Shown in pieces: positions 1 to 64,000 of a stretch of 64,000 nucleotides of DNA. Every line of letters starts with the position of its first letter. Within the stretch, counting starts at the first letter, position 1. This DNA comes from an uncultured Verrucomicrobiota bacterium (GTDB lineage: Bacteria; Verrucomicrobiota; Verrucomicrobiia; Limisphaerales; JADLHS01). The stretch spans positions 28,064-92,063 of the forward strand of contig CAIKLQ010000501.1 in NCBI GenBank assembly GCA_903828255.1. The letters run 5' to 3'. The translations under genes and the position numbers were made by a program. The notes under the pieces were generated by a model. The model searched no databases, was not told the DNA's origin, and was given only the letters and a program-made list of their open reading frames with translations.

Positions 1-1034
1 GGCAGCATCCATTTCCCACCAAAATCCATCCAACCCCAGCGCTCGTTTTCTTGAACAAGCACCAGCCCTAGCTCCTCATTGAGATCTGCGATCCGGTCAA
101 ACTTGGGAGGCATCACCCACTGTCCATCCCGGTTGAGAATCCCCGTTGGCCCAGCGTCACAACTTGCTATGCAGAGGCTTCCGCCCTGCTTGAACCAACC
201 AGGAGGAAAACTGCCATTGATTTCGGGGCAGGCGACATGTGTGCCGTCGCGCCTGACAATGTGCCATTGTCCCCGTCCGCCAAACGTTGTTCCAACGCGA
301 ATACGACTGTTCGGGGTGTCAATTGCTTCGTCGTATGCACGCCCTTCTTTGGCCCAGGCAATTTCGCCTGCGCGCCGAGGAGCCTCCCAAGATGCAAACC
401 TTGGGGTGATTGCCCATGATCCGTCAGGTCGAAGAAGCCCCCACGAGCCCTTCCGGCATGCCCAGAAGAGAGCGGCTTCATTGTCGAACGGGGTAATTTC
501 TTCGAATGTCGGCGTCACAACCCATTTTCCTGTCGCATCAATCAATCCCCAATCAAGTTTCAAGCAAGCCGGTGCGAGTTTAGAAGTGGGATGGAATCGC
601 TTTACCTCAGTGAACTGTCGCGGAATACGCCATTCACCTTCCGGGTTAATAAAACCCACCCTAAAGCTGCTGCCGTCTTCCGCGCGCCGAGCTGCGGCCA
701 ACCCGGAAACCGGATCAAAGACGTCCAACCAGTCAAAGGATGGGGCGATGACCCACTGACCGGCGCGGTTGACGGCGCCGAACACCCTGCCTGTCTCCGG
801 CATGTCCGTTTTTCCGTCCTCTTCGCCCTCGGTTGTATTGAGGCTGGGAAAAATCGTCTCCGCTATAGCCAGTCCACTGGCGTCATCGAAGTCCGACAAG
901 TGTAAGAATTGGGGTTCAATTACGATACGTCCGCAACCATCTATCGCTCCCCATTTACCAGCACGAACAATTGGAAAACGCAAACCGCTCAAGTCCTCAT
1001 TACAGACTTTGTTCGAGCTGATTTCCGTGTGCAT
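1..1034 (-). CDS. WG-repeat protein, partial (runs off the left edge)
   Basis: Reverse-strand translation (not in the ORF list because it is open at the edge) gives repeated units such as GKWGAIDGCGRIVIEPQF, GQWVIAPSFDWLDVFD, GKWVVTPTFEEITPFDNEA, GSWAITPRFASWEA, GQWVMPPKFDRIADLNEELGLVLVQENERWGWMD; likely ATG at 1034. Confidence 0.85.
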   Translation of the reverse strand, partial: MHTEISSNKVCNEDLSGLRFPIVRAGKWGAIDGCGRIVIEPQFLHLSDFDDASGLAIAETIFPSLNTTEGEEDGKTDMPETGRVFGAVNRAGQWVIAPSFDWLDVFDPVSGLAAARRAEDGSSFRVGFINPEGEWRIPRQFTEVKRFHPTSKLAPACLKLDWGLIDATGKWVVTPTFEEITPFDNEAALFWACRKGSWGLLRPDGSWAITPRFASWEAPRRAGEIAWAKEGRAYDEAIDTPNSRIRVGTTFGGRGQWHIVRRDGTHVACPEINGSFPPGWFKQGGSLCIASCDAGPTGILNRDGQWVMPPKFDRIADLNEELGLVLVQENERWGWMDFGGKWML

Positions 1035-1081
1035 AGCGTTGATGTTGAGCAGGCAGTTTGCGCTGTCAATCGAATACCCGT

Positions 1082-2764
1082 TTAACCAGCTCGTAAACTC
1101 TTGTTTCCGCTTTTCCGTTTCCGCTCGCGCGCCGAAGGAATCTCAAGCTCTTTGCGGTAGTTCTCAATGGTCTTTCGCGACAGGATCAGGTCTTCCTCCT
1201 TTTCAATGGCCTTGGCGAGTTGCTCATCGCTCATCGGATGCGCGCGGTCTTCATGGCGGATGAAATTCATGATCCATTCCTTCACGATGTCCGGCAGGTA
1301 ACGCACTTCCTGACCATCGGTGTTGCTGGCTTTTTCTCCGGGTGAACACAGCAGTTTGAGCGGCTTTACCTCGCCGTTCGGCAGGCGAACAAACTTGTCC
1401 TGCACGGCGCGACTGACAGTTGATTCGGAAAGCGCCTGCCCACCGAATTCCTCAAGCTCAAGTTCCGCCCCTGCGTCCGCTGGGCTAAAACATTGAAGGT
1501 CAAAACCCTTGCCTGATTTCAAAAACGGTTTTTGCCGATGGGCTAGGACGGTTGCCACGCGTAGAAGGGTCGTGCGGCGGTCCTCGCAGGCCCGGAGGAA
1601 TTGCATCACATGCTCCTTACATTCCTCCTTTTGCTCCCGTTTGATCGTAAGCCCGACGATTTTGTCCTTTGCTTTCGCGCCCGCATCGCCCGGCAGATTC
1701 TTTGCCTCACGGAGTGATTCGAGTTGTTCCTTGAGGTCGTCAATATCCACAAGCAGCGTCTTGCTGATGGAGAGGTGCTCGTATCGGCTGCCGCAAAGTT
1801 CCACAGTGAAGCTCCCACCCGGCGACAGCGAAATGGCAATATCAGGACCGACTCCATCAGGTGATTGAAGGTGGTGATTCTGCCACGGCGTTACTTCCTC
1901 CTCGTGCTGGTCCACCGGATGCGGCACGGCTTTCAACAGCCGTTGGAGTGTTTGGCGCACTTGCACTTCGTCAATCCCCAGGCGACCTGCAACCGTTTTC
2001 GATAACTCCAACGCCACGCACTCGCAGTCGGTTTGGGACATCACGGAGCTTGCCCCGGCGGTGATTTCCCGCAACTCGCCCGCTTCGACAAGCCCGGCCA
2101 TGCAGGAGGCGATGCGCCATTCTGGCGTTTCGTGGCGAGCGTGGCGTTCGAGAAGCAGCCGTCTGGCATCCCAGGCATTGCGGGCAGCGACACCGACCGG
2201 TTCGCAGTGCTGGATCAGAGCGAGAACTGCGGACAAATCCGCAACTGCCACGCCGCAGGCTTTCGCACATTCATCCATCTCCTCGGTGAAAAATCCTCGG
2301 CTGTCCAGCGCCTCCACGATGAACGCCGCGATGCGATGCCGATGTTCTGCCAAGCGGCTCTCTTTCAATTGAGCCATGATTCGCTCACGGAAATTCGCCG
2401 GCGCGGTGAGGTAATCTTCCGGCGTCCAGTCTCCGTCACTTGATACTCGCGATGTCGCGCCTTCGCTCGCCTGACCAATTTCGCCAATGAAGTCCTTGGC
2501 CTCATTCTCGCGGTCGGAAGCGGCCGAATTTTCAGGCGAGGATTCCTCGGAAGCATCCTCGTTCGTCTCTGCATTGGCCTGCGCGTCCTGCTGCTCACCC
2601 TGCGTTGACGGAACAGCATCCACGAGGTTCTGTTCCTCCAGTGTTTCGGCCGCCGCGTCAACCTCTCGCTGCGTCATCTCCAACACCTTTAGACCCAGCA
2701 CGAGTTTCTGGTTTAGGGCGAGCGTTTGCCGCTGCTTTTGGGTGTGGCGAAATCCGAGCGTCAT
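1082..2764 (-). CDS. rpoN-like: Divergent RNA polymerase sigma-54 factor (RpoN-like)
   Basis: Region I-like QKQRQTLALNQKLVLGLKVLEMTQREVDAAAETLEEQN; HTH LSESTVSRAVQDKFVRLPNGEVKPLKLLCS; RpoN-box-like SRKTIENYRKELEIPSARERK. ORF can extend to 2869; MTLGFRHTQ start at 2764 preferred. Confidence 0.88.
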   Translation of the reverse strand: MTLGFRHTQKQRQTLALNQKLVLGLKVLEMTQREVDAAAETLEEQNLVDAVPSTQGEQQDAQANAETNEDASEESSPENSAASDRENEAKDFIGEIGQASEGATSRVSSDGDWTPEDYLTAPANFRERIMAQLKESRLAEHRHRIAAFIVEALDSRGFFTEEMDECAKACGVAVADLSAVLALIQHCEPVGVAARNAWDARRLLLERHARHETPEWRIASCMAGLVEAGELREITAGASSVMSQTDCECVALELSKTVAGRLGIDEVQVRQTLQRLLKAVPHPVDQHEEEVTPWQNHHLQSPDGVGPDIAISLSPGGSFTVELCGSRYEHLSISKTLLVDIDDLKEQLESLREAKNLPGDAGAKAKDKIVGLTIKREQKEECKEHVMQFLRACEDRRTTLLRVATVLAHRQKPFLKSGKGFDLQCFSPADAGAELELEEFGGQALSESTVSRAVQDKFVRLPNGEVKPLKLLCSPGEKASNTDGQEVRYLPDIVKEWIMNFIRHEDRAHPMSDEQLAKAIEKEEDLILSRKTIENYRKELEIPSARERKRKSGNKSLRAG

Positions 2765-2939
2765 ATTCGTTGGTCTTGGTTGTCGCGTTTTGGTTTCTGA
2801 TTTTAAGAAGCGCGTTCTGTTGCCAGGTCGCGTGCACCCCGAGGCCGAGTCAGGCATGTCGAATGTCATTTAGGAGTCGCCCATAGTGATTTCCTTTCTG
2901 TTGGTTTTGTTGGTGGCTTGGGTCATCGAGTGGACACTT

Positions 2940-2956
2940 AGCGAGAGTAATGCCAA
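2940..2956 (-). promoter_or_regulatory. Candidate sigma-54 -24/-12 promoter
   Basis: Minus strand TTGGCATTACTCTCGCT versus YTGGCACGRNNNTTGCW: GG and GC dinucleotides at correct spacing, oriented toward the rpoN-like gene. Confidence 0.55.
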
Positions 2957-3019
2957 CCGGGAAAATTGCTCCAAGCAGAGCGCAGCGCGGCCTCTACGGT
3001 CTGGGGATCTACCTGCGCG

Positions 3020-3055
3020 GCTACGCCCGGTAGCAATTGCGTAATCGCTGCTACC
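3020..3055. promoter_or_regulatory. Candidate activator binding site (inverted repeats)
   Basis: GCTAC-GCCCG-GTAGC (3020-3034) and GGTAGCA-N13-TGCTACC (3029-3055), 64 bp upstream of the candidate promoter. Confidence 0.45.
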
Positions 3056-3058
3056 CGT

Positions 3059-3475
3059 TCAAGCGGATGTGTCCGGCCGAAATCCGATTGGTGCTCGCCA
3101 TTGCTTTGGGGCGAGACGCTTCTCGACTGCTTTTGCCATTGCCTGCATTTGAGCCTCGTTCAGCGTCGCCAGGGTTGCGCTCATTTCTGCGGCTGCGGCG
3201 CGGTCTCCGATGCTCTGGAGCATGTCTTTCACGTCGGCAATCAAAGCCCCAGCCAGCGGCGTCCAATTACCGTCCTTTTCTCGCAGCAATGGAGCGCGCC
3301 GAGTAACCTCGCGAACCCAGCCTTCGAGCAGCCAGTTCCACTTCTTTGCAAACAGTTCCGGGTTGTTTTCGGCTAGGTCGGCCAGATAATGCGTTCTCAG
3401 TTTTTTGCGCCGTTGGCGGCGGGCCTGAGATCTCGTGCTGGCAGGCGGTTGCTTTTCTGAGGCGGATTGTTTCAT
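3059..3475 (-). CDS. Hypothetical basic protein
   Basis: ORF continuing to MKQSASEKQPPASTRSQARRQRRKKLRTHYLADLAENNPELFAKKWNWLLEGWVREVTRR; upstream in-frame part overlaps the ATPase gene. Confidence 0.6.
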   Translation of the reverse strand: MKQSASEKQPPASTRSQARRQRRKKLRTHYLADLAENNPELFAKKWNWLLEGWVREVTRRAPLLREKDGNWTPLAGALIADVKDMLQSIGDRAAAAEMSATLATLNEAQMQAMAKAVEKRLAPKQWRAPIGFRPDTSA

Positions 3476-3536
3476 CGCGGCTCCGGAATCTGAGTTTATT
3501 CTATTGGCCTGTGAATGGATGGCGAGGCGGATTTCC

Positions 3537-6089
3537 TCATTTGCGGTCTTCTTTCTTGGCTTCGTTGGCTCCCATTGTCTTGGCCCAATCACGGCGAGCG
3601 ACAATTGCAGCCTCCACCTCGGCGACTGGGCGCGTGTGTGCTCGTTCACGCAACTCCCAAACGACTGGATTGACCCGCTTCTGACGACCGCCCCATTTCG
3701 CAGGCAGAGTGGCGAAGACGAACGGTCGGGTTGGCCCCCGTCCCGTCATGATCCGCGCCACGGCGTGATAATTGGGCAAACCTTGCAGGTCCAAAGCACC
3801 AAATTCCGGTTGGGTGTAAAGGCGAAGTTTTTCGGCATCGGGGGCACCCACGCGAAAGGCAATCAAGCTGCCCACATTGCCGAGGACCGCCTCCATGACA
3901 TTTTGCCGACCGGCGTTGGCGGTGAGCTGGCTTAGGTTCTGGTTTGCAAGGGTCAAGTGGAGGCCATACTTCCGCGCTTCGGCGAGCATGAATGCGGCCC
4001 CGTCGTTCACGAAGTTCTGGAACTCATCCACGTAAAGATGAAAAGCGTGACGCTTATGTATGGGCACGTCAGCACGGCTCATGGCGACCGAAAAAATGCG
4101 CGAGAGAATAAAGGACCCTAGCAGTTGGGCATCGAATTCACCCAGCAAACCTTTGGGAAGTTTGACCAGCAGAATCCCCTGGCGGTTCATAATGCCCCGG
4201 AAATCAATCGTGCTCTCGGCCTGACCCACAATCGGTCGAATGAGGGCATTGTAAGTAAATGAGTTCAGCTTGCAGGTGATGTAGGGGGCAATGTTGGCCA
4301 ACGCGGCATCCCCTCCGGCCTTTTCGGCAATGTCCCTCCAAAAGCCGATGACGGTTGGGTTCTTGCAGCGCCCCAATAGAAACTGCCGATAAGCCCTGTT
4401 CTCAAAGACCAGCGACATCTCCATTATGGTTACGGCCGGCAGATCACTTTCCAAAAGGAGCAACAATGCGTTGCGGAAATACGTCTCGAACATCGGCCCG
4501 CCAGCCTGGCGCATGTCATACATCCGGTCGAAGGTCTTTAGCAGCTCGTTGACGGCGAAGTTGATCTGCCTGCCACGACCCGGGCCACTGCATTCGAGGA
4601 TATTCAGGCCAGGAGCAAAATCTGACTGCCCGGGATTAAAAAGCACGACGTCCTTCGCTCTGCTCAACGGCAGGTTTTCAACAATCTGGTCATAGAGATC
4701 GCCATGCGGATCAATCAGGCACACGCCGCGTCCTTCGCGAATGTCCTGGCGTATCATGTTGGCCAGCAGCGTGGATTTTCCCGTGCCGGTAGCCCCCAAC
4801 ACATACACATGGCGGCTGCGCGCGGCCTGCTCAAGGTGAACACTCTGACGCCCTGTTTCGTTTATGGTGCCAAGGAGCAAACCACTTTGATCCAATTCGG
4901 GAGAACGTAGATTGTAATGACGACGAACTCTAACCCGTGAGAACGTCTCCAGCGTTGGAAACACAGGAGGCAAGGAAACACCGGCGGGCAGGCAGCCCTC
5001 AAGGTGCAGTTGTCTTGTGACATTCTCCGGCCTTGAACCGGCGGGTTTTGCCGAGCCGTTTGTGATCTTGGCGGCAACCACGTTCACGGCGCTGCCGAGG
5101 ACTTCGGCACCGATCACGGCAAGCAACGGCGCTAGGGCGGTCTCCTCGGCGACCGCCCTGCAATCAAGTTTTACACCTTGAGGTGATTCAACCCACCGCT
5201 TGAGTGTGGTTTCTACAGGGCCGGCGGCTGAGGCGTCCAAGTGCTGATCGGCAAGTTGGCGCTCAAGGGCCGATGGATGCCGCCTCACCCAGGTCAATGT
5301 GTCCGCCACTTGCTGTTGCTGCACGGAAGTCAGATCGAAACGCCTCAGCTTGACCGAGAGATGAATGCGGGCGGGACTGTTCGCGACGACATCAGCCACG
5401 GAGCTGAACGAACGGGTCAGCCTTGAAGGCCGGGGCAGACTGACGAGAAGGTTCCCCGCAGTCACGTCCGGCTGCGGTTGGGCGAAGCCCAATGAGGCGG
5501 TCTGTGGGACGTTGAGGAGAAGCGTCTGAGCTTCAAATGAAACACCCTGAAGCGAGTTCCACACAGGGACTAATTGCTCTTCCGCATCTCCATTCTGGAA
5601 TCGCATCGCCGGTTCACTTGCCAAAACCAAAAGGAGATTCTGGCGCAACGATGCGGCTTTGCGAGCCGCTTCCTCTTCTGAATCAGCGTCCCGTATCCAG
5701 CCGTTGATTCGCCAGCAGAATTCGTGTCCGCCGCCGCCTCCGAAAACGAACTCCACCGAGGCATCACTAATCGTCTCATGGAGCATCTTGGACAGGAGGC
5801 GCGTGGAGCTTACCGAGGTTTCACTCGAACGCCCATTGGACACGCTGCACCCGTTCAGAGCGACTCCTGACAAGTTGAAGGGAACATTCGCGCCGAATCG
5901 TCCGGTTTCCCGGTTCTCGGCGACTACAAACCCTTCATGTTGCTTCCGAAAGCGCCATTCCGTTCGGCTTTCCTCATTCGGAGCGGCCTCCGTAAATCTT
6001 GCCGGGATGGTTGGAACGCTCTCAGGAAGTTCTCGCGACACAAGGGAGTCGGGCGGGCAACACGGCATCGTTTCAATAGTGGTTGTCAT
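3537..6089 (-). CDS. TraG/TraD-family (T4SS coupling-like) ATPase
   Basis: Walker A YVLGATGTGKSTLLANMIRQDI, GRGVCLIDPHGDLYDQIVENLP, Walker B-like HLYVDEFQNFVNDGAAFMLAEARKYGLHLTLANQNLSQL; start MTTTIETMPCC (ORF open to 6188). Confidence 0.88.
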   Translation of the reverse strand: MTTTIETMPCCPPDSLVSRELPESVPTIPARFTEAAPNEESRTEWRFRKQHEGFVVAENRETGRFGANVPFNLSGVALNGCSVSNGRSSETSVSSTRLLSKMLHETISDASVEFVFGGGGGHEFCWRINGWIRDADSEEEAARKAASLRQNLLLVLASEPAMRFQNGDAEEQLVPVWNSLQGVSFEAQTLLLNVPQTASLGFAQPQPDVTAGNLLVSLPRPSRLTRSFSSVADVVANSPARIHLSVKLRRFDLTSVQQQQVADTLTWVRRHPSALERQLADQHLDASAAGPVETTLKRWVESPQGVKLDCRAVAEETALAPLLAVIGAEVLGSAVNVVAAKITNGSAKPAGSRPENVTRQLHLEGCLPAGVSLPPVFPTLETFSRVRVRRHYNLRSPELDQSGLLLGTINETGRQSVHLEQAARSRHVYVLGATGTGKSTLLANMIRQDIREGRGVCLIDPHGDLYDQIVENLPLSRAKDVVLFNPGQSDFAPGLNILECSGPGRGRQINFAVNELLKTFDRMYDMRQAGGPMFETYFRNALLLLLESDLPAVTIMEMSLVFENRAYRQFLLGRCKNPTVIGFWRDIAEKAGGDAALANIAPYITCKLNSFTYNALIRPIVGQAESTIDFRGIMNRQGILLVKLPKGLLGEFDAQLLGSFILSRIFSVAMSRADVPIHKRHAFHLYVDEFQNFVNDGAAFMLAEARKYGLHLTLANQNLSQLTANAGRQNVMEAVLGNVGSLIAFRVGAPDAEKLRLYTQPEFGALDLQGLPNYHAVARIMTGRGPTRPFVFATLPAKWGGRQKRVNPVVWELRERAHTRPVAEVEAAIVARRDWAKTMGANEAKKEDRK

Positions 6090-6464
6090 GGGGAAAATGG
6101 TGGGTGAATCGTTTTGTTGAATTGAAGGGCTTGATACAGGGAAGAACACACTCCACCTGTTCAAACGGGGCCACACAAGAAGGGGCACCCTTCAGACCAA
6201 CACAAATGTGCTTACGGATTAAAAGGGGGTTAGCGGCGGTCGTTCCATTTGCGCAAACAACTGAACTCCGGTTCGAAATCGTATCCAAGAGTCTGAACGA
6301 GGAACGCCAATGAAATCGGCGCGAAGAATGTGAGATGCGCGTTCTGTTGCCAGGTCGCGTGAACCCCGAGGCCGAGTCAGGCGTTGCGCGTTAATTATTA
6401 GTCGTTCATAAAGTTTTCCCTTCTGTTGGTTTGGTTGGAGGCTTGGAACACCGAGTGGACACTT

Positions 6465-6481
6465 AGCGAGAGCGATGCCAA
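6465..6481 (-). promoter_or_regulatory. Candidate sigma-54 -24/-12 promoter
   Basis: Minus strand TTGGCATCGCTCTCGCT; GG/GC spacing as expected, oriented toward the TraG-like ATPase gene. Confidence 0.55.
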
Positions 6482-6544
6482 CCCGATAATTTGTTCGAGA
6501 GCGCCCTTCTGCGTCCATTTCGCGCACCAAATCTCTCGACCTCT

Positions 6545-6581
6545 GCTACGCCCGGTAGCAACCGTGTAATCGGCGCTATCC
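6545..6581. promoter_or_regulatory. Candidate activator binding site (inverted repeats)
   Basis: GCTAC-GCCCG-GTAGC at 6545-6559, and GGTAGC-N15-GCTATCC (imperfect); same 64 bp spacing to the candidate promoter as copy 1. Confidence 0.4.
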
Positions 6582-6682
6582 ACCAAGCCCCATCAAGCAG
6601 ACGAGAGTTGCTTCGCGCATGCCCAAGCCAAACCCACGCGCCTTCAACAAGTGGCACAAGCGCCGCTTGAATTGATTCGTGC

Positions 6683-7570
6683 ATGAACACTCCAACCCGA
6701 TCAGCCGAACCAACGATTCGTTGCATGGACTGCGGTCGCAAGAACGATGCGAGCGAAAGCGTCTGCGAGTTTTGTGGTGCGACACTTCGTTCGAGCCAAT
6801 CATCGTTCGCCGAACCTCCCGGCGGCAACAGTGCTGGAGTGCGCCCCAGCCTGCCTCCGCCGCTTTTCTCGGCTAACGCCGTATCGCCAGTCTTCCCGTT
6901 CTCCGGGCCGTTGACCCGCTCCTCATCGGAGCTGGAGTCCATCTCCGCTAAAAACGAGGACCAGCGGGTTACGGGCGCGGAACTGAGCGGGCGCGTGATT
7001 GCCGCCGAGCCGGTCGTTCATGAGCAGCCCGATTTCGACTGGTGCAAGCTCGTGACCCGCCTCCTCTGGTTTCTGTTGCTGGTCGTTTCGCCCTTCGTTC
7101 TGCTGCGCACGGTGCTCGTCCACTTGGGGGCATTGCCGGTTGTCTTCGCCGTCGTGGGATTCCTGTTCCTGCTCCGGTTTTTCAGTCCCACGAATATTAT
7201 TTCGCTACTTCATCTTCACATGCTTTTGAATCCGCTTCGTCGTAACGAGGCCGAGCAAGTTCCCGTCCGCTACTTTCGCGTCCGTGATACTCAGGAGCGG
7301 GAGTGGGTTGTGCGGATGAAGGGACAGGTCAACGGTGGCAACATTGCGCCCGATGACTTGATTTCGGCCTGGGGCAGATGGCGCAGCGGCACGCTTTCCC
7401 TGACGCGCGCTTACAATCACCGAACGCAGAGCTACGCCTCCATCAGAAGTTCGCAATCGTGGATCATGCTCACGGTAACGGTGGGGGTGATCCTGTTCCT
7501 CGGCATATACTTCTACGATCCGCTCCACGCGATGTGGCAGATGATGCACCGGATGGGAGGTTCACAGTGA
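6683..7570 (+). CDS. Zinc-ribbon membrane protein
   Basis: N-terminal CMDCGRKNDASESVCEFCG; hydrophobic segments LVTRLLWFLLLVVSPFVLLRTVLVHLGALPVVFAVVGFLFLLRFF and WIMLTVTVGVILFLGIYFY. Confidence 0.75.
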   Translation: MNTPTRSAEPTIRCMDCGRKNDASESVCEFCGATLRSSQSSFAEPPGGNSAGVRPSLPPPLFSANAVSPVFPFSGPLTRSSSELESISAKNEDQRVTGAELSGRVIAAEPVVHEQPDFDWCKLVTRLLWFLLLVVSPFVLLRTVLVHLGALPVVFAVVGFLFLLRFFSPTNIISLLHLHMLLNPLRRNEAEQVPVRYFRVRDTQEREWVVRMKGQVNGGNIAPDDLISAWGRWRSGTLSLTRAYNHRTQSYASIRSSQSWIMLTVTVGVILFLGIYFYDPLHAMWQMMHRMGGSQ

Positions 7571-10140
7571 CGTTACCCGAAAAAATCAGTGGATTGGAAG
7601 GTGGTCATTTGGACGGCACGGGACTGCCCCAATTCTCCATGGAGTATTTCTCCGGTTGGGGGTTCGTGCGCGTGCAAAGCCTCGCGCGCTTTTGGGATAC
7701 GCCTGAGTCAGCGAGTCAGACATTGGAATCGGCGCAGGAGGCGTTCTATTCCGGCCTGCACGCGGCGCAATTACCGTGGGGTCTGCTGGTCCTCGGAGAG
7801 CCAACCCGCGTTTCGATCCATTTCGTGCTTCCCGGTGCGGGCAGTCGCTTGGCGTCCTGGAGCGGTGCGATTAAAGGTGCGCTTCCCGGATGCGAACTCG
7901 CCGACGATGTATCCAACCAGCAAATCTGTTCGCAGTTGGAGAAAATGCCGTTTGCCGTTGCCGTCACGGGGAATCCGTTTGTGGGAAATGTAGATGAAGG
8001 CTCGCAGCGAGTTGTTCGATCAGAAGGTGGGCGATTGGAGCGCGTGCTCTGCTCGTTGCGCGGTCGTGCATTCGCGTATCTGGTAGTCGCTCGCCCAGTG
8101 AAGCTGCCAGAAGTGGAGCGGACGCTGAACAACCTCACCATTGAGGAGCGTGAAATCCGGTCGGCGTTCATGCGGAAAGGCTCATCCGAAGACGGCAACA
8201 ATCCCCGCGCGCAGCACTACCTGGAACTGCTTCGGGTTTCGCGCGAAAATCATCTCGCCGGGCGGAATATCGGCATGTGGGATACCGGGGTTTATCTTCA
8301 CACAGCGGATCAGAGCACTCTCATCGAGGGGAGTCGGGCGCTTCATGGGGTTCTGACGGGAGCACGAAACCAGCCTCAGCCCATCCGAGTGAATGTCTGC
8401 GAACGTCCCGCCCAAGGTCGGTTTGAGCCGGTTTTCACCCGCTTGAATTCCAAGGAAGTCATGGTTTTGACATGCCTGCCGAAAGAGGAATTGCCGGGCT
8501 ATGAAATTCGCCAGCGGGTGTCTTTTGGTGTTTCGCCAGTGCTGCATGGAGCGGGAGACGTGGTGGATGTCGGCGTCGTTCTCAAGGACAGCCAGCGGAC
8601 AGGCAATTGGTTTTCCGTTCCGGTGAATGATTGGGCGCGGCACGCTCTGATCGCGGGTGTTTCCGGTTCGGGCAAGACGAACACCTGCAAATCCATCCTT
8701 TTTCAGTGCTGGCACGACCATTCCGTTCCATGGCTGGTGCTCGAACCCTCAATCAAGTCGGAGTATCGCACGCTGCTCAAGTCGAAGATTGGCGCGGATG
8801 TCCGCGTCTTCACACTTGGCGATGAAACAGCCGTGCCATTCCGCCTGAACCCGTTGGAAGTCATGGCGGGCATCCATGTGCAAACGCACATTGATGCGTT
8901 GCTCGCGCTTTTCAACTCGGCCTTCGCCTGGGTTTCGCCAATGCCGGAAGTTCTTAACCTCGCCGTTCACCGACTCTACACAAACTTCGGCTGGGACTTA
9001 GCCACAGGCAGTCGTCACAAGACGGACGGTTCAGAGCAGCCGACTTTGCGGGATTTGTTGGCGGTCATTCCGGGGTTGGTCGGCGAACTCGGCTACAACG
9101 ACGACATTTCCTCGACGATTCGCGCAGGCTTGCTCACGCGACTTTCCAGTCTGTCGCTCGGTGCGAAAGGGCTGATGTTGAATTCCGGCCATTCCATTCC
9201 TTTCGACTACCTGCTCGCCAAGCCGACGATTCTTGAAATGGCTACCATCGGCAACGAGGAGGAGAAAGCATTCCTGCTTGGGGCGGTTTTAGTGCGGCTC
9301 GCGCAATACCGCCAGCGCCAAGGAACGACGGATGGGAAATTACGTCACCTCCTGCTGATTGAAGAAGCTCATCGGCTGTTGTCCGCCGTGCCTTCACAGG
9401 TCGCGTCCGAAGTCGCCAATCCGCGCGGCAAGGCGGTAGAAACCTTTTGCCATCTGTTGGCGGAGTTGCGGGCGTTTGGGCAAGGCATTGTCGTCGCGGA
9501 ACAAATCCCTGCGAAACTCGCGCCGGATGTTGTCAAGAACACGACGGTGAAGATTGTGCATCGGCTCGGTGCGAATGATGACCGCCGCCTGCTCGGTGGA
9601 ACGATGAATCTCGATCCCTCCCAAGAGAAGTTCCTCTCCACGCTGCGTAATGGTCAGGCCGTAGCTTACACTGAAGGGCGTGAGACGGCCTTCCATATTG
9701 GAGTTCCCCACTTCGAGCATGGGCAGAACCCGCTTCCCGTTCCGACGAAGGAAGAAATTGTTGTTCACATGCGCTCACAGTTGCCAGAGATGCCGCCGAT
9801 CACACATGCGCTACGCAAAAAGCACACAACTGCTACTGCTGATAACATTCCATCTTGTGCCGGCTGTCTACCCAGCTCTTGCACCATGCGGGGCGTAGTG
9901 CTGCAAAAGTTGGCGAAGTCTGGTTGGGAAGCGGAATTCGAGGGATCAATTGAACGCGGCTGGAAGGGAATTTGGGAGTTTGGCATGTCCGCCGCTAAAA
10001 CCCTCCCTGTGACGAATAAACCCAACTGCGCCTACTGTGTCCTGATGAACATCGCCGCATTGAACCGCTGGGATGATGAAACCGTGGAACGAATGCGGCG
10101 CAATCTCGCGGCGCTCCGAGACAACATGGCAATCTCCTGA
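7567..10140 (+). CDS. HerA/DUF87-type ATPase
   Basis: LIAGVSGSGKTNTCKSILFQCW (Walker A), LLLIEEAHRLLSAVPSQVASEVANPRGKAVETFCHLLAELRAFGQGIVVAEQIPAKLAPDVVKNTTVKIVHRL. GTG start overlaps the upstream TGA (GTGA). Confidence 0.85.
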   Translation: MTLPEKISGLEGGHLDGTGLPQFSMEYFSGWGFVRVQSLARFWDTPESASQTLESAQEAFYSGLHAAQLPWGLLVLGEPTRVSIHFVLPGAGSRLASWSGAIKGALPGCELADDVSNQQICSQLEKMPFAVAVTGNPFVGNVDEGSQRVVRSEGGRLERVLCSLRGRAFAYLVVARPVKLPEVERTLNNLTIEEREIRSAFMRKGSSEDGNNPRAQHYLELLRVSRENHLAGRNIGMWDTGVYLHTADQSTLIEGSRALHGVLTGARNQPQPIRVNVCERPAQGRFEPVFTRLNSKEVMVLTCLPKEELPGYEIRQRVSFGVSPVLHGAGDVVDVGVVLKDSQRTGNWFSVPVNDWARHALIAGVSGSGKTNTCKSILFQCWHDHSVPWLVLEPSIKSEYRTLLKSKIGADVRVFTLGDETAVPFRLNPLEVMAGIHVQTHIDALLALFNSAFAWVSPMPEVLNLAVHRLYTNFGWDLATGSRHKTDGSEQPTLRDLLAVIPGLVGELGYNDDISSTIRAGLLTRLSSLSLGAKGLMLNSGHSIPFDYLLAKPTILEMATIGNEEEKAFLLGAVLVRLAQYRQRQGTTDGKLRHLLLIEEAHRLLSAVPSQVASEVANPRGKAVETFCHLLAELRAFGQGIVVAEQIPAKLAPDVVKNTTVKIVHRLGANDDRRLLGGTMNLDPSQEKFLSTLRNGQAVAYTEGRETAFHIGVPHFEHGQNPLPVPTKEEIVVHMRSQLPEMPPITHALRKKHTTATADNIPSCAGCLPSSCTMRGVVLQKLAKSGWEAEFEGSIERGWKGIWEFGMSAAKTLPVTNKPNCAYCVLMNIAALNRWDDETVERMRRNLAALRDNMAIS

Positions 10141-10153
10141 ACCCGAAAAGCAC

Positions 10154-10777
10154 ATGTCCTCGAAATCACCAGAGCGGATGAAACTTCAGAAGCCGAGCGA
10201 GACGCCTGCGCTCCGCACCTATTTCGCCGACATGGACAAGGCCGCTGTCGGCGCAATCGGAGAACGGTTCAAGGAGTTTATCCCCGCGGATCGTCTGAAG
10301 AATCTGCCAGACATGCCGAGCAAGTTTGAAAGCTCACAGGACCTTCGTAAGACGTATCGGGCGGAGACGGGTCACAAAGCGCCTGATGGCCTTACCGGTT
10401 TCACCAGGCCGGATTCGCCGGCGCACATATCCGTCAAGCATCTGGCGGGCGTTCCCGAAACGGTCTTGCACGAGCGGCTTCATCAAATGGCTTCGCCGGA
10501 CGCCAAGCGTCTTCTCGGTAAACACTACGAAGGCGTCACGCAGGATCTGGCGATTGAGGTTCTGGGGCGAGAACCGCAGGAGGGGGAATTGACGGGCTAC
10601 CCGGTCGAGCGCGAGCGCGCCCATTCTATGAGGAAACTTGTTGGGTCTGATGCCGTTTGCCGGGCCTATTTCCAAGGCGATGCAAAACCACTGAAGGCGG
10701 CGCTTGATCGAATGGCCTCGGAACGTCCGCTTGCGGGCATGCAGGACAAAATTAAGGAACTTCCGCCGCTAGAGTAA
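10154..10777 (+). CDS. Zincin-like (HExxH) putative metallopeptidase
   Basis: ETVLHERLHQMASPDAKRLLGKHYEGVTQDLAIEVLG: HExxH with a downstream EGxTxxLxxEVLG segment typical of zincin folds. Confidence 0.6.
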   Translation: MSSKSPERMKLQKPSETPALRTYFADMDKAAVGAIGERFKEFIPADRLKNLPDMPSKFESSQDLRKTYRAETGHKAPDGLTGFTRPDSPAHISVKHLAGVPETVLHERLHQMASPDAKRLLGKHYEGVTQDLAIEVLGREPQEGELTGYPVERERAHSMRKLVGSDAVCRAYFQGDAKPLKAALDRMASERPLAGMQDKIKELPPLE

Positions 10778-10796
10778 CAGACAAAACCAAAAAACT

Positions 10797-11699
10797 ATGG
10801 GTGAAGGAATCGCAAAACTTGTTGGCGTCCTGTTCTTGATCATCGCGGCGATCTACGCGGTGGTTCTCATCATAGCTGCCGCAGTGGTGATTGCCGCCGT
10901 GCTTGCACCTCCGGTCGGAGCGGGCTATTGGCTACGAAAGCTGTTCACCCAACGATACCAGCTTGGGCCTCGCAAAACAGTAAAGTGCGTTCTGGTCGGC
11001 CTTGCGATGGCAGCCCTCCCGTTGATCCCCTTGGGCGTAGCGCCCGCGCCTGTTTCAGATTGGACCGTAGCAACCGCCGTCTGGATGTCCATCACGGGCT
11101 GCCTCCTTGGCGTGGGACTTTACCTGGCCTTGAGCGTTTACCACGACGTGTTCTGGCCGCATCGCAGGACGATCATTGTCGCGACGAAGGAAAGTCTAGC
11201 ACTGAGGTATCAACTCTGGCGACAGGACTTCCAGTTGAACCGAGTCAGCGCACGAGTTCGCAGGGTCGAACAAAGGGAAAATGCTCGCCTTGCGGAACTC
11301 CGCACACTTGAGCAGAGCGTGTCGGAAGTAATTCGGTCCACTGATCCGGCATTTCTCAGCGCGGAACGCGTGCGCTGGGAGACTGAATACAGCAACCTTG
11401 GTGCGTCAGCGCTTCGTAGCGAGTTGGACAAAGTTCAGGGCGAGATAAACCAAACGGATAGGTCGTCCGCCTACTATTCGAGCTTAATGGTGCAATCGGG
11501 CATTCTGCGCATGTTGGTTCAACGTGGTGCATTTGCCTCTGGAAGCGGTGCAACTTTCGAGGCTGATCTTGCAAAGAAATCTGACCTCGAATCGACAACC
11601 GGTGGGCTGCGGGAGCGGCTCAATGCGCTCCGAAGTCAGGTTGTTGACGCCTATGCGTCACTGCGCCAACTCCGCCGACAACGCGTGTTCGTCCAATAA
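10797..11699 (+). CDS. Membrane/coiled-coil hypothetical protein
   Basis: Strongly hydrophobic N-terminal half, charged helical C-terminal half. Confidence 0.6.
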   Translation: MGEGIAKLVGVLFLIIAAIYAVVLIIAAAVVIAAVLAPPVGAGYWLRKLFTQRYQLGPRKTVKCVLVGLAMAALPLIPLGVAPAPVSDWTVATAVWMSITGCLLGVGLYLALSVYHDVFWPHRRTIIVATKESLALRYQLWRQDFQLNRVSARVRRVEQRENARLAELRTLEQSVSEVIRSTDPAFLSAERVRWETEYSNLGASALRSELDKVQGEINQTDRSSAYYSSLMVQSGILRMLVQRGAFASGSGATFEADLAKKSDLESTTGGLRERLNALRSQVVDAYASLRQLRRQRVFVQ

Positions 11700-11712
11700 C
11701 CCTTCAAGACCT

Positions 11713-12273
11713 ATGTCACTAACCGCTGATTACGATACTGAGATTCGAGTTCCCCAATTTCAACTTGGCGAAGCGCTTGGGGCTGTTGCCGGCCTTGCCG
11801 CATCCGAGATTCTGCGAAGACTTCTCACCGGCAGATCGGGCACGCAAAGCGTCGCTGCCAGCACGCCGCAGCCGGAATTGACCTCCGCGCTCGCAAACAT
11901 TCGTAGCCTTCCCTCCATGAACATCATGCGGCAGGCTCTTGAAACAGTCGCTCGCGAGCGGAACGGCTCGGTGGCGGAAGACTACGAAGACTGCAATGGT
12001 AAGCGAACTCCCTGCCTCATCGGGTTGAAGGCTCCGCAGTTCCCGCGAGGAGTGGGAGTGGACATCTCGGCTGATGGCAAAGTCGTGTTCCGTTATGACG
12101 AGGTAGGCGGTGTTGCGCCTGCCGCCAAGTCGCTTTGCGACGATGTTTGCCGCGTGTATGCGACCATAGCGGTCCTGCACGCTCAAAAGAAACTCGGCTA
12201 CCGGGTCAGCGCACGAGACATGTCGGATGCCGCTGGCCGGAAGCAGGTGGTTGTTTCCGCAATGCGCGACTAA
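11713..12273 (+). CDS. DUF1257/Ycf35-like protein
   Basis: APQFPRGVGVDISADGKVVFRYDEVGG plus neighbourhood with radical SAM and DUF2997-like genes; family assignment from memory. Confidence 0.4.
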   Translation: MSLTADYDTEIRVPQFQLGEALGAVAGLAASEILRRLLTGRSGTQSVAASTPQPELTSALANIRSLPSMNIMRQALETVARERNGSVAEDYEDCNGKRTPCLIGLKAPQFPRGVGVDISADGKVVFRYDEVGGVAPAAKSLCDDVCRVYATIAVLHAQKKLGYRVSARDMSDAAGRKQVVVSAMRD

Positions 12274-12278
12274 AAGCC

Positions 12279-12914
12279 ATGCATACCAGAGGAAGCCAAC
12301 TTCTGCGTGTCCATCGGTTTCTGGCTGAAACCGAAGTTGAAGGACCGGGCCGGAGGGCCGCCCTGTGGGTTCAAGGCTGCCCGATTAGGTGTCCAGGTTG
12401 TGCCAATGGCGCAACTTGGACGTTCGATGGAGGCTACCAGACGACAGTGGAGAGTCTGTTCGATCAAATTCACGCGCAACGTGGCATCGAAGGTGTCACT
12501 TTCATCGGTGGCGAACCGTTCTCCCATGCGGGGGCGCTGGCAGCGCTTGGCCGACTCTGCCGGGAGCATGCACTATCAGTAGTCACATTCACAGGTTACG
12601 AGTATGCGCGACTTATCGCAGCGCGCCGACCGGACTGGAACGCCTTGCTGGAAGTAACGGACCTGTTGTTGGCTGGACCTTTCGTCGCAGCCCAGAAGGA
12701 CTTTTCCCGTCCGTGGGTTGGATCGCGCAATCAGGAATTCGTTTTTCTCACTGACCGTTACCGCCACTTGCAGGCAAAAGGCGTCGCGTTGAAAAACGGA
12801 TTGGAAATCCTCATCGCTCCAAGCGGAAGCATTCGGCTGAACGGTCTTGCTCCCGTCGAGGACATATCTGCGATGCGCCGGGAATTGGCATCGCTCGGAC
12901 TGAACACAAATTGA
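12279..12914 (+). CDS. 4Fe-4S / radical SAM activating-enzyme-like (NrdG-like) protein
   Basis: GRRAALWVQGCPIRCPGCANGATW cluster motif, VTFIGGEPFSHAGALAALGRLCREHALSVVTFTGYEYARL. Confidence 0.8.
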   Translation: MHTRGSQLLRVHRFLAETEVEGPGRRAALWVQGCPIRCPGCANGATWTFDGGYQTTVESLFDQIHAQRGIEGVTFIGGEPFSHAGALAALGRLCREHALSVVTFTGYEYARLIAARRPDWNALLEVTDLLLAGPFVAAQKDFSRPWVGSRNQEFVFLTDRYRHLQAKGVALKNGLEILIAPSGSIRLNGLAPVEDISAMRRELASLGLNTN

Positions 12915-12926
12915 GGCAACAACAAC

Positions 12927-13145
12927 ATGAAGAAGACGATTCAGACAAGGATTGATGCGAACGGGGACGTTCACTTGGATTTTGCAGGGTTCGTAGGACG
13001 CGAATGCCAAGTCGAGGAGGATCGCCTTCGTCGCGAATTAGCGACGTTGGGCTTGAATGTTGGCGTCACGCTATCGCCAAAAATGTCCGGCCGTCAATCC
13101 GCTGCGATTCAACCGTCCAGTTCAATGCAGAAGAATGTTCAGTAG
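12927..13145 (+). CDS. DUF2997-like small protein
   Basis: MKKTIQTRIDANGDVHLDFAGFVGRECQVEEDRLRRELATLGLNV fits the pattern of an ionG-v-v-...G-x-G-x-C family next to radical SAM/DUF1257 genes. Confidence 0.5.
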   Translation: MKKTIQTRIDANGDVHLDFAGFVGRECQVEEDRLRRELATLGLNVGVTLSPKMSGRQSAAIQPSSSMQKNVQ

Positions 13146-13160
13146 CTCCCAAAGTCCGCC

Positions 13161-13802
13161 GTGACGTATCGAATGATAACGCTTTGCACAATCAAGGACT
13201 TGATGCAAAAGGCAATTTGCTTGTTGGAGGCGTCATACTTTACAGACCGTCCTGATCGTTTTCATCCATCTGCTGCGAGTATCGCTTCCCCGAACCTGTT
13301 GGCGCTTCAGTGTCTTGAACTCATCGCGCTGTGCAAGTCGCCGGAGAAAACAAACGCATTGTTTTTGGCAAACGTGGTGACGTGGCTTGCTCTTGAGAAG
13401 CGGACTCCGACCTTGTTGATCACAGACAAACACTCGCTCACTGTTCTCGCGGTCAACCTGCTGTTGTGGCGAGCAGGAATCAATCTGGAAGAAGCCGTCA
13501 ACCCTGCTTGGGACGAGAATGAGTTCGCGCGATTAACCGTTGCCGCTGGCGAACTTGCCAGCGCCCCGCTTCTTGCAGTGAGGACAACGCCCATTTTGAC
13601 ATTCTGGAGTATGGCCCATGCTGCTGTTGCCAACCACGGAACACGCTGGGTCGTCATGGACAGAGCCGAAACAGAATCATTCGGCCAATTGACCAAGCTT
13701 AGTTGTGAGCTTGGCGTGCCCATCACGATCACATCGTCGGCTTCGGTCTGGCGTTGGCGGCGTGCAAGCGAACAGCGGAGCGGACGGAACGGAGTTGAGT
13801 GA
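13161..13802 (+). pseudogene. Degenerate/truncated DnaB-like RecA-fold protein
   Basis: EFARLTVAAGELASAPLLAVRTTP resembles DnaB (ARLTxAAGxLxxAPL); Walker A position degenerate (SPEKTNALFLANVVTWLALEKRTPTLLIT); last ~25 residues are encoded by the repeat at 13739. Confidence 0.45.
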
Positions 13803-13979
13803 AGCCGCGTAGCTGGAGCGACGACACCAACACCAGACGGAAGCCCGCCGCCCTCGCGGCATTCTGCCAATGCTCGCTTGTGACGAGCGCGCGGTTTGCG
13901 GAGCGGAACGGGCGTGGTCGAGAGGGATACGGGGTCGACCGGCAGCCCGTGCAGCGGAGCAGAACCGCGCGTTGGTCAC
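13739..13979. repeat. Double-inverted-repeat element, copy 1
   Basis: Arms A: GGCTTCGGTCTGGCGTTGG (13739-13757) / CCAACACCAGACGGAAGCC (13827-13845); arms B: GTGACGAGCGCGCGGTT (13880-) / AACCGCGCGTTGGTCAC (13963-13979). Confidence 0.75.
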
Positions 13980-14058
13980 GGCAGAATCGGTAACGTGCAC
14001 AGCGTTCTCCGGCTCGCAACGAGTGCAACGAGAATCCCCATGTCCTTTCGCAAATGGT

Positions 14059-14538
14059 TCAACTCGCACTTCGATTTCCAACGTCGGATGGCGTGTGCTT
14101 CCGCAGCGCGGGAGCAAGGGTCGCGGGATTAACCCCCGTCCAACGGCAAAGTTCGACGTGGGTTTGTGGACCATAGTTGCTGGGGCGTCGGCCCGGCGAA
14201 AGTAGTCCAGTTTGCAGGGCATGGCGGACCGACTTTTTGTTGGCGGGAATGCCGGATCGGCGAAGACATCGCCAAGCTCGGTAAGAAATCCCGATGTCTG
14301 GATAAGGGGACGTATCGTGGGCGGGCCAAATGTGGGGCAAAGCCCCAGGGTCAACACCAGCCCAGTGACAGACTTCCCTATGCGTTTTTTTGCCGTAGTT
14401 TGGCGGCCAACAATAGGGGTAGAGTCTCCCGGTTTTGAGAGCACGGATGATGACCTCTTTCTTGATGGGAATGCCGGCGTTCACTAGGCAGCGGTTCGTT
14501 CTGCCGCAAAGGCCGTTTGGAAGCAATCTGGATGTCAT
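14059..14538 (-). CDS. Hypothetical protein with two tandem ~52 aa homologous domains
   Basis: CLVNAGIPIKKEVIIRALKTGRLYPYCWPPNYGKKTHREVCHWAGVDPGALP and CLRRSGIPANKKSVRHALQTGLLSPGRRPSNYGPQTHVELCRWTGVNPATLA. Confidence 0.6.
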   Translation of the reverse strand: MTSRLLPNGLCGRTNRCLVNAGIPIKKEVIIRALKTGRLYPYCWPPNYGKKTHREVCHWAGVDPGALPHIWPAHDTSPYPDIGISYRAWRCLRRSGIPANKKSVRHALQTGLLSPGRRPSNYGPQTHVELCRWTGVNPATLAPALRKHTPSDVGNRSAS

Positions 14539-14556
14539 GGCTAGGTGCCTTCAATC

Positions 14557-15138
14557 TCAGGCGGCGTTGCGTTTGGATGCAGATTTCTTGCTGGGAAAAC
14601 TTCGGTGCACCTCTTGGTTCGGTTCACCCGCGATCATTGCGTCCCAGGAAAGCGTCGCCCACTTGCCTTTGCCTTTCCCGAGTAACTGACGGTCAACCAT
14701 TCGGGCTGCAAATTGGAAGTCGTCCGATATTTTGACCACGACCAGCTTGCCGAAATTTCCAGCTCGCTTGAGCCGTACGCCATTACTCTTCTTGTCCGGC
14801 GTGATGGTCTTCACCTCCACGAAATCATTGCCGAGCAAGCCATCCGATCCCTGGGTCATCGGATTGTGCCGCTTGATGCCAAACATGATCTCTGCGAACA
14901 GCTCGCCGAGTTCTCCAAGGATGGGAAGATGGCGTCCGGTAAGCCGCTTGTATTTTGCCGCCGCTTCCACCAACTCCGCAAAGACCTCCAAAATTTCAGG
15001 ACGAACCTTGCGGTGGTCTCTGGGCAGCAGTCGGCCTTTGGTGGAATCGTAGAGATACGCGTGACGAAGCAGGACGCTGTCTTTTCGAGCTTCAGCCTCC
15101 TTGTCCGCAATCGACTGCGGTCGGGTGGTGGTGCTCAT
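14557..15138 (-). CDS. PD-(D/E)XK nuclease-like protein
   Basis: GELGELFAEIMFG....GSDGLLGNDFVEVKTITPDKKSNGVRLKRAGNFGKLVVVKI. Confidence 0.6.
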   Translation of the reverse strand: MSTTTRPQSIADKEAEARKDSVLLRHAYLYDSTKGRLLPRDHRKVRPEILEVFAELVEAAAKYKRLTGRHLPILGELGELFAEIMFGIKRHNPMTQGSDGLLGNDFVEVKTITPDKKSNGVRLKRAGNFGKLVVVKISDDFQFAARMVDRQLLGKGKGKWATLSWDAMIAGEPNQEVHRSFPSKKSASKRNAA

Positions 15139-15280
15139 AATTTTGTCAGGTTAATGACAGCGCATCGGCAGGCTGCGCGCTGCATTGTCTGGGGCGGCGG
15201 AATATCCACCAAGTTCATGCGATTGCTCATCGAGTTGCCAAAGCATAGTCACATTCGGACAGGCTGGCTATCACCGACAA

Positions 15281-15519
15281 GCTTCGGTCTGTGGTCGGCG
15301 AGCGGGGAAAGTGGAGCGGAGGGCGGAGAGAAGCGCATAGCGAATCGTAGCCGGAGCGCAACGCCGCCGCCGAGCCACAGACGGAAGCCGCCGCGTCTGC
15401 GGCACTGCAATATGAAAGCTCGTGACGAGCGCGCGATTTGCGAAGCGGAACGGGCGTGGTTGAGAGGGGACAGGGCCGACCGGCAGCCCGTGAAGCGCAG
15501 CAAACCGCGCGTTGGTCAC
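15281..15519. repeat. Double-inverted-repeat element, copy 2 (direct orientation)
   Basis: Arms A: GCTTCGGTCTGTGG (15281-15294) / CCACAGACGGAAGC (15375-15388); arms B: GTGACGAGCGCGCG (15422-) / CGCGCGTTGGTCAC (-15519). Confidence 0.75.
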
Positions 15520-15870
15520 GGCGGATTGGGTTTATGATTTTTCTATACCCCTGTCAACGAATGTCATACCTTTCCAGCTATTCTATGAGCATGAAAACCG
15601 AACCAGTCACCTCAACTGAGAATCTGATCCGTGATTTCGGCTTCGCGCTTTCAATTATTTTTCGGGGCGTTTCAGCCAACATGCACTCCTTGTCTCTTAT
15701 TCTCCGTGCAGTGTTTCGAAATATTCTGCATCATTTATTTTATGAGCATGGCAACTTCAGCGACCAGAACGGGAATCAGGAACAACCACAATTACCGTAT
15801 CATTGCCGATTGGTCCAAGGTGAACATGCAGACGGCTTTGCCGTCCGTTTGAAATTCACCCCATATTCCT

Positions 15871-18800
15871 ATGGACGTATTTAACTTTCGCAATCGAATC
15901 ATCGAGGACTACAGCGGCTACGTTTCGAGCTTTATCTCCATCGCGCAATCACGCCTGCGTGAGTTCGTGGATCGCTGCTTTAAGTCCGGCTCCCTGTGGC
16001 CCGATCCGCTGATTCAACTGAACCCGACATTCAAGCCGGGCATGACCGTGGCGGAATTGGTGCAGGAAGATGTGCTCGCAACCGGCTGCACCAAGGTTTT
16101 CCGGCGCGATAAAACGGCGGCGGTCGGCAGCGGTGAAGACCTGCTTTTTCACCAGCATCAGGAAGACGCGATCCGCAAAGCAAAGGAGGGGCGCAACTAC
16201 GTGCTGACGACCGGCACCGGTTCCGGCAAGAGTCTTTCTTACATCGTCCCGATTGTGGACCACGTTCTCCGCGCCGGCTCGGGGCGCGGCATTCAGGCCA
16301 TTATCATCTACCCGATGAACGCGCTGGCCAACAGCCAGTTCGGGGAGCTGGAAAAGTTCCTGAAGCTCGGATTCGCTGGCGGCCAGGGTCCGGTCACCTT
16401 TGAGCGCTACACCGGACAGGAAGATGAGGAAACGCGCACGCGGATCATTGCCACGCCGCCGGACATCCTGCTGACGAATTACGTCATGCTGGAATTGATT
16501 CTCACCCGGCCGCGCGAGAAAAAACTCATCGCCTCCGCCAAGGGCTTGAAGTTTCTGGTGCTCGACGAACTTCACACCTACCGCGGTCGCCAGGGCGCGG
16601 ATGTCGCCCTCCTGTTGCGCCGCGTGCGCGAATTGCTCAATGCCGATGCGATGCAGTGTGTCGGCACCTCCGCGACATTGGCGGGCCGTGGCTCCTGGTC
16701 GGAACAGTGTGCGGATGTCGCCAAGCTTGCCACTCGCCTGTTCGGCGACGAGGTCGCCGGCAGCGACATTATCGGTGAAACTTTGGAGCGCGCCACTGCT
16801 CCCATTGACGAAACGAACGCCGACGATGTCGCCGCGCTCAGCGCGGTGTTCGCCCCCAATGCCCGACACCTGCCGGAAACGTTTGATCAACTCGCGGCGG
16901 ATCCCGTCGCCCGCTGGGTCGAAGGAACTTTTGGCATCGTCCCGCTGGCGGGTCGTCTCGTTCGTTCGCCCTCCATCCCCTTGACCGGCAAAAATGGCGC
17001 TGCCGAGCGTCTCGCCAAACTCACCGGCGCATCCACCGAACGCTGCAAGGAAGTTGTTGCGGCGACGCTCCTCGCTGGGGCCACCCGCATCCGGCATCCA
17101 CGCACGGGATTTCCCGTCTTCGCGTTCCGGCTGCATCAGTTCATTAGTCGTGGCGACACGCTTTACGCCACCGTTGAAACCCCGGAGCAACGCTATCTCA
17201 CCATTCACGGCCAGATTTATTCGCCGGAAGACCGCAGCAAGATTTTGCTTCCGCTCTGTTTCTGCCGCGAATGCGGGCAGGAATATTATTCCGTGTATCT
17301 CGCCAAGGACCCGCAGACGGGCGTGCAGAAGTTTCTCAGTCGCGAGGCCCACGAACGCACCGAGGTCGTCGGCCAGAAGCAGGGCCTCCTCTATATCAAC
17401 CCGTCGAAACCGTGGCCGCGTGATACGGAAATGGAAGCGCAGCTTGCCTGGCTGCCCACGGACTGGGTCGAGGAACGCAACGGCAAGCGGCAGGTGATCG
17501 CCTCCCGGCGCGAACGGATGCCGCGACATTACGTCGTGAAACCGGACGGCTCCATCGGTGCGGACGGTCTGGATGCCGCCTTCATCCCGGTGCCCTTCAT
17601 GTTCTGCCTCGGCTGCGGCGTGTCGCACACCGCGCGGCAGCGTTCTGATTTTTCCAAGCTCGGCACCCTCGGCTCGGAAGGCCGGAGCACCGCGACCACC
17701 ATCCTGACCACTTCGGCGGTGGCCGGCCTGCAACGCGAGGAGACGATCAAGCCCGAAGCGCGCAAGTTGCTCAGTTTCACCGACAATCGCCAGGACGCCT
17801 CACTGCAATCCGGCCACCTCAACGATTTCATCGAAGTCGGGCTGCTTCGCGGCGCGATCTACAAGGCGGCCGTGGCGGCTGGTGCCGATGGCTTGCGCGA
17901 CGACACCATCAGCCAGAAAGTCACAACCGCACTCGGACTGCGGTTCGAGGATTATGCCAAAGATCCCACCATCAAATATGGCCGGGACAAGGTGGAAACC
18001 GCCCTGCGCGATGTCGTGGGTTATCGGGTATATCGCGACCTGCGGCGCGGCTGGCGCGTGAACGCGCCGAACTTAGAGCAGTGCGGCCTGATCGAAATTG
18101 ATTACGCCGAACTCGACGCCGTTTCCGGCGACACCCCCCTGTGGACCGCTTTGCATCCGGTGCTCGGCAATGCCAGCGCCGAGACGCGCAAGGTCGTTTG
18201 CCGCACCCTTCTCGATTTCATACGGCGCGATCTCTGCACCGAGGTGGACTACCTCGACCGCGATACCCAGGACCGAATCAAGCGCAACAGCTTTAACGAG
18301 CTTCGCGACCCGTGGTCGTTTGACCCGGTTGAAAAACTCGACCAGCGGAAAATGGCGTTTCCCTGTTCCAAACAGGACGATTCTCCCGAACTGGAGGCAT
18401 CCTATATTTCCGCCCTTGGCGGCTTCGGCTTATTTCTTCGCTCGGCAAACACGTTCCCGGGCCAGCCCAAGCCCGATGTCGCCACCACCAAAGACCTAAT
18501 CTGCGCCTTGTTTGAGGGGTTACGGCAGGCAAACATCGTCCGCGAATGTGTGCCGAAGGGCGAGCGCGCCCCCGTGCCGGGTTATCGCATCAATTCCGGC
18601 GCCCTCATCTGGCGCGCGGGCGATGGCACCAAGGCTTACCACGACCGCATCCGCATGCCCACCGCTTCAGCCACCGGCAGCACGCCCAATAAATTCTTCG
18701 TCGAACTGTTCCGTTCGCGCATTCAGCAGATGCGCGGCGTTTCTTCGCGGGAACACACCGCGCAGGTGCCCGGTCCACTTCGGATCCAACGCGAAACCGA

Positions 18801-21087
18801 TTTTCGTTCGGCCAAACTGCCCATCCTTTTCTGTTCGCCGACGATGGAACTCGGAATCGACATCAAGGATTTGAACGCGGTCAATCTGCGCAACGTCCCG
18901 CCCACGCCAGCCAACTACGCTCAGCGCAGCGGGCGCGCCGGTCGCAGTGGTCAACCCGCGCTGGTGTTCGCCTACTGCTCGTTCGGGAGCCCGCACGACC
19001 AGTATTTCTTCAAGCATCCCGAACTCATGGTTTCCGGCCAGGTGCAGACGCCACGGCTCGACGTGGCCAATGAAGACCTAATTCGGTCGCACATCCACGC
19101 CGTCTGGTTGCGCGAAGCAGACCTCGATCTCGGCAACACACCCGGTGACCTCATTGTTCTAGGCGGCGACCCGCCCACCTTGGAGTTGCTCCCGGACGTG
19201 AAGAACAAGGTCCGCAGCCAGACCGCTGCCCAGCAGGCGCGCGTCCGCGCCCAGGAGGTGCTCGACGCACTCAGCCCGTATCTGGCGAGTGCCCCGTGGT
19301 ATTCCGCCGGCTGGCTTGATGAAGTGTTGCGCGGTATCCCGCAGGCGTTTGAGGCTGCGCTGGAACGCTGGCGTTTTCTTTACCGCACCGCGCGCAATCA
19401 GGCCGACGAGCAGCATCGCATTATTCTGGATCACTCGCGTCCGCAGGATCACGAAAACGCCAAGCGTCTGCGTCAGGAGGCGGAAGCCCAACTCAAGCTG
19501 CTCACCGACAAGCAGAGCGTCGTTCAATCAGACTTTTACAGCTATCGCTATTTTGCCAGCGAAGGCTTTCTGCCCGGTTACAATTTCCCGCGACTCCCGC
19601 TTTCGGCCTTTATCCCCGGCCGGCGCACCGCCCAGGAGGCCGAGGAGTTCATCTCCCGACCGCGTTTCCTCGCCATCTCGGAGTTTGGCCCCGGCGCACT
19701 TATCTATCACGAGGGCGCACGGTATCAGGTCACGCGTGTCATGATGCCGATGCAGGAGGGTGCCACCGGCGACTTGCCAACCTCAAAACTCATCGTGTGC
19801 AGTGCCTGTGGTTATCTGCATCCGGTGCTGAAGGAGCCTGGCCCGTCGAATTGCGAACGCTGCAAGCAGGCATTCGAGGCCAAGGACATTTGGTCAAATA
19901 TGTTCCGTCAACAAAACGTCGTCACTCGGCGGCGCGAGCGCATCAATTGTGATGAAGAGGAACGCCTCCGCCTCGGTTACGAAATCAAAACCGGCGTGCG
20001 CTTCGCCGAGCGCGATGGCCGACCACTCTTTCGCACCGCGCGCCTGCTCCTCGGGAGTGAACTCTTTGCCGAGTTGCAATACGGCGATGCCGCCGAATTG
20101 TGGCGCGTGAATCTCGGTTGGTCGCGCCGTGAGAACAAGGAGGACCGTGGTTTCTGGCTGGATGTCGAGCAGCGGCGTTGGACCAAGCGCGCCATTGACC
20201 CGGATGACGAGGATGAAAATAACGGCAAAGCACCCGCCCGCGTCCAGAAGGTTATTCCGTTTGTCAAAGACCGCCGGAACAGTCTGGTCATTGCGCTGGC
20301 CAATGAGTCGGATATGAACGTCATGGCTTCGCTTGAAGCCTCGCTCAAACGCGCCATCCAGATCGAATATCAACTCGAAGATTCCGAGTTGGCCACTGAG
20401 GCGCTCCCCACGCGGCAGAACCGTCGCCATCTTCTCTTTTATGAGGCGGCGGAGGGTGGAGCCGGTGTGCTGCGGCAGTTGGTAGAAGATCCAAAAGCAT
20501 GGACCCGGATCGCACGGCGGGCTTTGGAATTGTGCCACTTCAATCCCGATACCGGCGCTGATCTCGGCAAGGCCGAACACGCCCAGGAAAAATGTCAGGC
20601 CGCCTGCTACGACTGTTTGCTGAGCTACTTTAATCAGCCTGATCACGAATCTTTGGACCGGCACTGCGTCAAAGACCTGCTGCAACAGATCATGACCGGC
20701 ACAATGGAACCGTCGCCGGTCGAAATTCCCCGCCCTGAACATCTCGCCAGGTTGAAAAAACTCTGTGACACCGGCCTTGAAAAGCAGTTCCTCGATTTTC
20801 TGGACGAACACAGCCTCCGGTTGCCTGAGCGCGCCCAGCACTATTACGAAAAGTTCGGCACCCGCCCCGATTTCAGTTACACGGGCGAGAACCCGGCGTT
20901 CATCTATGTGGATGGCCCGCCGCACGATTTCCCGGAGCGCCAGTCTCGTGATACCGCTCAGAACTCGACCCTCAAGGCTGAGGGCATCACGGTCATTCGC
21001 TTCCATCACGCTGCGGATTGGGCATCGGTCGTCGCCCAGTATCCGAGTGTCTTCGGCAATTTAGGCACCACCGGAGGCGCAAAATGA
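15871..21087 (+). CDS. YprA-family DEAD/DEAH helicase with DUF1998 and C-terminal nuclease-like region
   Basis: [87 protein letters not shown]...[18 protein letters not shown]; tail [48 protein letters not shown]. Confidence 0.9.
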
Positions 21088-23906
21088 GCTTCGCTCCGGG
21101 CACTCTCGTTAAGGCGCGCGGGCGCGAATGGGTCGTGTTACCGGAATCGGAGGAGGATTTTCTCGTTGTCCGTCCGCTGGGCGGCACGATTCAGGAAACC
21201 GCCGGTATTCATTCCCTGCTGGAGTCCGTCACTCCGGCCACTTTCGCCCCGCCAGCTCAAAACGATCTCGGCGACTTTGTTTCTTGTCGTCTGCTGCGCG
21301 ATGCCGTGCGTTTTGGTTTCCGTTCGAGTGCCGGCCCGTTCCGGTCCTTCGGTCGTCTCGCCGTTCAGCCGCGCCCTTATCAGCTAGTGCCGCTCCTCAT
21401 GGCACTGAAGCTCGACCCCATCCGGTTGCTTATCGCGGACGACGTGGGCATCGGCAAAACCATCGAAGCGTGTTTGGTCGCGAGGGAAATGTTAGATCGC
21501 GGTGAGATCACCCGGCTCTGCGTCCTGTGTCCGCCCCATCTCGCCGAGCAGTGGCAAAAGGAACTCGCCAGCAAATTTAACATCGCGGTCGAGCTGGTTC
21601 TTTCAAGCACGGCACGACGTCTCGAAAAAAATCTGCGCTCTGACCAGTCCATCTTCGATGTCTATCCGTTTGTCGTCGTCTCCATGGATTTCATCAAGGC
21701 CGACCGCCGCCGCCACGATTTTCTGCGCACCTGCCCGGATTTCGTCATCGTGGACGAAGCCCACACGTGCGCGTCCTCCGCCGAGGGCCGTGGCGCCGCT
21801 CATCAGCGGCACGAGCTTCTGGCGAAGCTCGCCGAAAAACCGGAGCGCCATCTCGTGCTCGTCACCGCCACGCCGCACAGCGGCAACGAGGGCGCGTTTC
21901 GTTCCTTGCTCACGCTGCTCACGCCCGCTTTCAAAAATTTGCCGGACGACCTCTCCGGCCCGGACAAGGCGATCCACCGCCGTCACCTCGCTGCTCATCT
22001 CGTCCAGCGCCGCCGCGCTGACTTGCGACATTTTCTTCAGCGCGACACGCCTTTCCCCGAACGTCTGGACACGGAAGCGCACTACGAACTCAGCCCCGCT
22101 TACAAGGCGCTCTTCGAGAAGGTGCTCGACTACGCTCGCGAAACCGTCACCGACGCGTCCGGCGGCGCACTGCATCAGCGGGTCCGCTGGTGGTCTGCGC
22201 TATCGCTGCTTCGCGCCATGGCCAGCAGTCCTGCCGCCGCTGCCGCCACGCTCACGGAACGCTCAAATGTGCTTGAAGCGGCTGACACCACTGCCGCCGA
22301 TGAACTTGGGCGCAAGTCTGTGCTCGATGCCACTGAAGACCTCGGCGACGAAGCCTCGGATGTCGCGCCCGGTGCCGACCCGGAAAAGGAGGGTGACAAT
22401 CCCGTGCGCCGGCGTCTGCTCGCCTTCGCCCGTGAAGCGAAAAAATTGTGCGGCGATGAGGATTACAAACTCACCAAACTCCTCCCGCGCATTCAGTCCC
22501 TGCTCAATGAAGGTTTCAAGCCCATCATTTTCTGTCGCTTCATCCAAACGGCCGAATATGTCGCGGCGGAGTTGCGCGACCGGCTCAAAAAAGTGGAGGT
22601 CACCTGCATCACCAGCCAGCTTGCGCCCGAGGAGCGCGCTGCCCGGATCGAAACTTTGGAGGGTAACGACGCCGTCGCCCGCATTCTCGTCTGCACCGAC
22701 TGTCTGAGTGAAGGCATCAACCTCCAGGAAAAATTCGACGCCGTGGTCCACTACGACCTTTCGTGGAATCCGACGCGGCACGAGCAGCGCGATGGCCGCG
22801 TGGATCGTTACGGCCAGACCAATGCGAAAAAACAGGTCCGCATCCTGACCTATTACGGCACGGACAATCAGATTGACGGGATCGTCCTCGATGTCCTGCT
22901 GCGCAAGCATCAGAAAATTCGTAACGCTCTTGGCGTTTCGGTGCCGATGCCTGTGGACAGCGAGCAGGTCGTCAAAGCCGTGTTCGAGGGTTTGTTGCTG
23001 CGCGGCCAGTCTGGCAAACAATCCGACGCTGTGCTGCCGGGATTCGACGAATACTTTCGCCCGCAGAAACAGCAGCTCCACGAACAATGGGAAGCCGTCG
23101 CCGACCGCGAGAAACGCTCGCGCACGATGTTCGCCCAGGAATCCATCAAGTTTGATGAGGTTGGCGCCGAGTTGGCTGCCGCCGAGCACGCCATCGGCTC
23201 GCCGGCTGAAATCTCCAATTTCTTCCGGTCCACGCTCACGCTTTCCGGCGCGGTGGTGAATGACGAAGCCATTCTCAAGACCGATCTGGCAGGACTCAAG
23301 CCCGCCGTCCGCGAGGCGCTCGGGGGTGCCACCCGTCTGGAAGTCGCGTTCGAGCCGGTTGCCGCCAAGAATGTCACGCTGTTGCACCGCACGCACCCGC
23401 TCGTTGAGGGTCTCGCCTCCTATGTTCTAAACTCCGCGCTCGACCCCTTGCTCGGCGGTCTCGCCCGGCGCGCGGGTGTCATCCGCTCGAAGACCGTGAC
23501 TACGCGCACGGTTCTGATGCTCTTGCGGCTCCGCTTTCACATTGTCACCACCACGCGCGAAGGCGAACGCCATTTGCTCGCCGAAGATGCGCTGCTCACC
23601 GCTTTCACCGGCGACCCGGCCGCCCCGCAATGGCTGCCGGAAGTTGACGCGGAAAAACTCATCGCGGTGAAGCCGGACGCCAGCGTGCCGCCGGACATTG
23701 CCATTCACCAGCTCGCTTCCGTCACAGATCATTTGCCCGGCATGATTCCGATGCTCGACGAGTTTGCCAACAAGCGTGGACAAGAACTTCTCGAAGCCCA
23801 TCGTCGCGTCCGCAGCGCTGCTGGTGCCAAGGGCAGCTACCGCATTGATCACAGTCCGCCGGATGTGCTCGGCATCTATATCTTCCTCCCCGTTACGAAG
23901 CTATGA
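21084..23906 (+). CDS. SNF2/RapA-like helicase
   Basis: [56 protein letters not shown] overlap with previous gene. Confidence 0.9.
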
Positions 23907-24345
23907 GCCGCAAATGGATCATTCCTGAATGCCTTCAGTCTAAAGTGACTGACGAAGATGTTTTTCGTGATTGGCTCACGCGAAAGGCACGCAGTATTCG
24001 CAGGCGGGACAATAAAAGAGATCTCAAGGTGCTTTCCCAAAGCGGCACCAAACAAGCGATAATAGACGCCATAGAACAGTCCGCCGGTCGCGACTACTTC
24101 ACTGGAGAGGCGCTCGATTGGGCATCTATCAGCAGGTGGAATAACGAGGATGCCAAACGAGGCGGTGCGAAATATCGCAAAGCATTTTGGCATCTGCCGA
24201 CCGTGGACCACGATCATGATAAGGCGGGTAAGCCGGTGTTCCGCCTCTGTTCCTGGCGGATGAATGATTCCAAGAATGACCAGAGCATTGCGGAATTTTT
24301 GCAACTCGCGGCGCGAGTCCAAAAGCATCGCGGAGGAAGGCACTC

Positions 24346-24349
<4 letters not shown>
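23903..24349 (+). CDS. HNH-like nuclease
   Basis: DYFTGEALDW...FWHLPTVDHDHDKAGKPVFRLCSWRMNDSKNDQSIAEFL; ATGA overlaps on both sides. Confidence 0.6.
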
Positions 24350-29027
<4,678 letters not shown>

Positions 29028-29031
<4 letters not shown>

Positions 29032-31013
29032 AGCCAGACGACGTAAAGCAAGAGCAGCAACTACTTTTTGACCCGCGTTTCTTGGAGCAATACACGGGGC
29101 GAATGCTGCTTCACGATCCTGTCAGCGCAATCGTCGAGTTGGTGGCCAACGGTTGGGACGCTGGTGCGACGCGAGTCGCGATTGACTGGCCTACTCAGCG
29201 TAGTGAGCATCTGCGCGTCACCGACAATGGGGAAGGCATGACCGAAGATCAGTTTCTGCGACGCTGGCTTACGTTGTCCTATGATCGCATCAAGGAGCAG
29301 GGTTCAACTGTTGCTGTCGTGGGGAGACCAGACCAAGCACAGCGGGCAGTTTTTGGTCGGAACGGTATTGGCCGGTTTGCTGCGTTTTGCTTTGGCAACG
29401 AATACACCGTCGCCACATCGGCAGAGGGACAGAAAGTTACTTACGCAGTGCGCCGGGGCGTGGCAAAACCAATTGATTTGTCCAAGCGAAGCAAACGCAA
29501 GTCATCAAAATCGGGGACGGTGATTGAGGTTGTTCAAGATGGGCAACAGCCGCTGTCAGCCGAATCAATTCGGTCTGAACTAGGGAAACGATTTCTAACT
29601 GACCCAGCCTTTGAAGTTTCCGTAAACTCCGTTCGCGTTGATTTTGAAGATATTGACCGGAAGGGCGTTGAGGAGTTCCAGGTGGAAATCCCGGACGTTA
29701 CACCTGTCCGCGTTCTGATGATTGACACCCAACGCACAGACCGGACGACGAAGCAACATGGTGTGGCCTGGCATGTGAACGGTCGCTTGGTGGGTAAGTG
29801 TGGTTGGAGCGGGAACGGTTTTGATGACATGGTTGATGGGCGGAGAATAGAGGCCAAGCGTTTCACGTTCATCATTTTTGCGGACTGCCTTGCCACGACC
29901 GACGCAGTGAGGCCGGACTGGAGCGGGTTCAATGAAGACAATGAGCTTTACCTGAAGGTGCGAGAGAAGGTGCTTCCGACGCTGCGCGAACGCATCTTGA
30001 ATCTGGCCAAGGATCGGCGGGACGAAACCACGAAGGAAGTTCGGCGGGCGAACGCGGCGGTTCTCCGTCAGATGACGCCGTTGAGTCGCGAGAAGTGGAA
30101 CGAATTTGTTGAGCAGGCGCAGGAAGCCTGCCCCAGTCTTTCACAGCCGGAACTCCAGAGTTTGTCGGGCGTGCTCGCCAATCTGGAAATTTCCGGTTCA
30201 CGCTACGCGCTACTACACAAGCTGCACGAGTTGAACCCCGATCAACTGGATGACCTCCACACGATTTTGCAAGACTGGACGGTGGACATGGCCAAGATCG
30301 TCCTCGACGAGTTGCAAGTGCGCCTGAAACTGGTGGACGAACTGCTGGCGAAGACCTCGGCCACTGACACGCAAGAAGTTCAGGAACTCCAACCTTTGTT
30401 CCATCGTGGCCTTTGGATTTTCGGGCCTGAGTTTGAAACCATCGAGTTTACGTCGAACCAGGGCATGAGCACGGTCATTCAGAAGTTGTTTGAGAGGGAC
30501 ATCCAAGGATCACTCAAGCGCCCCGATTTTGTTGTGCTGCCAGATGGAACGGCGGGCCTTTACTCGTATCCCAAGTATGACGATTCCAACGCAGAGATCG
30601 GGGTGGATCGTCTCGTAATTGTGGAACTCAAGCGGCCTGGGATCGTGGTCGGCGGTGAACAAAAGAACCAGTGCTGGGGATACGTGAAGGAACTTTTTAA
30701 TAAGGGCTTGCTCGTGGATTATTCCCGCGTCACCTGCTATGTGCTCGGCTCGCAGATCGAGGCTGCCGAGAGCGGCGAACGCAAGGAGATGAATGATCGT
30801 GTGCGTATCCTCCCACTGACGTTCAATACAGTGCTGGAGCGAGCCAAGAGCCGATTGCTTAAACTTTACGACCGCGTGAAGACTGCCCCGTTCCTCCAGG
30901 GGCAAGACATCGAGAGATTCCTGGGCGAGACGGTTGAGCCTTCAGATGAATTACCCCTTGAGCTGGAGGCGCTGAAACAGGCCGAGGCGGTTGAGGAGAA
31001 AAGGGCAGTCTGA
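29028..31013 (+). CDS. GHKL (HSP90/MORC-like) ATPase with Shedu-like PD-(D/E)XK C-terminal region
   Basis: AIVELVANGWDAGAT, VTDNGEGMTEDQF, FGRNGIGRFAAF; C-term KRPDFVVLPDGT...VDRLVIVELKRPGIVVGGEQKNQCWGYV. Confidence 0.8.
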
Positions 31014-31027
31014 CCAGGAGCGCGAAT

Positions 31028-32239
31028 GTGAACCCCGGAATATACATCAACAAAGAGTCGCCTAAGCCGTCCATGCCGCCGACATCGTTTGACGAGGTGG
31101 CGAAAAAGATCGGCCAACAAATCGCCGACGGAATCATGGAGCGCATCAAGTCGTTCCCAAAGCGCGAGGCGATCCTGGGCGGGCAGGCAGGCAGAATGGA
31201 TTCATTGCCGGAAGATATTCTTTGGGACGGGTTGGGAGAGGAGTCCGCGCCGATCTTTGTCGTTTACAAATTGATCCACGAGGCTTTTTCGAGCGCGCCC
31301 CAGTTCTTCCGTTCAGCATTGGTTGAGTTTTTGCGTGCTCAACCGGAACGGTTTTCTCAGGTGTTCAACCGCGAAACCATCTGGTCCGTCATGGCGGCGC
31401 AACCGGTTGCAGAGCGCCCCAAGGCTTGTCCACACGTTGAGGACATCGTGAAATTTCTGACTCAAATCCAGCGGCGAGGCATTTGGTGGCGCTCGGATGA
31501 GGAGATTCGACGCGAGGCGGAAGCCATTTATCAGAGTCTGAATGCCAAGGATGGCGTCTTCCAAAAGGGGTTTGCGGCATTGCAAGCGTTGCAGCTCGAA
31601 AAGGCGCGAGGCATCACCGCCGGCAATCTGCTCCTGTTAGTGCCCGGCCGGCTCGCGGCTTATGCCGATGAAGTGGTTTCGCTGGGACGGATGGAAAATC
31701 TGCCATCGTCAAAGGAGTTGCACGCTCGTGTGGACGAATTCACGCGGGATGAACCTAAAGACGTGCGCCATGTGAGCATCCCGCTCGACCTGCTTTATAC
31801 GATCAAGGAAGACGACTTGTTGCATGTGCGGATTCTGGTTCGTGCGAAGGCAGATGCCGCTGACCGCGCGGAGATCCGTCGCCGTTCGCTTTATCTCCGC
31901 TACTTTCTCCGCAAAGCATTTGCCGGCTACAAGCCGGAGCAACTCGATCTAAAACTCGCGTTCTATCTGGATTCCGAATCCGCACATTTACCATGGCACG
32001 GCAGCGATAGCCTTTTTCACCCAGAAGAATGGATTAACCGAAAGTCTTTTTGGAACGATTTGTGCCCCGGAGCAGACCCTGAAAAACTCCTTGGGGTCAT
32101 CCGTAAGGCCGCGACCACTGCGCTGAACAAGGAGAACATCGTCGCTAAGCTCAAATTGCATTTCAACCGCGTTCGCTCCGCGAAGCCGCCAGCGAATGAG
32201 GAGATGTCATTATTTCCAGTTGCGGGGAGCAGGTCGTGA
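31028..32239 (+). CDS. Hypothetical protein, possibly restriction-endonuclease-like
   Basis: 403 aa, GTG start; LDLKLAFYLDSESAHLPWHGSDSLFHPEEWINRKSFWNDLCPGADPEKLLGVI faintly recalls some type II REase C-termini. Confidence 0.5.
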   Translation: MNPGIYINKESPKPSMPPTSFDEVAKKIGQQIADGIMERIKSFPKREAILGGQAGRMDSLPEDILWDGLGEESAPIFVVYKLIHEAFSSAPQFFRSALVEFLRAQPERFSQVFNRETIWSVMAAQPVAERPKACPHVEDIVKFLTQIQRRGIWWRSDEEIRREAEAIYQSLNAKDGVFQKGFAALQALQLEKARGITAGNLLLLVPGRLAAYADEVVSLGRMENLPSSKELHARVDEFTRDEPKDVRHVSIPLDLLYTIKEDDLLHVRILVRAKADAADRAEIRRRSLYLRYFLRKAFAGYKPEQLDLKLAFYLDSESAHLPWHGSDSLFHPEEWINRKSFWNDLCPGADPEKLLGVIRKAATTALNKENIVAKLKLHFNRVRSAKPPANEEMSLFPVAGSRS

Positions 32240-32328
32240 AAAATATTGAGACATTTAGTTTTAATCACTGCACCAGGAATGATTGCGACTGCAAAAGAGG
32301 AATCAAAGAAGCCTAAAAGCACTGAATT

Positions 32329-32736
32329 ATGAGTGTGAAAAGTCAGAATATTATGCGCAACGATCTTTCAAATCAGGGGCGAGCACTCCTGAAACTGATC
32401 GTGCAACACGCCACAACTGCCGGCTTTGTGCCGGGCGACCCAGGCACGTATCTCGGCTACAAGGAATGTTGCGTGGCACTCGGTGCTGCGCCGGCTCACG
32501 CGGATTTGCCTTGGGGGCGGTTGTTGCAAAAGCACGGCCTGAATGATTTGAATGAATGGACTCAGCGACACAATCTTCCGCGGGTCACTGGGTTGATTGT
32601 GAATCAGACAGGCGACCGCCAATATTGGCCCGGAGGCGATTTCTTTGAATCCAATGGGCGTCGGGACATGGATGGCACGTGGTGGGAGGATCAAGCCAAG
32701 CAGGCAGCACAAACGAACTGGCAGCCCTTCCTTTAA
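32329..32736 (+). CDS. Hypothetical protein
   Basis: 135 aa; LPRVTGLIVNQTGDRQYWPGGDFF. Confidence 0.55.
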   Translation: MSVKSQNIMRNDLSNQGRALLKLIVQHATTAGFVPGDPGTYLGYKECCVALGAAPAHADLPWGRLLQKHGLNDLNEWTQRHNLPRVTGLIVNQTGDRQYWPGGDFFESNGRRDMDGTWWEDQAKQAAQTNWQPFL

Positions 32737-32762
32737 ATCATAAACAGAATCGTTGCCATTCC

Positions 32763-34622
32763 ATGAACAGGTCAGAAACTTTAGTCGGAGATTGCTACAC
32801 TCAGAACCCCGAGCTGTGGAAGGCAGCATGGCGTAAATACATCACGCGTCAATTGGCTCAAAGAGCACGAAGCTTTCTAAGCTCCATTTCTCCATTACAG
32901 ATTGACCCTCAGATTGCGACTATTGGACAGCCGACAGTTCGCGTGGGGATTGTGACTGTTGAATCAGCAATTCATTTCATCCTTGATGAGATCGCAGGAC
33001 CCGGTGAGTTTCGTGCTCTAGCCGCAGCATCCTGCATTTCTAACGGAGTCGGATTACCCTCACGCTCAAAAGTTGAAAATGTATTGCGCCCCATGATAGC
33101 TGCATCACTTACCAGTAGAGAAGGGACGACAGAAATATCTTTGGTTGCCGACCATGAAGTTTATGGGGGGGTGGCTGATGTTTTAAGTGAAGAACTTTTT
33201 CAGCTCGGACAGTCAGGTGCAATTCATGGGGAAGGAGTGATTCTTAATCAGTGTCTATTGATCTACCACCTGCGACGTTGGCGCTTCCCCTTTAGTCAAT
33301 TACCGCAAGCTCTCAACGATATGAATACCGGCGATTTGGGTTTGCCCGGTCATGTCATCTCGATACAAAACCGCCATTTCGCCTCGAATAATGAGGATGA
33401 CTTTTCGGTCCCCGTCGTTCCTCCTACCAGCGCCGCATTGCCAAATGCCGTTCTGACACACAGCAATCTTCTAAGCGCAGTGCAGAGCGAGTCGGCCGCC
33501 ATCGCGGCAAACGCAGGCTTTTTTCACCGCGCATTGAATATTAATCGCCCAATAGACCCTCAACTTCTGGCACAATCCTCGTTTGCAACGCAGCAACTTG
33601 TTGAGTCAGGGCGTAGGCTGGTCTACACACAATATGAGAATACGTCGCTTGTATTAATGTCGCTCGCCAGTATTGAGTTTTTATTGCGTTCGTTCTGCCC
33701 TCAACCTTGTGCCCCAGATCATCCTCTCGAAGAGGTGCTTCTACTCCACACTCAAATTTCAGAACGGCTTTGTGACACACTCAAGCGCATCTTTAGCACC
33801 GATGCTTGGAATATACGCAATCGCTGTATGCACGGTTCTTTTCTTGAACTTGAAGGACGCCGCGAAGACATGTTACGCCAATCTGGAATACTTTCTGGCC
33901 ATGGTGTCGCTGCGGTGGATTTGTCGCAAGACGGGAGTCTACCAGCAAATGTGTCATTTGTGATATTGACGGCCTTAAACAATTTGGCCCTGGAATTGGA
34001 ACGTGGCGGGAGAACATGTGATCGCCAGTGGGCACAACACTTTCTACTCACGGGTGAAGAGATCGGTTTTGCAAATTCCGTCCGTTGCGATCTGCTGCAA
34101 AACATTGGAGAAGCCGAAGCGTGGAGACGACACATCCGGGATTATTTACGTGCAGTTACTCCGTGCTTAAGCTCTCCGTTGCAAATTGGAATGCAAAGCT
34201 GGGTCACGCCGGCTCACTCGATTGACTCAATGCCCGGATTTTTTTTCTTAATGCTACTTTTCGAGCCGTTCCTTCGTCAGACACTTCTCTTTGCAGGTCG
34301 AAGTGTTCTCCAGAACCAAATCTCTGGCAGGGGTGGTGTGCCCCACTATCGTGTTCAATACAAAATGATGGACGAGAACGGTCTGTTCACTGCCGCCAAT
34401 ATCTTCTGGTTGACCGAGGACTTAAGCCCGGCGGAGAAGCCAACCGCAGAACGCGTGTTGCGATTAGCCGTAAAGTGCCGTGACGCCGTTGCACATGGCG
34501 CAGTTTTCGACTACACGGCAGAGATTCGGAAGGTTTACGGGCACTTAGTCATCAAAGCCATGCAGCTAGTTATTGAGGCTGGGCTGAGGCAATTGGAAAG
34601 CACAGGGAGCCGCACCCGATGA
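32763..34622 (+). CDS. Hypothetical protein with two HEPN-like RX4H motifs
   Basis: WNIRNRCMHGSF and KCRDAVAHGAV; region visibly more AT-rich than its neighbours. Confidence 0.5.
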   Translation: MNRSETLVGDCYTQNPELWKAAWRKYITRQLAQRARSFLSSISPLQIDPQIATIGQPTVRVGIVTVESAIHFILDEIAGPGEFRALAAASCISNGVGLPSRSKVENVLRPMIAASLTSREGTTEISLVADHEVYGGVADVLSEELFQLGQSGAIHGEGVILNQCLLIYHLRRWRFPFSQLPQALNDMNTGDLGLPGHVISIQNRHFASNNEDDFSVPVVPPTSAALPNAVLTHSNLLSAVQSESAAIAANAGFFHRALNINRPIDPQLLAQSSFATQQLVESGRRLVYTQYENTSLVLMSLASIEFLLRSFCPQPCAPDHPLEEVLLLHTQISERLCDTLKRIFSTDAWNIRNRCMHGSFLELEGRREDMLRQSGILSGHGVAAVDLSQDGSLPANVSFVILTALNNLALELERGGRTCDRQWAQHFLLTGEEIGFANSVRCDLLQNIGEAEAWRRHIRDYLRAVTPCLSSPLQIGMQSWVTPAHSIDSMPGFFFLMLLFEPFLRQTLLFAGRSVLQNQISGRGGVPHYRVQYKMMDENGLFTAANIFWLTEDLSPAEKPTAERVLRLAVKCRDAVAHGAVFDYTAEIRKVYGHLVIKAMQLVIEAGLRQLESTGSRTR

Positions 34623-34765
34623 AAGCCACCCCCATCGTCAAAAGTAAGGAGGAGGCTACCGGCCCCACCGTCCCGGAAACCAATGACATCCAACTCGATG
34701 CCGTGTCTTACACTCTAAGCGCCTTCCCCATTGTGAACCGGATGAACGCGGCGAACTACGATTAA
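34619..34765 (+). pseudogene. 48-codon fragment resembling the C-terminus of a PglX-like methyltransferase
   Basis: Translation MKATPIVKSKEEATGPTVPETNDIQLDAVSYTLSAFPIVNRMNAANYD; compare AIAYILDSFPIVKRKDEAKFNGDY of the methyltransferase at 24346-29031; ATGA overlap with the upstream gene. Confidence 0.45.
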
Positions 34766-34770
34766 AACCA

Positions 34771-37700
34771 ATGTCTGCCAACGCTCAATCCTTTAGTGCA
34801 CGCCGATCAGGTGGCGTCCGCCATACACCGGAAGCAGACATTGAGAGCATTCGGGACCTGCTTCGTGGCTATGGCTCGTCGCGAAGCATTTTGAAGGAGT
34901 TGATCCAAAACGCGGAAGACTCCGGCGCTTCGCGCATGGAAATGCTTTATCTCCCGGGCGACCCAGCCTCACCCCATTCGTTGCTGCGAGGCCCGGGATT
35001 GCTGGTCGCCAACAACGGAACTTTCACACAAGAGAACCGGGACGCTATCACCCAGATTAACCTCGGAACCAAGGGCACGGAGGAACGGGCCATTGGCCGG
35101 TTCGGCAAGGGCCTGAAGAGTGTGTTCGCCTGGTGCGAGGCGTTCTTCATCATCGCCCGCACGGACCGAAATCAAGGCTGGCCGGACGACTCCATCACCG
35201 ACTTCTTTAACCCATGGCACGGTTGGCGACATCAGGACTGGGAGGATGAATTCGAGAAAAGCGGGGACATTCTTCTGATTGAGACAAGGAAACACTTTGC
35301 AGACATCTACAGCGAAAGTGACCCCTGGCTTGCATTTTGGTTTCCCCTGCGATGCGAATTACACACCAAAGATGGCGACGATCGGGAAAGCTTCGACAAC
35401 GGTTTGCCCGGTGAAGATCCGAGTTTTATCAAAAAGCTCGCCACGGAGCTGCAGACGTTAGCTCCTTCGCTTGTTTCCCTCAGAAACCTGCAACGGATTG
35501 CGATCATGGACGGCAACGGTGGAAAGCAGACATCTCTGATTTGGGAGTTCCCGCAGAAGAGCGAGCGAATCCCAGCGCCGGATTCAGAATCCGATTCTGT
35601 TAAATTTGTCAGTGGCGAAACAACGCTGCGTGCTGATTGTGAGACTCCGTTGCGCTACTGCGGATTTGCGGGGCGACTACCCGATCAGGCAGTTGATCAG
35701 CTTAAGACTGCGGCGGACTGGCCCCGGGTAGTCCAGCGCACGCGCGACAGGAGCAAGGCCGGGTGTCCGGTCAAAGGCGAAGCTCACTTCGCCACGTTGC
35801 TCACATGGGGTGCTGTTAACGAAGACAAGTCGCCCGGCAGTCTTGACGTGCGCTGGTGCGTCTTTTTCCCCGTGGGCAAGCAACCGCCCGGTGTTGGCCG
35901 CATCGAACTCCCCACAATCCGTCGTCCCATTACGCTGAACCTCCATGGGTTCTTCTTCTTGGATTCCGAGCGGTTGCGAATTGATGGCTTGGACGACGCG
36001 TTCAGCCACAATGGTTCAACGGCCATTCGGGTCTGTGTCGAATGGAATCGCATCCTCGCAACACAAGGGACACTGGCAAGGCTTCCTGCCGCCCTCGCCG
36101 CTTTTGCAGATCAAGAGTCATTTACCAATCCCCAATGTAACGAACTCGCACACGCCATCCAGCAGACAGGAGTCTGGTCGAACTTTAGGGACGCCGTCTG
36201 TCACCTTGAAACATGGCGACCCCGCTGGCGGTCAGGCGCTGAGAAGTGGGAACTCGTTCCGGTCGGCAATACGGTTCTTTTCATCCCCAGGATTTCCGCC
36301 ACTGGCGAAGTCCTCGCCCGCCTTCCCAAGCTGGCGAGCTTGAGCGAACTCGTTACGCTGGTCGCTCGTGGTAGTGACAAAGATCTGCCGGGCCTCTACG
36401 ACGGCGCAGAGCAAAAATGGCCTGAGAATTTAGTGCTGCAATTGTTGGATGGTGTGCAACTCAGCCCCACCGCCGATCAGGCGGCTGCCGATTGGATCAA
36501 CGCCCTCTTAACTTACCTGCATGAAACACACTCCCTGACTCCCGCCATCCGTGAGCGAGTTTCCACTCTGCCACTCCTGCCGGTGCGTGTGGCTCGCACC
36601 GGGGTCCATCGGCGCGTAAGTGCGGGAGAATGGGACGCTGCGATTGCGGCCGATCAACTATTCGCACCCGCCACCCAGACGGATGGTTGGCTGCGTTTGT
36701 TGCACCCTGCTTTACCTGATTGGTCTTGCATCATCGCCGAATGGACCATCCCTGGGTGGTTCACGGGCCAACGTCCGCCTCTGCTTAATGCTCTCACTGC
36801 CGCATCCGCTGTCGTCTCGCAGTCCACACTGGGAGAGTTCACCGCGCTGGCCGAGTTGGTGCGCCACTTCATTTCTCAACCCGGCCTGCCGGACTCATTG
36901 CGCTTGGCCGTGCGCTACCTGATGCACGGCCACGCCGCCCATGCGCAGGACCGCGAACACTTCCTGTTCATGCCATCAACGCAGCCAGGCATGCTGATCT
37001 GGAGTCGTCTCATCAAGCAGTTGCTCATTCACGAGGGCGGGGAAAATTCCTGGCGGCTCCTGCATCAGCAGTGGGCCTCGGTCCTTAGCCCTCAGGCTCA
37101 GAAGGACCTGACGGTGTCCACCATTGACCAACTGGGCGCGTGGGAGGAGTTGATGACCGCCCAGGCCGACTTCAGCACGCTGGAATTCCCGGCCACCGAA
37201 TGGTCTGCCTCCGATATCGCCACGTTGCTGCACGGTCTGTTCCAGGTCGGCCAGTCGAATCTCGACGGCACGATTGCTCTCCTGCGCAAACTGCGCCTGC
37301 ACAACCTGCGGGGGCAATCCAACGAACGCGTGTCCGTTGCGGCTGCCGATGGACGACTGGGCGATCTGTTCGTCCTCCAAACTCTCAACTTCGAGGCCTC
37401 TATTCCCAAAGAACTCCTGCCGCTGTGGGAACGATTCCTCTCCACCACAAAAATCGTGGAGCGCGTCCAGGACGGGTTGGCCGCGACCGTTCAGGAAAAA
37501 CTCTTCCGGAACACTACCGCTGAGGGCGAAGAATACGATGCCACGCTGGACTGGAACTATGTGGTGCGCCGTTGCCTCGAATCCTCCGACGCATGCGCTT
37601 GGGCGCCGCTGATCATGGAGGCGCTTAGCCACGGCGATCTGGCGGTGCGGGGATTAGGTCCAAAATTGAAGCAGACCGAATGGCTGCCCTTGTCGTCCGC

Positions 37701-40700
37701 CGGCAGCCTCGCACCTGACTCCATCATCATGATCGATGGCTTGGAGGTGGAGCTTCACGAACTGCTCGATCCCGCCGAGGACGGGCTGGCCGGGACTCGC
37801 GCGCTGTCGGAAGCCGTGGTCGGGCACGATGGTTTCGCCACGCTCAAGAAATATTTCCCCAACATCGAGGAGGCGCTGGGACTCCTTGGCCTTTGGCTGA
37901 AGGATAAGCCAGATTGGCATCTCGGTTTGGCTGAGTCATCGTTGCCCCCGGAGTTGGACAAGTTTCTCCCGTCCGTCGAAACCCTGCCCGAGCTTCCCGG
38001 CGCCGGACTGCTGGCCAAACTGTGGCGGCTGCCCAGCCAGGCTGAAAGCGATGAGTGGGATGCTTTGTTGCGAGAACACATCTGGCCGGCAATTCTGCGG
38101 CCATTTGCCTATGAACAAGACGGCGTGATCCGCCTTGAGCGCGTGCTCTCCCAGTTGGCGACCACACCAACCCGCATTGCGTTTGATGCCTACCTGCGGC
38201 AGGCCGTCGCCGACACTGTGGTCGTGCCCATGCTTCCGCGTCTGTCGTTGGTGAACCAGCGCGGACAGTGGCGTCTCGCCAGCCAGTTGATTTGGCCTTC
38301 CGCCAATCTCGATCCTGCCGCCCAGTTGTGTCAGGAACAGGACCACATTCTATCGGCCATCCGGGTCGCACCAATTCAGCCGGGCACCGCCGCTCCTGCC
38401 CAACGAGCCGTGCAGGGCCGCTTGGAGTTGGGCGATAACCGATTGGACTCCGAGCCGGATTTTCCCGCCCAAGCCAAAATCTTGGCTGGCTACCTTCAGC
38501 CGTTTCGGAACGGCAACGTGGGAGAAATCCTCCCAGCGGCGCTGGTGGCCGTTCTCGGCAGCCACCCCACCATGCTGGCCCTTCTCCGCGAACTGCTCCA
38601 AGCTGGATTCGGTCAGGACCCGGACGATTTTCTAACCTATCTACTGGGCGAACAACGCACCAAAGTCATCAACGAGGTCCGTTCCCAGCGTTTTCTGATC
38701 GAGATTGTCCATGGCCGCAGCACGCACGCTCAAACCATCACCGGTGACAGGGTGACGGTAGACCTGACCACGGACATCAATACGCTCATCGTTGGGGATT
38801 CTTCTGAGCTTTGGCGTCGTTACTTTTACCAGCATCGTCCAGAAACCGAATGTCATCGCTTGCGTTTGCGCGCCATCGAACGACCCGATGATTTGTCCGA
38901 TCCCGTCGCCATCTTCGCATCCACGATCGAAACCATCCTGCTTAAGGTTCACTGCAATGGCGTCACGAGTCTCTGCCCGAGCAACCTCAAGGAGGTGTTG
39001 GGCGAGGTGGCGGATGCTGGTCAGGCCGATCTGCGGCGCAGTCAGCTTTACCTATTGGACATGGCCGAGGCGCGCCTCAAGGAATTGGCGGTGCGCAGCA
39101 TTCCGGAATTCGAACAGGTGCTTCGGCAATTCAGTGATGCGCGCCAGGCACGGGTGGATGCCGATTTGTTCCAGACAAGATCCCCTGCACGGGCCAGGGA
39201 GAAGCTCGAAAAAGCCGAAAAACTTATCACCGAGGCCAAACGCACCTTGGTGAGCCTTTTGCAGTCACCCGAGGACGAAGCCACCCGACGCACGCTCGTT
39301 GAGGCCGTGCGTCGCAAAATGACCGACTTCCAATACAGTCTCGATTCGGTAGCGCTTGAATTGTTTCAGAACGCCGATGACGCCGTCGCCGAATGGGAGG
39401 AGATGAAGCAAGAACTCCACCCACACGAGCGCCAGTTCGTAGTCCACTTGGATGCGACCCAGCGACAGCTGGAGCTGATCCACTGGGGACGCCCGATCAA
39501 TCGCCACGCCTTCGCTGGTTTTCTGCACGGTCTCAAGCGCGGCTACGATCAGGACCTGCAGAAAATGCTCACCCTTAATTTCTCCGACAAGGGTGTCGGC
39601 AGTGCCGATCAGCCGGTCATTGTGACCGGCCGCTTTGGCCTCGGTTTCAAAACGGTCTTTTTTGTGGCGGACCAACCCGAGGTGATCAGTGGCCGGCTGG
39701 CCTTTGAGATTCGTGGCGGTTTCTTCCCGGTGCCGTTGCCACTCGATAACGCCAAAGCCTTGCGCGAGTGGGCAGACTCGCTCGGCGTTCCCGGTTTAGT
39801 GCCTACGGCCATTCGCCTCAAATGGGCTGCTGACACCAAGGCCGAAGAACTCTCCAAGGCTTTTGACGCGTTCACGTGCATCGCACCCTTGCTGGCCATT
39901 TTCTCCCGCCGCATCCGCACGTTGAGCGTAAAAAACGGCGACGACAGCGTCACCATCACCAGCCACGAAGAAAAACTGACCGACTCCGGCCGGCTTACGC
40001 ACATCCAGGTCGCCCAAAAGGCTTATCTCTGTTTCCGCTGCCCGCTCCGCGCTGACGAACGCCCCGCCTCGGTGCTGATTCAGTTGGACGCCAGCGGCGT
40101 ATCTCATTTGCCGGAGAGTTTGCCCCGCCTGTGGATTACCACGCCCACCACCGAGCACTCGGATTTGCGCTGGGCTGTGAACGCTCCATTCAAACCCGAT
40201 GCCGGTCGCCAGCGGCTTGCGCTTAACAATCCGGTGAATCGCCAGATTGCCGAAGAGGTGGCCCACACCTGGCTTCAGTCATTACTCGAATTGTATGATG
40301 AGACGCAGGCGCGTTGGGACGCGTTCGCCCTTCAGCTGGACCTGCATTCAACCGCCTCTTTCGAAAATTGGTGGCTGCAACTTTGGAACGAAATGACCCG
40401 GACCTGGCCCGTCTGTAAATGGGAAAACCTGCGCGATGGCGGCCAAGTGTTGGGCTATATCGCTTGGGGACAGTCCACCGGTGCCATGCTTCGGCTGATC
40501 CAGCAACGCTCCGCCATCCCATCCAACCTTCCCGGTGCTTACGCCCGTCTGGTAAAAAGTGGCGACGTTCATTTTTCCATCGCAGGCCTGCTGGCCGATC
40601 AGGCCAACGGTTGCCTGGCGCTAATCGCCGAATGGGTCTCCGCGCAGACAGCCTTTCCCCCCGGGCAGACCGTTGACGCCGAGGTCGCCCAGTTTCTCAA

Positions 40701-42270
40701 GCAAACGCTGCCTGCCCAAAAACTCAAAGGCGAATTGAACTTGCGCACCGCACTGAACGCCGAATTGGGTGAGAACCAGGAGGTGAACCATTTGATCGGC
40801 GAGCGCCTCGGCCAGCTCTTCCTCCAGTGCAAGGCGCTCTTCGACACCTCTAGTCCTTATTCGTCCGAAGTGCAGCCGCTCCTGTCCTCGCTCAACCAAG
40901 CCAAGCTGCTTGCCTCAGACGGCAAATATTATCCTGCGCCAAATCTCATCTGCCCTCGATCACTCGACAACCTTATTGATAAGGACGAGGCCGACCGTGC
41001 GAAGTTCGCCCCCGCATCCGCCGTCCTTTCCACCGGCTATTCGGAGGCGGCCTTGCATTTCTTCGTGAAGGCCCGGGGACAACTCGCGGCCAACGCGATC
41101 ATGCTGGCAGCATGGGTCAGGCAGGCTTCGCCGGAACAACTCCCTGCCATCTTCAGGTATCTCATCGAAGGCGAGCTGGGCCAGCAACTGGCCGACGAGT
41201 TGAAACGGCCGTGGCTCGACACGCAACGTGCGACGTCCGCCTTCCAAAGTTTGTTGTCTCCCGACCAGAACGAATTGGAACGCAAATTCTCGCGCGGCCG
41301 TATTATCATTACGCAGACACCCATCGAGGTCAGCATCATCGAACTTCCCCCCGCCGTTCAGGTCATGGAGGCCGATGTCGCTTTCCGCCTCGTCTCGGAA
41401 TGGTGGACTCGGGAACACGCTACGTGGACGGCAGACTACGAGGCCCGAACCTACCCGCCCGGATTCCCGGGCACCTTGCCCTGGCCGGGTGAAGACGAGT
41501 GGGACGCATCCACAGCACCTTCCGCCCAGGCGCGCTGGCTCTTGCTCTTCGTCCAAGCTGCCTTGGTTCCTCTTGGCTTCAATCGCATTGGCCGGGACCA
41601 AAGTTTCACCCGTTTCCTCGTCCAGAATGATTGGGTGGATGTTCTTGCACGGGTATCCCATGACCCGAATGTTTTATTCACTGTGCTGGACGACTACCTG
41701 GGCGCTTACATCCAGAACACCCAGTTCCATTTTCAAATGCGTCAGTTTATTGCTTTTTACGCGGTGTCCCGAAACCTCGATTCGTTCCTCCATTCGCTGC
41801 GTGCTGCCGAGAGCTCCACACAGCCTGACGCCTTCAATTTGGTGTTCAGCCCAAACGCCAATCCCGCCCTCTCCGGCACGGGCATCGTTGCCCCGCCTCT
41901 GAGCGGCATGCTCGGCATGGGCACTTGCCAGTTGCTCCGCGAACTCTATCGGCTTGGTCGATTGTCCAATCCCCACGGCTACCAGTTTGCCTTCACGCCG
42001 ATTCGCAAGGTGCGCCGGCTATGCACACAGCTTTTTGGCACTTCGGAAGGAGACGCCGGCGCCGCTGCTTCGATGGCCATTTTCTCTGAACTTCAGGCCA
42101 TGGGCACCGAGTTGAAGTTGGACCCTACCTTCAAACACTCCTTTGACTTGCCTTTCCAGATTCTCGCCGAGAACAAGAGCCTCCGCATCACAGTCCTGCG
42201 GGAAGACTTCGAAGCCGAGGCCATGGATAGTCCCGAACTCGACGCCGCACCCAGGAATTTCTCCTTCTAA
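34771..42270 (+). CDS. Giant sacsin-like protein with two GHKL ATPase modules
   Basis: SSRSILKELIQNAEDSGASRMEML...AIGRFGKGLKSVFAW; second module YSLDSVALELFQNADDAVAEW...TLNFSDKGVG...GRFGLGFKTVFFVADQPEV. Confidence 0.85.
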   Translation: MSANAQSFSARRSGGVRHTPEADIESIRDLLRGYGSSRSILKELIQNAEDSGASRMEMLYLPGDPASPHSLLRGPGLLVANNGTFTQENRDAITQINLGTKGTEERAIGRFGKGLKSVFAWCEAFFIIARTDRNQGWPDDSITDFFNPWHGWRHQDWEDEFEKSGDILLIETRKHFADIYSESDPWLAFWFPLRCELHTKDGDDRESFDNGLPGEDPSFIKKLATELQTLAPSLVSLRNLQRIAIMDGNGGKQTSLIWEFPQKSERIPAPDSESDSVKFVSGETTLRADCETPLRYCGFAGRLPDQAVDQLKTAADWPRVVQRTRDRSKAGCPVKGEAHFATLLTWGAVNEDKSPGSLDVRWCVFFPVGKQPPGVGRIELPTIRRPITLNLHGFFFLDSERLRIDGLDDAFSHNGSTAIRVCVEWNRILATQGTLARLPAALAAFADQESFTNPQCNELAHAIQQTGVWSNFRDAVCHLETWRPRWRSGAEKWELVPVGNTVLFIPRISATGEVLARLPKLASLSELVTLVARGSDKDLPGLYDGAEQKWPENLVLQLLDGVQLSPTADQAAADWINALLTYLHETHSLTPAIRERVSTLPLLPVRVARTGVHRRVSAGEWDAAIAADQLFAPATQTDGWLRLLHPALPDWSCIIAEWTIPGWFTGQRPPLLNALTAASAVVSQSTLGEFTALAELVRHFISQPGLPDSLRLAVRYLMHGHAAHAQDREHFLFMPSTQPGMLIWSRLIKQLLIHEGGENSWRLLHQQWASVLSPQAQKDLTVSTIDQLGAWEELMTAQADFSTLEFPATEWSASDIATLLHGLFQVGQSNLDGTIALLRKLRLHNLRGQSNERVSVAAADGRLGDLFVLQTLNFEASIPKELLPLWERFLSTTKIVERVQDGLAATVQEKLFRNTTAEGEEYDATLDWNYVVRRCLESSDACAWAPLIMEALSHGDLAVRGLGPKLKQTEWLPLSSAGSLAPDSIIMIDGLEVELHELLDPAEDGLAGTRALSEAVVGHDGFATLKKYFPNIEEALGLLGLWLKDKPDWHLGLAESSLPPELDKFLPSVETLPELPGAGLLAKLWRLPSQAESDEWDALLREHIWPAILRPFAYEQDGVIRLERVLSQLATTPTRIAFDAYLRQAVADTVVVPMLPRLSLVNQRGQWRLASQLIWPSANLDPAAQLCQEQDHILSAIRVAPIQPGTAAPAQRAVQGRLELGDNRLDSEPDFPAQAKILAGYLQPFRNGNVGEILPAALVAVLGSHPTMLALLRELLQAGFGQDPDDFLTYLLGEQRTKVINEVRSQRFLIEIVHGRSTHAQTITGDRVTVDLTTDINTLIVGDSSELWRRYFYQHRPETECHRLRLRAIERPDDLSDPVAIFASTIETILLKVHCNGVTSLCPSNLKEVLGEVADAGQADLRRSQLYLLDMAEARLKELAVRSIPEFEQVLRQFSDARQARVDADLFQTRSPARAREKLEKAEKLITEAKRTLVSLLQSPEDEATRRTLVEAVRRKMTDFQYSLDSVALELFQNADDAVAEWEEMKQELHPHERQFVVHLDATQRQLELIHWGRPINRHAFAGFLHGLKRGYDQDLQKMLTLNFSDKGVGSADQPVIVTGRFGLGFKTVFFVADQPEVISGRLAFEIRGGFFPVPLPLDNAKALREWADSLGVPGLVPTAIRLKWAADTKAEELSKAFDAFTCIAPLLAIFSRRIRTLSVKNGDDSVTITSHEEKLTDSGRLTHIQVAQKAYLCFRCPLRADERPASVLIQLDASGVSHLPESLPRLWITTPTTEHSDLRWAVNAPFKPDAGRQRLALNNPVNRQIAEEVAHTWLQSLLELYDETQARWDAFALQLDLHSTASFENWWLQLWNEMTRTWPVCKWENLRDGGQVLGYIAWGQSTGAMLRLIQQRSAIPSNLPGAYARLVKSGDVHFSIAGLLADQANGCLALIAEWVSAQTAFPPGQTVDAEVAQFLKQTLPAQKLKGELNLRTALNAELGENQEVNHLIGERLGQLFLQCKALFDTSSPYSSEVQPLLSSLNQAKLLASDGKYYPAPNLICPRSLDNLIDKDEADRAKFAPASAVLSTGYSEAALHFFVKARGQLAANAIMLAAWVRQASPEQLPAIFRYLIEGELGQQLADELKRPWLDTQRATSAFQSLLSPDQNELERKFSRGRIIITQTPIEVSIIELPPAVQVMEADVAFRLVSEWWTREHATWTADYEARTYPPGFPGTLPWPGEDEWDASTAPSAQARWLLLFVQAALVPLGFNRIGRDQSFTRFLVQNDWVDVLARVSHDPNVLFTVLDDYLGAYIQNTQFHFQMRQFIAFYAVSRNLDSFLHSLRAAESSTQPDAFNLVFSPNANPALSGTGIVAPPLSGMLGMGTCQLLRELYRLGRLSNPHGYQFAFTPIRKVRRLCTQLFGTSEGDAGAAASMAIFSELQAMGTELKLDPTFKHSFDLPFQILAENKSLRITVLREDFEAEAMDSPELDAAPRNFSF

Positions 42271-42275
42271 CCGCT

Positions 42276-44957
42276 ATGAACTTACTTCCTCCCGGCAGCC
42301 CCGTAAATCACGCCACATTTGGTCGCGGAGTGGTCGAGTATTCCAAGGGCGAGACCACGCTGGTTCGCTTCTCCCGCGGCATCGAGGAATGCCTCACCCG
42401 CGAGCTGACTTATTTGCGCTCAGCGGCCGACAGCTACCTTCAAGGCCTGCCCGGGCATGCCTCCACCGTCGCACTGCGCTTGCTTGGTGAGTCCATTCGC
42501 GCGGTCAATGACACTTGGGGAGTTTTCTCACCCAGCCGCATCGATTTGTATCCCCACCAGCTTTGGGTCTGCCGCAAGGTCACCGAGCACTGGCCTGTCC
42601 GCTGGGTAGTTGCTGATGACGTTGGCTTGGGTAAGACGATCGAGGCCGGTCTGATTCTTTGGCGGTTGTTTCACCTTGGTTTAATTCGCCGCCTCCTCAT
42701 CCTTTGTCCCGCCTCGTTGGTGCAGCAGTGGCAGGAACGACTGTTCACCATGTTTGACATTCGAATGGCCCAATACGATCCCGAGCTCGATTCAACACGG
42801 GTCGATTTCTGGAAACTTAACCCCCACGTGGTCGCTTCCTTCCACACCTTGCGCGAGGACCGCGATGGCCGACATGATCGCATGCTTCAAACCGACCCAT
42901 GGGATCTCATCATTGTGGACGAGGCGCACCACCTCAATGTGGACGAGCAGGCCGGCATGACCCTCGCGCATCGCCTCATCAAAAAATTGCAGGATGCCGA
43001 CCGGCTCCAGTCGCTGCTGCTGTTCACGGGCACTCCGCATCGCGGCAAGCACTACGGCTTTCTCGCCCTCATGTCGCTTGTGCGTCCCGATCTATTTGAT
43101 CCACGCCGCCCCGTTGAGCCGCAATTGGCTCTCTTGCCCAAGGCGCTCGTGCGCAACAATAAGTATCACGTCACCAACCTGCGCGGGGAGCGTTTGTTTC
43201 AAGAACCCCAAGTCAGCAACATCCCTTATCACTACAACCCGGAGGAGGCCGCATTCTACCAGATGATGACGGACTTCATCGCCACTGGCCGCGCGTATGC
43301 CACCGGCCTTCAGGGCGACCGGGGCCGCACCGTTATGCTGGTCCTGATTGCGCTCCAAAAACTCGCCTCCAGTTCTGTCGCGGCAGTCCGCAGCGCATTG
43401 CAGAAACGTCTTGCCAAGTTACGCGTGATTTCCTCCAACGTGCAGCGCCTCGTGCCGCCCGCCACCGACGCCACCCGGCGGCTCGAACGCTTCAGTGATG
43501 ACCCTGATTCACTAAACCCAGTTGTGGAGGACGAGATTGCCACGCTTTACCTGGAGCTGATGAAAAACGAGTGCGAGCGTCTTGCCGAATTAATCGCCGC
43601 AGCAGACCGGGTTGTCATTGAAACCAAGATCGCGACCATCATCGCTCACGTCCGCCAGCTCCCCCCCGGCGAATCGGTTCTATTTTTCACGGAATACAAG
43701 GTCACTCAGGCCCTGCTGCTAGCCGCGCTCTGGCGCGAGTTCGGCACGGAGAGTGCCTCATTTATCAATGGCGATGAGGCGCTGCCGGCCGTGTTGACGC
43801 CTTCCGGAACTTTGCGCGACCTCCGTGAATCACGCGAATCGGCCAAGGATCGGTTCAATTCAGGCGCAGTTCGTTTCCTAATTTCCACCGAGGCGGCGGG
43901 CGAAGGCATAGACCTTCAGGAGCACTGTTCGCGCCTGATCCACGTTGATCTTCCTTGGAATCCCATGCGCCTCCACCAACGCGTGGGGCGACTGAATCGC
44001 ATTGGACAGCGCGACATCGTCAAGGTGATGCTCTTTCAGAATCCGGACACGGTTGAGTCGCGCATATGGGCACTCCTGAACGAGAAACTTGAGCGTATCC
44101 GCCGCTCCATTAACGCGGTTGCCGAAGAGCCGGAGGATTTGCACCAACTCGTCCTAGGCATCGCTCGCCCCGGCATGTTGGATGCCGTGTTCTCGACGGC
44201 CGATCAGGTGCCGCGCGCCAAATTGGAGGAATGGTTCGACCAGCAGACTGGACAAATGGGCGGCGAGGATGCGGTTCGCGTGGTTCAGGACTTGTTGGGG
44301 CACGCACAGCATTTTGATTTCGCTCAGGTCTCTGAAAAAGTGCCCAAGCTCGACTTGCCGGACTTGTCGCCTTTTTTCCGCCTCGCTCTGCGCTACAACC
44401 GGCGTCAGGTCACAGAGGCCGGGGGCATGCTCGCCTTCAAGACGCCCGATTCCTGGCAACGCACGCCGGGCATCAAACCCCGTTACGAGGACGCTCATTT
44501 TGAGCGCCGCCCGCCTTCTCAGAAAAAGGGCACGATCCTCGGCATTGGCAGCCGGGTCTTCGACGCGGCATTGGCACAGGCGTGTCAGTTGACGGATTCC
44601 TACGGCGTGTCCCACCACGGGGAAACCTCCGGCCTGTTGTTCGTCTTCCGGACCTATGATCGAATCACGGGAAATCCCGCCCAACCCAAATCTATTGTCC
44701 TCGGAGTCGTTCAGGAAAGAGACAAGTTTCGGTTGCTCAAGGATTGGCAAGTTCTGCAATCATTGAATGCGATCACCATTGAGATCAAGCCTGGGAGCAT
44801 TGAAGATAATCCAACGGCAAACATTCCTCCCGGAGATCAGTCAGCATTAGACCAAGCCGAGACGGTCGCCCGTGCCGCCCTCCCAACTCTTGATCTGCCT
44901 TTCCGCCAGCCTGAGCTGGAATTGCTCGGAATCATTTCGCGGCCTAGTTCCACATGA
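42276..44957 (+). CDS. SNF2/RapA-like helicase with N-terminal UvrD-C/Tudor-like segment
   Basis: VNHATFGRGVVEYSKGETTLVRFSRGIEECL; WVVADDVGLGKTIEAGLILWRLF, IIVDEAHHLN, LLFTGTPHRGKH, HQRVGRLNRIGQRDIVKVMLF. Confidence 0.9.
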   Translation: MNLLPPGSPVNHATFGRGVVEYSKGETTLVRFSRGIEECLTRELTYLRSAADSYLQGLPGHASTVALRLLGESIRAVNDTWGVFSPSRIDLYPHQLWVCRKVTEHWPVRWVVADDVGLGKTIEAGLILWRLFHLGLIRRLLILCPASLVQQWQERLFTMFDIRMAQYDPELDSTRVDFWKLNPHVVASFHTLREDRDGRHDRMLQTDPWDLIIVDEAHHLNVDEQAGMTLAHRLIKKLQDADRLQSLLLFTGTPHRGKHYGFLALMSLVRPDLFDPRRPVEPQLALLPKALVRNNKYHVTNLRGERLFQEPQVSNIPYHYNPEEAAFYQMMTDFIATGRAYATGLQGDRGRTVMLVLIALQKLASSSVAAVRSALQKRLAKLRVISSNVQRLVPPATDATRRLERFSDDPDSLNPVVEDEIATLYLELMKNECERLAELIAAADRVVIETKIATIIAHVRQLPPGESVLFFTEYKVTQALLLAALWREFGTESASFINGDEALPAVLTPSGTLRDLRESRESAKDRFNSGAVRFLISTEAAGEGIDLQEHCSRLIHVDLPWNPMRLHQRVGRLNRIGQRDIVKVMLFQNPDTVESRIWALLNEKLERIRRSINAVAEEPEDLHQLVLGIARPGMLDAVFSTADQVPRAKLEEWFDQQTGQMGGEDAVRVVQDLLGHAQHFDFAQVSEKVPKLDLPDLSPFFRLALRYNRRQVTEAGGMLAFKTPDSWQRTPGIKPRYEDAHFERRPPSQKKGTILGIGSRVFDAALAQACQLTDSYGVSHHGETSGLLFVFRTYDRITGNPAQPKSIVLGVVQERDKFRLLKDWQVLQSLNAITIEIKPGSIEDNPTANIPPGDQSALDQAETVARAALPTLDLPFRQPELELLGIISRPSST

Positions 44958-45008
44958 AAGAAGAATTTATGACCAAACCCGCCTAGTGAATCTGACAAAA
45001 ACCATCTT

Positions 45009-47615
45009 ATGTCTATTCTTCAAGAAATCCTGACTTGGTCTGAAAGTTTGCCCACTTGGCAAAGTGACGCCATCGCGCGCCTATTCGCAAAGGGAGTAAT
45101 TGCGGATGAGGATTTAGATGACCTCTTCGCACTGCTCAAGTTGGAATATGGCATACCAGATCCGCAGGGTAGAACGGCTAAGAAGTTGAGCGCTGACCAA
45201 ATCCCATCGGTAGCTGCAAACAACACGCAGGTGAAAGTCTTGGCGATAAAAAATCTTCTACATGTTAACAGAATTGCAGCAAAACAACGCCTACCTTTTG
45301 CTGCCACTGGTCTTACGGTGATTTATGGGGATAACGGTTCAGGAAAGTCTGGTTATTCCCGCGTTCTCAAACGTGCCTGTCGAGCACGCGACCAGAGCGA
45401 ATCAATTCATCCAAACGCCTTCTTGCCAGCAGATCAAATTGGTAATGCAGAGGCCACGTTTGAGATCGCAGTTGATGGCGTCACCAAGGAGGTCGGCTGG
45501 GTTAATGGCAAAGCTGGCGATCCGGTGCTTTCTTCCCTGGCAGTTTTTGATACGTGCTGTGCAAGAAGCTATTTGGATGATGAAGGCGATTACGCCTACG
45601 TGCCTTATGGTTTGGATATTTTGGAAGGACTTGCAGGTGCCTGCAAGAAGCTCAAATTAAAGATCGAAGCGGAGCAGGCTCAGTCCATTGCCGACACGAC
45701 TACTTTTGCAGATTTATCTGGTGATACTTCTGTCGGTCGGATCATCGTGACCCTCTCCCGTAACACCAAGCCAGAACAAATTACGGCCTTGGCGACAATG
45801 ACGCCTGAAGAGGAGCTCAAACACGGGGAACTCGATAGAAGCCTCAAGGAAGTTAACCCAAAGGACAAGGCAAAGCAGTTGCGGCTGGGTGCGAGTCGCA
45901 TAGCGCGACTTTCGACAAGCGTCATTCAAAAGCTCGCAATCGTTGACGATACTGCCGTTACCAAGCTTCGCGGCCTTGTAGATGCCTACCAAGCCGCACA
46001 AACGGCGGCGGCATTGGCTGCAAAAAAGTTCACGGAGGATGCCAGTCTGCTGCCCGGCACCGGTGGCGACGCATGGAAGGAACTCTTCGAAGCGGCGCGC
46101 AAGTTCTCCGTGGTGGCCTATCCAGGGAAGAAATTTCCGGAATTGGGCGACACACAATGCCCTCTTTGCCAGCAGCCTCTCACCGAAGGTGCAGAGCGGT
46201 TGCTCCGTTTTGAGAAATTTGTGCAACAGGAGGCCGAAACAATAGCAAAGGCGCGGCATAAAGCTTTGGCAGAGGCGCAGGGTATTTTTGCCGGGCAGTC
46301 TGTCTCGCTGGGAATGGACGATGAGTTGCTAGCGGAAATCACTGCGTTGGACGCATTGCTTTCATCGGACACAAAAGCCATTGAGACGGCTCTCTCCTGC
46401 CGTTATGCCAAAATTAAGGCAGCGATTAGTTCAGGGGAATGGGACAAAGTTGAAGCACTGCCGCCCAGCTCCGCAGCACGACTCCAAGCGTTAGCGGACG
46501 GGCTTAATCAGAATGCGGAAACATTGGACAAGATGACGGATGAAAAGGCACGTGCGGAACTGCAAGCGCAGTTTAAGGAGCTTGGGGATCGAATGCGACT
46601 TGCCAAGGTCAAATCGGCGGTCTTGACGGCGATTGAACGTCTCAACCGTCAGGCAAAACTGACCCAATGCCTATTGGCGGTGAAGACAAACGCTATTTCA
46701 ATCAAGGCTTCGGACCTAACTGAGAAGGTCGTGTCGAAGGAATTGGCATCTGCGCTCAACCAAGAGTTCAAGAATCTCGGGGTGGGGACACTTCAAGTGA
46801 GTCTGAAGAGCCGCGCGGACAAAGGGAAAGCCATTCACAAACTGAAGCTAGACGTCCCGCAAGCCAAGACGCCAGGGGACATTCTCAGCGAGGGCGAACA
46901 ACGGGCCATTGCCATCGGCTCCTTCCTCGCCGAAGTCACCATCGGCGGCGGTTCTGGTGGGGTTGTTTTTGATGACCCTGTGTCGTCATTGGATCATAAA
47001 CGGCGTGAGCGCGTTGCGAAGCGTTTGGCCCAAGAGGCTGCAAAACGGCAAGTCATCATTTTCACCCACGACCTATATTTTCTAAATCTATTGGTTGAAG
47101 AAGCCGGGAATGCGGGTGTGCCCTTCGAGACACAGAGCGTAATGAGACGGGCAGAGGGTTTTGGAGTCGCTGATTCGGACTTGCCATTTGAGGGTATGAA
47201 TACCAAGGCGCGGGTCGGATATCTGCGCAACCGACAGCAGGCAATCCAAACGGTTCATAAATCCGGGGATGAGTTGGAGCATCGCAAACAAACAGCTGAT
47301 GCATATCGGCAGCTGCGGATTGCCTGGGAACGCGCTGTCGAGGAAATCTTATTGCGTTCAGTGGTTTTGCGTTTTCGCAAGGGTATCGAAACTCAACGGT
47401 TAAAGGAGGTCGTTGTGGATAACGACGACTACGCGACTATCGACTCCTGGATGTCGAAGTGTTCCAATTATGCCCACGATCAAGCCCTCTTGGGTGGCAC
47501 AGACGTTCCTGAGCCAGCTGAATTATTGGCTGACATTAATGCACTAGACGAATGGCGCACGAAAACCGAAAAGCGTGCTGGCGAAGTGGCGAAGGTAAGG
47601 AAGGCCGGCAAATAA
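45009..47615 (+). CDS. AAA ATPase with CxxC zinc-hook motif (RloC-like architecture)
   Basis: LTVIYGDNGSGKSGYSRVLKRAC, GDTQCPLCQQPLTEGAERL, VVFDDPVSSLDHKRRERVAKRL, VIIFTHDLYFLNLL; C-term KCSNYAHDQALLGG. Confidence 0.75.
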   Translation: MSILQEILTWSESLPTWQSDAIARLFAKGVIADEDLDDLFALLKLEYGIPDPQGRTAKKLSADQIPSVAANNTQVKVLAIKNLLHVNRIAAKQRLPFAATGLTVIYGDNGSGKSGYSRVLKRACRARDQSESIHPNAFLPADQIGNAEATFEIAVDGVTKEVGWVNGKAGDPVLSSLAVFDTCCARSYLDDEGDYAYVPYGLDILEGLAGACKKLKLKIEAEQAQSIADTTTFADLSGDTSVGRIIVTLSRNTKPEQITALATMTPEEELKHGELDRSLKEVNPKDKAKQLRLGASRIARLSTSVIQKLAIVDDTAVTKLRGLVDAYQAAQTAAALAAKKFTEDASLLPGTGGDAWKELFEAARKFSVVAYPGKKFPELGDTQCPLCQQPLTEGAERLLRFEKFVQQEAETIAKARHKALAEAQGIFAGQSVSLGMDDELLAEITALDALLSSDTKAIETALSCRYAKIKAAISSGEWDKVEALPPSSAARLQALADGLNQNAETLDKMTDEKARAELQAQFKELGDRMRLAKVKSAVLTAIERLNRQAKLTQCLLAVKTNAISIKASDLTEKVVSKELASALNQEFKNLGVGTLQVSLKSRADKGKAIHKLKLDVPQAKTPGDILSEGEQRAIAIGSFLAEVTIGGGSGGVVFDDPVSSLDHKRRERVAKRLAQEAAKRQVIIFTHDLYFLNLLVEEAGNAGVPFETQSVMRRAEGFGVADSDLPFEGMNTKARVGYLRNRQQAIQTVHKSGDELEHRKQTADAYRQLRIAWERAVEEILLRSVVLRFRKGIETQRLKEVVVDNDDYATIDSWMSKCSNYAHDQALLGGTDVPEPAELLADINALDEWRTKTEKRAGEVAKVRKAGK

Positions 47616-47627
47616 AAACTCAGCCAC

Positions 47628-49001
47628 ATGAGAATTTACCACGCAGCTGACATTCATTTGGGACGAAGGCGGCTAGACGGCCGGTTGCCGGATGATGACT
47701 TCGTTGCCGCATTTCGGTTTATTGGCGAGGAGGCCATCCGCGAAAAGGCTGACGTGTTTCTTCTCGCCGGGGATTTATTTGACCGCCCCCAAGTAGAACC
47801 TCCCCATTTGCGGCAAGCTCAGGAAGTTCTTCGACTGCTCAAGAGCGCGGGCATCCCGGTGATCGCTATCGAGGGGAATCACGATAAGCAATTTGTGAAT
47901 ACCGATGCCCCGACCTGGGTGAGGTTTTTGGCGGAAGACGACCTCTTGATGCTGCTTCGCCCCGAGTTTCACGCAGAGGGTGTTCGATTGAATGAGTGGA
48001 ACGCCGAGTCCCGCACTGGCGCGTGGTTAGAAATCGGTGGCGTGCGGTTTGTGGGTGCAGGTTATCTTGGCGCAGCAACCCCGAACAAGGTCCGGCAGAT
48101 CATTGATCAAATACCGGCTGGGAAGACACAAGTGCTGCTATTGCATGCAGGCCCAGAATATTTTGTGGGCGAAGGGGGTGGATTCAGCAAAGAGGACCTC
48201 CAGATGCTTGAAGACAAGGTGTGCTACCTCGCGTTGGGGCACATCCACAAACCTATGCTTTATGGCGGATGGGCCTGCAATCCCGGGTCGCCCGAAAATT
48301 GCGACTTGCGGGAGGCAGGTTATTCCTGTGGGAAGGATGGAAAACCGGTCGGGCGCGGTTATGCCGTGCTGGAAATTGATCTCAACCGTCCCGATCAGCC
48401 GGTTTCTTTGGAAATCCGCTCGAATCCCCGGCGGCCATGTTTGCGGGTGGAACTGGATTGCACCGTTTTTGGCAACAAAACGAAGAACGGTGCCGATGCC
48501 TTCATGTCGGCTGCGATTAAGGCCATTAAGGAATGCAACCCAGATAAGTTCGCCGTGATCGAAATCATGCTCACGGGAAGTTTGAACCTTAACCGCATCG
48601 CCCTAGATTTGAACAAGGCGGCGCTGGAAATCGCTGAGCAAGCCAGCGTCTTCGCCGTGGCGATTGACACAACTCGTCTGAATATCGGAAATGGCTTCGC
48701 TGCTGGAGGTGCGGTTGGTGCGGATTTATTACCGCGTGATGAACTGGAGCGACGGGCCATATTGCAGTTGGTAGATAATCAACCACTCTGGGGATTGTCT
48801 GAAGAACGTCAGGCATTCGCCGATTTGTTTTATGAATTGAAGGAGCTCGTGCGTGGAGGGCAAACGGGCGAAGCGATAGCCGGCCAGATTGGCATGTCTC
48901 CGCTCATCGAAAAAGTTCGTGTGGCCGGTGCCACCCCCCCGCCGGTTTTGCCACCGCAAATTCCTGGAGAACCGGTTGTCGCCACGGAGGGTATCCAATG
49001 A
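47628..49001 (+). CDS. Mre11/SbcD-like nuclease
   Basis: MRIYHAADIHLGRRRL, DVFLLAGDLFDRPQV, IAIEGNHDKQFV, LALGHIHKPML. Confidence 0.9.
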   Translation: MRIYHAADIHLGRRRLDGRLPDDDFVAAFRFIGEEAIREKADVFLLAGDLFDRPQVEPPHLRQAQEVLRLLKSAGIPVIAIEGNHDKQFVNTDAPTWVRFLAEDDLLMLLRPEFHAEGVRLNEWNAESRTGAWLEIGGVRFVGAGYLGAATPNKVRQIIDQIPAGKTQVLLLHAGPEYFVGEGGGFSKEDLQMLEDKVCYLALGHIHKPMLYGGWACNPGSPENCDLREAGYSCGKDGKPVGRGYAVLEIDLNRPDQPVSLEIRSNPRRPCLRVELDCTVFGNKTKNGADAFMSAAIKAIKECNPDKFAVIEIMLTGSLNLNRIALDLNKAALEIAEQASVFAVAIDTTRLNIGNGFAAGGAVGADLLPRDELERRAILQLVDNQPLWGLSEERQAFADLFYELKELVRGGQTGEAIAGQIGMSPLIEKVRVAGATPPPVLPPQIPGEPVVATEGIQ

Positions 49002-51955
49002 TTATCCAGTCCATACGCCTAAAAAACATCAAGTCCTATGGCGAAGGCCCGAGCGGAACCGGTGTCACGATAGGTTTCGAGAATGGCGTCAACCTCGTGG
49101 CCGGTCGCAATGGGCACGGCAAGACGACGTTGATTGAGAGCATTGGCTATGCGCTGTTCCTGACCGAACCGCAGTTCGAGGAGAATTTCCAAATCGAAAC
49201 ATATTTTCTCAGTTACGGGGCCAAGGAGGGCGAGATCGATGTGACGTTCAGTTGCGAGGGCGACTCTTATCGCATCGAACGTGCTGTTGGAAAACAAACC
49301 AAGCGACGCTCCAAAGTGATTCAGTTGAGCGATAAAAGCATTTGTGCCGAAGGCGACCAGGAAGTGTCTGCGTTTCTTTGCCGGCTCTTAAAATTCCCAG
49401 ACCCGGGCCATCTGTCCGAGATTTTTTGCAAGTTGGTGGGTGTGAAACAAGGCCGATTGGCCTGGCCTTTTGACTCCAAGCCTGCCGAAGCCAAACGCTA
49501 TTTCGAGCCCCTGTTGGAGGTGGATGTTTTCCGCGATTGCTTCGACCGATTAAAAGGCGCGGTCGATACATTTGAGGTCCAGCGTGGGGAGCATATGACG
49601 AGACAGGCTGCCATTAACGAACGCATCAAGGAAAGGTCGAACAGCCCTCAAATACTTGAAAGTGCTCAGCAAACAGTGGCTACCATGACAACCACTCTTG
49701 CGGAGGCTGGTAAGGATCGCGACGTGGCGCTGGCCTTGAAAGATCAGTTGGAGATCTCCGGCAAGGCGGTCGAGTCTTCACATACCGCCCTGAATTCGAC
49801 CAACCAAAAGGCTGGCCATGCCAAGACCCTTCGCGAGGCCGGCGAGAAACAGCTCGATGAATCCAAGTCCGCAGTGAAGGTTTTGGCGGATAATGATGCG
49901 GCCCACAAAGCGCATGTCGATGCCGTTCAGACTCTTGTTCAGTTGGAACTTTCGAGAGAGAAAAGCGATACCTTAAAGCAAAGCCGTGACATTGCCGAAA
50001 AGGCGCGCGTTGCCCATCAAGCCAAGTCCGTGGCCGCGCGCGAGCAGGCTAAGGAGTTTGGTTTGCAGGTTGGAGTGAAGCAAAAAGATGCTCGGGGTCT
50101 GGTTGGAAAAATCACTCCTTTGAAAATGAGCCTGGAGGCGTCAGCGGCAGTTTTTAAAACATCCGCAAAACAGGCTGAGGAGGCAGAGGTGCATCGCGAT
50201 ACGATTGGCGGATGCATTGAAGGGCTCGACAGTTTGGTCAAGTCGCAGAATCGTGGCGCGGTCACGATAGCGCGTCTTTCTAAGGATATTTCTGGCTGGG
50301 ACGGCACCAAGTTGAAGGCTGCCGAGAAAGCCGGATCATCAGCCGCCAAAGCGTTGAAAGATGCCGACGCCAAACTAACCAAGGCTGAGCAGCGCCATGC
50401 GACACTGAAAGATCAACTCGAAGAAATTGGGGGCGGGATTTGTCCGTTCCTAAAAGAGAAGTGCCGACAGTTTGATCCTTCCAAAGTGCGGGCTGATTTG
50501 GAACAACAGAAACTGGCCATAAAGTTATTGGAAAAGGAATCTGAACAGAGCGGAAAAGCCCATCAAAAAGCAGAACAGGCGCTTGGGGAACTCAGGACTG
50601 CCCACGGGAAAATTTCCGGAATGGAAACCGAGTTAAATGAAGCTCTTGAGAGCTACCGTGACGAGCTTGAAAGTTTAACGTCGGATGAAGCTGTGGCGTC
50701 TTATGAATGGCTGCTGGCTTGGGAGACTCAGCTGACCGCCATGCCCACAGCATCGAAACTCTCACCCAAAAAACTTGATCCGGCCAAGGTTGTTAATCTC
50801 CAAGAGCAAATGGCAACCTTTGTCAGCGAGGCGAAAGCATGGTGGGAGAAAACAAGCGGCGCGATCAAGACGCGCATCAAGGCATTCAATGACGAGGCGA
50901 AGACTCGCAACGCAGAAGAATCCACTCTCAGTCAATATTCTGAACAATTGATTCGGCTCAATACGGAGATTCAGGGTTTGTCGCAAAAAGCTGCCACAAA
51001 AGAGACCGAAGCCAAGCAACACGACAGCGAGGCAAAAAGTTTAGCCACACAGATTGAAAAGCTGGATGGAGATCTGAAACCCTTCGTCAATTTGGATGCC
51101 GATCTCAAACGTGAGCAATTGAAGCGTGATGTCAACCGTGTTGGTCATGAGCGCTATCTCGGTGCCAAGAAAATTGCTGACGATTTGCCGGCACGCCAAA
51201 CGCAGCTGACCAAATTGCTAGTTGAAGAGTCCACTACCCAACAAGCACTTTTGGCAGCGACGGCAGCAGTGAAGAAGGCCGAGCAGGATTTTGATCCAGA
51301 GAAACTGAAAACCGCCCGGGTAGATCATCAAATCAAACATGACCGCGCAACCTCTTTGCAGGTGAGTCTAACGGCCGAGAAAGAAAAGCTCGCGAAAGAG
51401 GAAAAGCGTTTCAAGGAGTGGGAGGAAGCTTGCAAGGAGCGCGAGCGGATTTCCAAAGAAATAGGTCGTTGTGAAGCGGCAATGGCAATCACCGAGCTGG
51501 CGCGTAAAACATTGCGCGACACCGCACCGGCTGTTGCCCAGCATTTGTGCAGCCGGATTGGCACCAGGGCGCAAGGTGTCTTCAATCAGATCAATTCTGC
51601 ACCCATCGAACTGGGATGGGATGCGGAACGTTACAGCCTGCGGGTCACCCCCGGCGACCGCCGCTTCGCAATGTTGTCCGGTGGCGAGCAAACCAAGCTC
51701 GCACTTGCGATGACGCTGGCAATGATTGAGGAATTCAGCGGTCTCCGGTTTTGTATTTTCGATGAGCCCACTTATGGCGTTGACGCGGACAGCCGCCACA
51801 AACTTGCAGATGCCATTCTTCAGGCCCAAGAGGCTGCTGGACTCGATCAACTCCTGCTGGTTTCCCATGACGACGCCTTCGAGGGCAAGATTGAGCATGC
51901 TATCCTTTTGGAAAAATCAGTAGGTCTGGGAACAGGTGTTGTTTTTACCCAATAA
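48998..51955 (+). CDS. Rad50/SbcC-like ATPase
   Basis: NLVAGRNGHGKTTLIESIGYALF, LSGGEQTKLALAMTLAMIEEF, FCIFDEPTYGVDADSRHKLADAI; hook-like GGICPFLKEKCRQFDP. Confidence 0.9.
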   Translation: MIIQSIRLKNIKSYGEGPSGTGVTIGFENGVNLVAGRNGHGKTTLIESIGYALFLTEPQFEENFQIETYFLSYGAKEGEIDVTFSCEGDSYRIERAVGKQTKRRSKVIQLSDKSICAEGDQEVSAFLCRLLKFPDPGHLSEIFCKLVGVKQGRLAWPFDSKPAEAKRYFEPLLEVDVFRDCFDRLKGAVDTFEVQRGEHMTRQAAINERIKERSNSPQILESAQQTVATMTTTLAEAGKDRDVALALKDQLEISGKAVESSHTALNSTNQKAGHAKTLREAGEKQLDESKSAVKVLADNDAAHKAHVDAVQTLVQLELSREKSDTLKQSRDIAEKARVAHQAKSVAAREQAKEFGLQVGVKQKDARGLVGKITPLKMSLEASAAVFKTSAKQAEEAEVHRDTIGGCIEGLDSLVKSQNRGAVTIARLSKDISGWDGTKLKAAEKAGSSAAKALKDADAKLTKAEQRHATLKDQLEEIGGGICPFLKEKCRQFDPSKVRADLEQQKLAIKLLEKESEQSGKAHQKAEQALGELRTAHGKISGMETELNEALESYRDELESLTSDEAVASYEWLLAWETQLTAMPTASKLSPKKLDPAKVVNLQEQMATFVSEAKAWWEKTSGAIKTRIKAFNDEAKTRNAEESTLSQYSEQLIRLNTEIQGLSQKAATKETEAKQHDSEAKSLATQIEKLDGDLKPFVNLDADLKREQLKRDVNRVGHERYLGAKKIADDLPARQTQLTKLLVEESTTQQALLAATAAVKKAEQDFDPEKLKTARVDHQIKHDRATSLQVSLTAEKEKLAKEEKRFKEWEEACKERERISKEIGRCEAAMAITELARKTLRDTAPAVAQHLCSRIGTRAQGVFNQINSAPIELGWDAERYSLRVTPGDRRFAMLSGGEQTKLALAMTLAMIEEFSGLRFCIFDEPTYGVDADSRHKLADAILQAQEAAGLDQLLLVSHDDAFEGKIEHAILLEKSVGLGTGVVFTQ

Positions 51956-52001
51956 ACCTTTACTGAAATGCGAATAAATTCAACGTGCCTCCCATGAAAT
52001 C

Positions 52002-53306
52002 ATGAATTCCACGAGTGTTCAAATTGGCTGGCTGGACCTCAGTGATGCGGAGCAGCGGCGAGCTCGCGAATACCTCCGCCAGTTTCGCACCGAGGGAACG
52101 CTGGACGAGCTGGGTTTTGGCATTATTCGTGACGGGCTTGCTGACGTCTTTTTCCCAGCGACCAGCACGATCATGACGCACACTCGGTATATCATCTTCA
52201 TCGCCGCCATCTTCATGCGGATTGAGCGTGAACGACTATCGGGGGCGAATGCCACCAAGCGATTAAAGCAGTTGGAAGATGAAGTCCGTAAGATTTTAAC
52301 TCGGGAGCAGTCGTCAGATTCCGAAGAGGCGGAGTTGCGTGGCGTGATTGGCGCCTCCAAAAAAGAGGATTTGCAGCGGTATCCGTCCATAATTTATTGG
52401 AATGGCCTCAAACGGCTGGGAATCTTCAAAAGGCCCAATTGGGGACTCACTTACTACCTTGACCATCTGGCGGATTATTATGCCGCGACGACACCACGGC
52501 AGGATGACGATGGTTTGGCTCACTTGGCACTCGTTGAGATGCATAACTGGGATCCCAAGCTGGCCGTAGTTCTCAGCGAAAGCCCCGACATCTCGCCGAC
52601 CGCCGGATTTTCACCTCAATTGGATTTTCGCATAGGACTCAAGGAGGCTTGTTATCTCAGGGATCGTTTCAACGCCCTCGCTGAGATTGAGGGGCCATCC
52701 CTGATTTCACATTTGCTGGGAAAATCATTCATGGCCGAATTCTCCTACCCTTGGGAAGTGCCATGCCCCCCTGAGCTCGTTCAGTTTGTAAAACACGCCC
52801 GACTTTTCAGCATGTTTGCCAAAGGGGCAACTCTGCAATACAACGATCTGATTGTGGCAGAACAACAGGCGGGAGGAATAGCCGTAAACGTGGATAGTTT
52901 TGAGAAGCCCTTCACGGCATGGTTTGACCAAACCCGGAGCGATTTAGCCAACTGGGATGTCGAGGATTTTTGCACCATCATCAAAGGTAAATGCCACTTG
53001 CGTCCTAGGGATAAAACATTTTTCAAGGAATGGTTGAATCATTACCGCGATGCCGGGAACGGGAAAGAGTTACTGCAAGACTCCTCGGCAAGAAAAACAA
53101 TCCGCAAGCGGGAGCGATCGGTGCGACCAGTCAAATACCGACTTGGGCAGGATAAATATCTGCGGCAGTGGCGTTCTCCAGAATCCCTCGAAACCGACGA
53201 GTATGCCAATGCAAACCATCTCCCCTACATGACAAACTATTATCGCAGCAGAATAGGCGGCACTTTTGTCCGGGAAATCGGGGCGGGCTTGAAGCGCAAA
53301 ATATGA
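52002..53306 (+). CDS. DUF6361-like protein
   Basis: IGWLDLSDAEQRRAREYLRQFRTEGTLDELGFGIIRDGLADVFFPATSTIMTHTRYIIFI; family from memory. Confidence 0.65.
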   Translation: MNSTSVQIGWLDLSDAEQRRAREYLRQFRTEGTLDELGFGIIRDGLADVFFPATSTIMTHTRYIIFIAAIFMRIERERLSGANATKRLKQLEDEVRKILTREQSSDSEEAELRGVIGASKKEDLQRYPSIIYWNGLKRLGIFKRPNWGLTYYLDHLADYYAATTPRQDDDGLAHLALVEMHNWDPKLAVVLSESPDISPTAGFSPQLDFRIGLKEACYLRDRFNALAEIEGPSLISHLLGKSFMAEFSYPWEVPCPPELVQFVKHARLFSMFAKGATLQYNDLIVAEQQAGGIAVNVDSFEKPFTAWFDQTRSDLANWDVEDFCTIIKGKCHLRPRDKTFFKEWLNHYRDAGNGKELLQDSSARKTIRKRERSVRPVKYRLGQDKYLRQWRSPESLETDEYANANHLPYMTNYYRSRIGGTFVREIGAGLKRKI

Positions 53307-55150
53307 ACCTCGACCCCGACAAGCGGACCAATTTTCTGGACTTGTTGCGCCCCCCCTCGGGTTATCGTCTCGCGCAGGCGGTCGGCACCACATACAGCAT
53401 GGATTTTGTCGGACTGACCTCCGTGCTTCTGGCATTTGTGGATGCGGAGGCCGACAATGAATCGGAACGTCTCAATCCGGTGGAATTGCTTCGTGCCATC
53501 ATCCGGTTGCAAAACCAAGTGCGTGTTTTTGTTTCCCGGGGACGGATAACCGAAAAGGACATCAGCCGGCACGGCAAGCTATCCAGCCTGTTTGACCGCA
53601 TCGTCCACGAGGTAACTTTTAACGAGGGATGTTTTCATCCAAAAGTGTGGGTTGCCCGATACGAACCGAAAGCAACGGCTGAGGCCGCGGGCCTGAAACC
53701 CGTCCTCCGAATCATTTGCGCCAGCCGAAATCTGACGCAGGGTTCACGCTGGGAAATTTTCGCGGCCTTTGAAGGTCTGGAGAACGGAAATAAAGACAAG
53801 AACAGCCTGGCCCGAGAGATTTCCGAGTTTTTGGGAAAAGTTAAGCAGTCTGCTGAGGAAGGCGATACCGTTGTCTCAACCATCCAAGCCGCCCTCACGC
53901 GCGTGCAAATCGAACTGCCGCGGCAGATGTCAGAGGGATGCCATTTTAACTGGCAATGGAATGGTGCGTCCCCGCTTTGGAAAGTATTTCCCCAGCGAGG
54001 AACGCAGGCGTTGATTGTCTCACCATTTGTTCGCGCGAATTTCCTGTCGCCTATAGTGAACGGTTATGATCGCCTCACCCTAGTTTCGTCCCAAGCCGAG
54101 TTGGATGCTCTCAGTGAGGACTTTTACGCCAAACTAAAGCACAAGGCCGAGATTTTTGTAGTGAACTCCGCAGTGGCGGAAGATGACTCTCCGGCGATGC
54201 AGCTCCACGCCAAGCTTTTTATTTGCGAAACATCGAGCGACCGGACTGTGCTGTTGGGATCGGCTAATGCGTCACAAAGCGCTTGGCAGTCCCGTAATTG
54301 TGAGGCGGTGGTTTCATATTCACCCGGTCTGTCCATCGAACAGTTTCGCAAATCCTTTATCTTTTCGCCGAAGTCTGTCCCGGGAGAAACTGAAAATCTC
54401 CGTGGTTGGATTGAGCGCTATGATCGGCAACCCGTTGTTGAGGACGAAATTACCCTTGCTGAAAAAGAATTAGATAGGCTTCAAAAGCTCCTCATCGGCA
54501 TGGAATTTACCGCCAGTTACTTCCCTCAGCTTCAGTCGTTGCGGTTCCAGTGCCCGGCTTTGGGAGGGCAGCCCGAACTGGCAACCCTCGTCGCCCAACA
54601 CCGCTTGCGGCTCTGCCCCTTGTCACGCTTCGAACGGGATGCCAACCTCGTTGATGCGTCCGGCTTGATTTCCCAAGGCACTGAGTTCAACGCCATCCGA
54701 ATTCTGGATTTAACGGAATTCATTGTGTTGGAAATCAGCCATCCTGCCACCGATCCAAAACAATTCATTGTTAAAGCCAAGGCGGATTTTCTTCACCTCC
54801 GCGATCAACGCGACGCCGATATTCTCGACGAATACCTCACACCGGAGTCTTTTCGGAACTTCCTTCGAGCCATCCTCTTCGACGGCGTCAGCCAGGGAAT
54901 CGTCGGGCAAAACAGCCAATCCAAGCGCAATGACAGCGATGGAATCGGTTGGACATTGCTAGGTGAGATCACTCTGGAGGAAATCATCCAGTCTTGCACC
55001 GAAGATTCAAGCCGGATGGCCGAGATCGATCATCTCATGCGGGTGTTCGCTAAAACCAAGGCAGCGGATAGTGAGTTCGTGCAGTTCCAGGAATTTTGGG
55101 ATGCATTCCAAGCCGCCCATGCCGAAACCATGGAGCATACCCATGGCTGA
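53303..55150 (+). CDS. Phospholipase D-like domain protein
   Basis: MQLHAKLFICETSSDRTVLLGSANASQSAWQSRNCEAVV (HxK...SxN pattern); ATGA overlap with previous gene. Confidence 0.75.
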   Translation: MNLDPDKRTNFLDLLRPPSGYRLAQAVGTTYSMDFVGLTSVLLAFVDAEADNESERLNPVELLRAIIRLQNQVRVFVSRGRITEKDISRHGKLSSLFDRIVHEVTFNEGCFHPKVWVARYEPKATAEAAGLKPVLRIICASRNLTQGSRWEIFAAFEGLENGNKDKNSLAREISEFLGKVKQSAEEGDTVVSTIQAALTRVQIELPRQMSEGCHFNWQWNGASPLWKVFPQRGTQALIVSPFVRANFLSPIVNGYDRLTLVSSQAELDALSEDFYAKLKHKAEIFVVNSAVAEDDSPAMQLHAKLFICETSSDRTVLLGSANASQSAWQSRNCEAVVSYSPGLSIEQFRKSFIFSPKSVPGETENLRGWIERYDRQPVVEDEITLAEKELDRLQKLLIGMEFTASYFPQLQSLRFQCPALGGQPELATLVAQHRLRLCPLSRFERDANLVDASGLISQGTEFNAIRILDLTEFIVLEISHPATDPKQFIVKAKADFLHLRDQRDADILDEYLTPESFRNFLRAILFDGVSQGIVGQNSQSKRNDSDGIGWTLLGEITLEEIIQSCTEDSSRMAEIDHLMRVFAKTKAADSEFVQFQEFWDAFQAAHAETMEHTHG

Positions 55151-58100
55151 AACCCCACCTGATTTTCAAACCGAGGCCGTCAACCGGATTGTAGCCCGTC
55201 TAAACGACCCAGCCAGTTCGCTTCGGTTTCTGCTAGCGGATGAGGTCGGATTGGGAAAAACACGTGTCGCCGCCGGTGTAATCAAGACCTTGCGTGAAAA
55301 TAAACGGGGCGGATTCACCGTCGTCTATGTGTGTTCCAATTCGGAGATCGCTGAACAGAACCGGCAAAAACTCTGCCCGGAAAGCGATGCCTCTGCCGTA
55401 ACCCGTCTGACTTTGTTGGCAACCCGCTCGGCTGAGGTTCAACGGGCGCGTGAAACCGGCGAGCTGCAATTATTTTCATTCACACCGGGGACATCATTTC
55501 ATGTGGGCGGTGCAACCGGCATCAAATATGAACGGCTGCTGCTCCTGTATTTGCTTGCCCGGGTCTGGCGGAAGCACACGAACCGTCAACCTTGGCGGAC
55601 TTTCTTTTGTTGCTCGTCCAAAATGGAAACCTGGCTGGTGGATTCCACATTCCGGAAAACCAAAAAAGAATTCGCAGGTAAAGTGGCCTCCGAACTCCAA
55701 AAACGCCTGAAGGACGAATGGGACGAGGCAAAAATAAAGCCCATAAACCATAACACCGGCAAGGAATCAGCCAAGCCCGTCCGACTGAAGGAAATCGTAG
55801 ATGAACTTGTGGCCACCTTTGATCCCCATGATCAAGTGGCGCGCAAAAACCGCAACCTCGTGATTGGAGAATTGCGCAATTGCCTTGCCAAAGTGGCCGT
55901 TGATTTTCTTGAGCCGGATTTGATAGTCCTCGACGAGTTTCAGCGTTTTTCCGAAATCCTGGAGGAGTGCAATGACCGCAACTCAGTCGTCGGTCGTCTG
56001 TTTGCCCGGCAAAGGGTGGCGACACTGATCCTGTCAGCCACGCCCTATAAGTGGTATACGCTCGCATACGAAAAAGAGGACCATCACAAGGATTTCATCC
56101 GCACCCTGAAGTTCCTGTTCAAATGTGTTAAGGAGGAGGATTCGGATCCCAATTACAAACCGATTAAACGCCTCAGGGAGAATCTACAGCAATTCAAAGA
56201 CCGGTTGATGAAGGGTGAGTGGTTCAAAGAACCAGATGAGCAGCTCATCAGATTAAAAACGGATATAGAATCCGATCTTAAGGCGGTAATGTGCCGCACG
56301 GAGAGGAACTGGTATCTGGAGGGACGAAAAAAGGGCGTCGAGGAGTTTGGTGAAGCGCCCCTAAATGTGAATCCTTCGATCTGTGAGTTTTCCCACTACA
56401 TCCGGCTGCGCAGTTTTCTTCTCGGGCAGAAAATTGACGATTGGAACATCACGGATTATTGGAAGTCGGCTCCCTCGCCGCTTACATTCATGGACGGGCA
56501 CTATGCCCTGCTGAAGCGGATTCGCGACCGGCGTGTGCAAGTGCCAGGGCAATTGCTACTCACTGGAATGTCGCTCTCGAAATCCAGCGGGGATCATTTG
56601 AAAGTCCAAACACTGGTGAAAAAGGTTTTTGGAACCACGCCCAGCAAGTTCCGGTATTTGTGGGTCAAACCCTCGTATACCTACTACACGGACGAATTTT
56701 ATGACGGAGGTGATCCAGCGAAACTAGACGATCCGACACATAATCCGGTAAAATTCTTGGTTTTCTCCCACTGGAAATTTGTTCCCAAGACTATCTCTGT
56801 GCTATTGAGCCACGAGGCGGAAAAACGCTTGGTTATACGCCGCCGGGGGCGCGAAACCATCCCCCTCCAGTTTCGCCGGAAAACTTCATTTTCTCCATTC
56901 GAAGTATCTTATCCCTCCTTGCCTTTGGCCGACTGTATCAATCCGGCAGAACTGGCCTTAGCGCACGCGGGCAAACTGACCGCCGAGGAGTTTTACGCAC
57001 GGGCTGAGCAGTCCGTCCGTCGCCTACTCGGCGAGAGCGGTATTGACATCGGTAAGACGCGCACAGTCCCGCTCTGGCGGATCGTCGCGCGAATCGAGGC
57101 CAAATCCAAATGGGCGAAAACCATTGAAACTGGTTTATGGGAATCGAAAGTGTCAGTCCGAGATGAACTTTCTGATCAATACTACCAATACCAAAATCTC
57201 TACAGCGAATGGATGTCTGAAATGGATGAGGAGTTGGAGATCTCGCCAACCTGGCTAAGACGGTTGACGATGATTGCCCTCAACTCTCCGGCGATATGCC
57301 TTTTGCGGTCTATGCGTTCGGTCTTTGGTGACCTCCCGGGCTGGGAAGATCGTAATTGGACCGGAGTTCTGAACTTGGGGCTGAATCAACTGCGCAATTA
57401 TTTCAACCGTCCGGTGGTTCAGTCTATAACACGGGCCAATTCGTCACGCGAGCACTCCTATGCTGCCAAGGTCTTGGATTACTGCGGGCGGGCTCATTTT
57501 CAGGCCATGCTCGATGAGTATGCCTACCTCGTCCGCATGGCCTTGCCTCAGGCTAAACCGGAGAAATTGCCAAGTCTCTTTCTGGCACAATTGACTCGTG
57601 TTTTCGGAATGGGCACCGGCTCGCCGTCCGTCAATGTTCTGACGCGGGAAGGAAGAGTTCGAAAACGGCCGTCCCCAAGACCGGCGCATTTCGCTGTCGC
57701 TTTCGGCGATGACGTGTCAACCGATGATCTGGAACCGGGTGGGCGCACGCGCAAAACAGCCATGCGCGAGGCGTTTAATTCTCCATTTTGGCCTTTCATC
57801 CTGGCCACTACGTCAGTCGGACAGGAGGGGCTTGATTTTCATCTTTTCTGCCGGGACATTATGCACTGGAATCTGCCCTCGAATCCGGTGGACTTGGAGC
57901 AACGTGAGGGGCGAATCAACCGCTTTGACGGCTTGAGCATCCGGCGCAACATTGCCAAGGACCACCCCCTGTCGTCTATCACCGAGGTGTCGGCAGAGAG
58001 CCAAAATCTTTGGTCTCGCTTATTTGAAATGTTGAGACGTCATCCAACGGGCACACAAAGGTTCAAACACGGACTCTATCCTCACTGGATTTATCAACCC

Positions 58101-58691
58101 GCCACGGAAGACGGCCACATGATTCGTCGTCATTTGGCTTTCTATAGCAAGAGCCGGGACGCAATCAGATATGGCGAACTCAAACGGGCACTAACGCTCT
58201 ATCGGCTGGTTTTCGGGCAACCTCGCCAGCAGGACATCATTGAGTCATTGCTGAAAATGTTCCCGGACGCTGCCCCCACGGAAATTGATAAAAAACTCGC
58301 AAAATACACCATCAATTTGTCCCCCATACCACAAGGTCATGCAGCCAGAATGGCAAAGCACGAGGCAAGGAAACTAATCCAAGACCCTAAACTACTTTCG
58401 CTCACCTTGTCAGAAGTCCGGGGGTTGATGGACAGAGAATCAGATGGGGAGTTAACGCCAATAGTCAAAGAAGTCAGTGACCTGATGTCCTTGGCCGCAG
58501 ACGGGCAGGACGATTCTGGTTTTCATGATGAGAGAAGAGTAAAGGCCATCACCGCCTTGCTTTACTTGTTGAATCCCTTCGATGATCTCTACGATTTCCA
58601 CCATGGCATAGGCTATCAGGACGACATTGGACATATCCGGGAAGTTCACGGGACTCTTTTCTCCAATCGCGAAGCCGGGACACAATCATGA
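55143..58691 (+). CDS. DEAD/SNF2-like helicase
   Basis: FQTEAVNRIVARLNDPASSLRFLLADEVGLGKTRVAAGVI, DLIVLDEFQRFSEIL, LILSATPYKWY, DLEQREGRINRFDGLSIRRNIA. Confidence 0.85.
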   Translation: MAETPPDFQTEAVNRIVARLNDPASSLRFLLADEVGLGKTRVAAGVIKTLRENKRGGFTVVYVCSNSEIAEQNRQKLCPESDASAVTRLTLLATRSAEVQRARETGELQLFSFTPGTSFHVGGATGIKYERLLLLYLLARVWRKHTNRQPWRTFFCCSSKMETWLVDSTFRKTKKEFAGKVASELQKRLKDEWDEAKIKPINHNTGKESAKPVRLKEIVDELVATFDPHDQVARKNRNLVIGELRNCLAKVAVDFLEPDLIVLDEFQRFSEILEECNDRNSVVGRLFARQRVATLILSATPYKWYTLAYEKEDHHKDFIRTLKFLFKCVKEEDSDPNYKPIKRLRENLQQFKDRLMKGEWFKEPDEQLIRLKTDIESDLKAVMCRTERNWYLEGRKKGVEEFGEAPLNVNPSICEFSHYIRLRSFLLGQKIDDWNITDYWKSAPSPLTFMDGHYALLKRIRDRRVQVPGQLLLTGMSLSKSSGDHLKVQTLVKKVFGTTPSKFRYLWVKPSYTYYTDEFYDGGDPAKLDDPTHNPVKFLVFSHWKFVPKTISVLLSHEAEKRLVIRRRGRETIPLQFRRKTSFSPFEVSYPSLPLADCINPAELALAHAGKLTAEEFYARAEQSVRRLLGESGIDIGKTRTVPLWRIVARIEAKSKWAKTIETGLWESKVSVRDELSDQYYQYQNLYSEWMSEMDEELEISPTWLRRLTMIALNSPAICLLRSMRSVFGDLPGWEDRNWTGVLNLGLNQLRNYFNRPVVQSITRANSSREHSYAAKVLDYCGRAHFQAMLDEYAYLVRMALPQAKPEKLPSLFLAQLTRVFGMGTGSPSVNVLTREGRVRKRPSPRPAHFAVAFGDDVSTDDLEPGGRTRKTAMREAFNSPFWPFILATTSVGQEGLDFHLFCRDIMHWNLPSNPVDLEQREGRINRFDGLSIRRNIAKDHPLSSITEVSAESQNLWSRLFEMLRRHPTGTQRFKHGLYPHWIYQPATEDGHMIRRHLAFYSKSRDAIRYGELKRALTLYRLVFGQPRQQDIIESLLKMFPDAAPTEIDKKLAKYTINLSPIPQGHAARMAKHEARKLIQDPKLLSLTLSEVRGLMDRESDGELTPIVKEVSDLMSLAADGQDDSGFHDERRVKAITALLYLLNPFDDLYDFHHGIGYQDDIGHIREVHGTLFSNREAGTQS

Positions 58692-58708
58692 ATCAATGAT
58701 CTGAACAC

Positions 58709-60208
58709 ATGCCAACCTCCTACCAACCAAGTCTCTCCAAGTCCACCTTCCTCATGGGACGGCAATGCTCGAAGCTCCTCTGGTTTCGTTACAACGCCAA
58801 AGACCAGATTCCCGCGCCCGACCAGTCCCAGCAGGCGGTCTTCGATCAGGGACATGAGGTCGGTGAATTGGCCAAGCAGCTTTTCCCCCATGGCATCGAG
58901 ATTGATACCAAACCCGGCGAATTCGATGCCGCCCTCCGGCTGACTCAAGACGCACTGAAACAACGTCGCCCGATTTACGAGGCCACGTTCGCCTTCGGCA
59001 GTGGCTACGCCCGCGCGGACATCCTCGTGCCGGTCGCCGGCGGCGCATGGGATTTGGTCGAAGTCAAATCCACCACGTCGTTGAAGGAAGAAGTCCATCT
59101 GCCCGACATCGCGTTCCAGGCGTTCGTCCTCACCGGCGCAGGCATCAAGCTCCGCAAATGTTTCCTCGCCCACATTAACAGCGAGTTCGTCCGCCAAGGC
59201 CCGATTGACCCGCAAAAGTTTTTCACCCTCGAAGACGTCACCAAGCCTGTCTCCGCCATGACCCGGGAAATCGAGGAACAGATTGACGCCATGCAACGCG
59301 TCATCGGCGCAAAGTCGCATCCCGATATTAAGATCGGCCCGCATTGCGACAATCCCTACACCTGCCCCTTACACGACCGTTGCTGGTCGTTCCTGCCCGA
59401 GGCCAGCGTCTTCACCCTTTACCGCGGCGGCACGAAATGCTTTTCGCTGCTCCAGCAGGGCATCCAAAAACTGGCCGACATTCCCGCCAACGTCACGCTT
59501 ACCGATAATCAGTCCATCCAGCGCTCCGCCTTGCTCGCCGGCCAACCGCATATTGACCGTCCCGCGCTGGCCGCGTTTCTCAGTCAGCTTGAATATCCCG
59601 TCAGCTATCTGGATTTTGAAACCATCGGTACGGCCATCCCGCTGTTTGACGGTGCCAAACCCTACCAACAGTTACCCTTTCAATACTCCCTGCACATCCA
59701 AAAGTCCGCCAATTCCAAGTTGGAACATGTCAGCTATTTGGCCGACGGCCCTGCCGACCCACGCCCGGAATTCATGCGCCAACTCCGCAATGAGCTGCCG
59801 GATACCGGCTCCGTGGTGACCTACAACGCCAGCTTTGAAAATAGCCGCCTCAAGGAATGTTGCGAGCTGCTCCCCGAATTTAAACCGTGGTTGCGGAAAG
59901 TGACGCCGCGCGTCGTGGATCTGCTGCTCCCATTTCGCGGCTTTCGCTACCACCACCCGAACCAGAACGGTAGCAACTCCATGAAAGCCGTCCTGCCCGC
60001 CCTCACCGGCAAAGGCTACGAAAAACTGACGATTCAGGAAGGCGGCGCGGCCAGCCGCGAATTTCTCCGCGTGACCTTCGGCGACGTGACCGCCGCCGAG
60101 CGCCGCCGCGTGCGCCGCGACCTGGAGGAATACTGCGCACTGGACACGCTGGGCATGGTTCAGATCGTGGAAAGACTCAAAGAACTGATAACTAAAGAAC
60201 CGGCCTGA
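58709..60208 (+). CDS. DUF2779 protein (RecB/Cas4-like nuclease with exonuclease-like C-terminus)
   Basis: SKSTFLMGRQCSKLLWFRYN, WDLVEVKSTTSLKEEVHLPDIAFQAFVL, CDNPYTCPLHDRCW, VSYLDFETIGTAIPLF. Confidence 0.85.
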   Translation: MPTSYQPSLSKSTFLMGRQCSKLLWFRYNAKDQIPAPDQSQQAVFDQGHEVGELAKQLFPHGIEIDTKPGEFDAALRLTQDALKQRRPIYEATFAFGSGYARADILVPVAGGAWDLVEVKSTTSLKEEVHLPDIAFQAFVLTGAGIKLRKCFLAHINSEFVRQGPIDPQKFFTLEDVTKPVSAMTREIEEQIDAMQRVIGAKSHPDIKIGPHCDNPYTCPLHDRCWSFLPEASVFTLYRGGTKCFSLLQQGIQKLADIPANVTLTDNQSIQRSALLAGQPHIDRPALAAFLSQLEYPVSYLDFETIGTAIPLFDGAKPYQQLPFQYSLHIQKSANSKLEHVSYLADGPADPRPEFMRQLRNELPDTGSVVTYNASFENSRLKECCELLPEFKPWLRKVTPRVVDLLLPFRGFRYHHPNQNGSNSMKAVLPALTGKGYEKLTIQEGGAASREFLRVTFGDVTAAERRRVRRDLEEYCALDTLGMVQIVERLKELITKEPA

Positions 60209-60213
60209 AAATT

Positions 60214-61020
60214 ATGCCCCGCAACCGCGAATCGAATCTTGAATTGCTGCTTAGAATGCCTTGGTGGGTCAGTGCCGTCCTTGGCGTGGTCAGCTTCATC
60301 GCCCTGCGCTGGATCATCCCTGCCAAACTGGACCACAACCAAGCCCTGCATCCCTTCGCCGTCGCTTTGCCCAAATTGGCTTTCCTACCCTTGGCCCTGT
60401 TCGCCCTGATCGCCGTCGGCTCATTCTTGTTTGCCGGGAAGCGCCACCGCCTTGTGGACGAGCAGACCAGCCTGGAAAAATTATGGGAAACGGCTTGGAA
60501 AGATTTTGAATACCTCGTTGCCGAATCGTTCCGCCGGCAGGGCTACCAAGTCGAGTTTTCGCTGGGTCGTGGCGCGGATGGTGGCGTGGACTTGACGCTT
60601 TACCGGGACGGCCGCACGTTGCTTGTCCAGTGCAAGCAATGGAAAGTCTTTTCCGTCGGCGCACCGGTCATCCGAGAAATGTTCGGCCTGATGACTGCCG
60701 AGCAAGCCGATGAAGCCATTATCGTCACGTCTGGAAAATTCACTCGCGACGCCCAGGAATTCGCCGCCGGCAAACCCATCCGTCTCATTGACGGCCCACA
60801 ACTCCTCGCCCTCGTCCAATCCGTCCAAACCAATCCCGCCGCCGCCGATCCTTCTCCGCTCATGGTAGAAGGTGGCCGAAAGCCGGATGAGGTGTCCGCA
60901 ACAGCTTGTCCGTTATGTGGCAAGCCAATGGTCCTGCGCACGGCCCGGCGTGGCAGTAACGCTGGTAATCAATTTTCGGGCTGTTCCGCCTATCCCGCCT
61001 GCAAAGGCACCAGAACCTAA
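60214..61020 (+). CDS. Membrane-anchored Mrr-like restriction endonuclease with topoisomerase-type zinc ribbon
   Basis: Two hydrophobic N-terminal segments; FSLGRGADGGVDLTLYRDGRTLLVQCKQWKVFSVGAPVIREMFGLM; C-term CPLCGKPMVLRTARRGSNAGNQFSGCSAYPACKGT. Confidence 0.88.
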   Translation: MPRNRESNLELLLRMPWWVSAVLGVVSFIALRWIIPAKLDHNQALHPFAVALPKLAFLPLALFALIAVGSFLFAGKRHRLVDEQTSLEKLWETAWKDFEYLVAESFRRQGYQVEFSLGRGADGGVDLTLYRDGRTLLVQCKQWKVFSVGAPVIREMFGLMTAEQADEAIIVTSGKFTRDAQEFAAGKPIRLIDGPQLLALVQSVQTNPAAADPSPLMVEGGRKPDEVSATACPLCGKPMVLRTARRGSNAGNQFSGCSAYPACKGTRT

Positions 61021-61026
61021 AACACT

Positions 61027-62019
61027 ATGGCCAAATCCAAAACACAGGCATTCAGTCGCCCACCGTGGGAGCGGATGATGCGCTTCCACCACCTGATCAA
61101 GGAAAAGTCCTACCCCAATTGCAATAAAGTGGCCAAGGAGTTCGAAGTATCGTGGCGCACCATCATGCGCGACGTGGATTTCATGAAGTGCCGGCTGAAG
61201 CTTCCGTTGGAGTTTGATGCCCAGCAAAACGGCTATTTTTACACCAAGCCGGTGGACCAGTTTCCGCAAATGCCCTTCACCGAGGCCGAGGTGTTCGCCA
61301 TGCTGGTCGCCCACAAGGCCATCGCGCAATATCACGGCACGCCGTTTGAACATCCGCTGGCGCTGGCCTTCCGCAGATTGACCGGCCAGTTGGATTCGTC
61401 CACCAAGTATTCCCTCGGCAACCTGGATGACGCCCTTTCGTTCCGGCCCTTCGCGCCCGAGGACACCGATCTCGAATCGTTTGAAATCCTCACCCGCGCC
61501 CTGAAGGAGCGCCGCGTGCTGAAATTCCAATACCGCAATCTCGGCGCGGAAAAACCCCAGGGCAGGCTTGTGCATCCCTATCACCTCGCCTGCGTGGACA
61601 ACCACTGGTATCTCTTCGCGTTCGACGTGAAGCGCGACGCCATGCGCACGTTTGCCCTGCCTCGGCTGAAATCCCCGGAAATCACTGCTGAGCGCTTCAC
61701 CATCCCCAAGAAATTCAACCTGAGTGAATACCTGAAAGGCAGCCTCGCCGTATTCAAGGGAACGGACGATTACGAAGTAGTGGTGGATTTCGATTCGTGG
61801 GGCGCTGACTTGATCCGGGGTCGCAAGTGGCACGCCAGCCAGGAGATCACCGAGTTGCCCCGTCGCCAACTCCGCTTGCGACTGCGATTAAACAGCATCG
61901 AGGAAGCCGAGCGCTGGGTCTTAAGCTGGGGCGCGCACGCCACCGTGGTTCGCCCCCAGGCCCTCGCCAACCGCCTCCGCGAAATCGGTAGAGCCCTCCA
62001 ATCCCGCTACCAGCCGTAG
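61027..62019 (+). CDS. WYL-domain transcriptional regulator
   Basis: N-terminal HTH-like FEVSWRTIMRDVDFMKCRLKLPLEFDAQQNGYFYTKP; EILTRALKERRVLKFQYRNLGAEKPQGRLVHPYHLACVDNHWYLFAFD. Confidence 0.9.
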   Translation: MAKSKTQAFSRPPWERMMRFHHLIKEKSYPNCNKVAKEFEVSWRTIMRDVDFMKCRLKLPLEFDAQQNGYFYTKPVDQFPQMPFTEAEVFAMLVAHKAIAQYHGTPFEHPLALAFRRLTGQLDSSTKYSLGNLDDALSFRPFAPEDTDLESFEILTRALKERRVLKFQYRNLGAEKPQGRLVHPYHLACVDNHWYLFAFDVKRDAMRTFALPRLKSPEITAERFTIPKKFNLSEYLKGSLAVFKGTDDYEVVVDFDSWGADLIRGRKWHASQEITELPRRQLRLRLRLNSIEEAERWVLSWGAHATVVRPQALANRLREIGRALQSRYQP

Positions 62020-62120
62020 GTGGGCGCGTCACTCCGTGCGCGCCGCTGTAGTGTACGGTCTGTGACCGCCACCTCGCAGGGTGGCATTCCCGTCGCCTTG
62101 CCGTCACGCGTCCACGCGTC

Positions 62121-62753
62121 TCAACTTGTGCCCGTTTGTGCGTCCCGATAGCTGACTCGGCCCTCCGTCACCTTGGCGATGCCGCGTGCTTCAAGTTCCT
62201 GGACCACCTTGGCGATGGCCTCGTCGCTCGTTTCCGCGCCCAGGAGGTCCCTGATGCTGGAACACAGCCGCTTCACTGTCCGCGGCTTGGCGGCGCCGCG
62301 CTTGGCGAGGTTTTCGATCACCCGTTTCACGGGATCAGCAGCGGCCGCTTTCACCCGGCCTGCTCCCGGTGCGGGCGCCGCCGGCTTCATTCCAGGAATG
62401 CTACTCAGGTTGGCCCACCGATGACAGACGGTGCCCCTCATCTTCAAATGCCGGATCAGCGGATCAAACCCGGTGTCCCGGGAGATGATGTGGAAACTTG
62501 CCTCGGGCTGCTCCGCCGCCAGCCGTCCAAGGTGGTAGGCGATATGGAAATCAAGGGCGTTAGGGCCGCTCCCGGCGCACCGCACATACTCGGCGTTTGC
62601 CCCCAGCGCTTGTAGCTCGCACGCAAGGTCGGTCGGCAGCTTCGCTTGGGTGGCGCCGAGGAACACCATGATTTTGAAGTCTCTCCCGCGCAGCAGTGCC
62701 AGGTTGCCCGGCTGGACGTTTTCAAAATCTATCAGGATGAACTCGGTCTTCAT
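62121..62753 (-). CDS. PIN-like domain protein
   Basis: MKTEFILIDFENVQPGNLALLRGRDFKIMVFLGATQAKLPTDL...GSGPNALDFHIAYHLGRLAAEQPEASFHIISRDTGFDPLIRHL. Confidence 0.8.
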   Translation of the reverse strand: MKTEFILIDFENVQPGNLALLRGRDFKIMVFLGATQAKLPTDLACELQALGANAEYVRCAGSGPNALDFHIAYHLGRLAAEQPEASFHIISRDTGFDPLIRHLKMRGTVCHRWANLSSIPGMKPAAPAPGAGRVKAAAADPVKRVIENLAKRGAAKPRTVKRLCSSIRDLLGAETSDEAIAKVVQELEARGIAKVTEGRVSYRDAQTGTS

Positions 62754-62901
62754 ATGATTTCGCCGGAGTGAGTGTCTTCCATTCCTCCGCTGCGGTCCAG
62801 CCGAAGGTGGCCGCAGGCCGAATGAGGCGACCCAAGATTCTTTCCACTTTTTTGAGGTATGCCCGCGTTTGTCATACCCCATGTTGTAAGCTTGTTTCAT
62901 C

Positions 62902-63444
62902 ATGAAAAAGCCAACGAACAAGACCGCGAATTCCGAATTCACCGAAGAAACCGCGCTGGCCTTTTTTGCGCGACACCTCGACGAACAGAAGTGGAATTAC
63001 CACCGCGTGGGCGGCAGTCCGACGCTCTTCAGTGGCTTCAACGGCGACGATGCGCTCTGGGACTTCAACATGTGCGCCCGCCAGAAAGGCGACGACCTGT
63101 TCTTGCTGGGCGTCAACTCCTTCATCCCCAACAAAGCCCGGCCCGAACGCCGCGCCGCCTGCACGGAACTCTTGTCGCGCATCAATTTTGAATTGTCCCT
63201 CGGCTGCTTTGAGATGAATCACGAGGACGGCGAAATCCGCTTCCGCACCAGCATCGTCTTGCCCGCCGCTGACATCACCAACGGCGTCGTCGAGCATCTC
63301 CTCCGCTCCAACCTCGCCATCGTGGACCAGCGCTTGAAGCAAATCATGGCCGTGCTGTATTCCAACACCACCCCTGCGGATGCCCTGAAACCCCAGGACG
63401 AACAAACCGAACCCAAACCGGAGTCCCGCTTCGAACTGAATTGA
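62902..63444 (+). CDS. YbjN-like domain protein
   Basis: Single ORF; FFARHLDEQKWNYHRVGGSPTLFSGFNGDDALWDFNMCARQKGDDLFLLGVNSFIP. Confidence 0.55.
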   Translation: MKKPTNKTANSEFTEETALAFFARHLDEQKWNYHRVGGSPTLFSGFNGDDALWDFNMCARQKGDDLFLLGVNSFIPNKARPERRAACTELLSRINFELSLGCFEMNHEDGEIRFRTSIVLPAADITNGVVEHLLRSNLAIVDQRLKQIMAVLYSNTTPADALKPQDEQTEPKPESRFELN

Positions 63445-63595
63445 AGCGCATTACGATGAAGCAGGGCTGCAATCCCGATTGGGCGGACAAACCTGCCAAG
63501 GAAAAAGAAGTTCTGCCCCCACTGCATATCGCACCCAATGAAGGCAAGACCGAGGTCATCTGTTCCTGACAAGCAGCAGACAGACGACGTGCTTT

Positions 63596-64000
63596 CTAAT
63601 TTCCTATCAACATGCGCTTCCAACTATTGAACCATTTGGCTACTTTGCCGTCCGGTTCCAACGGCGGTAATGTCACCTGCCGAAATCCCCGTTCGCAGTG
63701 CACGAGCACACACTCGTGGTCGCGGAGATTGCGCAGCTTGTGCGGTTTGATTTTGTGTTCCTCGGTTTCGTTGTAATTCACGTTGCGTTTGCCGGCGCTG
63801 TAACCCCACGATCGTTTTACGACCCGTTTTTTGCCGATAAAATCGGCGGCTTGAACGGCATCGGCTTCGTCAGCGGAGCGGAAAATCATTCGGTTGCGAA
63901 GATTCAGGGTCAGGACTTTTGATTTGTCGTTGCCGAGCGGTGGAACAAGCGAAGTCGTGCTTTGCGCGGCGGCAACGACGGTGGCGCCAGCCTCCCGGAT
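63596..64000 (-). CDS. C-terminal part of a T4SS coupling-type ATPase (runs off right edge)
   Basis: Minus strand IREAGATVVAAAQSTTSLVPPLGNDKSKVLTLNLRNRMIFRSADEADAVQAADFIGKKRVVKRSWGYSAGKRNVNYNETEEHKI. Confidence 0.65.
   Translation of the reverse strand: MREAGATVVAAAQSTTSLVPPLGNDKSKVLTLNLRNRMIFRSADEADAVQAADFIGKKRVVKRSWGYSAGKRNVNYNETEEHKIKPHKLRNLRDHECVLVHCERGFRQVTLPPLEPDGKVAKWFNSWKRMLIGN

Follow-up and report, generated by a model that had tools for sequence, protein, structure and literature searches.

R, a ~246 bp repeat with a conserved fold, marks the junction between exchangeable gene blocks in one verrucomicrobial order. Tentatively, we view it as the common site at which a cassette-type exchange system recombines genes within the cargo zone of this order's conjugative elements, a reading that we favor while holding it just short of probable. 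The mechanism that best explains R on its own would be site-specific and driven by a tyrosine recombinase; the chief rival, homologous recombination, may operate alongside it. Gene blocks, many with defence genes, would be joined at R, in the same orientation, to each other and to a T4SS backbone. Blocks would enter as circles carrying one R, a tyrosine recombinase would act on R with the folded strand as its putative substrate, and exchange by homologous recombination among the copies is probably part of the process. A sharp, structured junction common to many conjugative elements offers a physical handle on the way defence systems pass from one element to another and gather in islands. Should exchange at R prove site-specific, it would amount to a cassette system that serves whole operons yet lies outside the integron family.

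The window, the whole 64,000-nucleotide stretch of verrucomicrobial DNA analysed here, holds two direct copies of R on the + strand, ~1541 bp apart (Table 1). An earlier note had placed paired-hairpin repeats at 13739–15519; they lie there, with an end nearer 15522 than 15519. Each copy comprises an outer hairpin, hp1 (GCTTCGGTCTG...CAGACGGAAGC), a mini-hairpin (GCCGC...GCGGC) and a long hairpin, hp2 (CTCGTGACGAGCG...CGCGCGTTGGTCACGGC). The hairpins described by that note are thereby borne out, and its quoted arm sequences, the unpaired G opposite G in the hp1 arms of both copies and the two minus-strand genes between the copies are all correct. The arm difference between the window copies is that between hp1 sub-families. 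Compared with copies behind the same genes, copy 1 is 80–91% alike in hp2 and only 54–59% in hp1, and is thus a within-R chimera.

Table 1. Features of the R pair and intervening block (window coordinates)
Feature	Coordinates	Strand	Observation or basis
R copy 1	13740..13982	+	Chimeric: hp1 of minor sub-family, hp2 of main family
hp1 of copy 1, with G.G mismatch	13740..13844	+	Sequence, fold, consensus pairs
Mini-hairpin of copy 1, GCCGC...GCGGC	13847..13860	+	Sequence; helix 2 of covariation analysis
hp2 of copy 1	13877..13982	+	Covariance model match, 122 bits
Spacer between copy 1 and gene 2	13983..14058	-	R-side part resembles 3' end of dnaE2-like gene
Gene 2, 159 aa	14059..14538	-	Two repeats of a three-helix domain
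PD-(D/E)XK nuclease-like protein, 193 aa, DUF6998-like	14557..15138	-	
Nuclease start to copy 2, ~140 bp	15139..15280	.	Not in common with L007
R copy 2	15281..15522	+	Typical main-family copy
hp1 of copy 2, with G.G mismatch	15281..15388	+	Fold, consensus pairs
Mini-hairpin of copy 2	15390..15403	+	Sequence; covariation analysis
hp2 of copy 2	15419..15522	+	Covariance model match, 115 bits

Against dinucleotide shuffles, the two window copies folded with z = −4.1 and −3.9 under RNA parameters, and copy 2 with z = −3.3 under DNA parameters. Across 38 R copies the consensus fold comprises 47 pairs, with 95.9% of cells pairing, and 19 pairs had changed on both sides versus 6.2 ± 1.9 in shuffles (0/500 reached 19). 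Slid registers of the same copies gave 3–11 such pairs, with pairing down to 25–40%. Compensatory changes occur in both long hairpins; the G.G mismatch is invariant in hp1 and a second G.G is kept in hp2. Covariation thus supports selection for a folded form of R, as the earlier note had proposed, and the absence of compensatory changes that would have spoken against it was not what we found. The + strand of R (GCTTCGG...GTTGGTCACGGC) runs opposite to most neighbouring block genes and folds better in 38/38 copies. Shuffles under DNA parameters attribute nearly all of this advantage to base composition, and we therefore did not accept the asymmetry as showing that the substrate is single-stranded, or as a counterpart of the bottom-strand selectivity of integron sites; under RNA parameters the + strand folds slightly more strongly than composition predicts.

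The earlier note had proposed a genome-wide covariance-model search for further copies; this genome holds five true copies, on which a pattern search, a DNA search and the hp2 covariance model each agree: the window pair, one on the same contig (C501:2965) and one each on C616 and C672. C366, one of six pattern matches, is not an R. In total, 89 copies or partial copies were found in 66 loci of one verrucomicrobial order, with R present in 17/96 relative genomes (weak matches included) and 41/320 genomes of the order. Among 388 genomes drawn across the phylum none outside the order carried R, the only matches being two known R genomes. The closest named record, L007, is a Verrucomicrobiaceae metagenome genome. 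The plasmid and phage collections searched yielded no R, and three exact 17-mer matches in viral contigs had no R around them. Half-elements framing an autonomous transposon were also considered and dismissed, many halves being contig ends or copies with divergent hp1.

R has sharp edges: conservation falls from ≥1.26 bits to ≤0.41 within 1–2 bp on each side, except for a C just outside the hp2 end. On 17 multi-copy contigs, 45/45 copies share direct orientation (28 free comparisons), and inverted copies are nearly absent. Flank comparison of 67 full copies gave 23 pairs sharing the left side only, 58 sharing the right only and none (0/81) sharing both, identifying R as a junction between exchangeable gene blocks and bearing out the expectation that other copies flank different genes. 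A three-way case illustrates this, with A-R-T4SS side in L084, A-R-B in L176 and C-R-B in L177: the same left block meets different right blocks, and vice versa, at one R. Fold, flanks and block exchange accord with the cassette-type recombination site or structured repeat family of the earlier note; the left limits of common blocks, however, are often not another R. The same gene ends are found both followed by R and lacking it (gene A of L070, for instance, lacks it in L093 and L182), which means that R does not belong invariably to such genes. Gene ends lie ≤30 bp from R in 20/45 cases, and five ORFs take their stop codon from R's own TGA.

Two readings of R as something other than an exchange site bear on these observations. 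A non-autonomous transposable element of the REP/RAYT, IS200/IS605 or MITE type, inserting near gene ends, would account for the sharp edges of R, for a hairpin at each of its ends and for the fact that a given gene may or may not be followed by R; we nevertheless judge it very improbable. Target-site duplication, which marks DDE transposons and MITEs, was absent in 200 tests, no terminal inverted repeat spans R, and flank exchange is not expected from simple insertion. PF01797 (Y1 transposase) matches were present in 12 genomes, none on R-bearing contigs, and in this sample no close relatives that are otherwise collinear were found to differ by a clean insertion of R. R does share with REP/REPIN sequences and their RAYT a palindromic make-up, a place downstream of genes and conserved mismatches; REPs, however, measure 20–40 bp (PMC3733652) against ~246 bp, and no Y1 gene lies near R. 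Least probable of all, to the point of being barely credible, is that R serves defence operons as a structured RNA or as a terminator in their 3' region. Covariation, the slight excess of + strand folding under RNA parameters and a left neighbour reading toward R in 55/78 cases would suit it, but the genes of some blocks point away from R (as in L084), no two copies agree in both flanks and an Rfam search of R gave no match above the gathering score.

Homologous recombination is the more serious rival, a real possibility though clearly less probable than the exchange-site reading. R would then be a structured repeat whose main role lies elsewhere, with exchange due to ordinary RecA-dependent recombination between R copies on co-resident elements. 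The copies are long and alike enough for it (baseline likeness 0.79 in hp2 and 0.72 in hp1, 0.90–0.96 in the best pairs), and direct arrays would also be the outcome where circular DNA recombines with an R copy by a single crossover. Window copy 1, as a chimera within R, fits the same process, as does an inversion by which the ~96% identical segments L175:5237–6596 and L193:5739–7101 differ, its breakpoint lying inside hp1; no dedicated enzyme was found. The conserved fold and the occurrence of R, with sharp edges, next to unrelated genes are left unexplained by this rival, and the near absence of inverted copies counts against it. Both hairpins are somewhat above baseline likeness in left- and right-sharing pairs, making the crossover point in flank-sharing triads ambiguous.

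The 193-aa protein encoded between the window copies carries a conserved GSDG..GNDFVEVK motif, matches Eco15I/NhoI/PvuII in fold and matches PF22522 weakly; that the gene 2 product binds DNA is our guess. R lies ~60–85 bp downstream of gene 2 in L007, L074, L077, L194 and the window. Gene 2 and R are kept in L074 and L194, and in L077 together with a truncated nuclease. L007 holds the nuclease/gene-2 block with one R downstream, placed and oriented as in the window, but on its upstream side the block adjoins a helicase gene and no R intervenes. That the two window copies bracket one excisable cassette is accordingly no more than a possibility. In the window the block is flanked by a HerA-like/radical SAM operon upstream and by a DruE/DpdE-type helicase operon. 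A search for an empty site, with the neighbour uninterrupted, gave no homologue of the neighbouring ORF. The surroundings of the R pair (window 7378–23906) encode defence-like proteins: a HerA-like ATPase, a radical-SAM protein and two helicases, one DEAD/MrfA-like and DruE-like (1738 aa) and one DpdE-type (827 bits). In several loci (L073, L075, L078) the gene before R encodes a dnaE2-like DNA polymerase, a frequent arrangement; in L075 and L078 this gene has a 3' end resembling the window spacer, and its last ~60 bp seem to have been left upstream of R in nuclease/gene-2 blocks.

Many arrays continue, to the right of their last R, into a conserved stretch that encodes a MORN-repeat protein, a ClpB-like AAA ATPase and a T4SS, whose backbone proteins are VirB4/TraC-like, TrbL and CagX; several R arrays abut this conserved conjugation locus. 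The VirB4-like protein is ~90% identical across families, and L194 and L066 share 98% identity over 312 bp of the conserved right region, a pattern that suggests recent transfer. Among the block genes are matches to DISARM, BREX, Dpd, JetD (Wadjet), DRT and AbiEii models, and genes left of R also include HipA and ThiF families and efflux and transport genes; the scan covered R-flanking genes only, so that any enrichment for defence is descriptive. Between R and the T4SS backbone, L066, L068, L070 and L179 carry a DUF1016/YhcG PD-(D/E)XK nuclease gene, where other elements have only ~85 bp. Near the far end of the conjugative elements a 1718-aa protein is conserved (L111:2647–7803) that matches methyltransferases and SNF2/helicases weakly.

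R resembles a cassette junction, yet tests of integron membership place it outside the integrons. Like the sites of integron cassette arrays, it is a folded imperfect palindrome conserved in structure, its direct-orientation copies separate variable genes, genes are packed against it, and the accessory genes, defence genes included, are interchangeable. Unlike those arrays, it has no IntI beside it and no attI-intI platform; its arms read GTTGGTC (6/7) and GACGAGC in place of the RYYYAAC/GTTRRRY pair; two long hairpins occupy its ~246 bp; and its blocks span 0.3 to tens of kb with several genes. An attC scan was negative at nearly all R loci and positive at L125, an IntI contig whose attC is unlike R. 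Matches above the 265-bit cut-off of the IntI model TIGR02249 lie on other contigs than R, and recombinases near R reach at most ~72 bits on this model. Five R genomes do have true IntI genes in other places, accompanied in one case by a canonical attC; these loci carry no R, and we rejected IntI as the enzyme acting on it. A more specific proposal is possible, though on balance improbable: R would be an IntI-independent cassette site at whose two-hairpin fold a conjugative-element or host tyrosine recombinase captures multi-gene defence blocks during single-strand transfer, making the elements a platform for shuffling defence systems.

Tyrosine recombinase genes occur near R in 11/66 loci, most loci having none nearby. 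They span at least three sub-families, so that none stands out as a single dedicated enzyme. Six end 19–587 bp left of R (19 bp in L188, 53 bp in L186, 87 bp in L085), a recombinase pseudogene lies ~43 bp right of R in L075, and the recombinase 3' end usually faces R. These placements, and arrays built of direct repeats, would suit tandem accretion, in which various tyrosine-recombinase islands attach at R and integrate next to one another, each leaving an R as its end. Known accretion at att sites likewise shows direct repeats between blocks, some adjacent tyrosine recombinases and conjugation genes. We consider this account unlikely: most blocks have no recombinase, R is structured, covarying and far longer than a usual att core, and on C176 the recombinase at the distal end of the conjugative element has no R past it. 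Strand-biased circularizing integrative elements and GInts also mobilize accessory genes through tyrosine recombinases; they are defined by a fixed recombinase gene set (PMC10214605, PMC5385486), and no such set was found at R.

A 340-aa recombinase family is present in 13/14 strong-R genomes and in fewer than half of the others, an association that may reflect mobilome size. The family is common in the order, and its first catalytic arginine reads SQ in the alignment. Its sites include L088, L164, L170, L193 and L075, as well as G002:C176:21695 and G005:C56:262140. Contigs C17, C56, C60 and C75 of G005 carry identical sets of three adjacent tyrosine recombinase genes, a RIT-like trio.
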